This document shows positions 1 through 37,077 of a DNA stretch of 37,077 nt, piece after piece (positions within the stretch are counted from its first letter, which is position 1; each line of letters begins with the position of its first letter). The position numbers and the translations under genes were made by a program. Below the pieces are notes generated by a model, which had not been told where the DNA came from, made no database searches, and worked only from the letters and a program-made list of their open reading frames with translations. The stretch is from a virus: the IMG/VR virus record IMGVR_UViG_3300008448_000274, positions 1 to 37,077 of that record; one strand, 5' to 3'.

Positions 1-114
1 ATTATATAAAGAGCAAGGAGTTCCACAGGCTGTAAATATTAGAAGGTTGTATTTTGGAGGTCAAAAGTCAGTTAGCGGTGTTCGATTGTATTACAATGAT
101 TATGCTAGTAATGT
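1..114. repeat. Left copy of the 114-bp terminal overlap
   Basis: Bases 1-114 are identical to 36964-37077. The overlap lies inside a single tail gene whose frame continues across the join, so it is best read as the redundant end of a circular contig. It need not be a biological terminal repeat. Confidence 0.95.
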
Positions 115-637
115 AGCTATATCTACCTATCCCTTTTGTGGACACGTTGATGACCCAGCTAATCCAACATTAGATTTAAACTTTGGAATACCCGATGTTA
201 TTTATTGGAATTTACCAACCCAATCGTATACAGATAATAACCGATTTAATGAACGCTGGTCGGAGTTTATCTACCAAATAACGGATAGAGATTCTAAAAT
301 AGTGATAATGAAAGTCTATTTAGATGCCGTTGATATTGCATCGTTTAGTTTCCGTTACCCTGTTTGGATTGAAGGGACTAAATACTTTGTTAATGCGATT
401 AAGGACTACGACCCGCAGAATCCAAGCACTTGCACGGTTGAATTGTTAAAACTAGCCCCACAAGTATCATTCACTCCTAATAATAGTTCTAGCATTAATT
501 CTCAAAACAGCATCAATCAATCTAATAATATAGGTGGCGGTAGTGGATATAATAATCAGAACTACGGAGGCGGTGCTATAATTGGAGGTGATAATAATTA
601 CATAGGAGCGGGAGGCTCAACGTCAGGTAATGGCTAA
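2..637 (+). CDS. Tail/baseplate protein, C-terminal part (gene continues from 35228-36963)
   Basis: This is the 3' part of a gene that begins at 35228 and crosses the circle join. The frame starting at base 2 matches the frame of the right-end part, and the joined gene is 2373 nt, 790 aa. The C-terminal part ends in a low-complexity tail rich in Ser, Asn, Gly and Gln (about the last 50 residues), typical of a flexible terminus in a virion protein. The stop at 637 overlaps the next gene start (630) by 8 nt. Treating it as a separate gene starting at TTG 47 would be an artefact of linearisation. Role as a large baseplate/tail-tip component is inferred from its position between another tail protein and the tape measure gene. 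Confidence 0.85.
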   Translation, partial: LYKEQGVPQAVNIRRLYFGGQKSVSGVRLYYNDYASNVAISTYPFCGHVDDPANPTLDLNFGIPDVIYWNLPTQSYTDNNRFNERWSEFIYQITDRDSKIVIMKVYLDAVDIASFSFRYPVWIEGTKYFVNAIKDYDPQNPSTCTVELLKLAPQVSFTPNNSSSINSQNSINQSNNIGGGSGYNNQNYGGGAIIGGDNNYIGAGGSTSGNG

Positions 638-1076
638 AACAGTTTTAATAGGGTGTAAAAATGTAAAAGTACCCGCATCGGTTGACATTCAGTTAATCGG
701 TGTGGAGAATCAGAATTATGACGAATCTCATTCAGGGAAAACATATATCCGTGAAAGTCTTGTCGTTTCAGATAGCGAGGTAACTTGTAGCGTACCAACT
801 ACAATAGCGGTTCAACCACGCTCAATAACAACAAGCACAACAACCGTGACCTCTGACCCAAACACTGTTGTTTATTTCTGTGACACATCGTCTAACAATA
901 TAACTCTAACCATTTACGCAACAAGTAAACATATAGTGGTTATTAAAACATCTAGCAACAACCTGTTAACTGTAAACCCTGACACTGGGGATATAGATGG
1001 GAGTCCAACTTTAGATGTAACATATTTATCGCCAAAGGATATATATTTCGATGGCACTAACTTTTGGTCAAAATAA
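630..1076 (+). CDS. Small virion-associated protein, unknown
   Basis: 148 aa, no recognised domain. The sequence is rich in Thr, Ser and Val with short beta-like stretches (about residues 40-148), as in phage tail accessory or fibre-like proteins. It overlaps the end of the upstream tail gene by 8 nt, and its stop codon shares a base with the tape-measure start (TAATG), so it is translated in a tightly coupled late operon. A minor tail/baseplate role is inferred from context only. Confidence 0.7.
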   Translation: MAKTVLIGCKNVKVPASVDIQLIGVENQNYDESHSGKTYIRESLVVSDSEVTCSVPTTIAVQPRSITTSTTTVTSDPNTVVYFCDTSSNNITLTIYATSKHIVVIKTSSNNLLTVNPDTGDIDGSPTLDVTYLSPKDIYFDGTNFWSK

Positions 1077-2815
1077 TGGCAAAGAAAGAAGAAATAGTAT
1101 TTGATGCAAAGATTGATACATCGGGGAACGGTGCTAAATCGCTGTCGCAATTAAAAAAAGAGTTCAAAGAATTAAACTTAGAACTTGAAAAAACAAAAGT
1201 AGGTACTGCCGAATATTCTAAAACGCTACAAAAATTAGGGGCGGTTAAGGATGAGATGGGGGACTTGCGAGACACCATTAACGCACTCAACCCAGAGGGT
1301 AAGATAGGCGCATTTAGTAATGTGGCTCAAAAATTAGCAGGAGGTTTTCAGGCTGCTTCGGGTGCTGCTGCATTATTCGGCAAGTCAGGCGAGGACGTTC
1401 AAAAGATACTTTTAAGAGTTCAGGCAGCTACCGCATTTGCCGAAGGCATTAAAAGTCTATCCGGATTAACTGACGGCTTTAAGATACTAGGTCAAGTTAT
1501 TAAGGCTAATCCTATTTTATTAATTGCATCGGTTCTTATCGCTATTGGTGTGGCTGCCTACGCTTTAAAAGATAAGATTGCGTTTCTTGGTAAGGCGTTT
1601 GAGTTGGCTGGTAAAGCAATTAGTTATGTAGTCCAACTGGGCAAGGATTTATTAGACCAAACAGGGCTAACTAGCTTTGCAATGGATGACCTTGCCGACA
1701 AAATGGATAAGTATTCTAAGGCAGCAATGCAGGGGGCTGAACTTCGACAAAAGGCATTCGCTAGAGAGATTGAATTATTAAAAGCACAAGGGAAGGAAAC
1801 GTATGAATTAGAACGTCAAGCATTAAAAAGCAGATTAAGTGCCGATGCTTCACGGATGGATAGCCTAAGTAAACAAAGGGCTATCGGTAAGAAGTTTAGT
1901 GATGAGGAACAAAAGGAATACGATGAGTTGGTACAGAAAGTTCTCGATACCAATACCCAAATACTTTCTTTAGATGCTAGTCACCGCATTGAATTACAAA
2001 AGAGACGGGACGAAGAAATAGCGAGAGAAATTGCTGAACGTAAAAAGCGTGAAGAACGTGAAAAGGCTGCTAATGAAAAAGAGGCTGCTAGACTGGCTAA
2101 GTTATTAGAAGATAGACGGGCAGAAGAAGATAGACTAGCAAAAGAAAAAGAGGATAGAGAAGAAGAGGAACGGAAACGTCAGGAGAAGCTAGATAATGAC
2201 ATGACCAATGCTTTAAAGCATAGGTTAGAAGTTGAAGCGGAGTATGAAAAGCAATTTGCAGAAGAATCTAAAAAACTAGAAGAAGAAAAGCAAAAGGCTA
2301 AGATTCAAATCCAAGACCAATCGTTAAACACAGCAAAGGCGTTGTCGGACGTATTCTTCACCTATCAACTCAACGGGGCTAAGAAAGGAAGTGAAGAAGA
2401 AATCAAGATTAGAAAAAAACAGTTTGAGGTTGACAAGGCTTTCAGTATAGCACGTGCAACGATTGACGGTATTCGTTCGGTTCAGGCTGCTTTAACTGTC
2501 CCACCTCCTGCTGGTCAGATACTAGCGGGATTAAACGCTGCTTTGGCTGCTGCAAATATAGCTAAGATTGCATCAACTCAATTCGATGGTGGCGGTGCTA
2601 CTGGTGGAAGCCCTAGTATTAGTGCGGGGTCGGGCGGTGGTTCTACCCCTCAAATAAACGCTTCTGCACCAAGTTATCAAAGTTTAACCAACCTTAATTC
2701 ACAAGGTGGTGTTACTGGAAGGGAAACGGTAGTTAAAGCGGAAGTGGTAGAAACACAAGCGACATCAACACAGAAAAGGGTTGCCCGTCTAAAAAAACAG
2801 GCTTCTTTTCCTTAA
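1076..2815 (+). CDS. Tail tape measure protein
   Basis: 579 aa from the ATG at 1076; a TTG four codons upstream would also be in frame, but the ATG forms a TAATG junction with the preceding stop. The N-terminus is a charged amphipathic region. A strongly hydrophobic stretch lies at about residues 146-164. A very long Glu/Lys/Arg-rich coiled coil follows at about 230-400, then an Ala-rich segment at about 460-500 and a Gly/Ser-rich C-terminus. This arrangement is typical of tape measure proteins of siphophages, which set tail length and are injected with DNA. At roughly 1.5 angstrom per residue the tail would be about 90 nm, an inference. It sits directly upstream of the capsid module, as expected for a circularly permuted late operon. 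Confidence 0.85.
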   Translation: MAKKEEIVFDAKIDTSGNGAKSLSQLKKEFKELNLELEKTKVGTAEYSKTLQKLGAVKDEMGDLRDTINALNPEGKIGAFSNVAQKLAGGFQAASGAAALFGKSGEDVQKILLRVQAATAFAEGIKSLSGLTDGFKILGQVIKANPILLIASVLIAIGVAAYALKDKIAFLGKAFELAGKAISYVVQLGKDLLDQTGLTSFAMDDLADKMDKYSKAAMQGAELRQKAFAREIELLKAQGKETYELERQALKSRLSADASRMDSLSKQRAIGKKFSDEEQKEYDELVQKVLDTNTQILSLDASHRIELQKRRDEEIAREIAERKKREEREKAANEKEAARLAKLLEDRRAEEDRLAKEKEDREEEERKRQEKLDNDMTNALKHRLEVEAEYEKQFAEESKKLEEEKQKAKIQIQDQSLNTAKALSDVFFTYQLNGAKKGSEEEIKIRKKQFEVDKAFSIARATIDGIRSVQAALTVPPPAGQILAGLNAALAAANIAKIASTQFDGGGATGGSPSISAGSGGGSTPQINASAPSYQSLTNLNSQGGVTGRETVVKAEVVETQATSTQKRVARLKKQASFP

Positions 2816-2833
2816 TGAAGTATTAACAATTGA

Positions 2834-2844
2834 TTGATATATAT
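2834..2844 (+). promoter_or_regulatory. TTGATATATAT late-type site
   Basis: TTGATATATAT lies only 4 nt before the ATG at 2849. The same core appears at 3458, 5654 and 32652, always in front of a late gene, so it is a candidate late promoter or leader element. A transcript starting just downstream would be almost leaderless. Confidence 0.5.
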
Positions 2845-2848
2845 TACC

Positions 2849-3442
2849 ATGAGTACATTACCTCTATATAAACTCGAAATAAATGACAACGATGAAACGG
2901 GAGTAACTGCCGTAGCTTTTGTAGACAAACCCGCTATCGAAGTTGATTGGGTTGCATTTAATAATCACAAGCCGTTTAAGTTTGAAGTAACTAATAATGA
3001 AAAGCGAATTGTATCAGGTGCTTTAATGTTAGCCGACACCCCTATTTATCGTAGGGATGAAGTAAAAGGCGAGTTCAATGTAGTATTTGAAAAGCCAACA
3101 ATTGAAAAGATAGTTGAGAAATATCACCGTAATTCTTTTGAAAAGAACGTTAACCCTATGCACGAATCAATGTTAGTGCTTCCTAATATATTCATGCGCT
3201 CAGATTTTATTATTAATAGAGAACGTGGAATAATGCCTCCTATTGGGTTTGAGCATATTCCCGATGGTTCTTGGTTTGGTGAGTTCAAAGTAGAAAACGA
3301 TGAGGTATGGAATGACTTTATTAAAACTGGATTATTCAAGGGTTTTTCAGTAGAAGGTTTTTTTAATCAAGTGCCAGCGCAAATGACCGAAGAAGAAAAG
3401 CTAATGGCTCAATTGATGGACATTCTTAATTCGGTTTTGTAA
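2849..3442 (+). CDS. Prohead protease, XkdF/S78-type
   Basis: 197 aa from the ATG at 2849; an upstream in-frame TTG at 2834 lies inside the regulatory site and is not chosen. The N-terminus carries VAFVDKPAIEVDW, as in the XkdF-like putative serine protease family. His105 in NPMHES and Ser167 in GFSVEGFF are the likely catalytic pair of a herpes-protease-like fold. Known members mature the prohead by cleaving scaffold and capsid proteins. The genes that follow are scaffold-like and major capsid, which supports the call. Confidence 0.8.
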   Translation: MSTLPLYKLEINDNDETGVTAVAFVDKPAIEVDWVAFNNHKPFKFEVTNNEKRIVSGALMLADTPIYRRDEVKGEFNVVFEKPTIEKIVEKYHRNSFEKNVNPMHESMLVLPNIFMRSDFIINRERGIMPPIGFEHIPDGSWFGEFKVENDEVWNDFIKTGLFKGFSVEGFFNQVPAQMTEEEKLMAQLMDILNSVL

Positions 3443-3466
3443 CATTTTAGGCATTCAGATATATAC
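3435..3466 (+). promoter_or_regulatory. Late promoter candidate before scaffold gene
   Basis: TTTTGTA (3435-3441), 16 nt, then GATATATAC (3458-3466). The same two boxes with the same 16-nt spacing occur at 5631-5662. The ATG of the scaffold-like gene is at 3484, 17 nt downstream. Confidence 0.5.
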
Positions 3467-3483
3467 TATCATAAAAGCATCTC

Positions 3484-4083
3484 ATGACTTTACAAGAAAG
3501 AATTAAACAAACTTTTTCTGCCGAACAACTCGGTAAGTTAAAGACTGCGTTTGATGCGTTGACTAATCCTGCACCCGCTCCAGCACCAGCACCCGCTCCA
3601 GTAGCGTTAGGTGGTGAGTCTAATTTAATGGATGGCACAGTGATTAAGTACGACACACCAACATTAGCGGTAGGCTCTACTGTTACGGTAGTAACTCCAG
3701 ATGGAGAAATTCCAGCACCACAAGGCGAACATGAATTAAAGGACGGAAGTAAAATGGTTGTTACTGTTACCGATGGCGTTGCTAAGGTTTCAGAATATAC
3801 ACCAGCTACTCCTGCGCCTCCTGCTCCTAATGCAATGGAACAAGCTATTGCTGGATTGACAAATCAATTCGCTGCTCATGTTGAAAAAGCAGAAGCAGAC
3901 AAAAAAGAATTAGAAGTTAAACTAAGTGCCGTTAGTGCTGAATTAGCAAAAGCTAATACCCTTTTAAAAGAATTAGTACCGACTGTACTTGCTTTCGCTT
4001 CTATCCCAACTGGTGAACCAATCGAACCAGTAAAACCAACTAAGAAAAACGGATTGGACAAATTTTTAACAAGAAAAAACTAA
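3484..4083 (+). CDS. Capsid scaffold-like protein
   Basis: 199 aa. The order is a short helical N-terminus, a Pro/Ala tandem linker (about residues 29-40, encoded by a CC-GCW repeat), a beta-rich middle with VTPDGEIPAP and DGSKMVVTV, a second Pro/Ala linker, then a Lys/Glu coiled coil (about 118-165) and a basic C-terminus. The position between protease and major capsid and the coiled coil fit a scaffolding or capsid assembly protein. No catalytic motif is seen. The PAPAPA linker is an unusual local repeat and may vary in length between relatives. Confidence 0.65.
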   Translation: MTLQERIKQTFSAEQLGKLKTAFDALTNPAPAPAPAPAPVALGGESNLMDGTVIKYDTPTLAVGSTVTVVTPDGEIPAPQGEHELKDGSKMVVTVTDGVAKVSEYTPATPAPPAPNAMEQAIAGLTNQFAAHVEKAEADKKELEVKLSAVSAELAKANTLLKELVPTVLAFASIPTGEPIEPVKPTKKNGLDKFLTRKN

Positions 4084-4089
4084 AATAAA

Positions 4090-5016
4090 ATGGCATACGA
4101 CGTATCTGGTCTAACCAACTACACAAAGGAAAACGGCACTGAATTAATCTTTGCAACCGTTAGTGAAGGTCAAACCCTTTCGCTTATTCCAAACATTCAA
4201 ACTGGCATTAAGTCAGCGGAGAAAATCCAACTGTTAAACATTAGCGGTGTTTGGCAAGCCGACACTTCATGTGGTTTTAACGCATCTGGAACAACTACTA
4301 TCACTAACCGTACTATCACAGTAGGTAAGATTAAGGTTGACCTTGAATGGTGCGAAAAAGACCTTGAAGCAAAAGCTACGCAACAAAAGCTACGTGCTGG
4401 TTCTAAATATGAATCATTAGCATTTGAAAGCGAGTTTGTTGCTAAATTACAAAACAACGATAAGGTTTACGTTGAACAAGCAATTTGGAACGGTAGCACA
4501 GGTTCATCTGATGCTTACTTGAACAAGTTTGACGGTTTCCGTACTATTATCGGTGCTGCATCAGGTGTAATCGCTTGTAGCTCATCAGGTGTTACCGCTT
4601 GGTCGGAAACAAATGCACGTACCGTATCTAAATCATTAGGTGCTGCCGTAGCTGCTTCTGCAAGTTGGATGCTTACTAAGCCTGACGTGGTAGCATTTAT
4701 CGGTACTGCTGAATTGGTAGCCCTTCGTCAAAAATACATTACAGATAATATGTACCACATCATGGGTACTGAAAACACTCTGTATGTAGAAGGAACTACT
4801 ATTCCTTACGTAGGAGTAGATGGTTTGTCAGGTAAGAAGGAAATCTACATCATGGAAAAAGAAAATATGTATGTAGGTACTGACTTGGAAAACGAAGAAG
4901 AAAAATACGAGTTCTGGTTCTCACAAGATGACCGTGTAATTCGTTACAATAAGTCTTGGAAAATGGGCGTACAAATCGCATTCCCTGACCGTATCGTAAA
5001 ATACATTTCTGCATAA
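4090..5016 (+). CDS. Major capsid protein
   Basis: 308 aa, started by an ATG after an A-rich leader (TAAAATAAA), the usual strong context in Bacteroidetes. The sequence resembles major capsid proteins of Bacteroidetes siphophages of HK97 fold: a long N-terminal helical part, a Cys-containing segment near residue 59, then the conserved-looking DNMYHIMGTENTLYVEGT segment (about 218-235) and a C-terminal FPDRIVKY. A strong terminator directly follows at 5021-5044, consistent with an abundantly expressed gene at the end of a protease-scaffold-capsid unit. Confidence 0.85.
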   Translation: MAYDVSGLTNYTKENGTELIFATVSEGQTLSLIPNIQTGIKSAEKIQLLNISGVWQADTSCGFNASGTTTITNRTITVGKIKVDLEWCEKDLEAKATQQKLRAGSKYESLAFESEFVAKLQNNDKVYVEQAIWNGSTGSSDAYLNKFDGFRTIIGAASGVIACSSSGVTAWSETNARTVSKSLGAAVAASASWMLTKPDVVAFIGTAELVALRQKYITDNMYHIMGTENTLYVEGTTIPYVGVDGLSGKKEIYIMEKENMYVGTDLENEEEKYEFWFSQDDRVIRYNKSWKMGVQIAFPDRIVKYISA

Positions 5017-5020
5017 TTAA

Positions 5021-5044
5021 CGGGGGAGTAAAATCCCCCTTTTT
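5021..5044 (+). terminator. Intrinsic terminator after major capsid gene
   Basis: GGGGGA (5022-5027), loop GTAAAA, TCCCCC (5034-5039), then a T-run at 5040-5044. Confidence 0.9.
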
Positions 5045-5059
5045 AAACTTTATATCAAT

Positions 5060-5581
5060 ATGGCTTGTGCAATATATCAAGGCTATTCTAACGATTGCAG
5101 GGACAATCAAGGCGGGATAAAAAAGGTTTACATTGCTAATTTAGACAATGTTACTGTTACCTCTGCTTCTGGTTCTATTAGCGCAATCACGATGGCTGGT
5201 TCAAGTAAGTTCTACACTTACGAGCAAGAAATGAACGTGGCAAATGCTGTTGAGGTTATCACTGGCAATCGTCAAAACGGAACATTATTTGTTGACCAAA
5301 CGGTTAACATTATGCTTCATAAGAAACAAGCTAGTTTAGCGTATCAAATAATGGCTATCGCACAAACAAATGTTGTGATAGTAATTGAACAGGCTAACGG
5401 TAAATTCTTCATGTATGGTCAAAGTAATGGACTTGCTTTAGACCCATCAAACGCCCCAACTGGAACGGCAATGGGTGACCGTAACGGATATGAACTTGTC
5501 TTTAAAGGACAGGAAACTATTCTGGCTAACGAAATCCCTTCGGCTACTTGGTCAACGTTTGCAGCATCTTATGTAGTGTAA
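5060..5581 (+). CDS. Major tail (tube) protein
   Basis: 173 aa. The N-terminus reads MACAIYQGYSNDCRDNQGG and continues with KKVYIANLDNVT. The C-terminal half has an AMGDRNGYELVFKGQE motif. Both are familiar features of the tail tube protein found just after the capsid gene in Bacteroidetes siphophages. It is isolated between two terminators (5021-5044 and 5604-5634), which suggests a single abundant structural message. The assignment rests on family resemblance and position. Confidence 0.75.
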   Translation: MACAIYQGYSNDCRDNQGGIKKVYIANLDNVTVTSASGSISAITMAGSSKFYTYEQEMNVANAVEVITGNRQNGTLFVDQTVNIMLHKKQASLAYQIMAIAQTNVVIVIEQANGKFFMYGQSNGLALDPSNAPTGTAMGDRNGYELVFKGQETILANEIPSATWSTFAASYVV

Positions 5582-5603
5582 TTTGGTTTCTCATAGGTAG
5601 AGA

Positions 5604-5634
5604 GGCGGGGCTAATTGTCCCGCTTTTCTTTTTT
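5604..5634 (+). terminator. Intrinsic terminator after tail tube gene
   Basis: GCGGG (5605-5609), a 9-nt loop, CCCGC (5619-5623), followed by TTTTCTTTTTT. Confidence 0.88.
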
Positions 5635-5662
5635 GTACCACTATGGACTAATTGATATATAC
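5631..5662 (+). promoter_or_regulatory. Late promoter candidate before portal operon
   Basis: TTTTGTA (5631-5637), 16 nt, GATATATAC (5654-5662). It sits between a terminator and the ATG at 5669, which is where a new promoter is required. Confidence 0.6.
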
Positions 5663-5668
5663 TACTAT

Positions 5669-6073
5669 ATGCTAATCTTTGCATCGGGAGAAAATACTGT
5701 TGAGGTAACTATTGACGAGAAAATCACGTTAACTAATCCTGACATTATTTTTGTATTCCAAAACGACACCACTTTTAATAAAGTAGGTTGTTTGGTTGGT
5801 AATGACCTATCGCAATATCCCGAACATGGAAATATCTTTCTAATAAACAACACCACTAATCCCGACCCTGAAAGTGCAGAAATTGAATTGCAAATGGGAA
5901 AAGGGAAGTATTGGGTATATGAAATTGCGGATGCAAGTGATTTTGATTTTGAAAACATTGATACTACTGGATTGACTGAATTAGAGAACGGAAAGTATGA
6001 CTATCCGTTAACTGTAAGTTCAATTCCAACATATAAAACAGTAGTATCGGAAGCAAGTATTTACAATGGCTAA
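5669..6073 (+). CDS. Unknown head-module protein
   Basis: 134 aa from the ATG at 5669. An earlier in-frame start at 5615 would fall in the terminator and promoter and is rejected. Beta-rich, acidic and with no recognised domain; it includes ENTVEVTIDEKITLTNP near the start. It overlaps the portal start (6066) by 8 nt and is the first gene after a terminator plus late-type promoter. A head or neck accessory role is inferred from position only. Confidence 0.7.
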   Translation: MLIFASGENTVEVTIDEKITLTNPDIIFVFQNDTTFNKVGCLVGNDLSQYPEHGNIFLINNTTNPDPESAEIELQMGKGKYWVYEIADASDFDFENIDTTGLTELENGKYDYPLTVSSIPTYKTVVSEASIYNG

Positions 6074-8111
6074 CAACGTTGAGATAGTAGGTAATTTAGT
6101 ATCGGTTCAATTCGCTACACAAGTGACTCCGTATTTTATCGAAAAGAAGAATAAGGGTTATATTTTATTTGGGGCGGACAACAACTATCCTGCCTTTGTA
6201 TTATCGCTTTATAAAGACCATCCCGAACACGGTGCAATAGTTAAGGCTAAGTCAAAGTATCTATTCGGTAAAGGATTAAGAGTAAATAATGAAGGCAGTA
6301 CGGCAGATTTGGCTAAGGCTGCCAACTTCCTATATAACGCTAATCGCTTCAATGATTGGAATTTCATCTATGAGCGTACTTGTAAATCATTTGAGTTATT
6401 TAATGGGTTTGCATGGCAAATAGTTTGGAATGCTGGCGGAACTGGTTTTGAAGTATTCCCGCTTTTGTTTTCTAAAGTCCGTAAAGGCAAAGAAAAAGGA
6501 GTTTATTACTATTGTGACGCTTGGACTAAAGAAGATGGAACTGCCAATACAATGCCTGAAAAGCACCCTTCGTTTAGGGAATACAAGGCGTTTAATCCAA
6601 GCATAAAAACAGGTACACAGATTTATTACTACGCTGAATTTGATGAGGCAGCCGAAGTACATGGTGAAACATACCCACTGCCTGAATATTCACAAGCGAA
6701 CATTAATATTGCCACCGACATAGCTATTAGTGAGTTCCAACACGCTTTAGCCACACAAGGCTTCACCGCACAAGGGATGCTGTCGCTATTCAACGGGCAG
6801 CCTACTGAAGAAGGTAAAAAGAAGTTAGAGAAGTTATTTAACGATAAGTTTACAGGGGCTAGAAAAGCGGGGCGAATTATATTCAATTTCGTTGACCCTG
6901 ACACAAACGCAAAGGGGGCGGAATATCTTAATTTAGCAACAAGCGACCTTGATAAACAGTTTGAGTTAATCTCTAAAACCAACCAACAAAAGATTATCAC
7001 TGGACATCAGGTAACTAATAAGCAGTTATTTGGCATTAGTTCAGAAGGTGCTTTGTCGGACAGAACTACCTTAGATATTAGTTTCAGGCAGTTACAAAAT
7101 ACTTATACTATACCACGTCAAAATAAGATACTTGACGAAATTAAGTACTTAGCGAGTGTGGTTAAAGTTAATCTTGAAGGATTAGAAGTTGACCAACTTA
7201 CACCGATTGACGTTGATTTCTTAGACCCTAATGTAGCTAAGTATTTAACAGAGGATGAAATACGTTCTAAATTAGGATTAAAACCTAAGTCTGAAACCGC
7301 ACAAACTCAACCAGTACAACAAGCGCAAGTTAACGAGCATTTGAAGAATTTAACTGGCAGACAATGGCAGGGCATTAACCGAATTAAGCGTAACTATCAA
7401 AGCGGTAAAATTAGCCGACCAGAGGCTGAAATGATGCTGAAAAACGGATTTGGCTTAGGCAGTGAGGACATTGGAATTATGCTTGGCTTTAGTTCTGACG
7501 TTGACCCTATATTATCAAAGTTTGAGGCATTGGCTGAAGATGACAATGAGGACGAAATAGTTAGCGAGGAATTTGTAGAGTTCAAAGGAAATGCAGCTAA
7601 TAGTTATGAGTTTTCAGTTCATCAGTCTTTTATTAGTGCTAATGAAATTCAAAACAAAGCACTAAGCATTTTACAAGGCGAACCAACCGCAAGTGAAAAC
7701 AAGATAGCCAAACAGTTAGATTTAGACGTAGAGGACGTAACCGATGCGATAAATGAATTGACTAAAAAAGGATTAATCACTAAAACCAATATCGGTATTC
7801 AAGTTACAGAAGAAGGAATTGATAAAAAGGTTAAACCCGTTGATATTGAAGTTTACACTGTTTACAAATATGTGACACGGGAGGGTATACCTGATGCAAA
7901 ACAAACACGACCATTTTGCGAAAAGATGTTAGCCTTATCTAATGGTGGTAAGATTTGGACACGTGAAAAAATAGATTCAATCTCTAATGAATTTAAACAG
8001 GATGCTTGGATTTATAGAGGTGGATGGTACACTAATCCTAAAAGCGGAGAAACTACTCCTTATTGTAGGCATATTTGGAAAGCAGTCACTAAAACAAGAG
8101 TTAAAAAGTAA
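6066..8111 (+). CDS. Portal protein with Mu F-like C-terminal extension
   Basis: 681 aa, much longer than a plain portal (about 400-500 aa). Residues 1 to about 410 read as a PBSX/SPP1-type portal, with YILFGADNNYPAFVLSLY near the N-terminus and the helical ISKTNQQKIITGHQV region. A helical linker follows. A winged-helix-like segment at about 540-575 (ENKIAKQLDLDVEDVTDAIN) comes next. The last 80 residues have Cys615 in RPFCEKM and Cys-Arg-His near 667, resembling the C-terminal part of Mu gpF-type minor head proteins. The portal forms the dodecameric DNA channel; the extension suggests a fused minor head/morphogenesis function. The stop shares a base with the next start (TAATG). Confidence 0.8.
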   Translation: MANNVEIVGNLVSVQFATQVTPYFIEKKNKGYILFGADNNYPAFVLSLYKDHPEHGAIVKAKSKYLFGKGLRVNNEGSTADLAKAANFLYNANRFNDWNFIYERTCKSFELFNGFAWQIVWNAGGTGFEVFPLLFSKVRKGKEKGVYYYCDAWTKEDGTANTMPEKHPSFREYKAFNPSIKTGTQIYYYAEFDEAAEVHGETYPLPEYSQANINIATDIAISEFQHALATQGFTAQGMLSLFNGQPTEEGKKKLEKLFNDKFTGARKAGRIIFNFVDPDTNAKGAEYLNLATSDLDKQFELISKTNQQKIITGHQVTNKQLFGISSEGALSDRTTLDISFRQLQNTYTIPRQNKILDEIKYLASVVKVNLEGLEVDQLTPIDVDFLDPNVAKYLTEDEIRSKLGLKPKSETAQTQPVQQAQVNEHLKNLTGRQWQGINRIKRNYQSGKISRPEAEMMLKNGFGLGSEDIGIMLGFSSDVDPILSKFEALAEDDNEDEIVSEEFVEFKGNAANSYEFSVHQSFISANEIQNKALSILQGEPTASENKIAKQLDLDVEDVTDAINELTKKGLITKTNIGIQVTEEGIDKKVKPVDIEVYTVYKYVTREGIPDAKQTRPFCEKMLALSNGGKIWTREKIDSISNEFKQDAWIYRGGWYTNPKSGETTPYCRHIWKAVTKTRVKK

Positions 8112-8680
8112 TGGCAGATTTTATTACATATTCAGCCGACTATATAAAACAGTATTCGATTATTAATGATAATGCGGATGCTAAACTAATCACTCCAACT
8201 ATTCGACTGGTTCAAGAAAAGTATATTAAACCATTACTAGGTACTGATTTATTCAACGAGATTAAAGGCGAGATTATAGCTGGTTCTGTTAGTGCCGACA
8301 ATCAAACATTGTTAGATGACTACTTAATGAATGTGGTCGTTAATTACACTTTATTAGAGTGTACCCCTATTTTTAAATATAGGTACATGAATAGAGGAAT
8401 AGCTGTTAACAATGCTGAAAATTCAACCAGTGCCGATTTAAATGAGATTAAGTTCATGATGGACAAGTGGAGAAACGATGCGGAGTTCTTTGCAGAGCGC
8501 ACCACAAAGTTCATCAAGCGTGTAAACTCAAAAGAACCGACTAAATACACTAACTACTTTAATAACATGGATTGTGACGATATTAAGCCGAACAGGACTA
8601 ATTACAGTACGTCTATTTATTTGGGTGATGCTGGGTTAACCGACAAACAAGAAAACGATATTAGAATAGGTAAATACTAA
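8111..8680 (+). CDS. Head-tail connector-like protein (DUF6712-like)
   Basis: 189 aa, mostly helical. It resembles the head-tail connector (DUF6712-type) proteins found directly downstream of the portal in Bacteroidetes phages: YIKQYSIINDNADAKLI near the start and KYIKPLLGTDLFNEI at about residues 37-51. It is translationally coupled to both neighbours by TAATG junctions. Neck adaptor role is by family resemblance. Confidence 0.65.
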   Translation: MADFITYSADYIKQYSIINDNADAKLITPTIRLVQEKYIKPLLGTDLFNEIKGEIIAGSVSADNQTLLDDYLMNVVVNYTLLECTPIFKYRYMNRGIAVNNAENSTSADLNEIKFMMDKWRNDAEFFAERTTKFIKRVNSKEPTKYTNYFNNMDCDDIKPNRTNYSTSIYLGDAGLTDKQENDIRIGKY

Positions 8681-8802
8681 TGAAAGTTCACAAGAAAAAC
8701 TTTGAGTTATTGCAGAAGTTTTTAAAGCAACAGAATGAAGTCATTAAGCCAAATAGTAGCAAAACTAAAGGAGATACAGGAAAGTCACCCAAGACTAAAT
8801 AG
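8680..8802 (+). CDS. Small basic ORF, 40 aa
   Basis: The ATG overlaps the preceding TAA (TAATG), the same coupling used by other late genes here. It encodes a 40-aa Lys-rich peptide (MKVHKKNFELLQKFLKQQNE at the start). It overlaps the next gene (8735) by 68 nt in another frame, so the two cannot both be strongly constrained in that stretch. Real gene or regulatory upstream ORF is undecided. Confidence 0.45.
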   Translation: MKVHKKNFELLQKFLKQQNEVIKPNSSKTKGDTGKSPKTK

Positions 8803-9238
8803 CTTCTACTTTGGACAGCTATATAATTTAGGGATGTCGGACACTCCGATTTATCCTTTAATGGCTGGGACTTTATTAAACAACTCTTTAAGCGGTAACC
8901 AATTTACTACAAACATTGCGCTTGTATTTGCTGACTTAGTAAATAAAGGCGAGGAAAACAAATTAGATGTTTTAAGCGATACGCAACGGACTGCTTTAGA
9001 TGTTTATGCTTTATTTGCTGAATGGTGTAGGGATGAACAGATAGAGATAGTTCAAGAGGCTACGCTAGATGACTTTGAGGATAGATTTAACGATGAGGTA
9101 AGTGGTTTTGTAATGGAGTTCGGGTTTACTCAATTCTTTGATAAAAACACTTGTTGGGCAACCGAAGAAATAGAATACCTATTATTAGAAACTGGGGACT
9201 TCATGTTATTAGAAAGCGGAGATAAAATTTATTTATAA
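8735..9238 (+). CDS. Unknown neck/tail-completion-region protein
   Basis: 167 aa, N-terminal two thirds helical. The C-terminus holds two copies of an LLLE-T/S-GD motif (LLLETGDFMLLESGD), a short repeat common at the ends of phage tail-associated proteins. It lies between the connector and the fibre gene and its TAA overlaps the fibre start. Function not recognised; adaptor or fibre-attachment role is inference. Confidence 0.65.
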   Translation: MKSLSQIVAKLKEIQESHPRLNSFYFGQLYNLGMSDTPIYPLMAGTLLNNSLSGNQFTTNIALVFADLVNKGEENKLDVLSDTQRTALDVYALFAEWCRDEQIEIVQEATLDDFEDRFNDEVSGFVMEFGFTQFFDKNTCWATEEIEYLLLETGDFMLLESGDKIYL

Positions 9239-10359
9239 TGGCAGATTCAAAAATATCACAATTAACGGAGTTAACAACAGTTGACAAGGACAATGACTTG
9301 TTAGCGATTGTTGATACTTCGGCAACTGAAACAAAAAAGGTTTTACCAAAGAACCTACCAGTTAGCGATGCGACACAAACGGCATTAGATGCTAAACAGG
9401 CAACATTAGTTAGCGGGACTACTATTAAAACAGTTAACAGCACTTCTTTATTAGGAAGCGGAAATGTAGCCGTTCAAGAAACTTTGGTTAGCGGGACTAA
9501 CATTAAGACTATCAACGGAACAAGCGTTTTAGGTGCTGGAGATTTAACCATATCAACATCTATTAGCGATGGGGATAAAGGGGATATAACCGTTTCATCT
9601 AGCGGGACAGTTTGGACTATTGGTGACGGTGTGGTTACTGACAATATGTTAACTACTGGAATTAATGCTAATAAAATAGATGGCGGTCAGATTAGTAACA
9701 CGGAATTTGGCTATTTGAATGGAGTTACTTCCGCTATTCAAACTCAAATAGACAGCAAGGTAACTGCAAACGCTGGAATAACTGGCGCAACTAAAACTAA
9801 AATCACTTATGATTCTAAAGGTTTAGTAACGGCTGGTGAAGATATTGCAGCAAGTGATTTGCCTACTGGAATTGATGCAGCTAAAATCGGAAACGGCTCG
9901 GTAAACAATACGGAGTTTCAGTATTTGGATGGAGTTACAAGTTCAATCCAAACACAATTAACAGACAACGCTACTAACATAAGTACGGCAACAACAGAGG
10001 CTAAAAAAGAATACTTTGTTATTGCTTGTTCGGATGAAACAACTGCTTTAACAACTGGAACTGCAAAGGCTACATTTAGGATTCCATTTGCTGGTACTTT
10101 AACGGCTGTTCGTGCTTCGGTAACTACCGCACAGGGTTCGGGGTCTATCTTAACCGTTGACATTAATAAAAACGGGACTACTGTTTTATCTACTAAACTA
10201 ACGATTGATAATTCAGAAAAGACAAGCACAACTGCTGCAACCGCCCCCGTTATTAGCGTTAGTTCGATAGCTGACGATGACGAATTTACTATTGATATTG
10301 ACCAAGTAGGAAGTTCACCAACTGGATTGAAAGTAACTTTAATTGTGGCACGTACATGA
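9238..10359 (+). CDS. Tail fibre / collar fibre-like protein
   Basis: 373 aa, Thr/Ser/Asn/Gly-rich with clear internal repeats. TLVSGTTIKTVNSTSLLGSG and TLVSGTNIKTINGTSVLGAG occur at about residues 58-100, and the NTEFGYLNGVTSAIQTQIDS type repeat occurs twice (about 157-180 and 222-245). Such repeats are typical of trimeric phage fibre shafts. The N-terminus (MADSKISQLTELTTVDKDND) resembles the attachment end of phage fibre proteins. A C-terminal beta domain (about 260-373) could be the tip. Overlaps the LamG-like gene by 4 nt. Confidence 0.75.
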   Translation: MADSKISQLTELTTVDKDNDLLAIVDTSATETKKVLPKNLPVSDATQTALDAKQATLVSGTTIKTVNSTSLLGSGNVAVQETLVSGTNIKTINGTSVLGAGDLTISTSISDGDKGDITVSSSGTVWTIGDGVVTDNMLTTGINANKIDGGQISNTEFGYLNGVTSAIQTQIDSKVTANAGITGATKTKITYDSKGLVTAGEDIAASDLPTGIDAAKIGNGSVNNTEFQYLDGVTSSIQTQLTDNATNISTATTEAKKEYFVIACSDETTALTTGTAKATFRIPFAGTLTAVRASVTTAQGSGSILTVDINKNGTTVLSTKLTIDNSEKTSTTAATAPVISVSSIADDDEFTIDIDQVGSSPTGLKVTLIVART

Positions 10360-11042
10360 TTATTATTAATCCTTATAGATTTGCGTCAGCCCTTTCAACT
10401 TTATTAACTGGGCTAACTGCTTCTTATTCATTAGATGGGAATGCGACAAAAAACGTTGGTACTAATAATGGAACGGCAACAAACGTCACTTACACTACTG
10501 GTAAATTTGGTCAATGCGCTGTCTTTAACGGAACTGGAAGTATTAAAATAGCTGATTCTAGTGATTGGAATTTTGCTGCTTCTGATTTTGCGATAAGCCT
10601 GTGGTTAAAGAGGGGTACTATTGGGTCAAGGCAAATTTTTTGCGGACAAATAGGCTCTAGTGGCACTAATAACACGGTTAATGTATTTGTAGAGTTTCAA
10701 TCCAATGACACGATTCGGGCTGTTTTTGCGTCAGGAACAACACTTTATACAACGCTAGCATCAACTAATACAATAGCCGAAACAACTACATGGCACAATG
10801 TTATTGTTCAAAGGAACGGTTCTAACTTTTATATTATAGTTGATGGCACACAATGGGCAACTGCAAATTTAGGCTCAATAACGCTTAATGATAGTACCGC
10901 TAGTTTTTCACTAGGTGCGCCTGGCGATTTAGCTGCGTTCTACTTTAACGGCTACGTTGATGAAGCAAATATATGGAACGGTAGATATTTAACCTCTACT
11001 GAAATTACAGAACTACAAACAAAGTATTATCCGTTTACATAA
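10356..11042 (+). CDS. LamG/concanavalin-like domain protein
   Basis: 228 aa. From about residue 20 to 225 it reads as a LamG/concanavalin A-like glucanase fold: YSLDGNATKNVGTNNGTATN, then FNGTGSIKIADSSDWNF, ISLWLKRG, WHNVIVQRNGSNFYIIVDG and a closing FNGYVDEANIWNG. Such domains bind sugars. Following a fibre gene, it probably contributes to host-surface binding. No signal peptide is expected; the N-terminal INPYRF is a common start of phage LamG proteins. Its stop shares a base with the next start. Confidence 0.8.
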   Translation: MIIINPYRFASALSTLLTGLTASYSLDGNATKNVGTNNGTATNVTYTTGKFGQCAVFNGTGSIKIADSSDWNFAASDFAISLWLKRGTIGSRQIFCGQIGSSGTNNTVNVFVEFQSNDTIRAVFASGTTLYTTLASTNTIAETTTWHNVIVQRNGSNFYIIVDGTQWATANLGSITLNDSTASFSLGAPGDLAAFYFNGYVDEANIWNGRYLTSTEITELQTKYYPFT

Positions 11043-11269
11043 TGTATTACAAAATATCAAAAACAATCGCAGAACTATTGGGGGAATTTTCTCATAACGG
11101 GATAAACTTTTCTCCTTTCGTTCGTGAACAAGCGGATGGCACTTTCTTAGTAGCTTCTGAAATGGTCGAGGAATTAAAGGACACCGAAGAATTTAAAATG
11201 ATTAATTGGGAGGAATTAGAAACTACTTACACCTTCAACGATAAATTACCTGACAACTTTAATCTATAA
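11042..11269 (+). CDS. Small acidic protein, unknown
   Basis: 75 aa, acidic C-terminal half (EELKDTEEFKMINWEELETT). No recognised domain. TAATG-coupled to the LamG-like gene and followed 5 nt later by another small gene, so it belongs to the fibre-lysis operon. A chaperone-like or fibre-accessory role is possible but unsupported. Confidence 0.65.
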   Translation: MYYKISKTIAELLGEFSHNGINFSPFVREQADGTFLVASEMVEELKDTEEFKMINWEELETTYTFNDKLPDNFNL

Positions 11270-11274
11270 ATAAA

Positions 11275-11454
11275 ATGACAGCACAAGACATCAAGAATGC
11301 GATTGACCAAACGGTTAACGACTTTCTAACAAACAACGGACTAGCAGTTAATGAAGAGTTAATTGCAGCCGTAAACACTAGCTTGACCGATGCTATTGCG
11401 GACACATTAGACACGGTTAATCCTACTCACAATTACCCACCAGTATTGAAGTAA
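11275..11454 (+). CDS. Small protein, unknown (59 aa)
   Basis: 59-aa ORF with an A-rich leader (ATAAAATG). It is a helical, acidic peptide (MTAQDIKNAIDQTVNDFLTN at the start). The stop overlaps the next start (TAATG). Tight fit between two coupled genes and good coding character support it. Function unknown. Confidence 0.65.
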   Translation: MTAQDIKNAIDQTVNDFLTNNGLAVNEELIAAVNTSLTDAIADTLDTVNPTHNYPPVLK

Positions 11455-11828
11455 TGAAAAAGTATCTACTCTTAGCTTCCATTGTCTTGTTTTCTTTTGG
11501 GTACATGGTATCAGACGTAATGTTTGACGTATCTACTCCCGAAGGGTTAATGAGTGCATGGAAGTTAAGAATGATACTAATTTCGTTTTACACCTTGCTT
11601 TTGTACGTTTCAAACATAGCCTCATTTAAGTTCTACGAGGTTAAGCAGATTAGCGTTATTAGCGTGGTTTCAATAGGAATTGTTACCCTAGACATTATTC
11701 ATAAATTATTAGACATAAATTCTTTTAGCTGGACTGACTTGGTATTCATAGCCATTACATCAATCGGTTCACTTCTTTACTACTACCCCGAAATAAGAGC
11801 AAAACTATGGCAGAAAACAAAGAAATGA
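11454..11828 (+). CDS. Membrane protein in lysis cassette
   Basis: 124 aa with about four hydrophobic segments (roughly residues 3-20, 40-60, 66-86, 92-112) and a basic C-terminus (KLWQKTKK). It sits at the head of a run of membrane and lysis genes (11807, 12129, 12593). It could be a holin, antiholin or other membrane factor. The family was not recognised, so the lysis role is from context. Confidence 0.65.
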   Translation: MKKYLLLASIVLFSFGYMVSDVMFDVSTPEGLMSAWKLRMILISFYTLLLYVSNIASFKFYEVKQISVISVVSIGIVTLDIIHKLLDINSFSWTDLVFIAITSIGSLLYYYPEIRAKLWQKTKK

Positions 11829-12132
11829 AGACATTAAAAGAGGAATTATCCGATTTAAGACTAGCGGTTCACGCAACTAATAAGAGCGTGGATAGGTTGG
11901 TTTTTATTCTTAACAACGATGAAGGGACGGGTAGAATGGGGCTAGTATCAGAAGTTAGAAATCTTGACAAGGACGTTAAGGAGGTAAAAAAAAAATGGAT
12001 GACTATATCAAGTCACGAGAGATTGCAGATGCCTTCGCTAAGGGCAAAATCGCAGCGTATGGCTTGGTTGGCGGGGTTGCTTGGTCTATCATTACATTAA
12101 TTGTTAGTTACATTATTAAAAAGTTTGCATGA
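11807..12132 (+). CDS. Coiled-coil/TM lysis-cassette protein, joined by -1 slip on A10
   Basis: Two frames make one sensible protein. Frame one (ATG 11807) encodes an XhlA-like coiled coil (LNNDEGTGRMGLVSEVRNLD at about 36-55) and reaches the A10 run at 11986-11995. Beyond it, that frame gives a peptide without membrane character and stops at 12100. The -1 frame after the run encodes a soluble linker and a clear transmembrane helix (YGLVGGVAWSIITLIVSYII), stopping at 12130-12132 in an ATGA overlap with the endolysin. The joined product is 108 aa: coiled coil plus C-terminal anchor. Alternatives are a separate 45-aa TM protein starting at ATG 11995, or a homopolymer sequencing error. Confidence 0.65.
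11986..11995 (+). other. A10 slippage/frameshift site
   Basis: Ten consecutive A, in codons GTA AAA AAA AAA TGG. Runs of 9-10 A are known sites of transcriptional slippage and of -1 ribosomal frameshifting. A -1 slip joins the coiled-coil frame to the transmembrane frame. Confidence 0.6.
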
Positions 12133-12596
12133 GTAAATTAATTGAAATAGCTGAAAAGGAAATCGGCGTAAGTGAACAACCACCACAATCTAATAAAGTA
12201 AAGTATAATACTTGGTTCTATGGTAAAGAAGTGTCGGGTAGTGCTTATGCTTGGTGTGGTGCTTTTGTGTCTTGGGTGTATGCTCAAGCGGGTATGCCAT
12301 TAGGGACTATCGATTATTTAAAAGGCTTTGCAGGGTGTCCTTATGCAGTTAAGAATGTAGCAAAGTGGGGTAAAATAGTTACCGCTCCAGAAGCGGGTGA
12401 TGTGGTGTTTTTTGATTGGGATAAGAACGGGAGGCATGACCACACTGGAATATTTGAAAAGGACTTAGGAGGCGGTTTTTTTAGTTCCATTGAAGGAAAT
12501 ACTGCAATAGGAAATGATAGCAATGGAGGCTCTGTAATGAGGCGTAAAAGGTCTTATTCTATGGCTATTTTTGTTAGGCCAAATGTAAAGAAATGA
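12129..12596 (+). CDS. Endolysin, CHAP-type peptidoglycan hydrolase
   Basis: 155 aa single-domain enzyme resembling the TIGR02594/CHAP amidase-endopeptidase family. Catalytic Cys43 lies in YAWCGAFVSWVYAQAG, His105 in RHDHTGIFE, and the Glu/Asn pair in SIEGNT (about 122-124). It cleaves peptidoglycan peptide or amide bonds. There is no signal peptide, so it should need a holin to reach the wall. It is flanked by the coiled-coil/TM gene (4-nt overlap) and a two-TM holin-like gene (4-nt overlap), a compact lysis cassette. Confidence 0.88.
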   Translation: MSKLIEIAEKEIGVSEQPPQSNKVKYNTWFYGKEVSGSAYAWCGAFVSWVYAQAGMPLGTIDYLKGFAGCPYAVKNVAKWGKIVTAPEAGDVVFFDWDKNGRHDHTGIFEKDLGGGFFSSIEGNTAIGNDSNGGSVMRRKRSYSMAIFVRPNVKK

Positions 12597-12844
12597 AACA
12601 ACTTTGGAGTAAATTAATAGGGACTTTTGATAATTCAAAGGATGGGTTTTCAGCCCGTAAAATGTCTGCTTTCGCTGGGGTTATTTCGGCTATTGTAGTA
12701 ACCTTTTATAAAATACCTACTATATACCAATTAGAGGCATTATATGCTTGGCTAGTGTTTGCTTTAGCTTGTCTTGGTATTGTAACGGCAGAGCAAGTTA
12801 TTAAGTTTAAAAACGGTAATTCGGAGGTTAAAGAGGGGCAGTAA
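12593..12844 (+). CDS. Holin-like membrane protein
   Basis: 83 aa with two hydrophobic helices (about residues 24-42 and 50-68), a basic/aromatic N-terminus and a charged C-terminus (KFKNGNSEVKEGQ). Size, topology and 4-nt overlap with the endolysin fit a class II holin. It is the last gene of the rightward late transcript. Confidence 0.7.
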   Translation: MKQLWSKLIGTFDNSKDGFSARKMSAFAGVISAIVVTFYKIPTIYQLEALYAWLVFALACLGIVTAEQVIKFKNGNSEVKEGQ

Positions 12845-12863
12845 TGTAAGGTGCAATATTTCG

Positions 12864-12897
12864 CTTACTTATAACACGAGCTAAGAAGTAAGTTTTT
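12864..12897 (+). terminator. Possible weak terminator at end of late transcript
   Basis: CTTACTT (12864-12870) pairs with AAGTAAG (12886-12892), followed by TTTTT. The stem is AT-rich and the loop is 15 nt, so it is weak. It lies in the convergent gap (12845-12903) where a terminator is expected. Confidence 0.4.
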
Positions 12898-12903
12898 AAA
12901 AGC

Positions 12904-13107
12904 CTACGCACTTTTTGACGCTAAATATCCCATTACTTGTTCTTTTGCCTTATCTTCACTTACGGATAATAATGTCATTGTAAATAATATCAATTTATCC
13001 TCATAAAGAGCGTTTATTTCTTTAATTACATTTTTTGTTTCAAGAGGGCAAGAAACATCGTGCTTGTCCATGATTAAAGATATTTCTTCGGCGATTCCGT
13101 ATTTCAT
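12904..13107 (-). CDS. Small early protein, unknown (67 aa)
   Basis: 67 aa, helical. Two Ile/Glu/Lys-rich helices flank VSCPLETKNV. No domain recognised. It is the last gene of the leftward block and overlaps the upstream 59-aa gene by ATGA, so it is part of an operon. Regulatory or host-takeover function is possible but not shown. Confidence 0.6.
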   Translation of the reverse strand: MKYGIAEEISLIMDKHDVSCPLETKNVIKEINALYEDKLILFTMTLLSVSEDKAKEQVMGYLASKSA

Positions 13108-13283
13108 TTTTTTATAATTTTAATTTTAGTGATTCCTTCTTTTTTAAGACTTGTAATTGCGTTTTTCATTTCTTGTTCAGAGTAAGTTATAATTTTATAT
13201 TTATCCCAAAAAACGTAATAACAAATCCTTTTTTCACTAGGTCTTTTGATGCCAAAAATTCCCTTATCAAATTTGTTTATCAT
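13104..13283 (-). CDS. Small basic protein, unknown (59 aa)
   Basis: 59 aa, basic. Contains CYYVFWDKYKIITYSEQEM and a Lys-rich C-terminus. ATGA overlap with the next gene supports it. No recognised domain. Confidence 0.6.
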   Translation of the reverse strand: MINKFDKGIFGIKRPSEKRICYYVFWDKYKIITYSEQEMKNAITSLKKEGITKIKIIKK

Positions 13284-13334
13284 GCCTTCACTATTTTTAA
13301 AAACCTACTCTTAGCCCGAAAACGTTACCGCCAA

Positions 13335-13553
13335 TTAAAGCGGACGTGATATATCGCATTTCCATCGCCAAAATCCTTGCATATCATCAAACAAAATATC
13401 TATATTTAAACTATTCCAATTCAAATAAAGTAGCAATTCTTTAATGTCTTTAGTTTTTGGTTCAACATCACTTGTTCCTTCTGCTACCATCAAATCTGGT
13501 GTTTGGTCTCTAATTTCTGTATTTTCTCTTGTAACTGTCATTTTTGTGTCCAT
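13335..13553 (-). CDS. Small acidic protein, unknown (72 aa)
   Basis: 72 aa, acidic and Trp-containing at the C-terminus (MQGFWRWKCDISRPL). Its start is preceded by the AAAAACACGAAT leader shared by five other early genes, and it is divergent from the lipoprotein gene at 13582 across a 28-bp gap that carries a perfect palindrome. No domain recognised. Confidence 0.55.
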   Translation of the reverse strand: MDTKMTVTRENTEIRDQTPDLMVAEGTSDVEPKTKDIKELLLYLNWNSLNIDILFDDMQGFWRWKCDISRPL

Positions 13554-13568
13554 ATTCGTGTTTTTTTT
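13554..13568 (-). promoter_or_regulatory. AAAAACACGA start leader (copy 1)
   Basis: On the minus strand A8-CACGAAT directly abuts the ATG at 13553. Confidence 0.55.
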
Positions 13569-13581
13569 GTAAATTTACAAA
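13566..13581. promoter_or_regulatory. 16-bp perfect palindrome in divergent gap
   Basis: TTTGTAAATTTACAAA is its own reverse complement and directly abuts the ATG at 13582. It is a candidate operator for a dimeric regulator, or a symmetric promoter element controlling both divergent genes. Confidence 0.5.
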
Positions 13582-13989
13582 ATGCGTTTAATAATCCCAA
13601 TACTTTTTTTAATTTCTTCTTGTTCCTGCAACTACCATCTTAAACGTGCAGAGGCTAAATGTGGCACGAGAAAGATAGTTGATACCCTATTAGTCCGTGA
13701 TACCCTATTAATCAATTCCGTTCAATTAGACACGCTATTTAAGCCAATACAAGGTGATACTGTGTATTTGACCAAAGATAGGCTTAAAATCAAATATGTT
13801 AAATTGGCTGGGGATAGTGTTTTCATTACTGGCAAATGTGATAGTATTATCTCTATTCGTGAAGTAAAAGTACCATGCACCACCACTATTCTCGAACCAA
13901 CGGTTAGCAAATGGCACATAGCACTTTATATCTTGATAGCTTTATTAGTAGGTTATTTAGTTAGGTGGGTTAAATCTTTACTTTCTTAA
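13582..13989 (+). CDS. Lipoprotein with C-terminal TM, candidate unimolecular spanin
   Basis: 135 aa. The N-terminus is a lipoprotein signal (MRLIIPILFLISSC, lipobox LISSC, Cys14). The middle (about 25-105) is beta-rich with repeated DTLL/DTVYL elements. The C-terminus has one hydrophobic helix (about 112-128, IALYILIALLVGYLV) followed by basic residues. An outer-membrane lipid anchor plus inner-membrane helix in one chain is the design of unimolecular spanins such as T1 gp11, which fuse the two membranes at lysis. It is the only plus-strand gene inside the leftward block, about 740 nt past the holin. Surface exclusion lipoprotein is the alternative. Confidence 0.6.
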   Translation: MRLIIPILFLISSCSCNYHLKRAEAKCGTRKIVDTLLVRDTLLINSVQLDTLFKPIQGDTVYLTKDRLKIKYVKLAGDSVFITGKCDSIISIREVKVPCTTTILEPTVSKWHIALYILIALLVGYLVRWVKSLLS

Positions 13990-14119
13990 TCAACAATTCA
14001 ATAACCTGTGTCCTGCTTTTATTAGGGTATTTCTTTTTACGCTTTTCATCGAATTTCTCAATGTCTTTAATAAAAAATGCAAAGTTATATATCTTTCGTC
14101 CGTCTGCTCTTTTTCCCAT
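13970..14119 (-). CDS. Ribbon-helix-helix-like small protein (49 aa)
   Basis: 49 aa, basic. The N-terminal strand (GRKIYNFAFFIKDIEKF) is followed by KYPNKSRTQVIELLIKK, which matches the strand-helix-turn-helix pattern of Arc/CopG DNA-binding proteins. It overlaps the end of the convergent lipoprotein gene by 20 nt. A phage transcription regulator is the natural guess; the nearby palindrome at 13566 would be a candidate target. Confidence 0.55.
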   Translation of the reverse strand: MGKRADGRKIYNFAFFIKDIEKFDEKRKKKYPNKSRTQVIELLIKKVKI

Positions 14120-14122
14120 AAA

Positions 14123-14302
14123 TCAATCTAATTTTTTACTGATACTAACAAAAAACTCGCCTCTCCGTTCATCTGTTAATTTATATACACACGTAGGCAT
14201 ATTGTCTATTCTAATCATCTTAACAAAATGACATTCGCCAGTTATACAAAAAGCCTCTTTTAGAAACTCTTCCATTTTTGGTTTATTTTTCTCAATCCCC
14301 AT
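14123..14302 (-). CDS. Small early protein, unknown (59 aa)
   Basis: 59 aa from the ATG at 14302; a TTG start at 14314 would overlap the upstream gene and is less likely. Contains ITGECHFVKMIRIDNMPTC. No domain recognised. Three nt separate it from the ribbon-helix-helix-like gene. Confidence 0.55.
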   Translation of the reverse strand: MGIEKNKPKMEEFLKEAFCITGECHFVKMIRIDNMPTCVYKLTDERRGEFFVSISKKLD

Positions 14303-14307
14303 ATTCT

Positions 14308-14535
14308 TTACCAATTAGTGTAGTACTTACCTTCTTTCTCTGTTAGGGTGTATTTTTTGGAAATGTCATACCAATTTAGGTCTGGCATAATAAACATTGA
14401 TAGCATTGGTTCAACTCTATCTGACATTTTTTTAATTAACCGATAATCTGAAATTTTATTCAATCTCCTTACTTCCTCCCTAATCTCATCAGGTAGAGCG
14501 TTAATGTAGTCGCCTATTGTTTTTACTTCTGTCAT
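14308..14535 (-). CDS. Small early protein, unknown (75 aa)
   Basis: 75 aa, helical N-terminal half (TIGDYINALPDEIREEVRRL) then a Met-rich stretch. No domain recognised. Located in a run of short leftward genes separated by a few bases. Confidence 0.55.
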   Translation of the reverse strand: MTEVKTIGDYINALPDEIREEVRRLNKISDYRLIKKMSDRVEPMLSMFIMPDLNWYDISKKYTLTEKEGKYYTNW

Positions 14536-14554
14536 GGGTTAAATATGGCTTTTC

Positions 14555-14815
14555 TTACTTAACACTTTCATCGAATTTAGTAAATTCAATAACGTTGAAT
14601 TTCCTTTCAACTAAATACTCTACCGATGAAATAGAACCGATTGTTGTATCTTTAAGATTTGAAGCAATAACGACAGCGGTTGGTCTTTCTAAAAACTTGT
14701 CACTAAATTTAGTGTACACGGCGTTTTTTCCTAGTGCTCTTTTTATTCTATGAAACCCGTCCTTGCTTACTATTAACACGGCGGTTCTGTTTGGGTTGGT
14801 GTATGGTTTTTTCAT
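14555..14815 (-). CDS. Small basic early protein, unknown (86 aa)
   Basis: 86 aa, alternating basic and hydrophobic segments (NRTAVLIVSKDGFHRIKRAL, then RPTAVVIASNLKDTTIGS). The pattern suggests a small alpha/beta fold. No family recognised. Starts 1 nt after the upstream 58-aa gene ends. Confidence 0.55.
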   Translation of the reverse strand: MKKPYTNPNRTAVLIVSKDGFHRIKRALGKNAVYTKFSDKFLERPTAVVIASNLKDTTIGSISSVEYLVERKFNVIEFTKFDESVK

Positions 14816-14816
14816 C

Positions 14817-14993
14817 CTACTTCTTATTAATGGTTTGTTTTATTGGTTTGCTATTTAAAAAGTCCACATACTCTTTAGCGTAATCTTCTAATCCTATGGG
14901 AAATAATACAACTTCCTTTCCTTTAGAATCTAATACAGCCCGATTATGCTTTCTTCCTAATCTAAATGGCGGGGTAAATATTTGGTCTGACAT
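14817..14993 (-). CDS. Small early protein, unknown (58 aa)
   Basis: 58 aa, too short for most ORF thresholds. Begins MSDQIFTPPFRLGRKHNRAV and ends in a Lys-rich tail. Coding character and packing between genes support it. No function recognised. Confidence 0.55.
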   Translation of the reverse strand: MSDQIFTPPFRLGRKHNRAVLDSKGKEVVLFPIGLEDYAKEYVDFLNSKPIKQTINKK

Positions 14994-15053
14994 GGTTAAT
15001 GTTTTGGTGTGTAAGGCGTAAGGTTGAGTTTGTAAATGGGTTAGAGGTTATTG

Positions 15054-15305
15054 CTAAAACCACTTTTCAATAAAGCCGTCATACATTTTTCGTTCAGCTT
15101 CTGTCGCTTTTGCCATTTCCTTTTCTACGCATTGTAATATAGTTGCGACAAATGCACCGCTTTCAGGATAACCTTTGTCTTTAAGCGACTTTCGCCATAA
15201 AGCTGATGCTAATGACATTAAGTGTCCATACCCAATTTGTTCTCCAATTTCTTTAACGGCTTTTACTTCTGATTTTAAGTTTGTAATTTCTTGTTCTGAA
15301 TACAT
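15054..15305 (-). CDS. Small helical early protein, unknown (83 aa)
   Basis: 83 aa, largely helical with a Lys/Glu-rich N-terminus (EQEITNLKSEVKAVKEIGEQ) and LASALWRKSLKDKG in the middle. No domain recognised. Proteins of this look are common in Bacteroidetes phage early regions. Confidence 0.6.
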   Translation of the reverse strand: MYSEQEITNLKSEVKAVKEIGEQIGYGHLMSLASALWRKSLKDKGYPESGAFVATILQCVEKEMAKATEAERKMYDGFIEKWF

Positions 15306-15338
15306 TTGTTAAATTTTATGTTTCGTTTATTTCAATCT

Positions 15339-16214
15339 TCACTTCCCTTGCTTAACAACTTCTCTTAACTGTTCTACTGTAATCCCTGACTTATTAGCTA
15401 CTTCTTCAATGGTGGGGAGAGGTTTTTTAGAGATTGAAATCCACTGAAAAACATTAAATACATCCCCATTAACAAAATATTCATTATGATGTTCAGCAAC
15501 ACACAAATAAGGCTTCGATAATCTTTCGTCATATCTGTAAAATATACGTTTACCTGATTGGGTTTCCACTTCCTCCCCCTCTGTAAAAGTACCACAAGGA
15601 GTGACATATACTGGCTTGGTTGGCTTTTCTTCTTGCTTCACTGGTTCGGGTTGATTAACTCCTTCTCTTTTCCGTAATTCGTAAAGTTTTTCGAGAACTT
15701 CGGTAGGGTTGTTTTGGTAGGCTTCTACTGAAACGGCATATTTCCAATGTGCGCCAGTAAAATATCCGCCATCTTTAATTCCTCCAAAACTTGTAAATCC
15801 AGAAACTCCATCTTTAACATCATCCTCGAAATCAATAAAACCAGTTTTATCGCTTCTGTAAATATCCTCCCCAATCTCCAAAGGATAGCCCAATGAATCT
15901 CTGTATTGTGGTTCACTTTCAAAGCGTTCAGGGTAGCGGGTGAAAAATGGAGTGAATTTCTTAATAGATAATGTTTCACTCCAAAAATCCTCTCCCTCGA
16001 TTGCTTCACACCAATCAAATCCACCTCGATGGATATCGTGCATCCTACCCTTCTCAAACACCTCCACATCCCATTTACCATTCTGCTCATACTGCCTTTG
16101 TAGCATCTTTGAAATTACCTCACGGGGGATTCCTACTAAATCTCCTTTGGGTTCGTACTTCTTTGCAAAGTCAACTATTTGACTTATTACTTCGGGGGTT
16201 AATTCGTGTTTCAT
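15339..16214 (-). CDS. Unknown early protein (291 aa)
   Basis: 291 aa. The N-terminal 180 residues hold an alternating acidic/aromatic domain (GGFDWCEAIEGEDFWSETL, then a Gly-rich YFTGAHWKYAVSVEAY near 155-170). A Pro/Lys linker follows (about 195-210), then a beta-rich C-terminal part and a helical end with ANKSGITVEQLREVVKQ, which looks like a small DNA-binding-type helix pair. Two-domain architecture, function not recognised. ATGA overlap with the upstream 48-aa gene. Confidence 0.6.
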   Translation of the reverse strand: MKHELTPEVISQIVDFAKKYEPKGDLVGIPREVISKMLQRQYEQNGKWDVEVFEKGRMHDIHRGGFDWCEAIEGEDFWSETLSIKKFTPFFTRYPERFESEPQYRDSLGYPLEIGEDIYRSDKTGFIDFEDDVKDGVSGFTSFGGIKDGGYFTGAHWKYAVSVEAYQNNPTEVLEKLYELRKREGVNQPEPVKQEEKPTKPVYVTPCGTFTEGEEVETQSGKRIFYRYDERLSKPYLCVAEHHNEYFVNGDVFNVFQWISISKKPLPTIEEVANKSGITVEQLREVVKQGK

Positions 16215-16357
16215 TGTTTATTAGTTTTAACTGCTTTACTTCCTTTACCTATCCCTCTAAAAAAAGACTTTTCAAGCACATCTCTAGGCTCGGGTACTAT
16301 CGTAACCCATTTACCATCTCTTTTTACCTTGTAAGGTGGTGGTTGATACTTGCCCAT
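16211..16357 (-). CDS. Small basic protein, unknown (48 aa)
   Basis: 48 aa, Pro and Lys rich (MGKYQPPPYKVKRDGKWVTI at the start). It overlaps both neighbours: the stop forms ATGA with the 291-aa gene, and its ATG touches the end of the 147-aa gene. Real by packing, function unknown. Confidence 0.55.
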   Translation of the reverse strand: MGKYQPPPYKVKRDGKWVTIVPEPRDVLEKSFFRGIGKGSKAVKTNKQ

Positions 16358-16800
16358 TATTCCCCAAATTGAAATTCATACATCTCCTGAACCCGTTTCC
16401 ATTGACTAGCTGTTAACCTATCGGTATAATCAACCCCATCCACTTTAACACCTATTACGGTTACTAAAGAAGGAATGTTCTCGGTCATATAGCCGTCACC
16501 TTTCTGCCCTTCATCCGTTTCGGTTTCATACTCCCAGTTAAGCGAATTTCTTAACAATTCAAACTCATCGTCCGTAAGTGATAGAGATACTTGCTGTTTT
16601 AAGTCCTCGATAGCGTTATTAAAGGCTTCCTCAAATTCCTCACGGGTACAAGATGCTCCTCTTTCCTCTGCTGCTTCTTGTGCCGTAAAATGGTGATACC
16701 TATGTATTCCATAATACCTCCCGTAATTAGTTACGCTAACACATCCGTTTTTAACGTTCATGTAATAAACGACCGATTTAGATTTAATGTACTTTTCCAT
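16357..16800 (-). CDS. Unknown early protein (147 aa)
   Basis: 147 aa, acidic in the middle (CTREEFEEAFNNAIEDLKQQ) and aromatic at the N-terminus (YYMNVKNGCVSV). No domain recognised. Its ATG is directly preceded by A8-CACGACA, a copy of the shared early leader. Confidence 0.6.
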   Translation of the reverse strand: MEKYIKSKSVVYYMNVKNGCVSVTNYGRYYGIHRYHHFTAQEAAEERGASCTREEFEEAFNNAIEDLKQQVSLSLTDDEFELLRNSLNWEYETETDEGQKGDGYMTENIPSLVTVIGVKVDGVDYTDRLTASQWKRVQEMYEFQFGE

Positions 16801-16815
16801 TGTCGTGTTTTTTTT
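16801..16815 (-). promoter_or_regulatory. AAAAACACGA start leader (copy 2)
   Basis: Minus-strand A8-CACGACA directly before the ATG at 16800. Confidence 0.55.
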
Positions 16816-16825
16816 AAGATTTTTC

Positions 16826-17017
16826 TTATTGTTTATTGAAATTTACAAATAACCAAACTATTAACGTAATCAAAGACCATACAAATAATAATAGTATAAC
16901 TATCTTTTTGTCGTAATTGATATAGTCTTTAAAAGACCTTACAGTCGTGTTGTTCGAAAGTTCAGTCCATCTAAGTATATTAATAAAGATGAACAATGTT
17001 ATCGAAAGTGCTATCAT
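16826..17017 (-). CDS. Small two-TM membrane protein (63 aa)
   Basis: 63 aa with two hydrophobic helices (about residues 2-16 and 38-58) joined by a polar loop. ATGA overlap with the upstream gene. Function not recognised; small inner-membrane early proteins of phages often act on host functions or superinfection, but nothing here shows it. Confidence 0.6.
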   Translation of the reverse strand: MIALSITLFIFINILRWTELSNNTTVRSFKDYINYDKKIVILLLFVWSLITLIVWLFVNFNKQ

Positions 17018-17262
17018 TTTATTCCAAATGGCTTTAATGCTTGTTCAAAAATAGGATGTAAATTAGAAGCAGAGGCTTTCGCCTCCAACTTCTTCTTCTT
17101 GTCTAAGAACTTTGACCAAAGTTTCAATAGAGTTTTGTTGTCCTCTCCAAACTCTGCATCAAGTTTTCTAAGTTCATCAATTGCATATTCAATGTCTGCA
17201 ATGTCTGTACAGTTGCTCACTTTCAAGTAAGGGTTGCTCTTAATTTTTTCAGCTAGTTTCAT
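17014..17262 (-). CDS. Small helical protein, unknown (82 aa)
   Basis: 82 aa, Lys-rich and helical (a coiled-coil-like LLKLWSKFLDKKKKLEAKAS near 45-64). No domain recognised. First gene after a good promoter (17284-17315), with the A7-CACGACA leader at its ATG and the duplicated promoter cassette upstream. Confidence 0.6.
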   Translation of the reverse strand: MKLAEKIKSNPYLKVSNCTDIADIEYAIDELRKLDAEFGEDNKTLLKLWSKFLDKKKKLEAKASASNLHPIFEQALKPFGIK

Positions 17263-17276
17263 TGTCGTGTTTTTTT
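17263..17276 (-). promoter_or_regulatory. AAAAACACGA start leader (copy 3)
   Basis: Minus-strand A7-CACGACA directly before the ATG at 17262. Confidence 0.55.
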
Positions 17277-17283
17277 GTTGGTG

Positions 17284-17315
17284 TAAAGATACTACCTCAA
17301 TCCCGAATCTGCAAA
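17284..17315 (-). promoter_or_regulatory. Bacteroidetes-type promoter for 17262 gene
   Basis: Read on the minus strand: TTTG (17312-17315), 20 nt, TATCTTTA (17284-17291). This matches TTTG-N~20-TAnnTTTG apart from the last base. The gene starts 22 nt downstream. Confidence 0.6.
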
Positions 17316-17409
17316 TTTATTTTGTTAAATTTCCGTAACTATCTGAAAACCAAATGGAATAATTTAATAAAGTGTTTTTTTAATGCTACGTAATCTCACT
17401 CCGAAAAAC

Positions 17410-17634
17410 TTAAACGCTATCACTCAAGGTTAATAGTTTGTCAAATTGTTCTTTAGGCTCAAATATATCTTGAGGCATATTTCGCATTAAGTTCCAACGG
17501 GTATTTAGCAATGTGTTTTTAAAACACAATTCCCCCGTTTTTAAATTCTTTCTACCTTGTAAAATGTATTTGTTGCCACTAAAATCATAAATCAATATCG
17601 GCAACCATTTTGTAAATTTTCTTTTGAAAAACAT
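17410..17634 (-). CDS. Small basic protein, unknown (74 aa)
   Basis: 74 aa, basic N-terminus (MFFKRKFTKWLPILIYDFSG) and a beta-like YILQGRKNLKTGELC. No domain recognised. Last gene before the cassette-bearing gap, downstream of the replication genes. Confidence 0.55.
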   Translation of the reverse strand: MFFKRKFTKWLPILIYDFSGNKYILQGRKNLKTGELCFKNTLLNTRWNLMRNMPQDIFEPKEQFDKLLTLSDSV

Positions 17635-17660
17635 ATTTGTATTTTTTAATCGTTAATAAA

Positions 17661-18458
17661 TCAAAGGTCTTCACCCTGCTCAATTAGCTGTTTGAATAGG
17701 TAAATAACATGATGCTTTTTAATGCAGTTAACCCTAGATTGGCTGTGTAGCATCCTATCCGCATAGGTATTGAAGTCTGAAATATCGCTTTGTTTCTTGA
17801 ATCCCGCCTGAATGTAGGAATTAAAATCTTCGATTGCCTCCTTGTCAACCCTTGCTTTATCCGCTGAATCGGTTATTAAAGTCTTACCTACCTTGCCGTT
17901 ACGCTCTACCTCAATCCCGTATCTTTCTAATAAATAGTCGTAATAGAGTGCAAATGGTGGTTTTAGGTTTAGATACACTTTACCGTTCTTCATGTCGTTA
18001 TACGTGTTATGGCACGAGGCAATCAATTCGGCTCTTATTTGCTCATCCGATGGTTTTTTAGCGACAAACTTTTCTTCTTCTGCTTTTCGTAGTGCTTCTG
18101 TCCTTGCTGTATCGTCCAATCCTTTTTTAATCCAAAACATGACGTTTGGGTAATTAATTACGCACATTTGGTTCTTATACGTTCCGTATTCATTCGCTAA
18201 TCCTTTTCTCATAAAAATACGAAATTCGGCTATTGTCATGTGTCCGTATCTTGGAGTAGTGTTAAAATCCTGCATTAAAGCCTCTGCAATCGCTTCAAAT
18301 ACTTCCTGATTAGTTGAAGTGCCATTAAGTAACATTGCCTCGCCTAAACACGCTGCAATCGCTTTTTTACGGTCTTTAAATTCAATATCCCTAATCTTGG
18401 GTTGCATCTTGGCAATTACCCATTCATTTTGTGCCTGTGTTGTTAATCCTGTTTCCAT
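17661..18458 (-). CDS. Unknown replication-region protein (265 aa), DUF6633-like
   Basis: 265 aa. It resembles a Bacteroidetes phage/mobile-element family (DUF6633-like) by TPRYGHMTIAEFRIFMRKGL at about residues 68-87 and the following EYGTYKNQMCVINYP. The rest is helical and charged. Members often sit next to replication initiators, as here (6 nt after the 18465-19220 gene). Helicase-loader-like function is conceivable but not demonstrated. Confidence 0.6.
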   Translation of the reverse strand: METGLTTQAQNEWVIAKMQPKIRDIEFKDRKKAIAACLGEAMLLNGTSTNQEVFEAIAEALMQDFNTTPRYGHMTIAEFRIFMRKGLANEYGTYKNQMCVINYPNVMFWIKKGLDDTARTEALRKAEEEKFVAKKPSDEQIRAELIASCHNTYNDMKNGKVYLNLKPPFALYYDYLLERYGIEVERNGKVGKTLITDSADKARVDKEAIEDFNSYIQAGFKKQSDISDFNTYADRMLHSQSRVNCIKKHHVIYLFKQLIEQGEDL

Positions 18459-18464
18459 GTTTTT

Positions 18465-19220
18465 TTAAATTGAATCGTTATCTACTTTAGCAATGAAGTT
18501 AGCCAGTACCGACATTGTTTTGTCGCCTGACGTTTGTTTAGGTGGCTGTATAACAGTTGGTTTATTAGAATAGGAATTATTAATCACAAAACTTTTCCAT
18601 CCCGAAGCTATTGTTTTTTTAATAGCCTTAATCGCTTCTTCTTCGGGAATTTCAGAAATTTCATTCAAAGATAGCTGTAAAGCGTTAATTGATTTTGTTC
18701 GCCAACTTTTTTCTTTTATTAAAAGATTCCATACTGCCATAAACTCATCTGAATTGAAAGGAAAAACCAAAGGAGAATTTTTTAAATTTTTGCCCTTGTC
18801 TTTATCTTTATCCATATCCTTGTCTTTATCTTTATCCTTGTCTTTATCCTTAGCTCCGTAAACGGGGCTTACAAGGGGCTTATTTTTATGGTCAATGTTA
18901 TACTTTTTTAATAAAGACAAAACAGAATTGTGTACTCTGTTTTCTGGATTAAGTTCACCATACTGAAAATCTATGAAGTCGTAAATAAACCATTTAGTCC
19001 CATTATCGAAACTTAAAACCCTATCCCCGAAACTTTCTAAGGCTATTTCGATTTTTAGTTTTTCACCGATTTTAATTTCGGCAATTTCAATATCAACATC
19101 CCATATTCCAGCATGGTTACATTCATCTAAAATGTAAAGCCAAAGGAGTTTGTAAGGGGCTTTCAAAGACCTTAAAAAAGGTTTCTTCCATTTGTCTGTG
19201 TCTGAAAATCTTTTAGCCAT
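18465..19220 (-). CDS. Replication initiator-like protein with KD repeat
   Basis: 251 aa. The N-terminal ~110 residues (FSDTDKWKKPFLRSLKAPYK onward) resemble the winged-helix domain of phage replisome organisers. A run of alternating Lys-Asp follows (about 125-144, encoded by a hexamer repeat at about 18790-18850), then a helical C-terminal DnaD-like or primosome-interaction region. Such proteins bind an origin and recruit helicase. Charged KD linkers are frequent in Bacteroidetes homologues. No DNA polymerase or helicase was recognised in the genome, so it probably recruits host enzymes. Confidence 0.65.
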   Translation of the reverse strand: MAKRFSDTDKWKKPFLRSLKAPYKLLWLYILDECNHAGIWDVDIEIAEIKIGEKLKIEIALESFGDRVLSFDNGTKWFIYDFIDFQYGELNPENRVHNSVLSLLKKYNIDHKNKPLVSPVYGAKDKDKDKDKDKDMDKDKDKGKNLKNSPLVFPFNSDEFMAVWNLLIKEKSWRTKSINALQLSLNEISEIPEEEAIKAIKKTIASGWKSFVINNSYSNKPTVIQPPKQTSGDKTMSVLANFIAKVDNDSI

Positions 19221-19222
19221 AA

Positions 19223-19414
19223 CTATGCGTTTTTAATCATTGACAAAGCAGAAAGGAAAAATTCCTTAGCTTCTTGACTGGATAAAATTATTTCAATTTC
19301 ATTCTCCTCAAACGGAGTTATCTTTATTAAGATAGATTTAGGTGTACAAATTTCCGCAGAAATCGTATACTCATTCCTATCACATAGATAGGTTGCAGTT
19401 TTTGTTTTTGCCAT
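19223..19414 (-). CDS. Small protein, unknown (63 aa)
   Basis: 63 aa from the ATG at 19414 (MAKTKTATYLCDRNEYTISA); a longer alternative start at 19480 would read through the leader and is rejected. Beta-rich. Preceded by an A-rich AACAAAACAAAAACTACATAT leader. First gene of the replication operon after the promoter at 19551-19581. Function unknown. Confidence 0.6.
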   Translation of the reverse strand: MAKTKTATYLCDRNEYTISAEICTPKSILIKITPFEENEIEIILSSQEAKEFFLSALSMIKNA

Positions 19415-19526
19415 ATATGTAGTTTTTGTTTTGTTTAAAAGAAAAGCGAAAAGGGGAGGAAACACTACTAACCCCCACACAAAGAAATGTGTAGTTACCC
19501 CTTAACGCTTTAATAAATTTATCCAT
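19380..19526 (-). CDS. Possible leader ORF (48 aa)
   Basis: An ATG at 19526 lies about 25 nt after a strong -7 box and has an A-rich leader. It opens a 48-aa frame that overlaps the start of the 63-aa gene in another frame. Composition is Ser/Phe/Asn-rich with no protein-like pattern. It may be a leader peptide or chance. Confidence 0.25.
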   Translation of the reverse strand: MDKFIKALRGNYTFLCVGVSSVSSPFRFSFKQNKNYIYGKNKNCNLSM

Positions 19527-19550
19527 GTTGTAGTGTTTTGGATTTGTATG

Positions 19551-19581
19551 CAAATGTACTAAATTAATTACTCAATGTCAA
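19551..19581 (-). promoter_or_regulatory. Promoter for replication operon
   Basis: Minus strand: TTGACA (19576-19581), 17 nt, TACATTTG (19551-19558). The -7 box matches TAnnTTTG. Confidence 0.65.
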
Positions 19582-19667
19582 GAAAAAAGTAAGGGGGCTG
19601 GTAAACACGACTAAACCACCTTATACAGAATAAGGCTGCCCCCTCTAATATTATTTATTGCCGTGTT
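19581..19667 (-). ncRNA. Candidate small structured RNA (~85 nt)
   Basis: Bounded upstream by a TATCTTTG promoter box (19673-19680). It folds into a Y shape: outer stem 19592-19598/19638-19644 (AGGGGGC with GCCCCCT), inner stems 19599-19602/19615-19618 and 19619-19624/19630-19635. On the minus strand the outer stem is followed by TTACTTTTTT, which looks like a terminator tail. No ORF fits. It could also be a 5' leader of the following genes rather than a separate RNA. Confidence 0.45.
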
Positions 19668-19672
19668 GGTTG

Positions 19673-19700
19673 CAAAGATAGGGATTAATTATTAAACAAA
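19673..19700 (-). promoter_or_regulatory. Promoter of candidate small RNA
   Basis: Minus strand TATCTTTG at 19673-19680 is a perfect -7 box. A TTTG lies at 19697-19700, with 16-nt spacing, shorter than usual. Confidence 0.5.
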
Positions 19701-20291
19701 CACATTATTAAAATCTTTCTCTTTAATCTTAGCCTTATACATTCGGGTTATCTCAAAAAGTTCCTCACGGGTGTACTTGTACTGCCTTGTTTCGTTTGAT
19801 AATCGCTCCAATTCCTTTACATTATCTTCGCCTATCTTCTTTACTAATCCCTCTCTATAATTAGCCTCATTGCCTCCTAAATCAAAATTACAAGGTCTTG
19901 AACATTGCTTGTTGCAATTGTAAGGGTGAAAGATTACACCTGAATATAGTTCTGCTTTTTTATAGTGTCCACCATCCCATTTAAACGCATGGACTTTACC
20001 GCATGAAATACAAGGTTCTTTCTCATCCCGAAGTCGTACCCATTTTTGAAATATTGCCTTAGCTACTTTCTCGAGGTCTGAAAGTTTGACTAAGTTGGCT
20101 TTCATTTTTCTAACTTTTTCATCTATTGCCTTTTGTTCAAGTTCGGCTGTTTTCTTAATAAATGACTTAGGAGGATTTTTACGGACTAATTCCAAAGCAC
20201 AAGAAGGGCTGCATACCTTTTGAGTAGTTGAGTGAGTGGGCGCAAAAGGTTTCTCACAAACGGGGCATATTTTAGGCTTTACTTTCTTCAA
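19692..20291 (-). CDS. ninG: NinG/Rap-like recombination nuclease
   Basis: 199 aa, the length of lambda NinG. The N-terminal zinc-binding motif has Cys9, Cys12, Cys27 and Cys31. A Lys/Glu-rich helical segment follows (about 40-85). The core has CISCGK, GGHY and NCNKQCSRPCNFDLGG (about 93-140), the HNH-like zinc core of NinG. Lambda NinG (Rap) promotes phage recombination by nicking branched DNA. Placement downstream of Erf fits a recombination module. The end lies beside the small-RNA promoter. Confidence 0.85.
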   Translation of the reverse strand: MKKVKPKICPVCEKPFAPTHSTTQKVCSPSCALELVRKNPPKSFIKKTAELEQKAIDEKVRKMKANLVKLSDLEKVAKAIFQKWVRLRDEKEPCISCGKVHAFKWDGGHYKKAELYSGVIFHPYNCNKQCSRPCNFDLGGNEANYREGLVKKIGEDNVKELERLSNETRQYKYTREELFEITRMYKAKIKEKDFNNVFV

Positions 20292-20463
20292 GATTATAGG
20301 CTATTTTTATTAGGTGTAAAAAAGTGTATTCAATTATCTCGTTTCCTTTTAGCTCTATATGAATAACCTTGTCATCAATAGGAAAAGTAAAATAGATATT
20401 CAATTTTGCTTGTATCCGTTCAGAGTACATGTTCAAGATACGCCTTGCTTCTTCTGCTGTCAT
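20272..20463 (-). CDS. Small protein, unknown (63 aa)
   Basis: 63 aa, N-terminal helix (MTAEEARRILNMYSERIQAK) and a short beta hairpin with HIELKGNEI. Overlaps the NinG start by 20 nt. No domain recognised; part of the recombination/replication operon. Confidence 0.55.
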   Translation of the reverse strand: MTAEEARRILNMYSERIQAKLNIYFTFPIDDKVIHIELKGNEIIEYTFLHLIKIAYNLEESKA

Positions 20464-20476
20464 GGTATTTGGTTTT

Positions 20477-20770
20477 TTAATAATTCATTTTTAGCGCATA
20501 CTGGTAACAACTTACCCCGTAATGGTCAACCTTTTTAGAAGTCTTTTCTAGTCTAGCTAGTTTAAAATTCTTTTCTTTAGTAAGGTCTGTTAACGCCCGT
20601 TTAAGTGAGCATTCATTCATATTAGGGAAGTACTGTTTAACCTCAAACCAAGCCATCGGACGTTTTACTAATCTAAATAGCTGGTATATCTTTTCTTCTT
20701 GACTAACACTTAAATCATTTAATCTTTGAAGTGTCTTAGGGTCTAAATCTGTCGTGTTGTAGTGTGGCAT
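20477..20770 (-). CDS. Winged-helix-like small protein (97 aa)
   Basis: 97 aa. Helices QRLNDLSVSQEEKIYQLFRL, MAWFEVKQYFP and CSLKRALTDLTKEKNF, followed by a two-strand wing (FKLARLEKTSKK and YGVSCYQYAL), fit a winged helix-turn-helix. A DNA-binding or regulatory role in the recombination operon is inferred. Start codon shares a base with the preceding stop (TAATG). Confidence 0.55.
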   Translation of the reverse strand: MPHYNTTDLDPKTLQRLNDLSVSQEEKIYQLFRLVKRPMAWFEVKQYFPNMNECSLKRALTDLTKEKNFKLARLEKTSKKVDHYGVSCYQYALKMNY

Positions 20771-21123
20771 TATTCTAAAGTATTACGGTATTGTTCAATG
20801 ATAGTTTCTAACTCTGACTTGTACCATGTTTCAAAATCTAAAGGTATTCCCTGTTGCTCATGCACCCGATACAATACAGCCCTTAATCGCTGTGACTGGC
20901 TTTTAGCCTTCTTGCCTCCTTTTAATTCGGTGCTATCAACCAACTCTTCTTCAATCGGACTTATATTAGAATCTGAAATAAGGCACTTTACAAACTTGTT
21001 GCGTAGTTGGAACAACTGTCCACCAGTAGAAGGGTCAAGTTCCTGAGTAACGAATGCAACCTTAACGCTGCCATCATTACGGGTACTTAACCCCTCTAAT
21101 ACGCCTGATAGGACTATCTTCAT
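20770..21123 (-). CDS. Probable ssDNA-binding/recombination accessory protein (117 aa)
   Basis: 117 aa. The N-terminal half is beta-rich (MKIVLSGVLEGLSTRNDGSV, then KVAFVTQELD), suggestive of an OB-like or similar fold, and the rest is helical. In Bacteroidetes phages proteins of this look accompany Erf-type annealing proteins. It overlaps the next gene by ATGA. The function is inferred from context only. Confidence 0.55.
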   Translation of the reverse strand: MKIVLSGVLEGLSTRNDGSVKVAFVTQELDPSTGGQLFQLRNKFVKCLISDSNISPIEEELVDSTELKGGKKAKSQSQRLRAVLYRVHEQQGIPLDFETWYKSELETIIEQYRNTLE

Positions 21124-21497
21124 GTCTTAACCGCAATAGTTGATTTGCCTTCAACACGGATAGCCTTTTCAATTTCCTGCCCTGTTTCGGGGTCAATCCC
21201 TCCACCCGCTTTAGCAATGGTTTCGATATACTTTACTTTGTCTTTAGCTGTCAAGTAAGCATTGATATGGCTAAGGTCATAAGTTGCTGGTGCATTTCTT
21301 TTTTCAATTACCGCACCGAATGCTTTAAATGACTTTTCAGTCCACTTGTCGGTTTCCGTTATAGCTAATGGTTGAACTTTTGCCATAACCTCTTTTAGAG
21401 TGTTTTCTATGGCTTTTAATTCAACGTATGCTTCTAATGGGTTAACGTTTCCTTGTTCAACCCCGTCCTGAATATCTAATAATCGTGCCTTAATCAT
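21120..21497 (-). CDS. Unknown protein of the Erf module (125 aa)
   Basis: 125 aa, helical. Contains EQGNVNPLEAYVELKAIENT near the N-terminus and a C-terminal GGGIDPETGQEIEKAIRVEG. It is coupled by 4-nt overlaps to the Erf gene upstream and the 117-aa gene downstream. It is probably a partner of the annealing protein. No domain named. Confidence 0.6.
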   Translation of the reverse strand: MIKARLLDIQDGVEQGNVNPLEAYVELKAIENTLKEVMAKVQPLAITETDKWTEKSFKAFGAVIEKRNAPATYDLSHINAYLTAKDKVKYIETIAKAGGGIDPETGQEIEKAIRVEGKSTIAVKT

Positions 21498-22096
21498 GCT
21501 TGTGCGTGTTTAATGATTTCTTCTAATTCAGCCTTTAGTGTTTTGGATAGCTTGTATTTCTTTTCAATGTCAGAAATCCCATAGCTGCCCGATTTAATAG
21601 CACTAACTACCTTGTCCCACTGTTCGGTTGTTTTAGTTTGTGTCTTGTCGGTAAACTTATTCAGCCATGCTTTATCGGACGTGTCTTGTGCTGGTTTAGC
21701 TGGAGGTGTTCCTACATTTCCCGAAGCATTGTTTCCGTCATCATCCTCATCAATTTCTAAAGCCAACAGGCTTGAAAGTGTGTACCTACGATAGTAAGTA
21801 ATTGCACTGCCTATTTGTTGAGCGTTTAGGTTTGTAGGTAATGGAATACCCGATGTTACCTGTTCTCCCGTGTCAGAGCATTTTATAACAGTCATCACTT
21901 CACCGTTAATAATCGGTTGTGATAAAAGCAAATTTTGCTCATTTAACAATGGCTTGACGTGCGCTAAGATATTAGGCAACGTGGCATACGTACTGGCTTT
22001 CCCATCAGGTTTTTTAAAGAAAGCGTTTTGCCCATCCTTTTTAATCTTCTCGATTACTGCCTGAATGGTGAGCAGTTTTTTTGTGATTTTTTCCAT
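21494..22096 (-). CDS. erf: Erf-family single-strand annealing protein
   Basis: 200 aa. The Erf signature is present: ATLPNILAHVKPLLNEQNLL (about 38-57), then QQIGSAIT and YYRRYTLSSLLAL (about 93-113) followed by the acidic DEDDDG. A Pro/Ala/Asn linker leads to a helical C-terminus. Erf proteins bind ssDNA as rings and promote annealing-based recombination and genome circularisation. It has its own -7 box (22117-22124) and an AAAAACACGATT leader at the ATG. Confidence 0.85.
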   Translation of the reverse strand: MEKITKKLLTIQAVIEKIKKDGQNAFFKKPDGKASTYATLPNILAHVKPLLNEQNLLLSQPIINGEVMTVIKCSDTGEQVTSGIPLPTNLNAQQIGSAITYYRRYTLSSLLALEIDEDDDGNNASGNVGTPPAKPAQDTSDKAWLNKFTDKTQTKTTEQWDKVVSAIKSGSYGISDIEKKYKLSKTLKAELEEIIKHAQA

Positions 22097-22108
22097 AATC
22101 GTGTTTTT
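22097..22108 (-). promoter_or_regulatory. AAAAACACGA start leader (copy 4)
   Basis: Minus-strand A5-CACGATT directly before the ATG of erf. Confidence 0.55.
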
Positions 22109-22116
22109 AGATATTG

Positions 22117-22124
22117 CAAATTTA
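22117..22124 (-). promoter_or_regulatory. -7 box of erf promoter
   Basis: Minus-strand TAAATTTG matches TAnnTTTG, 20 nt before the ATG. No clear -33 TTTG is seen at the expected distance, so support is partial. Confidence 0.4.
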
Positions 22125-22523
22125 ATAAAGTTTTTTCACTCCGTCTAATAAATATAGCGGTATAAAGTGAGATTTCTTGTATTTACCAGCTAACTGGCTG
22201 TCATCCAATATTATTAAAATACCATTGCGGTTGTTCTCAACATAGGCACTTATATACTGGCAGTCGAAGTTCTTTTGATAGAAGTGGATAAATGCGTTAA
22301 TTCGGTCACCTTTTTGAATACCAAACATTCTGTAAATGTCTGCTTCGGCTTCTTTAATTCTAGCTTCACCGTTATATGATATGCTATCCAATAGCTTTCT
22401 AGTGTTGTTAAACATTCCTTCTCGAGCAACGTCTATTTGTCTACCTATTCGGGTTCGTTCCCCGTGCGTTGTAGCCTGACTGTATTGTACGGCTAATTCG
22501 TATATTATTCGGTCTGTAATCAT
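22122..22523 (-). CDS. Unknown early protein (133 aa)
   Basis: 133 aa, N-terminal helices (THGERTRIGRQIDVAREGMF near 19-38) and a beta-rich C-terminal part with SAYVENNRNGILIILDD. No family recognised. Its 3' end overlaps the erf -7 box. Confidence 0.55.
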   Translation of the reverse strand: MITDRIIYELAVQYSQATTHGERTRIGRQIDVAREGMFNNTRKLLDSISYNGEARIKEAEADIYRMFGIQKGDRINAFIHFYQKNFDCQYISAYVENNRNGILIILDDSQLAGKYKKSHFIPLYLLDGVKKLY

Positions 22524-22622
22524 ATTAAAGTTTTTAGGCTAAATCTTTATTAGCAGGTTTTCTTATTAAAGTTTAGTTGGTTAAGGTTAAATAGTTAAGC
22601 GAAGTATTCGCATATAAATGAG

Positions 22623-22850
22623 TTAGCGGTCAGTTTGCCTATTGTGTTCTTCATCATAATGCTCATACAAACTTAGCTTATCACCGAACACCTTACCACA
22701 TACTTTACATTCGAAAACCGAACCGCTAACTTCGGATTCTCTTTCTAATAAAGCCTTTTGTAGGTCTAGTTCTTTAGTAAGGCTTTCAACTTCTCTTTGA
22801 AGTTTCTCTATTTGTCTTTGCGAATACTCGCATGATTTACAGGTGGTCAT
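22623..22850 (-). CDS. C2H2-type zinc finger protein (75 aa)
   Basis: 75 aa. An N-terminal CKSC pair (Cys4, Cys7) and a Leu-zipper-like helix (about 11-38) come first. A linker VSGSV (41-45) and then a classical finger follow: Cys48, Cys51, Phe, Leu, His64, His69 (C-x2-C-x12-H-x4-H). C2H2 fingers are uncommon in phages of bacteria. DNA, RNA or protein binding and dimerisation by the coiled coil are plausible. The VSGSV codons are nearly identical in the 24970 gene. Confidence 0.7.
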   Translation of the reverse strand: MTTCKSCEYSQRQIEKLQREVESLTKELDLQKALLERESEVSGSVFECKVCGKVFGDKLSLYEHYDEEHNRQTDR

Positions 22851-22861
22851 ACTAATTCAAG

Positions 22862-23071
22862 TTAATTGGTTACTGGCGGTTCAGGTATCGGCATCCAATG
22901 AGTAACAATTAAATCTTTTACTTTTTCAAAATCATTTACAGTCCATTCTTTAGTGTCTTTCCAATAAGTTCCAATAAGCACATGACTGTCTAATATCGGT
23001 TGTTCGGGAGTATAAACAAGCACAAGTTTTCCTGATGTTGGCTTTCTTTTTTTTGCGTTAATCCAATTCAT
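22862..23071 (-). CDS. DUF551-like protein (69 aa)
   Basis: 69 aa. MNWINAKKRKPTSGKLVLVY at the start and HWMPIPEPP at the end are the hallmarks of DUF551, a small family common in phages and of unknown function. ATGA overlap with the upstream gene. Confidence 0.75.
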   Translation of the reverse strand: MNWINAKKRKPTSGKLVLVYTPEQPILDSHVLIGTYWKDTKEWTVNDFEKVKDLIVTHWMPIPEPPVTN

Positions 23072-23376
23072 ACTAATTCAGGTATTTCTATTTGTAATTC
23101 ACTTTCTAACTTCTCTACTACGCTTTCTGTCTGCTCTTTGAAGTAATCTTCGAGGGGGTATAAAAGTCCTTCGTGATAAGAAGTAAGTTTGCCGCATTCA
23201 TCAATCTCGTACCCGTAAATATCCCACGAACAAGCGTGAATTGTACACCTACTTTTAAGCGTAACAATCTCACCGTTTTTAGGTCTTATCAATGATGTTT
23301 TACCTGTTCTTTTATCAGTTGGTAGTATTCCTTTGTCATCAAAAACAACCTTCTGTCCTGCTTTAAAGTTTTTCAT
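23068..23376 (-). CDS. Unknown early protein (102 aa)
   Basis: 102 aa, beta-rich small-barrel-like N-terminal 60 residues (FKAGQKVVFDDKG, GEIVTLKSRCTIHACSWDIY) and a helical acidic end. The barrel pattern resembles small SH3-like domains seen in phage early proteins. Function unknown. Confidence 0.6.
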   Translation of the reverse strand: MKNFKAGQKVVFDDKGILPTDKRTGKTSLIRPKNGEIVTLKSRCTIHACSWDIYGYEIDECGKLTSYHEGLLYPLEDYFKEQTESVVEKLESELQIEIPELV

Positions 23377-23384
23377 TTGTTATC

Positions 23385-23753
23385 TTAATTAAGGATTAAT
23401 ACTTGTTCTTTCTCTACCTCCGCTACTTTAGTGAAGGTCATTAACGGGGCGTTTAATTCTTGGGCGGGGCGGAGGTTTATACAAAACGACTCTCTGTAAG
23501 GCGTTGTAACGGTGCATAATTTACCGCAATCACCGCATATAATATTTTGTCCCAAAAGTTCACGCACAGGTCTACCTAAAGCAGAAACCCCTTCATATCC
23601 ACGAATTGAAGCAACCCAACTATTACTGCATCCGCAGTCGGGCTTATAACAATCATCTACAATCAAAATTGTGTCTTTTGGTAAATGGTTTCGTTTCCCC
23701 ACATAATACACCCTATCTCCCGACAGGAATGGTTTAATGTTCACTTTTTCCAT
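23385..23753 (-). CDS. Cys-rich protein, possible zinc ribbon (122 aa)
   Basis: 122 aa from the ATG at 23753; a TTG start five codons upstream is less likely. CYKPDCGCS (about 36-44) and CGDCGKLC (about 73-80) give two Cys clusters typical of zinc binding. N-terminal beta pattern (GDRVYYVGKRN) resembles the neighbouring 102-aa protein, so the two may be distant paralogues. Overlaps the upstream gene by 20 nt. Confidence 0.6.
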   Translation of the reverse strand: MEKVNIKPFLSGDRVYYVGKRNHLPKDTILIVDDCYKPDCGCSNSWVASIRGYEGVSALGRPVRELLGQNIICGDCGKLCTVTTPYRESFCINLRPAQELNAPLMTFTKVAEVEKEQVLILN

Positions 23754-23958
23754 TTCTAACAATATCAAAAATAAAGTTACCTAAAAAGCAAATAACAGCC
23801 AACACAATGAATGACACAAATAGGTGATTAATTACCCATATAAAGGCTTGTTTTAAGAAAGCACCTGTTAGTACGTGTCCTAACATTACTACGCCTATAA
23901 TCGAAATACAGGCGAAAATTACCGCTAATAAAGCGTGATGTGAGATTGGTTTTTTCAT
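23734..23958 (-). CDS. Two-TM membrane protein (74 aa)
   Basis: 74 aa from the ATG at 23958, chosen because the A7-CACGAC leader ends exactly there; a longer start at 24057 would cross the upstream gene. Two hydrophobic helices at about 8-28 and 42-62, basic C-terminus. Function unknown. Confidence 0.6.
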   Translation of the reverse strand: MKKPISHHALLAVIFACISIIGVVMLGHVLTGAFLKQAFIWVINHLFVSFIVLAVICFLGNFIFDIVRNGKSEH

Positions 23959-23971
23959 GTCGTGTTTTTTT
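23959..23971 (-). promoter_or_regulatory. AAAAACACGA start leader (copy 5)
   Basis: Minus-strand A7-CACGAC directly before the ATG at 23958. Confidence 0.55.
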
Positions 23972-23974
23972 AGA

Positions 23975-24151
23975 TTATTGGTTAATTCTGCTTTTAACTT
24001 CTGCCAAAGTAACAAAGTACTCACACTCGATAGGATTATCATTTGCATCCCATTCAATTCTATTACCTTCTGAATCTATTGGGTAAAGTGTCCATAGTTT
24101 AATAGTCCTATCGTAAAAGTATGCGAATCCGTTTTTAGTGTGAAGTTTCAT
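23975..24151 (-). CDS. Small protein, unknown (58 aa)
   Basis: 58 aa from the ATG at 24151, which directly follows a copy of the shared leader; the longer frame from 24184 would begin inside the promoter. Aromatic and acidic (FAYFYDRTIKLWTLYPIDSE). No domain recognised. Confidence 0.6.
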   Translation of the reverse strand: MKLHTKNGFAYFYDRTIKLWTLYPIDSEGNRIEWDANDNPIECEYFVTLAEVKSRINQ

Positions 24152-24164
24152 GTCGTGTTTTTTT
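24152..24164 (-). promoter_or_regulatory. AAAAACACGA start leader (copy 6)
   Basis: Minus-strand A7-CACGAC directly before the ATG at 24151. Confidence 0.55.
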
Positions 24165-24275
24165 GATAGTGTAAAGATACACATACTTTATTAAATTGGT
24201 TATGTGGTTTTTACGGAAAATGCTATAAATTTATATAACTAGCTGAAAATCAATAGCAGAATTTTAATAAACGGG
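24152..24275 (-). repeat. Duplicated promoter cassette, copy B
   Basis: Diverged copy of 17263-17376: the same leader, TGTAAAGATAC box (24172-24179 as TATCTTTA on the minus strand), then TAACTAGCTGAAAATCAA and TTTTAATAAA at a similar distance. No -33 TTTG is visible here. Confidence 0.55.
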
Positions 24276-24278
24276 GAT

Positions 24279-24301
24279 AAAAAAGCCCCAATGAAGGGGC
24301 T
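24279..24301 (-). terminator. Intrinsic terminator (leftward)
   Basis: Minus strand: AGCCCC, loop TTCATT, GGGGCT, then T6. It follows the 24322 gene and isolates it from the promoter cassette just downstream. Confidence 0.9.
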
Positions 24302-24321
24302 GTAATTAGGTTAATTGGTTG

Positions 24322-24531
24322 CTAAAATGGTAAATCCGCATCGGGTCTACAATCAGTAACTTTAAACTCAACAATCTCAAATGATTTCAGAGTACACAAT
24401 ACCCATGCTTTTTTCCCAAATTGCTTCGATAGCCTTTTAGCTTCTTGTTCCGCTAATTCTAAAGTAGCGTGTCTGTAAACTGGCATCCTTTCATTTTCAA
24501 GGTAAACCATGAAGAAATGTTGTGTATTCAT
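24322..24531 (-). CDS. Small protein, unknown (69 aa)
   Basis: 69 aa. A helix (TLELAEQEAKRLSKQFGKKA) lies between short strands, a compact alpha/beta pattern. No family recognised. Last gene before the intrinsic terminator. Confidence 0.6.
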   Translation of the reverse strand: MNTQHFFMVYLENERMPVYRHATLELAEQEAKRLSKQFGKKAWVLCTLKSFEIVEFKVTDCRPDADLPF

Positions 24532-24532
24532 A

Positions 24533-24742
24533 TTAATTGATTCTTGTTACTGTAATTTCGGTTTTATCCTCGTTAAGCGAAGTCTTGATTTTAAAACCCT
24601 CAATCTTTTTAGCCACGTTCTTGCCGCTGACACAGAGTGATGATTGAAAAGTTAATGGATTACCAGTAACGGCAAATGTTTTAGTTCCTCCTACTTCTAG
24701 CGTATGTAGGTCTAGCTTTCTTTTTGTTTTCTTTGTTTCCAT
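24533..24742 (-). CDS. Small basic protein, unknown (69 aa)
   Basis: 69 aa, basic N-terminus (METKKTKRKLDLHTLEVGGT) and beta-rich remainder. One nt separates it from the next gene. No domain recognised. Confidence 0.6.
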   Translation of the reverse strand: METKKTKRKLDLHTLEVGGTKTFAVTGNPLTFQSSLCVSGKNVAKKIEGFKIKTSLNEDKTEITVTRIN

Positions 24743-24749
24743 ATATGTT

Positions 24750-24890
24750 TTATTGTTTTTTAGATTCTAAAGTTTTCATGTATTCATGGTATTGACGTGC
24801 GTATTCTTCTGCTGCAAAATGGTAGGCTGCTTTAGTTTCGCCGTAATAATCTATCTTTTCTTGTAGTATTTTAAAGTAATCTGGCTGCAT
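24750..24890 (-). CDS. Small helical protein (46 aa)
   Basis: 46 aa, entirely helical and Tyr/Lys/Glu-rich (MQPDYFKILQEKIDYYGETK at the start). Fits neatly between neighbours and has coding-like composition. Function unknown. Confidence 0.5.
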   Translation of the reverse strand: MQPDYFKILQEKIDYYGETKAAYHFAAEEYARQYHEYMKTLESKKQ

Positions 24891-24969
24891 TCTATTTCTT
24901 AAAGGTTAATTATTAAAAATCTTTAAAGGTATGTAAGGCGTATATGTTCGCTTATAAATTAGTTAGTGG

Positions 24970-25269
24970 TCATTTTTGGCTTAGAAACATCTCGTATAAT
25001 TCTTTAGTGGTTGCTTGACCAGAATATGTTTCATTAACCCATCGGTATTTTATTACTCCGTTAAATGATACAGGATTAAATTGCCAATCATATAATTCAA
25101 TCCATTCGTGAAACTCGTCAGCCAAAACCGAACCGCTAACATCGGCTTGGCGTAATTCTTCAAGTATCTCACGAAACCTAATCATGTAATCGTGGTTTTC
25201 GTGTTCATTATGCACCCACTTCATTCTTTCGTACACCCATTCCAAATGTTTAATGTCTTTGTCTTTCAT
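24970..25269 (-). CDS. Unknown early protein (99 aa) with VSGSV linker
   Basis: 99 aa, helical N-terminal half (HLEWVYERMKWVHNEHENHD), a VSGSV segment at 44-48 encoded by a 17-nt stretch identical to one in the zinc-finger gene, then a Trp-rich C-terminal half. It is the first protein gene after the tRNA genes. Function unknown. Confidence 0.6.
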   Translation of the reverse strand: MKDKDIKHLEWVYERMKWVHNEHENHDYMIRFREILEELRQADVSGSVLADEFHEWIELYDWQFNPVSFNGVIKYRWVNETYSGQATTKELYEMFLSQK

Positions 25270-25299
25270 ACATAAATCCGTTTAAATTATTAAAAACAT

Positions 25300-25424
25300 C
25301 AGTCAGGACAGGATTCGAACCTGCAAACCACAGAGCTAAGGTTTTATACCAGCATTTCTGCTTACGGGCGACTTCGTGGTGCTTCCGCCAATCTACTGCC
25401 GTATTCCAATTCCGCCACCTGACC
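25300..25424 (-). tRNA. tRNA-like gene with oversized anticodon region (isotype unassigned)
   Basis: 125 nt. The acceptor arm pairs 25418-25424 with 25301-25307 (GGTCAGG/CCTGACT). A Leu-type D arm (TGGCGGAATTGG) and a normal T arm (GCAGG TTCGAAT CCTGT, 25308-25324) are clear. A 5-bp stem CAGTA/TGCTG (25394-25398 / 25350-25354) sits where the anticodon stem belongs, but it encloses 39 nt instead of 7, including GGCG/CGCC. A candidate class-II variable arm (AAACC/GGTTT) follows. Either the anticodon loop carries a ~32-nt insertion or the gene is decayed. CCA is not encoded. Confidence 0.55.
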
Positions 25425-25434
25425 AATGCTTTTG

Positions 25435-25507
25435 CACAGGGATTAGGACTCGAACCTAAAGTTACTGGATTTGGAGTCCAGCGTATTACCAATTATACTA
25501 CCCCTGC
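25435..25507 (-). tRNA. tRNA-Trp (anticodon CCA)
   Basis: 73 nt. Acceptor GCAGGGG/TCCCTGT with G-U at both ends of the stem, anticodon stem CTGGA/TCCAG with loop CTCCAAA giving anticodon CCA, T arm TTAGG TTCGAGT CCTAA. The discriminator is G, as in bacterial tRNA-Trp. CCA is not encoded. Confidence 0.85.
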
Positions 25508-25526
25508 GTATTTTAAAGAACTTCGA

Positions 25527-25558
25527 CAAAACTAATAAACTTTTTTAGAAATAGCAAA
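25527..25558 (-). promoter_or_regulatory. Leftward early promoter
   Basis: Minus strand: TTTG (25555-25558), 20 nt, TAGTTTTG (25527-25534), a full match to TTTG-N~20-TAnnTTTG. It drives the tRNA genes and probably the early block. Confidence 0.75.
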
Positions 25559-25567
25559 TATTTTTTA

Positions 25568-25599
25568 GTTGGTTATTAGAAAACAATTTCGCAACTTTG
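25568..25599 (+). promoter_or_regulatory. Rightward promoter opposite the early promoter
   Basis: GTTG (25568-25571), 20 nt, CAACTTTG (25592-25599), a near match to the same consensus. The ATG follows at 25610. With the leftward promoter it makes a divergent hub. Confidence 0.6.
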
Positions 25600-25609
25600 T
25601 AAAAAACCG

Positions 25610-25963
25610 ATGAAAAAAATAATCTTACTACTATTTTTAGTTTCTTGTAAAAAGGAAACAGTAGAACCAACTCCCGAACCAGAACCAATCCCTGTAAAGG
25701 ACTACAAGGTATTGACTATTAAAGATGCTTCCTACTATTGCACTATTGAACTAAGCAATAAGAAGTGGGGCAGTGATTCAATAATTACGGTTAACCCTAT
25801 TACAACGGCTAACTATACCCGAAGCACTAAGTTTAAATACGCCACAATATCAATGGTTCATCCCAATGGGGGTAAGATTTACTACTCCATTCTTGTTGAT
25901 GGCAATTTAATAAAAACTATTCAAGGGGCTATTAAATCAAGTGTTGATACTTTATCTTTGTGA
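25610..25963 (+). CDS. Small lipoprotein, unknown
   Basis: 117 aa. Lipoprotein signal MKKIILLLFLVSC with lipobox LVSC (Cys13), followed by Lys-Lys-Glu and a Pro/Glu linker (about 18-30), then a beta-rich domain. Being the first rightward gene under a host-type promoter, it should be expressed early. A surface lipoprotein blocking superinfection is a reasonable guess; not shown by sequence. Confidence 0.7.
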   Translation: MKKIILLLFLVSCKKETVEPTPEPEPIPVKDYKVLTIKDASYYCTIELSNKKWGSDSIITVNPITTANYTRSTKFKYATISMVHPNGGKIYYSILVDGNLIKTIQGAIKSSVDTLSL

Positions 25964-26544
25964 TTATTGAAACACGGCAGATAATAGAAGAATTAGCAAA
26001 GCAGCCCAAGTATAAATCTATTTGTATTAAGATAGCGGTACGGCAGGACTTAGCGGATGACCTTTATCAGGAGTTCTTTTTATCGCTGTTAAACATTAAA
26101 GATGACCGATTGACATTAGCCTATGAAGGGAAGTATTTAGAAGTCTTTTGTTATGGGATAATTCATAATATTTGGTCTATGCGTGGTAGGTGTAAGAAGT
26201 ATGAGAACGGTTCTACATCACCATTATACAATGCAACGGACAACATTTACAACTTAGATATGTTCGAGGACATAGAAGTGTTAGACCATTTAGACCCGCA
26301 TACCGCATTAGAATTATTAGAGGAAGCCGACATATCAAAAGAGGACATTATTAAACAAGTGGAGAAGGATAAAACAAGCACGGATAGAACAACAATGTTT
26401 AGGGCGCACGTTTTTTACCAGTCAATGTTCAATTTTAAAAATCCACGCAAATTTGCCGAAGTATCAAATATCCCTTATAGAGTAGTCCTACATTCATTTA
26501 ACGAATACAAATCACACCTTAATAAACAATTATGCAAGTCTTAA
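25960..26544 (+). CDS. Phage sigma factor-like protein
   Basis: 194 aa, GTG start overlapping the preceding TGA (GTGA); no nearby in-frame ATG. Residues about 25-46 (IAVRQDLADDLYQEFFLSLL) resemble sigma-70 region 2 (the D-x2-Q-E core). The middle has ENGSTSPLYNA, a motif I associate with sigma-like proteins of Bacteroidetes phages. The C-terminus (RKFAEVSNIPYRVVLHSFNE) fits a region 4 helix-turn-helix. It probably redirects host RNA polymerase, and the TTGATATATAC sites in front of late genes are the obvious candidate targets. Confidence 0.65.
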   Translation: MIIETRQIIEELAKQPKYKSICIKIAVRQDLADDLYQEFFLSLLNIKDDRLTLAYEGKYLEVFCYGIIHNIWSMRGRCKKYENGSTSPLYNATDNIYNLDMFEDIEVLDHLDPHTALELLEEADISKEDIIKQVEKDKTSTDRTTMFRAHVFYQSMFNFKNPRKFAEVSNIPYRVVLHSFNEYKSHLNKQLCKS

Positions 26545-26813
26545 TAATAGCAGCGTTTGGCGCATGGTTTGCCAACATATCGGGTATTCCTCAAATGGTT
26601 TCTCAGTTCCTTTTTTTAATGGGTAAATTCAAACAACTTACTCCCGAATTTAAAAGACCATACCGATTAAAACCGTTCGATTGCGAAATGTGCTTAACCT
26701 TTTGGCTTTACCTATTTACTCACTTTGAACAACCTATCATTAATAATCTATTCATGTCGGGGGTATGTTCATTGATTGCCATGCTAATAACCAAGTTATA
26801 CAATAAAATATGA
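26532..26813 (+). CDS. Membrane protein with Cys pair (93 aa)
   Basis: 93 aa. Hydrophobic segments at about 2-18 and 70-87 and an internal DCEMCLTFW motif (C-x2-C followed by an aromatic run). Overlaps both neighbours by 4-13 nt. The motif recurs in small Bacteroidetes phage membrane proteins of unknown role. Confidence 0.6.
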   Translation: MQVLIIAAFGAWFANISGIPQMVSQFLFLMGKFKQLTPEFKRPYRLKPFDCEMCLTFWLYLFTHFEQPIINNLFMSGVCSLIAMLITKLYNKI

Positions 26814-27085
26814 GCCTACAAACCGATTTAGAACCTTACAGACAGCTAATTGAATTAGTCCACAACGATGCTTATGTCCCACAGTCACGAAGCAATGATG
26901 CTTTAGCAATTGCACAAATATTAAACAGTCACGGACATAGATACATTTTAAGCGGGTGTCAGTCATGCACTATTAATATGTTCAATGATGCTTATAGATT
27001 ATTAGCGAAGCCCGTATTTATGTCATTCCCAAAGCAAGAACCGCAACAAGAACCTAAAAAACGTGGAAGGAAACCAAAAGCATGA
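26810..27085 (+). CDS. Small protein with AT-hook-like tail (91 aa)
   Basis: 91 aa, helical with CQSC (about 49-52) and a C-terminal KKRGRKPKA, which fits an AT-hook (RGRKP core) and could bind the minor groove of AT-rich DNA. 4-nt overlaps with both neighbours. Function unknown; DNA association is inference. Confidence 0.6.
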   Translation: MSLQTDLEPYRQLIELVHNDAYVPQSRSNDALAIAQILNSHGHRYILSGCQSCTINMFNDAYRLLAKPVFMSFPKQEPQQEPKKRGRKPKA

Positions 27086-28203
27086 GAATATTATTAGTCC
27101 ATCCCATTCACATAATAAGTGAAACGCAGTACACGGTTGGAGCGGTAGAATACCACCGTATGTATAAGCCCCACCATGTGCTTAATAAACTTCATCCCGA
27201 ATACGATTATTCAACGGCAAACAGTATTCACGAAATGTCAGACGATGAGTTAAAGAAATTCAATCTTATTTTATTCTGCCGTGTAATTAACCGACCAGAT
27301 GAAACTAAAGAACGGCTTAATAAATTAGGCATTAAGTTTGGATTAGATTTAGACGATTACTGGCATTTAGATAAGTTTCACGTTCTTTATGAATCCTACC
27401 AAAATAACAATACCCCCGCATTAATTGTTAAGTCAATCGCTGCATCACATTTTGTAATTTGTACCACTTCAATATTAGCGGATAAGATTAAGCCATTAAA
27501 CCCAAACGTGTACGTTATTGAAAACGGTATTGATACTTCGGACGAAACATGGAAACCTAAGCGCACCTATTCAAACCGTGTCAGATTCGGATTTACACAA
27601 GGCTCAACGCATCAAGAGGATATTAATATTGTAGCGGATGACGTAGCTAAGTCAATGGATGATTCTGCATTCTACCATCACGGGCAAATAGTACTATGTG
27701 GGTATGAGGGAAAGCATACTATTAGTGTGGGTTACGAAAAACTATTAACTAATAACTTCAAAGCACTTAAACGCTTTTACTATCCCTATGTGAATGAGTT
27801 GATGAAAGAAACTAAGGAAGGGCTAAAGAAAGATTTATGCTATCGCAGAATATGGAAAACAGACATAGACGTATTCGGAAACGTTTACAACGAGTTTGAT
27901 ATATCGGTTGCCCCTTTGTTAGATACGGAGTTTAATAATTGCAAGTCAAATCTAAAAATGTTAGAGGCGGGATTCAAAGGGTGTGCCATTATGGTTTCAG
28001 AAGTAAGCCCCTATACTCCACTAGCCACAAGTGAAAATTCGTTCTTGTTATCTGAAAAATCATTCAAGGGATGGCAAAGATACATACTATCGAACCCTGA
28101 AATAATTAAGGAGAAAGCGCATTATTTATCAAGGGACGTTAGACCTTATTCCCTACAAAATTTAACCACTAAAAGAAAACAATTATATGACCAACTCGCC
28201 TAA
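27082..28203 (+). CDS. Glycosyltransferase, GT-B fold (GT4-like)
   Basis: 373 aa. A Rossmann-like N-terminus (MRILLVHPIHI), a GLDLDDYWHL region (about 92-101), VICTTSILADKI and VIENGID (about 130-155) form the N-domain and hinge. The C-domain has CKSNLKMLEAGFKG and MVSEVSPY (about 294-318), the acceptor/nucleotide-sugar motif pattern of GT4 enzymes. It probably transfers a sugar in the cytoplasm. First of three glycan enzymes in an overlapping operon (17-nt overlap with the next gene). Confidence 0.78.
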   Translation: MRILLVHPIHIISETQYTVGAVEYHRMYKPHHVLNKLHPEYDYSTANSIHEMSDDELKKFNLILFCRVINRPDETKERLNKLGIKFGLDLDDYWHLDKFHVLYESYQNNNTPALIVKSIAASHFVICTTSILADKIKPLNPNVYVIENGIDTSDETWKPKRTYSNRVRFGFTQGSTHQEDINIVADDVAKSMDDSAFYHHGQIVLCGYEGKHTISVGYEKLLTNNFKALKRFYYPYVNELMKETKEGLKKDLCYRRIWKTDIDVFGNVYNEFDISVAPLLDTEFNNCKSNLKMLEAGFKGCAIMVSEVSPYTPLATSENSFLLSEKSFKGWQRYILSNPEIIKEKAHYLSRDVRPYSLQNLTTKRKQLYDQLA

Positions 28204-28981
28204 AGTAGTTATCGGTATGGCTGTTTACAGCACCGAAGAAAACAAAAAAGATGAATGCCTAGAAAAGTGTTTAGCTAGTCTAATGGCTCAATTATTAGAT
28301 AATAAGAACTATAAACTAGTATTGTCTGTAAATGGCATGACCGACAACACAATCGAGTTTATTAGGTTATTCAAACGTTTAGGGGTTGTGCATGATGTTA
28401 TTTTTAATGAAACCAACATCGGTACAGCCGAAGCAATTAATAAAGTTTGGGAGCGTTACCCTAATTCACACTGTTTAAAAATGGATGACGATGTGGTAAT
28501 ACACTCTACTAACTGGCTAGATTTAATGGTTGAATGTATAGAGCGTGACCCTAATATTGGAATTATAGGATTGAAGCGCAAAGACTGTTGGGAAAAACCA
28601 AGTAACCCTAATCCCGATTATAAGTCAGAATTAATAATGTTACCGCAAGAAGCAGGGCAAAAGTGGCTAATAGTAGAAAAGGTTAAACACGTAATTGGTA
28701 CTTGTCAACTTTACAACCGTGCTTTATTGGATAAAATTGGGTACTTGTACCAACCTAGTCTTTACGGGTATGATGACGTACTGGCAAGTTGGCGCAGTCA
28801 TATAGCTGGATTTAAAAACGTTCATTTCCCACAGATTGAGATTGACCATATAGACGATGGCAAGACACCGTATCAAGGTTGGAAGGAACGGCATTCTGGA
28901 GAACAAACGCAGAATGTTATTAGAATAGTTGACCAGTATTTAAACGGGACTAAATCAATTTACTACAATCCATTCCAATGA
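28187..28981 (+). CDS. Glycosyltransferase family 2 (GT-A)
   Basis: 264 aa. N-terminal VVIGMAVYSTEENKKDECLE, SVNGMTDNTIEFI and NIGTAEAINKVWE precede the metal-binding CLKMDDDVVIH (Asp triplet at about 99-101). A later YGYDDVLASWR fits the catalytic-base loop. Uses a nucleotide sugar and divalent metal. Overlaps both glycan enzymes, so a shared pathway is likely. Confidence 0.8.
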   Translation: MTNSPKVVIGMAVYSTEENKKDECLEKCLASLMAQLLDNKNYKLVLSVNGMTDNTIEFIRLFKRLGVVHDVIFNETNIGTAEAINKVWERYPNSHCLKMDDDVVIHSTNWLDLMVECIERDPNIGIIGLKRKDCWEKPSNPNPDYKSELIMLPQEAGQKWLIVEKVKHVIGTCQLYNRALLDKIGYLYQPSLYGYDDVLASWRSHIAGFKNVHFPQIEIDHIDDGKTPYQGWKERHSGEQTQNVIRIVDQYLNGTKSIYYNPFQ

Positions 28982-30309
28982 TTAAGCTAATAACCACAGC
29001 ATCAAAGAAGCAGGGCGCAGAAAGACTAATAATGTCTGCAAAGAATTACGGTTGGGATTTAGAGTTCTTAACTGGTAATTGGACGGGATTAGAATGTAAA
29101 GAACAGTGGACGTACAAGTATTTAAAAGAGCACCCAGAGGTTGAGGAATTTGTATTTACCGATGCCTTCGATACGTTTGCGGTTGGAACACCTTATAGGA
29201 CATTACAGCACATTAACGTACACCCAAACAAAATAATAATTAGCGCAGAGAAAGGATGCTACCCGCACCCAGAGAAAGCCAAGTTATATCCCGAAACAAC
29301 AAGCCCATTCAAATATGTAAATGCTGGGCAGTTTTGCGGAAGTTCTAAAACATTTATTGAGTTATACGAAGCCAACCAAATAACCGAAAAGGATATAAAC
29401 GACCAAACATGGATGACCGACTTGTATCTTAATAATCAGGACAAATGTTATTTAGATACTGATTGCATGATATTCCAATCAGTAGCCTTTTGCGCCCCAT
29501 CAGAGTTTCTATTAAACAATAATCTAATAAACACGCACACGGATGGTTCGGCTCAATTTATACACGGCAACGGACAAACACCATTGGGTGCTTATGAGCA
29601 TTTAATAGTTAGGACAAAGAATGTTCAAGAATTAACGAATTGTTGGCAGGACACGCCAGAATCACACAAGTACATTAACGACAGTTTAGTTAATAAACTT
29701 CTTACTCATTGGGAATTAACAGAAGAATTACAGCTAAGGTTATGGGTTGAAAAAAACATATTTGGATTCGGTGAACGTGCATTTTATCCAATGTTCAAAC
29801 TTCTATTCGACTCACAACCAATTAATGAAATATTAGAAATAGGAGTATTCAAAGGGCAAACACTTGCTTTGTTTAAAATGTTAGAACCAGAAGCAAACGT
29901 AACAGGAATCACCCCACTAGACACAACAGGGAATTATTGGGAATCTAATTACGCAGAAGATGTAAAGAGAATCCACGATGAGTTCAATCTACCTCAACCA
30001 ACTATCTTACACGGACTATCAACCAATCCCGATATTATTAAAGAAGCAGGTAAAAAAGAATACGACCTAATCTATATAGACGGTGACCATTCTTTTAATG
30101 GAGTAAGACAAGATATTGTTAATTTCAGTACCTTTGTAAAAAAAGGCGGTTATTTAGTATTAGACGATTGCGCTTGTCATTACCAGCTACCAGAAGGAAT
30201 GTTTAGAGGACATGATGAAACGACACGAGGCGTAAATAGTTTACTGCCAAATGACCAGTTCAAAGAATTGTTTAACGTAGTTCACATAAGAGTATTTAAA
30301 AAACTATGA
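28978..30309 (+). CDS. Fused glycosyltransferase-methyltransferase
   Basis: 443 aa in two parts. Residues 1-230 resemble PLOD/GT25-like glycosyltransferases: EEFVFTDAFDTFAVG (a DxD-type motif, about 56-70), PFKYVNAGQFCGS (about 110-122) and LDTDCMIFQ. Residues about 255-443 are a class I SAM-dependent methyltransferase (Methyltransf_24-like): ILEIGVFKGQTLALF (motif I, about 285-299), YDLIYIDGDHSFNGV (about 362-376) and GGYLVLDDC (about 391-399). One polypeptide could add and then O-methylate a sugar. Target (virion protein, DNA or host surface) is unknown. Confidence 0.75.
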   Translation: MIKLITTASKKQGAERLIMSAKNYGWDLEFLTGNWTGLECKEQWTYKYLKEHPEVEEFVFTDAFDTFAVGTPYRTLQHINVHPNKIIISAEKGCYPHPEKAKLYPETTSPFKYVNAGQFCGSSKTFIELYEANQITEKDINDQTWMTDLYLNNQDKCYLDTDCMIFQSVAFCAPSEFLLNNNLINTHTDGSAQFIHGNGQTPLGAYEHLIVRTKNVQELTNCWQDTPESHKYINDSLVNKLLTHWELTEELQLRLWVEKNIFGFGERAFYPMFKLLFDSQPINEILEIGVFKGQTLALFKMLEPEANVTGITPLDTTGNYWESNYAEDVKRIHDEFNLPQPTILHGLSTNPDIIKEAGKKEYDLIYIDGDHSFNGVRQDIVNFSTFVKKGGYLVLDDCACHYQLPEGMFRGHDETTRGVNSLLPNDQFKELFNVVHIRVFKKL

Positions 30310-30315
30310 GCGAAT

Positions 30316-30429
30316 ATGAATGCAGATATTTTTGGGAAAATAGTAACTGATATAATCCCACCACTATTATTAATAGCAGCATCACTAGGACTGCTTTATC
30401 TAGTATCTAAAAAAGGAAACAATGGCTAA
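30316..30429 (+). CDS. Small single-TM protein (37 aa)
   Basis: 37 aa from the ATG at 30316, with one hydrophobic helix (IIPPLLLIAASLGLLYLVS) and a basic C-terminus. Overlaps the terminase small subunit start by 8 nt. Its fit between two genes supports it. Confidence 0.5.
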   Translation: MNADIFGKIVTDIIPPLLLIAASLGLLYLVSKKGNNG

Positions 30430-30856
30430 GAACGGAAACATTCATCCTACAAGGATATTCAAACAACCAGAGGAGTTATACAAAGCCTTTATGGAATACA
30501 AAGCCCATCTGAAAGAAGAAGCGAATCAATGGCTAAAAATCCAATATGTAGGTAAAGACGGGGATAGAGTAACCGACCCAATGAAACTGCCTTACACAAT
30601 GGAAGGATTCGAGAATTTTTGCTATGACCGATATGGGGTTATTGAGCAATACTTCGCAAACAAGGAAGGGTATTACGGTGACTTCGTTAATATCTGTTCA
30701 CGTATTAAAAAAGAAATTCGGGAAAATCAGATAACAGGTGGTTTATTAGGAATGTATAATCCATCCATAACCCAAAGATTAAACGGATTAACTGAAAAGT
30801 CGGACGTTAATATCTCAATGGAACAACCTTTATTTCCCGATAAGAATGATAAGTGA
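30422..30856 (+). CDS. terS: Terminase small subunit
   Basis: 144 aa. The N-terminus has PTRIFKQPEELYKAFMEYKA and the C-terminal half ICSRIKKEIRENQITGGLLG followed by MYNPSITQRLNGL, characteristic of Bacteroidetes phage terminase small subunits. It recognises the packaging site and loads the large subunit. The large subunit gene follows but is separated by an HNH endonuclease gene, an interruption of the usual terS-terL pair. Confidence 0.82.
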   Translation: MAKNGNIHPTRIFKQPEELYKAFMEYKAHLKEEANQWLKIQYVGKDGDRVTDPMKLPYTMEGFENFCYDRYGVIEQYFANKEGYYGDFVNICSRIKKEIRENQITGGLLGMYNPSITQRLNGLTEKSDVNISMEQPLFPDKNDK

Positions 30857-30929
30857 GGGACTATTTGAGGAGGTTATTGTAACCAAAAACGGGTTAGTTG
30901 TAGCTTTTTATACATACGGACTTAATTAA
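30846..30929 (+). CDS. Tiny ORF between terS and HNH gene (27 aa)
   Basis: An ATG overlapping the end of terS by 11 nt opens a 27-aa frame (MISEGLFEEVIVTKNGLVVA at the start). It may be a small gene or a leftover of the intergenic or N-terminal terL sequence displaced by the HNH gene. Weak support. Confidence 0.3.
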   Translation: MISEGLFEEVIVTKNGLVVAFYTYGLN

Positions 30930-30936
30930 TAATAAC

Positions 30937-31434
30937 ATGGTAGACATTCAAGGATACGAAGGTTTATACAAAATAGACGAAAGTGGAAATGTATATTCTT
31001 TGCCAAGAAAAGGAACTAAAGGAGGGTTAATAGGGCATATCAATGAAGAGTACATTGAGGTTGCTTTAAGTAAAAATCGCAAACTTAAAAGATTTGCCTT
31101 ACATAGATTACTCGCAAATGCTTTTATTAAAAAAGTTGACGGACTGGATATGGTTAACCATATTGATGGGGATAAATATAATAACGCATTAACAAATCTT
31201 GAATGGACTAACAATTCAATGAATATTAAACACGCTTATCAAAACGGCCTAATGATAAAGAAAAACGGACATAAAAATGGAATGTCTAAACTATCAGAAA
31301 AGCAAGTATTTGAAATCCGTGAAATATCAAGAAACAGAGGCAAACACTACAATAGAAAGGAACTTGCTAAAATGTATTCAGTTAGCGAGTCTACAATAAA
31401 AGATGTTGTAAATAATAAAAGCTATGTTTATTAG
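30937..31434 (+). CDS. HNH homing endonuclease (NUMOD4-HNH-HTH)
   Basis: 165 aa. Residues 4-22 (IQGYEGLYKIDESGNVYSL) are a NUMOD4 DNA-binding motif. Residues about 56-100 hold the HNH core (HRLLANAF, then VNHIDGDKYNNALTNLEW and a final NIKHAYQNG). Residues about 115-165 are a NUMOD/HTH module (RKELAKMYSVSESTIKDVV). It is free-standing, not inside a recognisable intron, and lies between terS and terL; its last 11 nt overlap the terL start in another frame. Homing endonucleases cut an allele lacking their element next to or at conserved sites. The hairpin gap in terL 74 nt downstream would disrupt such a site. Confidence 0.85.
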   Translation: MVDIQGYEGLYKIDESGNVYSLPRKGTKGGLIGHINEEYIEVALSKNRKLKRFALHRLLANAFIKKVDGLDMVNHIDGDKYNNALTNLEWTNNSMNIKHAYQNGLMIKKNGHKNGMSKLSEKQVFEIREISRNRGKHYNRKELAKMYSVSESTIKDVVNNKSYVY

Positions 31435-32637
31435 AACAACAGCAATAAACAAAATATTGCAGATGACCTCCCGAAAGAAAGTCATTCAGGGCGGCTCATC
31501 TGCGGGTGCATTGCCCCTCTCGTAATTGGGAGGGGCAAAGGTAAAACGTTTGGTATTATCCCCATTCTAATTGATAAGGCTTGTAAAAATTCAAACCTTG
31601 AAATAACGGTAATGTCTGAAAGTGTACCGCATTTAAAAAAGGGCGCAATGAAGGACTTTATTAAGATTATGAAGGCGACCAATAGGTGGCACGAATCCCG
31701 CTTTAATTCAACGGATAGAAAGTACAAGTTTGCAAACGGTTCTTATATTGAGTTCATTCCCCCTAATTCGGTTATCGGTGCAAGGCGCAATGTCTTATAT
31801 GTCAATGAAGCTAATCGAATAAAGTACCAAGATTATCACCAAGCAGCAGTCCGTACAAGCGATGACATTTACATTGACTTTAACCCTACCGATTCATTCT
31901 GGGCGCATGAAGAAGTGCTTAAAGAAACGGATAGCGAATTATTAATTCTTACATACAAAGATAATGAAGGACTACCGCCTAATGTGGTTGATGACTTCAT
32001 ACAAGCAAGGTTAAAAGCAGATAGAGAAAAGCAGTCGGGACGTGAAGGATATTGGGCTAATTGGTGCAAAGTTTATATTGATGGAGAAATAGGCTCATTG
32101 CAAGGAGTAGTATTTAACTTTGAGGTTATTAAAGAAATACCACAAGGTGCGGATAGAATAGGATATGGATTAGACTGGGGGTTCAGCGCAGACCCTACCG
32201 CATTGGTTAAAGTATGCAAGGAAGGGACTAAGCTATATGTTCAAGAGTTAATCTATGAAACTGGATTATTAAATTCAGATATTCATTCACGATTTCAATC
32301 ATTAGGAGTACCTACCCATGTACCTATAATTGCGGATAGCGCAGACCCTAAGAGTATAGCTGATTTAAAAAGATTAGGCGGTTACACTATTACTGGCGCA
32401 AACAAAGGACAGGATTCAATACGTGCCTCTATTGCTAAATTGCAAGAATACACTATTTACGTCACCGAAGATTCGACCAATCTAATAAAGGAACTAAGAA
32501 ACTACTGTTACTTACAAGACGATACAGGCAAGTCAACTGGCGTCCCAATAGATGCTTATAACCACGCTATTGATGCGTTAAGGTATGTAGCACTCAATCT
32601 ATTATTTAAGCGTACTGGTATTTACAACATGGCGTAA
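31424..32637 (+). CDS. terL: Terminase large subunit, frame interrupted by 35-nt hairpin gap
   Basis: ATG 31424 starts MFIRTTAINKILQM; this frame stops at TAA 31523-31525, five codons past Gly28. Omitting 31508-31542 joins it to the frame ending at 32637 and gives a 392-aa protein of normal length. The joined P-loop is perfect: G23-G-S-S-A-G28 / K29-T30. Later motifs are Walker B-like LYVNEAN (about 99-105), and the nuclease Asp residues in DWGFSADPTAL, IADSADPKS and DAYNHAIDALRY. It packages DNA by ATP hydrolysis and cuts it. Without gap skipping the downstream part (first ATG 31612) lacks the Walker A motif and would be inactive. Bypass, splicing, or loss of function are the options. Confidence 0.8.
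31508..31542 (+). other. 35-nt hairpin coding gap, candidate translational bypass element
   Basis: Takeoff GGT (31505-31507) and landing GGT (31540-31542) are identical. The gap holds a 12-bp stem, 31511-31522 with 31527-31538 (two G-T pairs), loop TAAT, which contains the stop codon. GGAGG at 31529-31533 lies 6 nt before the landing codon. 35 nt is not a multiple of 3. Confidence 0.7.
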
Positions 32638-32649
32638 AAGCCTAACGGA

Positions 32650-32660
32650 TTGATATATAC
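32650..32660 (+). promoter_or_regulatory. TTGATATATAC late-type site after terL
   Basis: TTGATATATAC is followed by TTGT and the ATG at 32665, so the site is 4 nt from the start codon. It opens the tail operon just after the terL stop. Confidence 0.5.
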
Positions 32661-32664
32661 TTGT

Positions 32665-33318
32665 ATGAGAATACCAACTTCATACAACCAAATCACATTA
32701 GTGAAATACCAAGAATGTTACAATTTAATAAACTCAAAAGATGAGGACAAATGGATTAAGATTCTTGCAATACTTTCTAATAAATCAATCGAGGAAATCG
32801 AGAACTTACCAGCGGATAAACTAATAAAGTATTCTCATTCATTAAAATTCCTTTCTAATCCCGACATTAACACTATGCCTAAAAAGTATCTAGGTATCAA
32901 AGGAAAGTTATTTAAAGCCACTATAAACATTACCGACCTATCAACGGCACAAGGGGTTGACATTAAAACATTCCTAAAGCCTATCGGTAATAAGTCACAA
33001 GAAGAATTAACTATTCAAAACGCTCACTTAATCTTAGCCTCTATCTATAAACCATTGAAGTGGATGAGATTTAAATATGACCCAATCAACCATTCTAAAA
33101 ATGCTGAATTATTCAAGCAAGTAAAGATGGGCGATATTAGTGGTACGCTTTTTTTTTACTTAAGCGTATGGGAGAAGTGGATGCAAGTTACAAACGCCTT
33201 TACGAAGGAAGCGGACACGATACTGACGAATCACATGGAGGAAGTGATGGAGTGGGCGGGTTCAGTGAATACTGGGGATGGAAGGCTATCTTACACCAAA
33301 TTACAAACGGAAGCCTAG
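32665..33318 (+). CDS. Tail assembly chaperone, short (0-frame) form
   Basis: 217 aa from the ATG at 32665; the earlier TTG lies inside the regulatory site. Begins MRIPTSYNQITLVKYQECYN, typical of a Bacteroidetes phage protein encoded between terminase and tail genes. It is followed by an overlapping ORF in the -1 frame (open from 33150 to 33446), the hallmark of the lambda G/GT type chaperone pair. The 0-frame protein is protein-like up to about 33255 (EEVMEWAG), and the last 15 codons are less so. Confidence 0.65.
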   Translation: MRIPTSYNQITLVKYQECYNLINSKDEDKWIKILAILSNKSIEEIENLPADKLIKYSHSLKFLSNPDINTMPKKYLGIKGKLFKATINITDLSTAQGVDIKTFLKPIGNKSQEELTIQNAHLILASIYKPLKWMRFKYDPINHSKNAELFKQVKMGDISGTLFFYLSVWEKWMQVTNAFTKEADTILTNHMEEVMEWAGSVNTGDGRLSYTKLQTEA

Positions 33319-33446
33319 TCGAGCAAGATTACATATTAGAGAATTTAAACTGGATAGGATTTTTAAACGAGTTAGCATTTAGGAAGGATTTAGCAGAAAA
33401 CGAACGTGCCATCATCGAAAGACATACAAAAGCAGTTTCAAAATGA
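33150..33446 (+). CDS. -1 frame extension of tail chaperone (T domain)
   Basis: This frame is open across the end of the 0-frame gene and ends at 33446. Its C-terminal part (FSEYWGWKAILHQITNGSLV, then ENLNWIGFLNELAFRKDLAE) looks like real protein, while the stretch 33160-33255 is Gly/Ser/Asp-rich and out-of-frame-looking. The switch therefore probably happens near 33255-33262 (GGGCGGGT), although a canonical T TTT TTT site lies at 33150-33156. Start-codon use at ATG 33168 is the non-recoding alternative. Confidence 0.5.
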   Translation, partial: FFLLKRMGEVDASYKRLYEGSGHDTDESHGGSDGVGGFSEYWGWKAILHQITNGSLVEQDYILENLNWIGFLNELAFRKDLAENERAIIERHTKAVSK

Positions 33447-34017
33447 AATTAAATTATGGGCTTCTGCATTGTCAGATGACTTAACAAAATCATTAATTGA
33501 AGCATTAAAAAAGGGTGGGAGAAAAAATCCAAACGCTACAAATTTACGATTTGACTATGATGTTTCTTACGTTAGCAAATCTATAAACGTAATAATCTAC
33601 GCTAAAACAAAACAAGGGCGTTCTGCCGATTATTGGAGTGTTATTGAGGACGGAAGAAGAAAAGGAGTCCATGTTCCAAATCCAGTTGAAAATTTAGGTA
33701 AAGATTGGCAGATAGGTGCTGGAATAGACCCTAGAGTGTTTTTATTAAATTATAAGAACGTAAAAAACGGTAGCCCTTTAAGAAAGTTCAAAAAACTAAA
33801 AAAGACTTTAGATATTGATAAGTCTTATAAAACAGTATCATTTATAATTGCTCGTGGAATTTACTCTAACGGAATAAAGCCAAAACCTTATTTAGCGAGT
33901 GTCATTAATAAAAACGCCACAAGTGAATTGCGGAATATTATTGCAGAAAAATACGGAATGATTATTACGGCAGAAATAAAAGAGCTATCTAATAAGTATA
34001 AAACCTTTAAAGCATAA
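33406..34017 (+). CDS. Tail completion-like protein
   Basis: 203 aa, GTG start at 33406 (no in-frame ATG nearby), overlapping the chaperone -1 frame by 41 nt. The middle YWSVIEDGRRKG and the late GIKPKPYLASVINK resemble the pattern of HK97 gp10-type tail completion proteins. Basic overall. Position in the tail operon supports a head-tail joining or tail-terminator role, with modest confidence. Confidence 0.55.
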   Translation: MPSSKDIQKQFQNEIKLWASALSDDLTKSLIEALKKGGRKNPNATNLRFDYDVSYVSKSINVIIYAKTKQGRSADYWSVIEDGRRKGVHVPNPVENLGKDWQIGAGIDPRVFLLNYKNVKNGSPLRKFKKLKKTLDIDKSYKTVSFIIARGIYSNGIKPKPYLASVINKNATSELRNIIAEKYGMIITAEIKELSNKYKTFKA

Positions 34018-35231
34018 TGTCAGTAACCGTTTCACAACAGCCACAAGCATATCAACCAGCGTACTCACCGCAGTACTTTACCGCTTCATCCAATCAGACA
34101 AGCAATTCAGACTTTGCTTTTATAATCTATTGCACCGATGTTATTAGCGGAGAGTTCGTGAAGTTTACAATGACGGCAGACGTTAATAATAGATGTCATT
34201 TTAACGCTCAGAACTTTGCTAAAACGTATGTTGATAGGGCAGGGCATTACATTCCTAATAATCAGTATAACTTTAAAAAAAGTTCAGCAGTTAGAAAGAT
34301 AAGGGTTAACATAGGGGAGTATTATTCAGGTTCTTATCATGCTGGTTCTGACATTGATTATGTTGTTTGGAACGGTGTGTTAGATTATCTTTCATTCCCT
34401 TCATACAACTACCTAGATTACACTTATAACGCAACGACTAGCCAAATATTAACGCATTCGGCTGATGAGTTCGTTTATACTGACCGCTCTAACTTCATTT
34501 ACATTCTATCAATAACTAACCCTGACTGTTTAGGATTGAGGATAAAGAGTTACGATGCGGGAGGTGGATTAATAGGGACTTCTGAATTTGTCAATCCTAA
34601 CTACAATGACCCTGATTATTATGATAGGTATTGGGCAGTTGATGTAGGGCTAAAAGGATTAGCGGGTTTATCTTCGGGAGATGTTTCAGGAACATACCCA
34701 GTTATACCTTATGATTGCGCTTACTACACTGTTGAGGACAAGAATAGCGGGTTAACGCCCGGCTCTTACGTTTACAACATTATTAAAACATACTACGTTA
34801 AGCAGGAATGTAACTACACTGTTAACTCAATTCACTTCTTAGCTAAGTCAGGAGCATTTGAAACGTGCCATTTTGCAAAGCGTTCAGATAGCGAGATTAC
34901 AAGAAGTCAATCGACGTACAAGCGTACACCGTTTGAATATGGAAGTTCTGCTACCTACTCAGTAACTACCCCAACTGAAAAGGCTTTATTAACTGAAAGC
35001 CAAGAATCATTTACATTGAACACTGATTGGTTGACCGATGAACAGTTTGAACTATATAAGCAAATGGCAACCACCCCAATCGCTTATTTAGATTTAGGCA
35101 GTTCTACCGACTTAGTTCCCGTTATTCCTGTCGTGGATTCTTACCAAGTTAAAAAGAAGATTAACGACAAGCTAAGTCAAATTACAATGAAGTTTAGATA
35201 CGCTCACACTAACCATTATCAAAGCGTATGA
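34017..35231 (+). CDS. Tail/baseplate protein (404 aa)
   Basis: 404 aa, beta-rich and Tyr/Ser/Asn-rich. The segment IHFLAKSGAFETCHFAKRSD (about 280-299) followed by STYKRTPFEYG resembles a conserved segment of Bacteroidetes phage distal-tail proteins. The C-terminal region carries a helical Glu/Gln segment (SQESFTLNTDWLTDEQFELY). It lies upstream of the 790-aa tail protein with a 4-nt ATGA overlap. Baseplate component by family resemblance and position. Confidence 0.65.
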   Translation: MSVTVSQQPQAYQPAYSPQYFTASSNQTSNSDFAFIIYCTDVISGEFVKFTMTADVNNRCHFNAQNFAKTYVDRAGHYIPNNQYNFKKSSAVRKIRVNIGEYYSGSYHAGSDIDYVVWNGVLDYLSFPSYNYLDYTYNATTSQILTHSADEFVYTDRSNFIYILSITNPDCLGLRIKSYDAGGGLIGTSEFVNPNYNDPDYYDRYWAVDVGLKGLAGLSSGDVSGTYPVIPYDCAYYTVEDKNSGLTPGSYVYNIIKTYYVKQECNYTVNSIHFLAKSGAFETCHFAKRSDSEITRSQSTYKRTPFEYGSSATYSVTTPTEKALLTESQESFTLNTDWLTDEQFELYKQMATTPIAYLDLGSSTDLVPVIPVVDSYQVKKKINDKLSQITMKFRYAHTNHYQSV

Positions 35232-37077
35232 AGTCAAGATTAATTGTTAGAAGTTCGGGCGATAATCTAGTTCAGTTCGATGAAACGTTTTCGTTTGATG
35301 AATTACTACCCGTGTCGGTTAATTATGCGGTTGCTGATGTTCGTGAACCAGATAAGATACAGTCAGACCATAGTAAGACTATCACAATTCCTGCAAATGC
35401 TGATGTAAATAGATTCTTTGAACACGCCTACGAGATTAACCTAGAATCCTTAGACTTCAACGCTAATCTAAAGTCGCCATGCAGGTACGAGGTAAACGGG
35501 ATTGAGATTTTTAAAGGTGACCTACAATTATTAAAAGTCATTAAAATAGATGACGGGATTAATGTTGTTGCTAAGTACGAATGTGCATTGGTGGGCAGTA
35601 ATTCTAATCTATTTTTAGATATTGCTAACTTATACCTCACTGATTTAGATTTTAGCGACCTTGACCACACTTTAACTTATGGTTCGGGATTATTCAATCC
35701 AACATTGGGAAGCGGATTTGTATATCCGTTTATTGATTACGGGATGACCCCGACCGTTTCCGTTCCTGCAGGTTACGCATGGGTATTGGAACATTTAAAG
35801 CCCGCTATATTTGAGAACGAGTATATTCATAGGATTGTAGGAGATGCTGGATATTCATTAGCTTCAAATTACCTTTCTTCTACCTATCAAAAATCAATAA
35901 TTATACCCGATTGCAATGAGGCAGCGTTAAGGGTTGACCGTTCTACTTTAATTGCAGAAGAAGCGTATGTCGGGATTAATTCAACATTCACAACTGTAAA
36001 CAGCGCAGCTAGTGCAACTGGTTCGGGTGGCGTTTGGAATCTTGCTTCTGCTGATTTAGGGGCTATTGCCTTTGATGACGAAAGCACCCCGTATTATGAC
36101 ACTGGTTCTAACTTTAGTGGTTCAGTTTATACTTGTGCCATTACCGCTAAGTATTCCTTAAACTTCACATCAAGAATCAAAGTAGATGTAAATTTCCCAT
36201 CTACAGCCACGCAAGTTAGTGGTTCGGTAGTCATTTACAACACTATTCAAAGAAGTACGGACGGCGGAACATCGTGGGTAATGGTTGGCATTAGCACTTT
36301 CAATCAAACTATTTCAAGTTCAACTCAACTAACAATCCCAGAACCAGTAACGCAATGGACTGGAAATTTAAACAGCGGTGATAAACTTAGATGCCGTTCT
36401 TACATTGGGACTGGACATACACTTACTTTTTTAGACGGTTCTAGTAACCCAGTAAACACTGGCACGGCTTCAATCGACTTAATCACTCAACCTAATAGCG
36501 ACTTCTTTATTTCATTCGATTATCAAAACAACTATTTGCCTTATGGCGGTACGGTTGTAATGAATAACACAATACCTGAGAATATTAGTCAACTGGACTT
36601 CTTAACATCTGTGATGAAAGCAGAAAATCTTTATATCGAGGTTGACAAAGATAATCCTAAACGCTACATATTAGAGCCACGTGCTGACTTCATTCTGTCT
36701 ACATATAAAGATTGGAACGGTAAACGTGATGTTAGTGAGCCAGTCGAGATTTACCCAATGGGTGAACTAGAGGCTAAACGCTACCACTTTACCTACAAGT
36801 CAGATTCAGACTACTTCAATAAGTCTTATCAAGAAAGTTACGGATATGTTTACGGACGTTATTTATATGATACTAATTCGGATTTCTTAAAGGATGAAAA
36901 GAAGATTGAATTATGTTTTAGCCCTACCCCAATAGCATTAACTGGCGCAATTGTAGCCCCTAGATTATATAAAGAGCAAGGAGTTCCACAGGCTGTAAAT
37001 ATTAGAAGGTTGTATTTTGGAGGTCAAAAGTCAGTTAGCGGTGTTCGATTGTATTACAATGATTATGCTAGTAATGT
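35228..37077 (+). CDS. Large tail/baseplate protein, N-terminal part (continues at 2-637)
   Basis: The ATG at 35228 overlaps the preceding stop (ATGA). The frame is open to the window end and continues through the circle join to 637, giving 790 aa. The N-terminal region (VADVREPDKIQSDHSKTITI at about 35-54) matches a motif common in large virion proteins of Bacteroidetes siphophages. It then runs through long beta-rich, Thr/Ser/Asn-rich stretches. The C-terminal tail is Ser/Asn/Gly-rich. Tail-tip or hub function is inferred from size and position between tail genes and the tape measure. Confidence 0.8.
   Translation, partial: MKSRLIVRSSGDNLVQFDETFSFDELLPVSVNYAVADVREPDKIQSDHSKTITIPANADVNRFFEHAYEINLESLDFNANLKSPCRYEVNGIEIFKGDLQLLKVIKIDDGINVVAKYECALVGSNSNLFLDIANLYLTDLDFSDLDHTLTYGSGLFNPTLGSGFVYPFIDYGMTPTVSVPAGYAWVLEHLKPAIFENEYIHRIVGDAGYSLASNYLSSTYQKSIIIPDCNEAALRVDRSTLIAEEAYVGINSTFTTVNSAASATGSGGVWNLASADLGAIAFDDESTPYYDTGSNFSGSVYTCAITAKYSLNFTSRIKVDVNFPSTATQVSGSVVIYNTIQRSTDGGTSWVMVGISTFNQTISSSTQLTIPEPVTQWTGNLNSGDKLRCRSYIGTGHTLTFLDGSSNPVNTGTASIDLITQPNSDFFISFDYQNNYLPYGGTVVMNNTIPENISQLDFLTSVMKAENLYIEVDKDNPKRYILEPRADFILSTYKDWNGKRDVSEPVEIYPMGELEAKRYHFTYKSDSDYFNKSYQESYGYVYGRYLYDTNSDFLKDEKKIELCFSPTPIALTGAIVAPRLYKEQGVPQAVNIRRLYFGGQKSVSGVRLYYNDYASN
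36964..37077. repeat. Right copy of the 114-bp terminal overlap
   Basis: Identical to 1-114. Confidence 0.95.

Follow-up and report, generated by a model that had tools for sequence, protein, structure and literature searches.

The terL locus of the window

The window, i.e. the whole stretch of DNA analysed (an IMG/VR virus record of 37,077 bases), holds a single large terminase gene, terL; a second intact copy was looked for, and the record contains only this one. The coding sequence of the gene is split over two disjoint open reading frames (ORFs), and an intact product is demanded by the conservation and the dN/dS values reported below. The features of the locus are as follows.

30422–30856, + strand: small-terminase-like gene (144 aa), an ORF colinear with the relative L003 at 85% nucleotide identity and named from its position before terL
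30918–30930, + strand: left junction GGACTTAATTAAT, the last stretch common to the window and L003; terL of L003 starts exactly here
30937–31434, + strand: HNH homing-endonuclease-like gene (165 aa) with weak NUMOD4 and HNH_3 hits; its stop overlaps the start of terL
31424–31507, + strand: terL 5′ exon, codons 1–28, reading MFIRTTAINKILQMTSRKKVIQGGSSAG from ATG 31424 to GGT 31505–31507
31505–31507, + strand: take-off codon GGT, Gly28 of the P-loop
31508–31539, + strand: untranslated gap of 32 nt
31511–31538, + strand: hairpin with a 12-bp stem (31511–31522/31527–31538) and a UAAU loop (31523–31526)
31523–31525, + strand: in-frame stop TAA, within the hairpin loop
31540–31542, + strand: landing codon GGT, opening GKTFGIIPIL...
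31540–32637, + strand: terL 3′ exon, P-loop GKT onward with the Terminase_3C domain, stop-free inside

Exon 1 encodes the conserved TerL N-terminus only. The Walker A loop reads GGSSAG before the gap, and reading resumes in another frame after the second GGT, from which the ORF extends over 365 aa and ends with a stop at 32637. Removal of the gap gives a TerL of 28 + 364 = 392 aa, as stated in the original prediction, whose coordinates for the end of the first part (Gly28, GGT 31505–31507), the stop (TAA 31523) and the point of resumption (GGT 31540) were right, and whose 12-bp stem, stop-bearing TAAT loop and identical GGT codons at both edges were all re-found.

The hairpin (−21.5 kcal/mol, with two G.U pairs in its stem) outranks all other 32-nt folds in a scan of the + strand of the window in 4-nt steps. 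It begins 3 nt after the take-off codon, so that a stem-loop is present at take-off, and the stop is the sixth codon past take-off, whereas in T4 gene 60 it comes directly after that codon. The GGAGG noticed 6 nt before the landing GGT is indeed at that position (31529–31533); however, the role of a Shine–Dalgarno signal attributed to it found no support, and a conserved signal of this type was rejected, since the motif is part of the stem (3′ arm) and varies between gap types, others having GGGGG. A terminator was likewise rejected, as no T run follows the stem.

The stop of the HNH gene overlaps the start of terL at 31424–31434 (TATGTTTATTAG), and the same overlap between an endonuclease end and the terL ATG recurs in contigs L040, L051, L260 and L116. 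This arrangement suggests that the two genes may be translationally coupled.

An inserted tract absent from close relatives

Among the 31 terL relatives retrieved with the 3′ part of the gene, the P-loop is unbroken in all. The two closest, L002 (terL 99% identical in amino acids) and L003 (97%), are without the gap. The HNH gene before terL is absent from L003, and also from L002 as far as its contig reaches, the upstream gene of L002 running straight into terL to that limit. Codons 1–28 of the window terL have only 64–67% DNA identity to these two relatives, with a protein that is nearly the same, whereas the first 600 nt of the 3′ exon are 94% identical to L002 and 92% to L003; against L002, the contrast lies between 64% in exon 1 and 97.6% in the next 84 nt. 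HNH gene and gap are thus jointly absent from close relatives, with a divergent exon between them (64–67% versus 92–98% downstream). Since homology breaks at GGACTTAATTAAT and returns after the gap, the HNH gene, the altered exon 1–28 and the hairpin form, as judged from these alignments, one inserted tract. Pattern searches of viral contigs gave no match to the HNH of the window (P0003), and the exact window gap, present on a single metagenomic contig, had no second record among the viral contigs.

A family of interruptions at the terminase P-loop

A wider terL search was performed with alignment A3 against viral contigs and genomes and was followed by pattern scans, repeated contigs being removed by name. 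The original prediction had suggested looking among related terminases for uninterrupted alleles and for other alleles carrying a gap; both exist, the former in L002 and L003 and the latter in numbers. Hairpin gaps with stops were found at the same P-loop of terL in at least about 78 contigs from many samples, at four adjacent codons, Thr25, Ser26, Ala27 and Gly28:

Gly28 class (contigs, each count being 'at least'): window, 1; group B, 15; C, 20; D, 13; H, 3; I, 1; J, 2; K, 2
Ser26 class: group E, at least 18 contigs
Ala27 class: L319 and L116
Thr25 class: L081

Sampling of the Gly class is partly biased, as one pattern required a C-run (6-nt spacing, T at the fourth gap base); the discovery of groups B, C and D, L078 and L116 did not depend on this pattern, and I and K were recovered again in a scan free of it. 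No stop occurs in the first 280 codons past the P-loop in any of 247 terL loci, which indicates that the disruption is confined to this one point. The Gly-class stop pattern had no match in 395 genomes of the Bacteroidota phylum, and the Ala-class pattern with a second-codon stop had none in viral contigs. In GenBank phages, the best TerL relatives are approximately 50% identical (Flavobacterium psychrophilum phages), and the relatives found among Bacteroidota phages and prophages point to hosts of Bacteroidota type.

The gaps share a common architecture. In all but L081, the order is take-off codon, C-run 6 nt later (7 nt in L319 and L116), stem, loop, 1–9 nt and landing codon, the stem being located within the gap in every type except L081. 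Stems are of 8–17 bp, and loops, of 4 or 6 nt, are mostly GNRA (GCAA, GAAA, GTAA) or UAAC/UAAU. The position of the stop varies: in most Gly types it occupies the second codon past take-off, in the window and group B it lies in the loop, and only in class E (Ser) and L081 is it directly next to take-off. Its identity varies as well, with TAA, TAG and TGA all present.

Two members stand apart. The HNH-linked L081 (2080–2190) displays a gap of only 5 nt (ACG TA ACT), with a long perfect hairpin in the coding sequence just upstream, and may be a bypass of another design or else an error. L116 (380–450), which comes from a Chitinophagales MAG and has its terL preceded by a GIY-YIG-like ORF, carries a hairpin gap with an unmatched landing codon (GCG versus ATA) and may be a decayed allele.

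Probable mobility of the cassettes

Of the 43 interrupted loci, 13 have an HNH or GIY-YIG gene within 130 nt of the P-loop, compared with none of the 156 intact ones (p = 4e-10). In the window, the HNH gene is adjacent to the gap, ending approximately 105 nt before GKT. The partner is an HNH gene in the window, in groups B, C, D, H and J, in L081 and in 7 of the 18 class E contigs, and a GIY-YIG-like ORF in K and L116 (sequence read by eye, Pfam giving a weak HTH hit only).

Near-identical TerLs occur with and without the gap. On the TerL tree (fasttree, branch order approximate), approximately 17 gains or losses of the gap are needed, and the gap of group B is spread over two TerL clades. In L040 and in L051/L222/L265, the HNH gene is preceded by a relic of an older terL start. 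L319 (73–1010) presents a class E-like relic allele (GGTACTTCC TAA ATG TCCCCC), then an ORF (202–864) that is HNH-like by eye and without a match in Pfam, and after it a new start of a complete terL with an Ala-class gap of 47 nt. This succession looks like two successive cassette invasions.

Selection on the interrupted genes

In the 3′ exon, dN/dS is 0.046 for group B, 0.077 for C, 0.033 for D and 0.13 for E (mean dS 0.5–1.1), indicating that the interrupted terL genes have long been functional under strong purifying selection. Within group C, none of the 33 gap sites is variable across 16 distinct divergent loci, against 15 of 27 and 34 of 50 third positions in the two flanking exons (49/77; p = 2e-11 versus the gap). 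Sites near the gap vary on both sides, and recent homing could be partly behind the invariance of the gap within groups.

How the gap is skipped

That the gap is precisely skipped is near certain, and we infer that the ribosome is the agent. In our opinion, the gap is very likely a programmed ribosomal bypass element similar to that of T4 gene 60 and carried by a homing-endonuclease cassette. The hop proposed in the original prediction is supported by the intact alleles of near-identical phages and by the equivalent gaps of approximately 78 contigs, and is further backed by the same amino acid on both sides, gap lengths in all frames, purifying selection and adjoining homing endonucleases. However, the accompanying argument, that precise repair of the P-loop speaks against random damage, is weak: deletion of any insertion 'repairs' a gene, so that this point alone proves nothing, and it is the comparative evidence that carries weight.

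According to this scheme, the ribosome, its peptidyl-tRNA-Gly paired with GGU 31505, would be stalled by the hairpin; this tRNA would release, pass 32 nt including the stop codon and re-pair on GGU 31540, and translation would go on with AAA to yield an intact 392-aa TerL. As for the cassette, terL alleles without the gap would be cut by the endonuclease close to the conserved P-loop, and repair templated by the cassette would copy the endonuclease gene, the altered 5′ exon and the gap together. The gap and the altered codons would render the new allele resistant to the endonuclease, while bypassing would preserve the function of the essential TerL protein.

The codons flanking the gap are informative in this respect. 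In 11 of the 12 gap types, L116 being the exception, the two codons specify one and the same amino acid, and the doubled residue tracks the take-off position: Thr/Thr (ACG/ACT), Ser/Ser (TCC/TCA), Ala/Ala (GCC/GCA) and Gly/Gly (GGT/GGT, GGA/GGA, GGG/GGA, GGT/GGA and GGT/GGC). The probability of such matching by chance is 6e-13 at 1/16 per type, with types taken as independent, and 7e-5 when only five take-off classes are counted. As third bases differ in several pairs, this is not plain target-site duplication. In the window, GGT and GGT can be read by the same tRNA; relaxed wobble is needed for Gly/Gly in L238 (GGT/GGA) and for Ser/Ser (TCC/TCA). One residue encoded twice fits the re-pairing of one peptidyl-tRNA, whereas simple removal of an insert from RNA or DNA would leave left and right parts without overlap.

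The doubling bears directly on the alternative that an excision step removes the gap from the mRNA before translation, as a minimal intron or through an endonuclease-plus-ligase reaction. Precise removal of RNA by some process would give much the same comparative record, and excision agrees with purifying selection, with conservation of the hairpin on the RNA strand and with indifference to gap length. Yet it leaves unexplained why the same amino acid, with different third bases, stands on both sides. Moreover, no Rfam intron was matched in the window or in L319 (there was neither a ribozyme core nor an in-frame intein, the gap being short and holding stops), and all self-splicing introns known to us are far longer than 29–47 nt. 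We therefore regard excision as unlikely.

Folding also points to RNA. The mRNA-sense fold is more stable than its complement in 14 of the 14 gaps folded, and 23 of 147 stem pairs are G.U, a strand bias and a pairing that argue for an RNA rather than a DNA role; Ser-class variants swap A-U for G-C in the stem. A loss of the gap at the DNA level in some genomes, which alone would then make TerL, is accordingly very improbable: hairpins with short flanking repeats can be deleted during replication, and empty alleles do coexist in close relatives, but in many cases the codons on either side are not exact repeats of each other, the G.U pairs favour RNA, and the intact alleles differ too in the codons around the gap site and are thus not simple deletion products.

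Skipped lengths of 5, 32, 35, 36, 37, 39, 40, 43 and 50 nt cover all three frames, and the related class E (Ser) gaps of 39 and 40 nt, 1 nt apart, are each followed by an open terL. Hence, no single frameshift or readthrough fits. Although the gap of the window could be read without meeting a stop after a −1 shift, a TerL with a gap-encoded insert is scarcely credible, as the gap types need 0, +1 and −1 corrections, TAA, TAG and TGA all occur, and the product would carry approximately 11–13 extra residues inside Walker A. Finally, a dead allele or an assembly error, suggested by the single contig with the exact window gap and by the perhaps decayed L116, has almost no chance of being correct and is already contradicted for the gap family by equivalent gaps in at least about 78 contigs from many samples, dN/dS of 0.03–0.13, a terL frame otherwise stop-free and a single terL in the record.

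Comparison with known systems

T4 gene 60 is the one phage example of efficient programmed bypassing that has been thoroughly characterized, and the scarcity of others is noted in reviews (PMC3014915, PMC5009743). In T4, GGA codons flank a gap of 50 nt; the element further has a stem-loop, a nascent-peptide signal and a stop immediately after take-off, and a homing endonuclease is inserted upstream (PMC3014915, PMC5009743, PMC11194080); the signal is KKYK, and a 5′ stem-loop and dependence on L9 are also described (PMC3014915, PMC11194080). Bypass and homing-endonuclease insertion at gene 60 are the subject of Bonocora et al. 2011 (doi 10.1073/pnas.1107633108), as cited in PMC10236363.

The terL family resembles gene 60 in having an endonuclease gene just upstream and a gap early in the downstream coding region, in its matched Gly codons, hairpin and stop within the gap, and in that endonuclease-free relatives are also gap-free. 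However, it targets the P-loop in other phages and presumably other hosts; its gaps are mostly of 29–37 nt, with the hairpin wholly between take-off and landing; a C-run follows take-off by 6–7 nt, and the stop usually falls one codon further on or within the loop; codons for Thr, Ser, Ala or Gly serve for take-off, and the partners are HNH and GIY-YIG genes. The likeness concerns the mode of working, and common descent is not claimed.

Four other systems are comparable in part:

In the terminase of Streptomyces phage Hau3, a candidate bypass is described as having a much shorter gap tied to a UUA codon and was proposed to be regulatory; here too a terminase gene is concerned, but the description mentions no inserted hairpin cassette (PMC5009743).

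In the mitochondria of Magnusiomyces capitatus, many short inserts are skipped in translation, with codons matched in most cases; unlike in the terL family, this involves mitochondrial ribosomes, many genes and seemingly no dependence on context, and no link to phages or endonucleases is described (PMC5009743).

In the tape-measure gene of phage Corndog, a mobile HNH lies upstream, splicing was not detected and the authors suggested bypass; as in the window, a mobile HNH insertion adjoins an essential phage gene, but it is located upstream of the first detected tape-measure peptides and not inside a motif (PMC4351075).

In Prevotella loescheii, a Bacteroidota bacterium, a 29-nt hop was reported for an adhesin and not followed up; this is a cellular gene, and neither an endonuclease nor a family is described (PMC5009743).

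No bypass family at the terminase P-loop was found in the literature searched (excluding subscription papers and preprints).

Bypassing, proven in phages only for T4, thus looks like a widespread mobile element. We consider it likely that mobile cassettes, each comprising an HNH or GIY-YIG endonuclease, a divergent exon and a hairpin bypass element, form a broad and still-active class that has repeatedly invaded the terminase P-loop of Bacteroidota phages, with at least four take-off codons arisen or shifted to, a geometry of hairpin-guided tRNA re-pairing unlike that of T4 gene 60, and, in L319, a cassette that has landed on what is left of a previous one. The association with two families of endonuclease is a hint that homing endonucleases may generally use bypassing to invade essential codons without killing the host; bypassing would then join introns and inteins as a route into such codons. 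With a dozen natural variants of shared geometry, the rules of codon matching, spacer, stem and stop position would become readable by comparison and testable. Real terminases may also be split or discarded by annotation pipelines.

Other features of the window

Just upstream of the terminase genes, three consecutive genes (27082–30309) read like putative glycosyltransferase- or methyltransferase-type proteins. The second-strongest 32-nt hairpin of the window (5597–5628, −20 kcal/mol) is located between two genes and is probably a terminator. A tRNA-Trp (cca) gene (25434–25507, − strand) overlaps a small predicted ORF.
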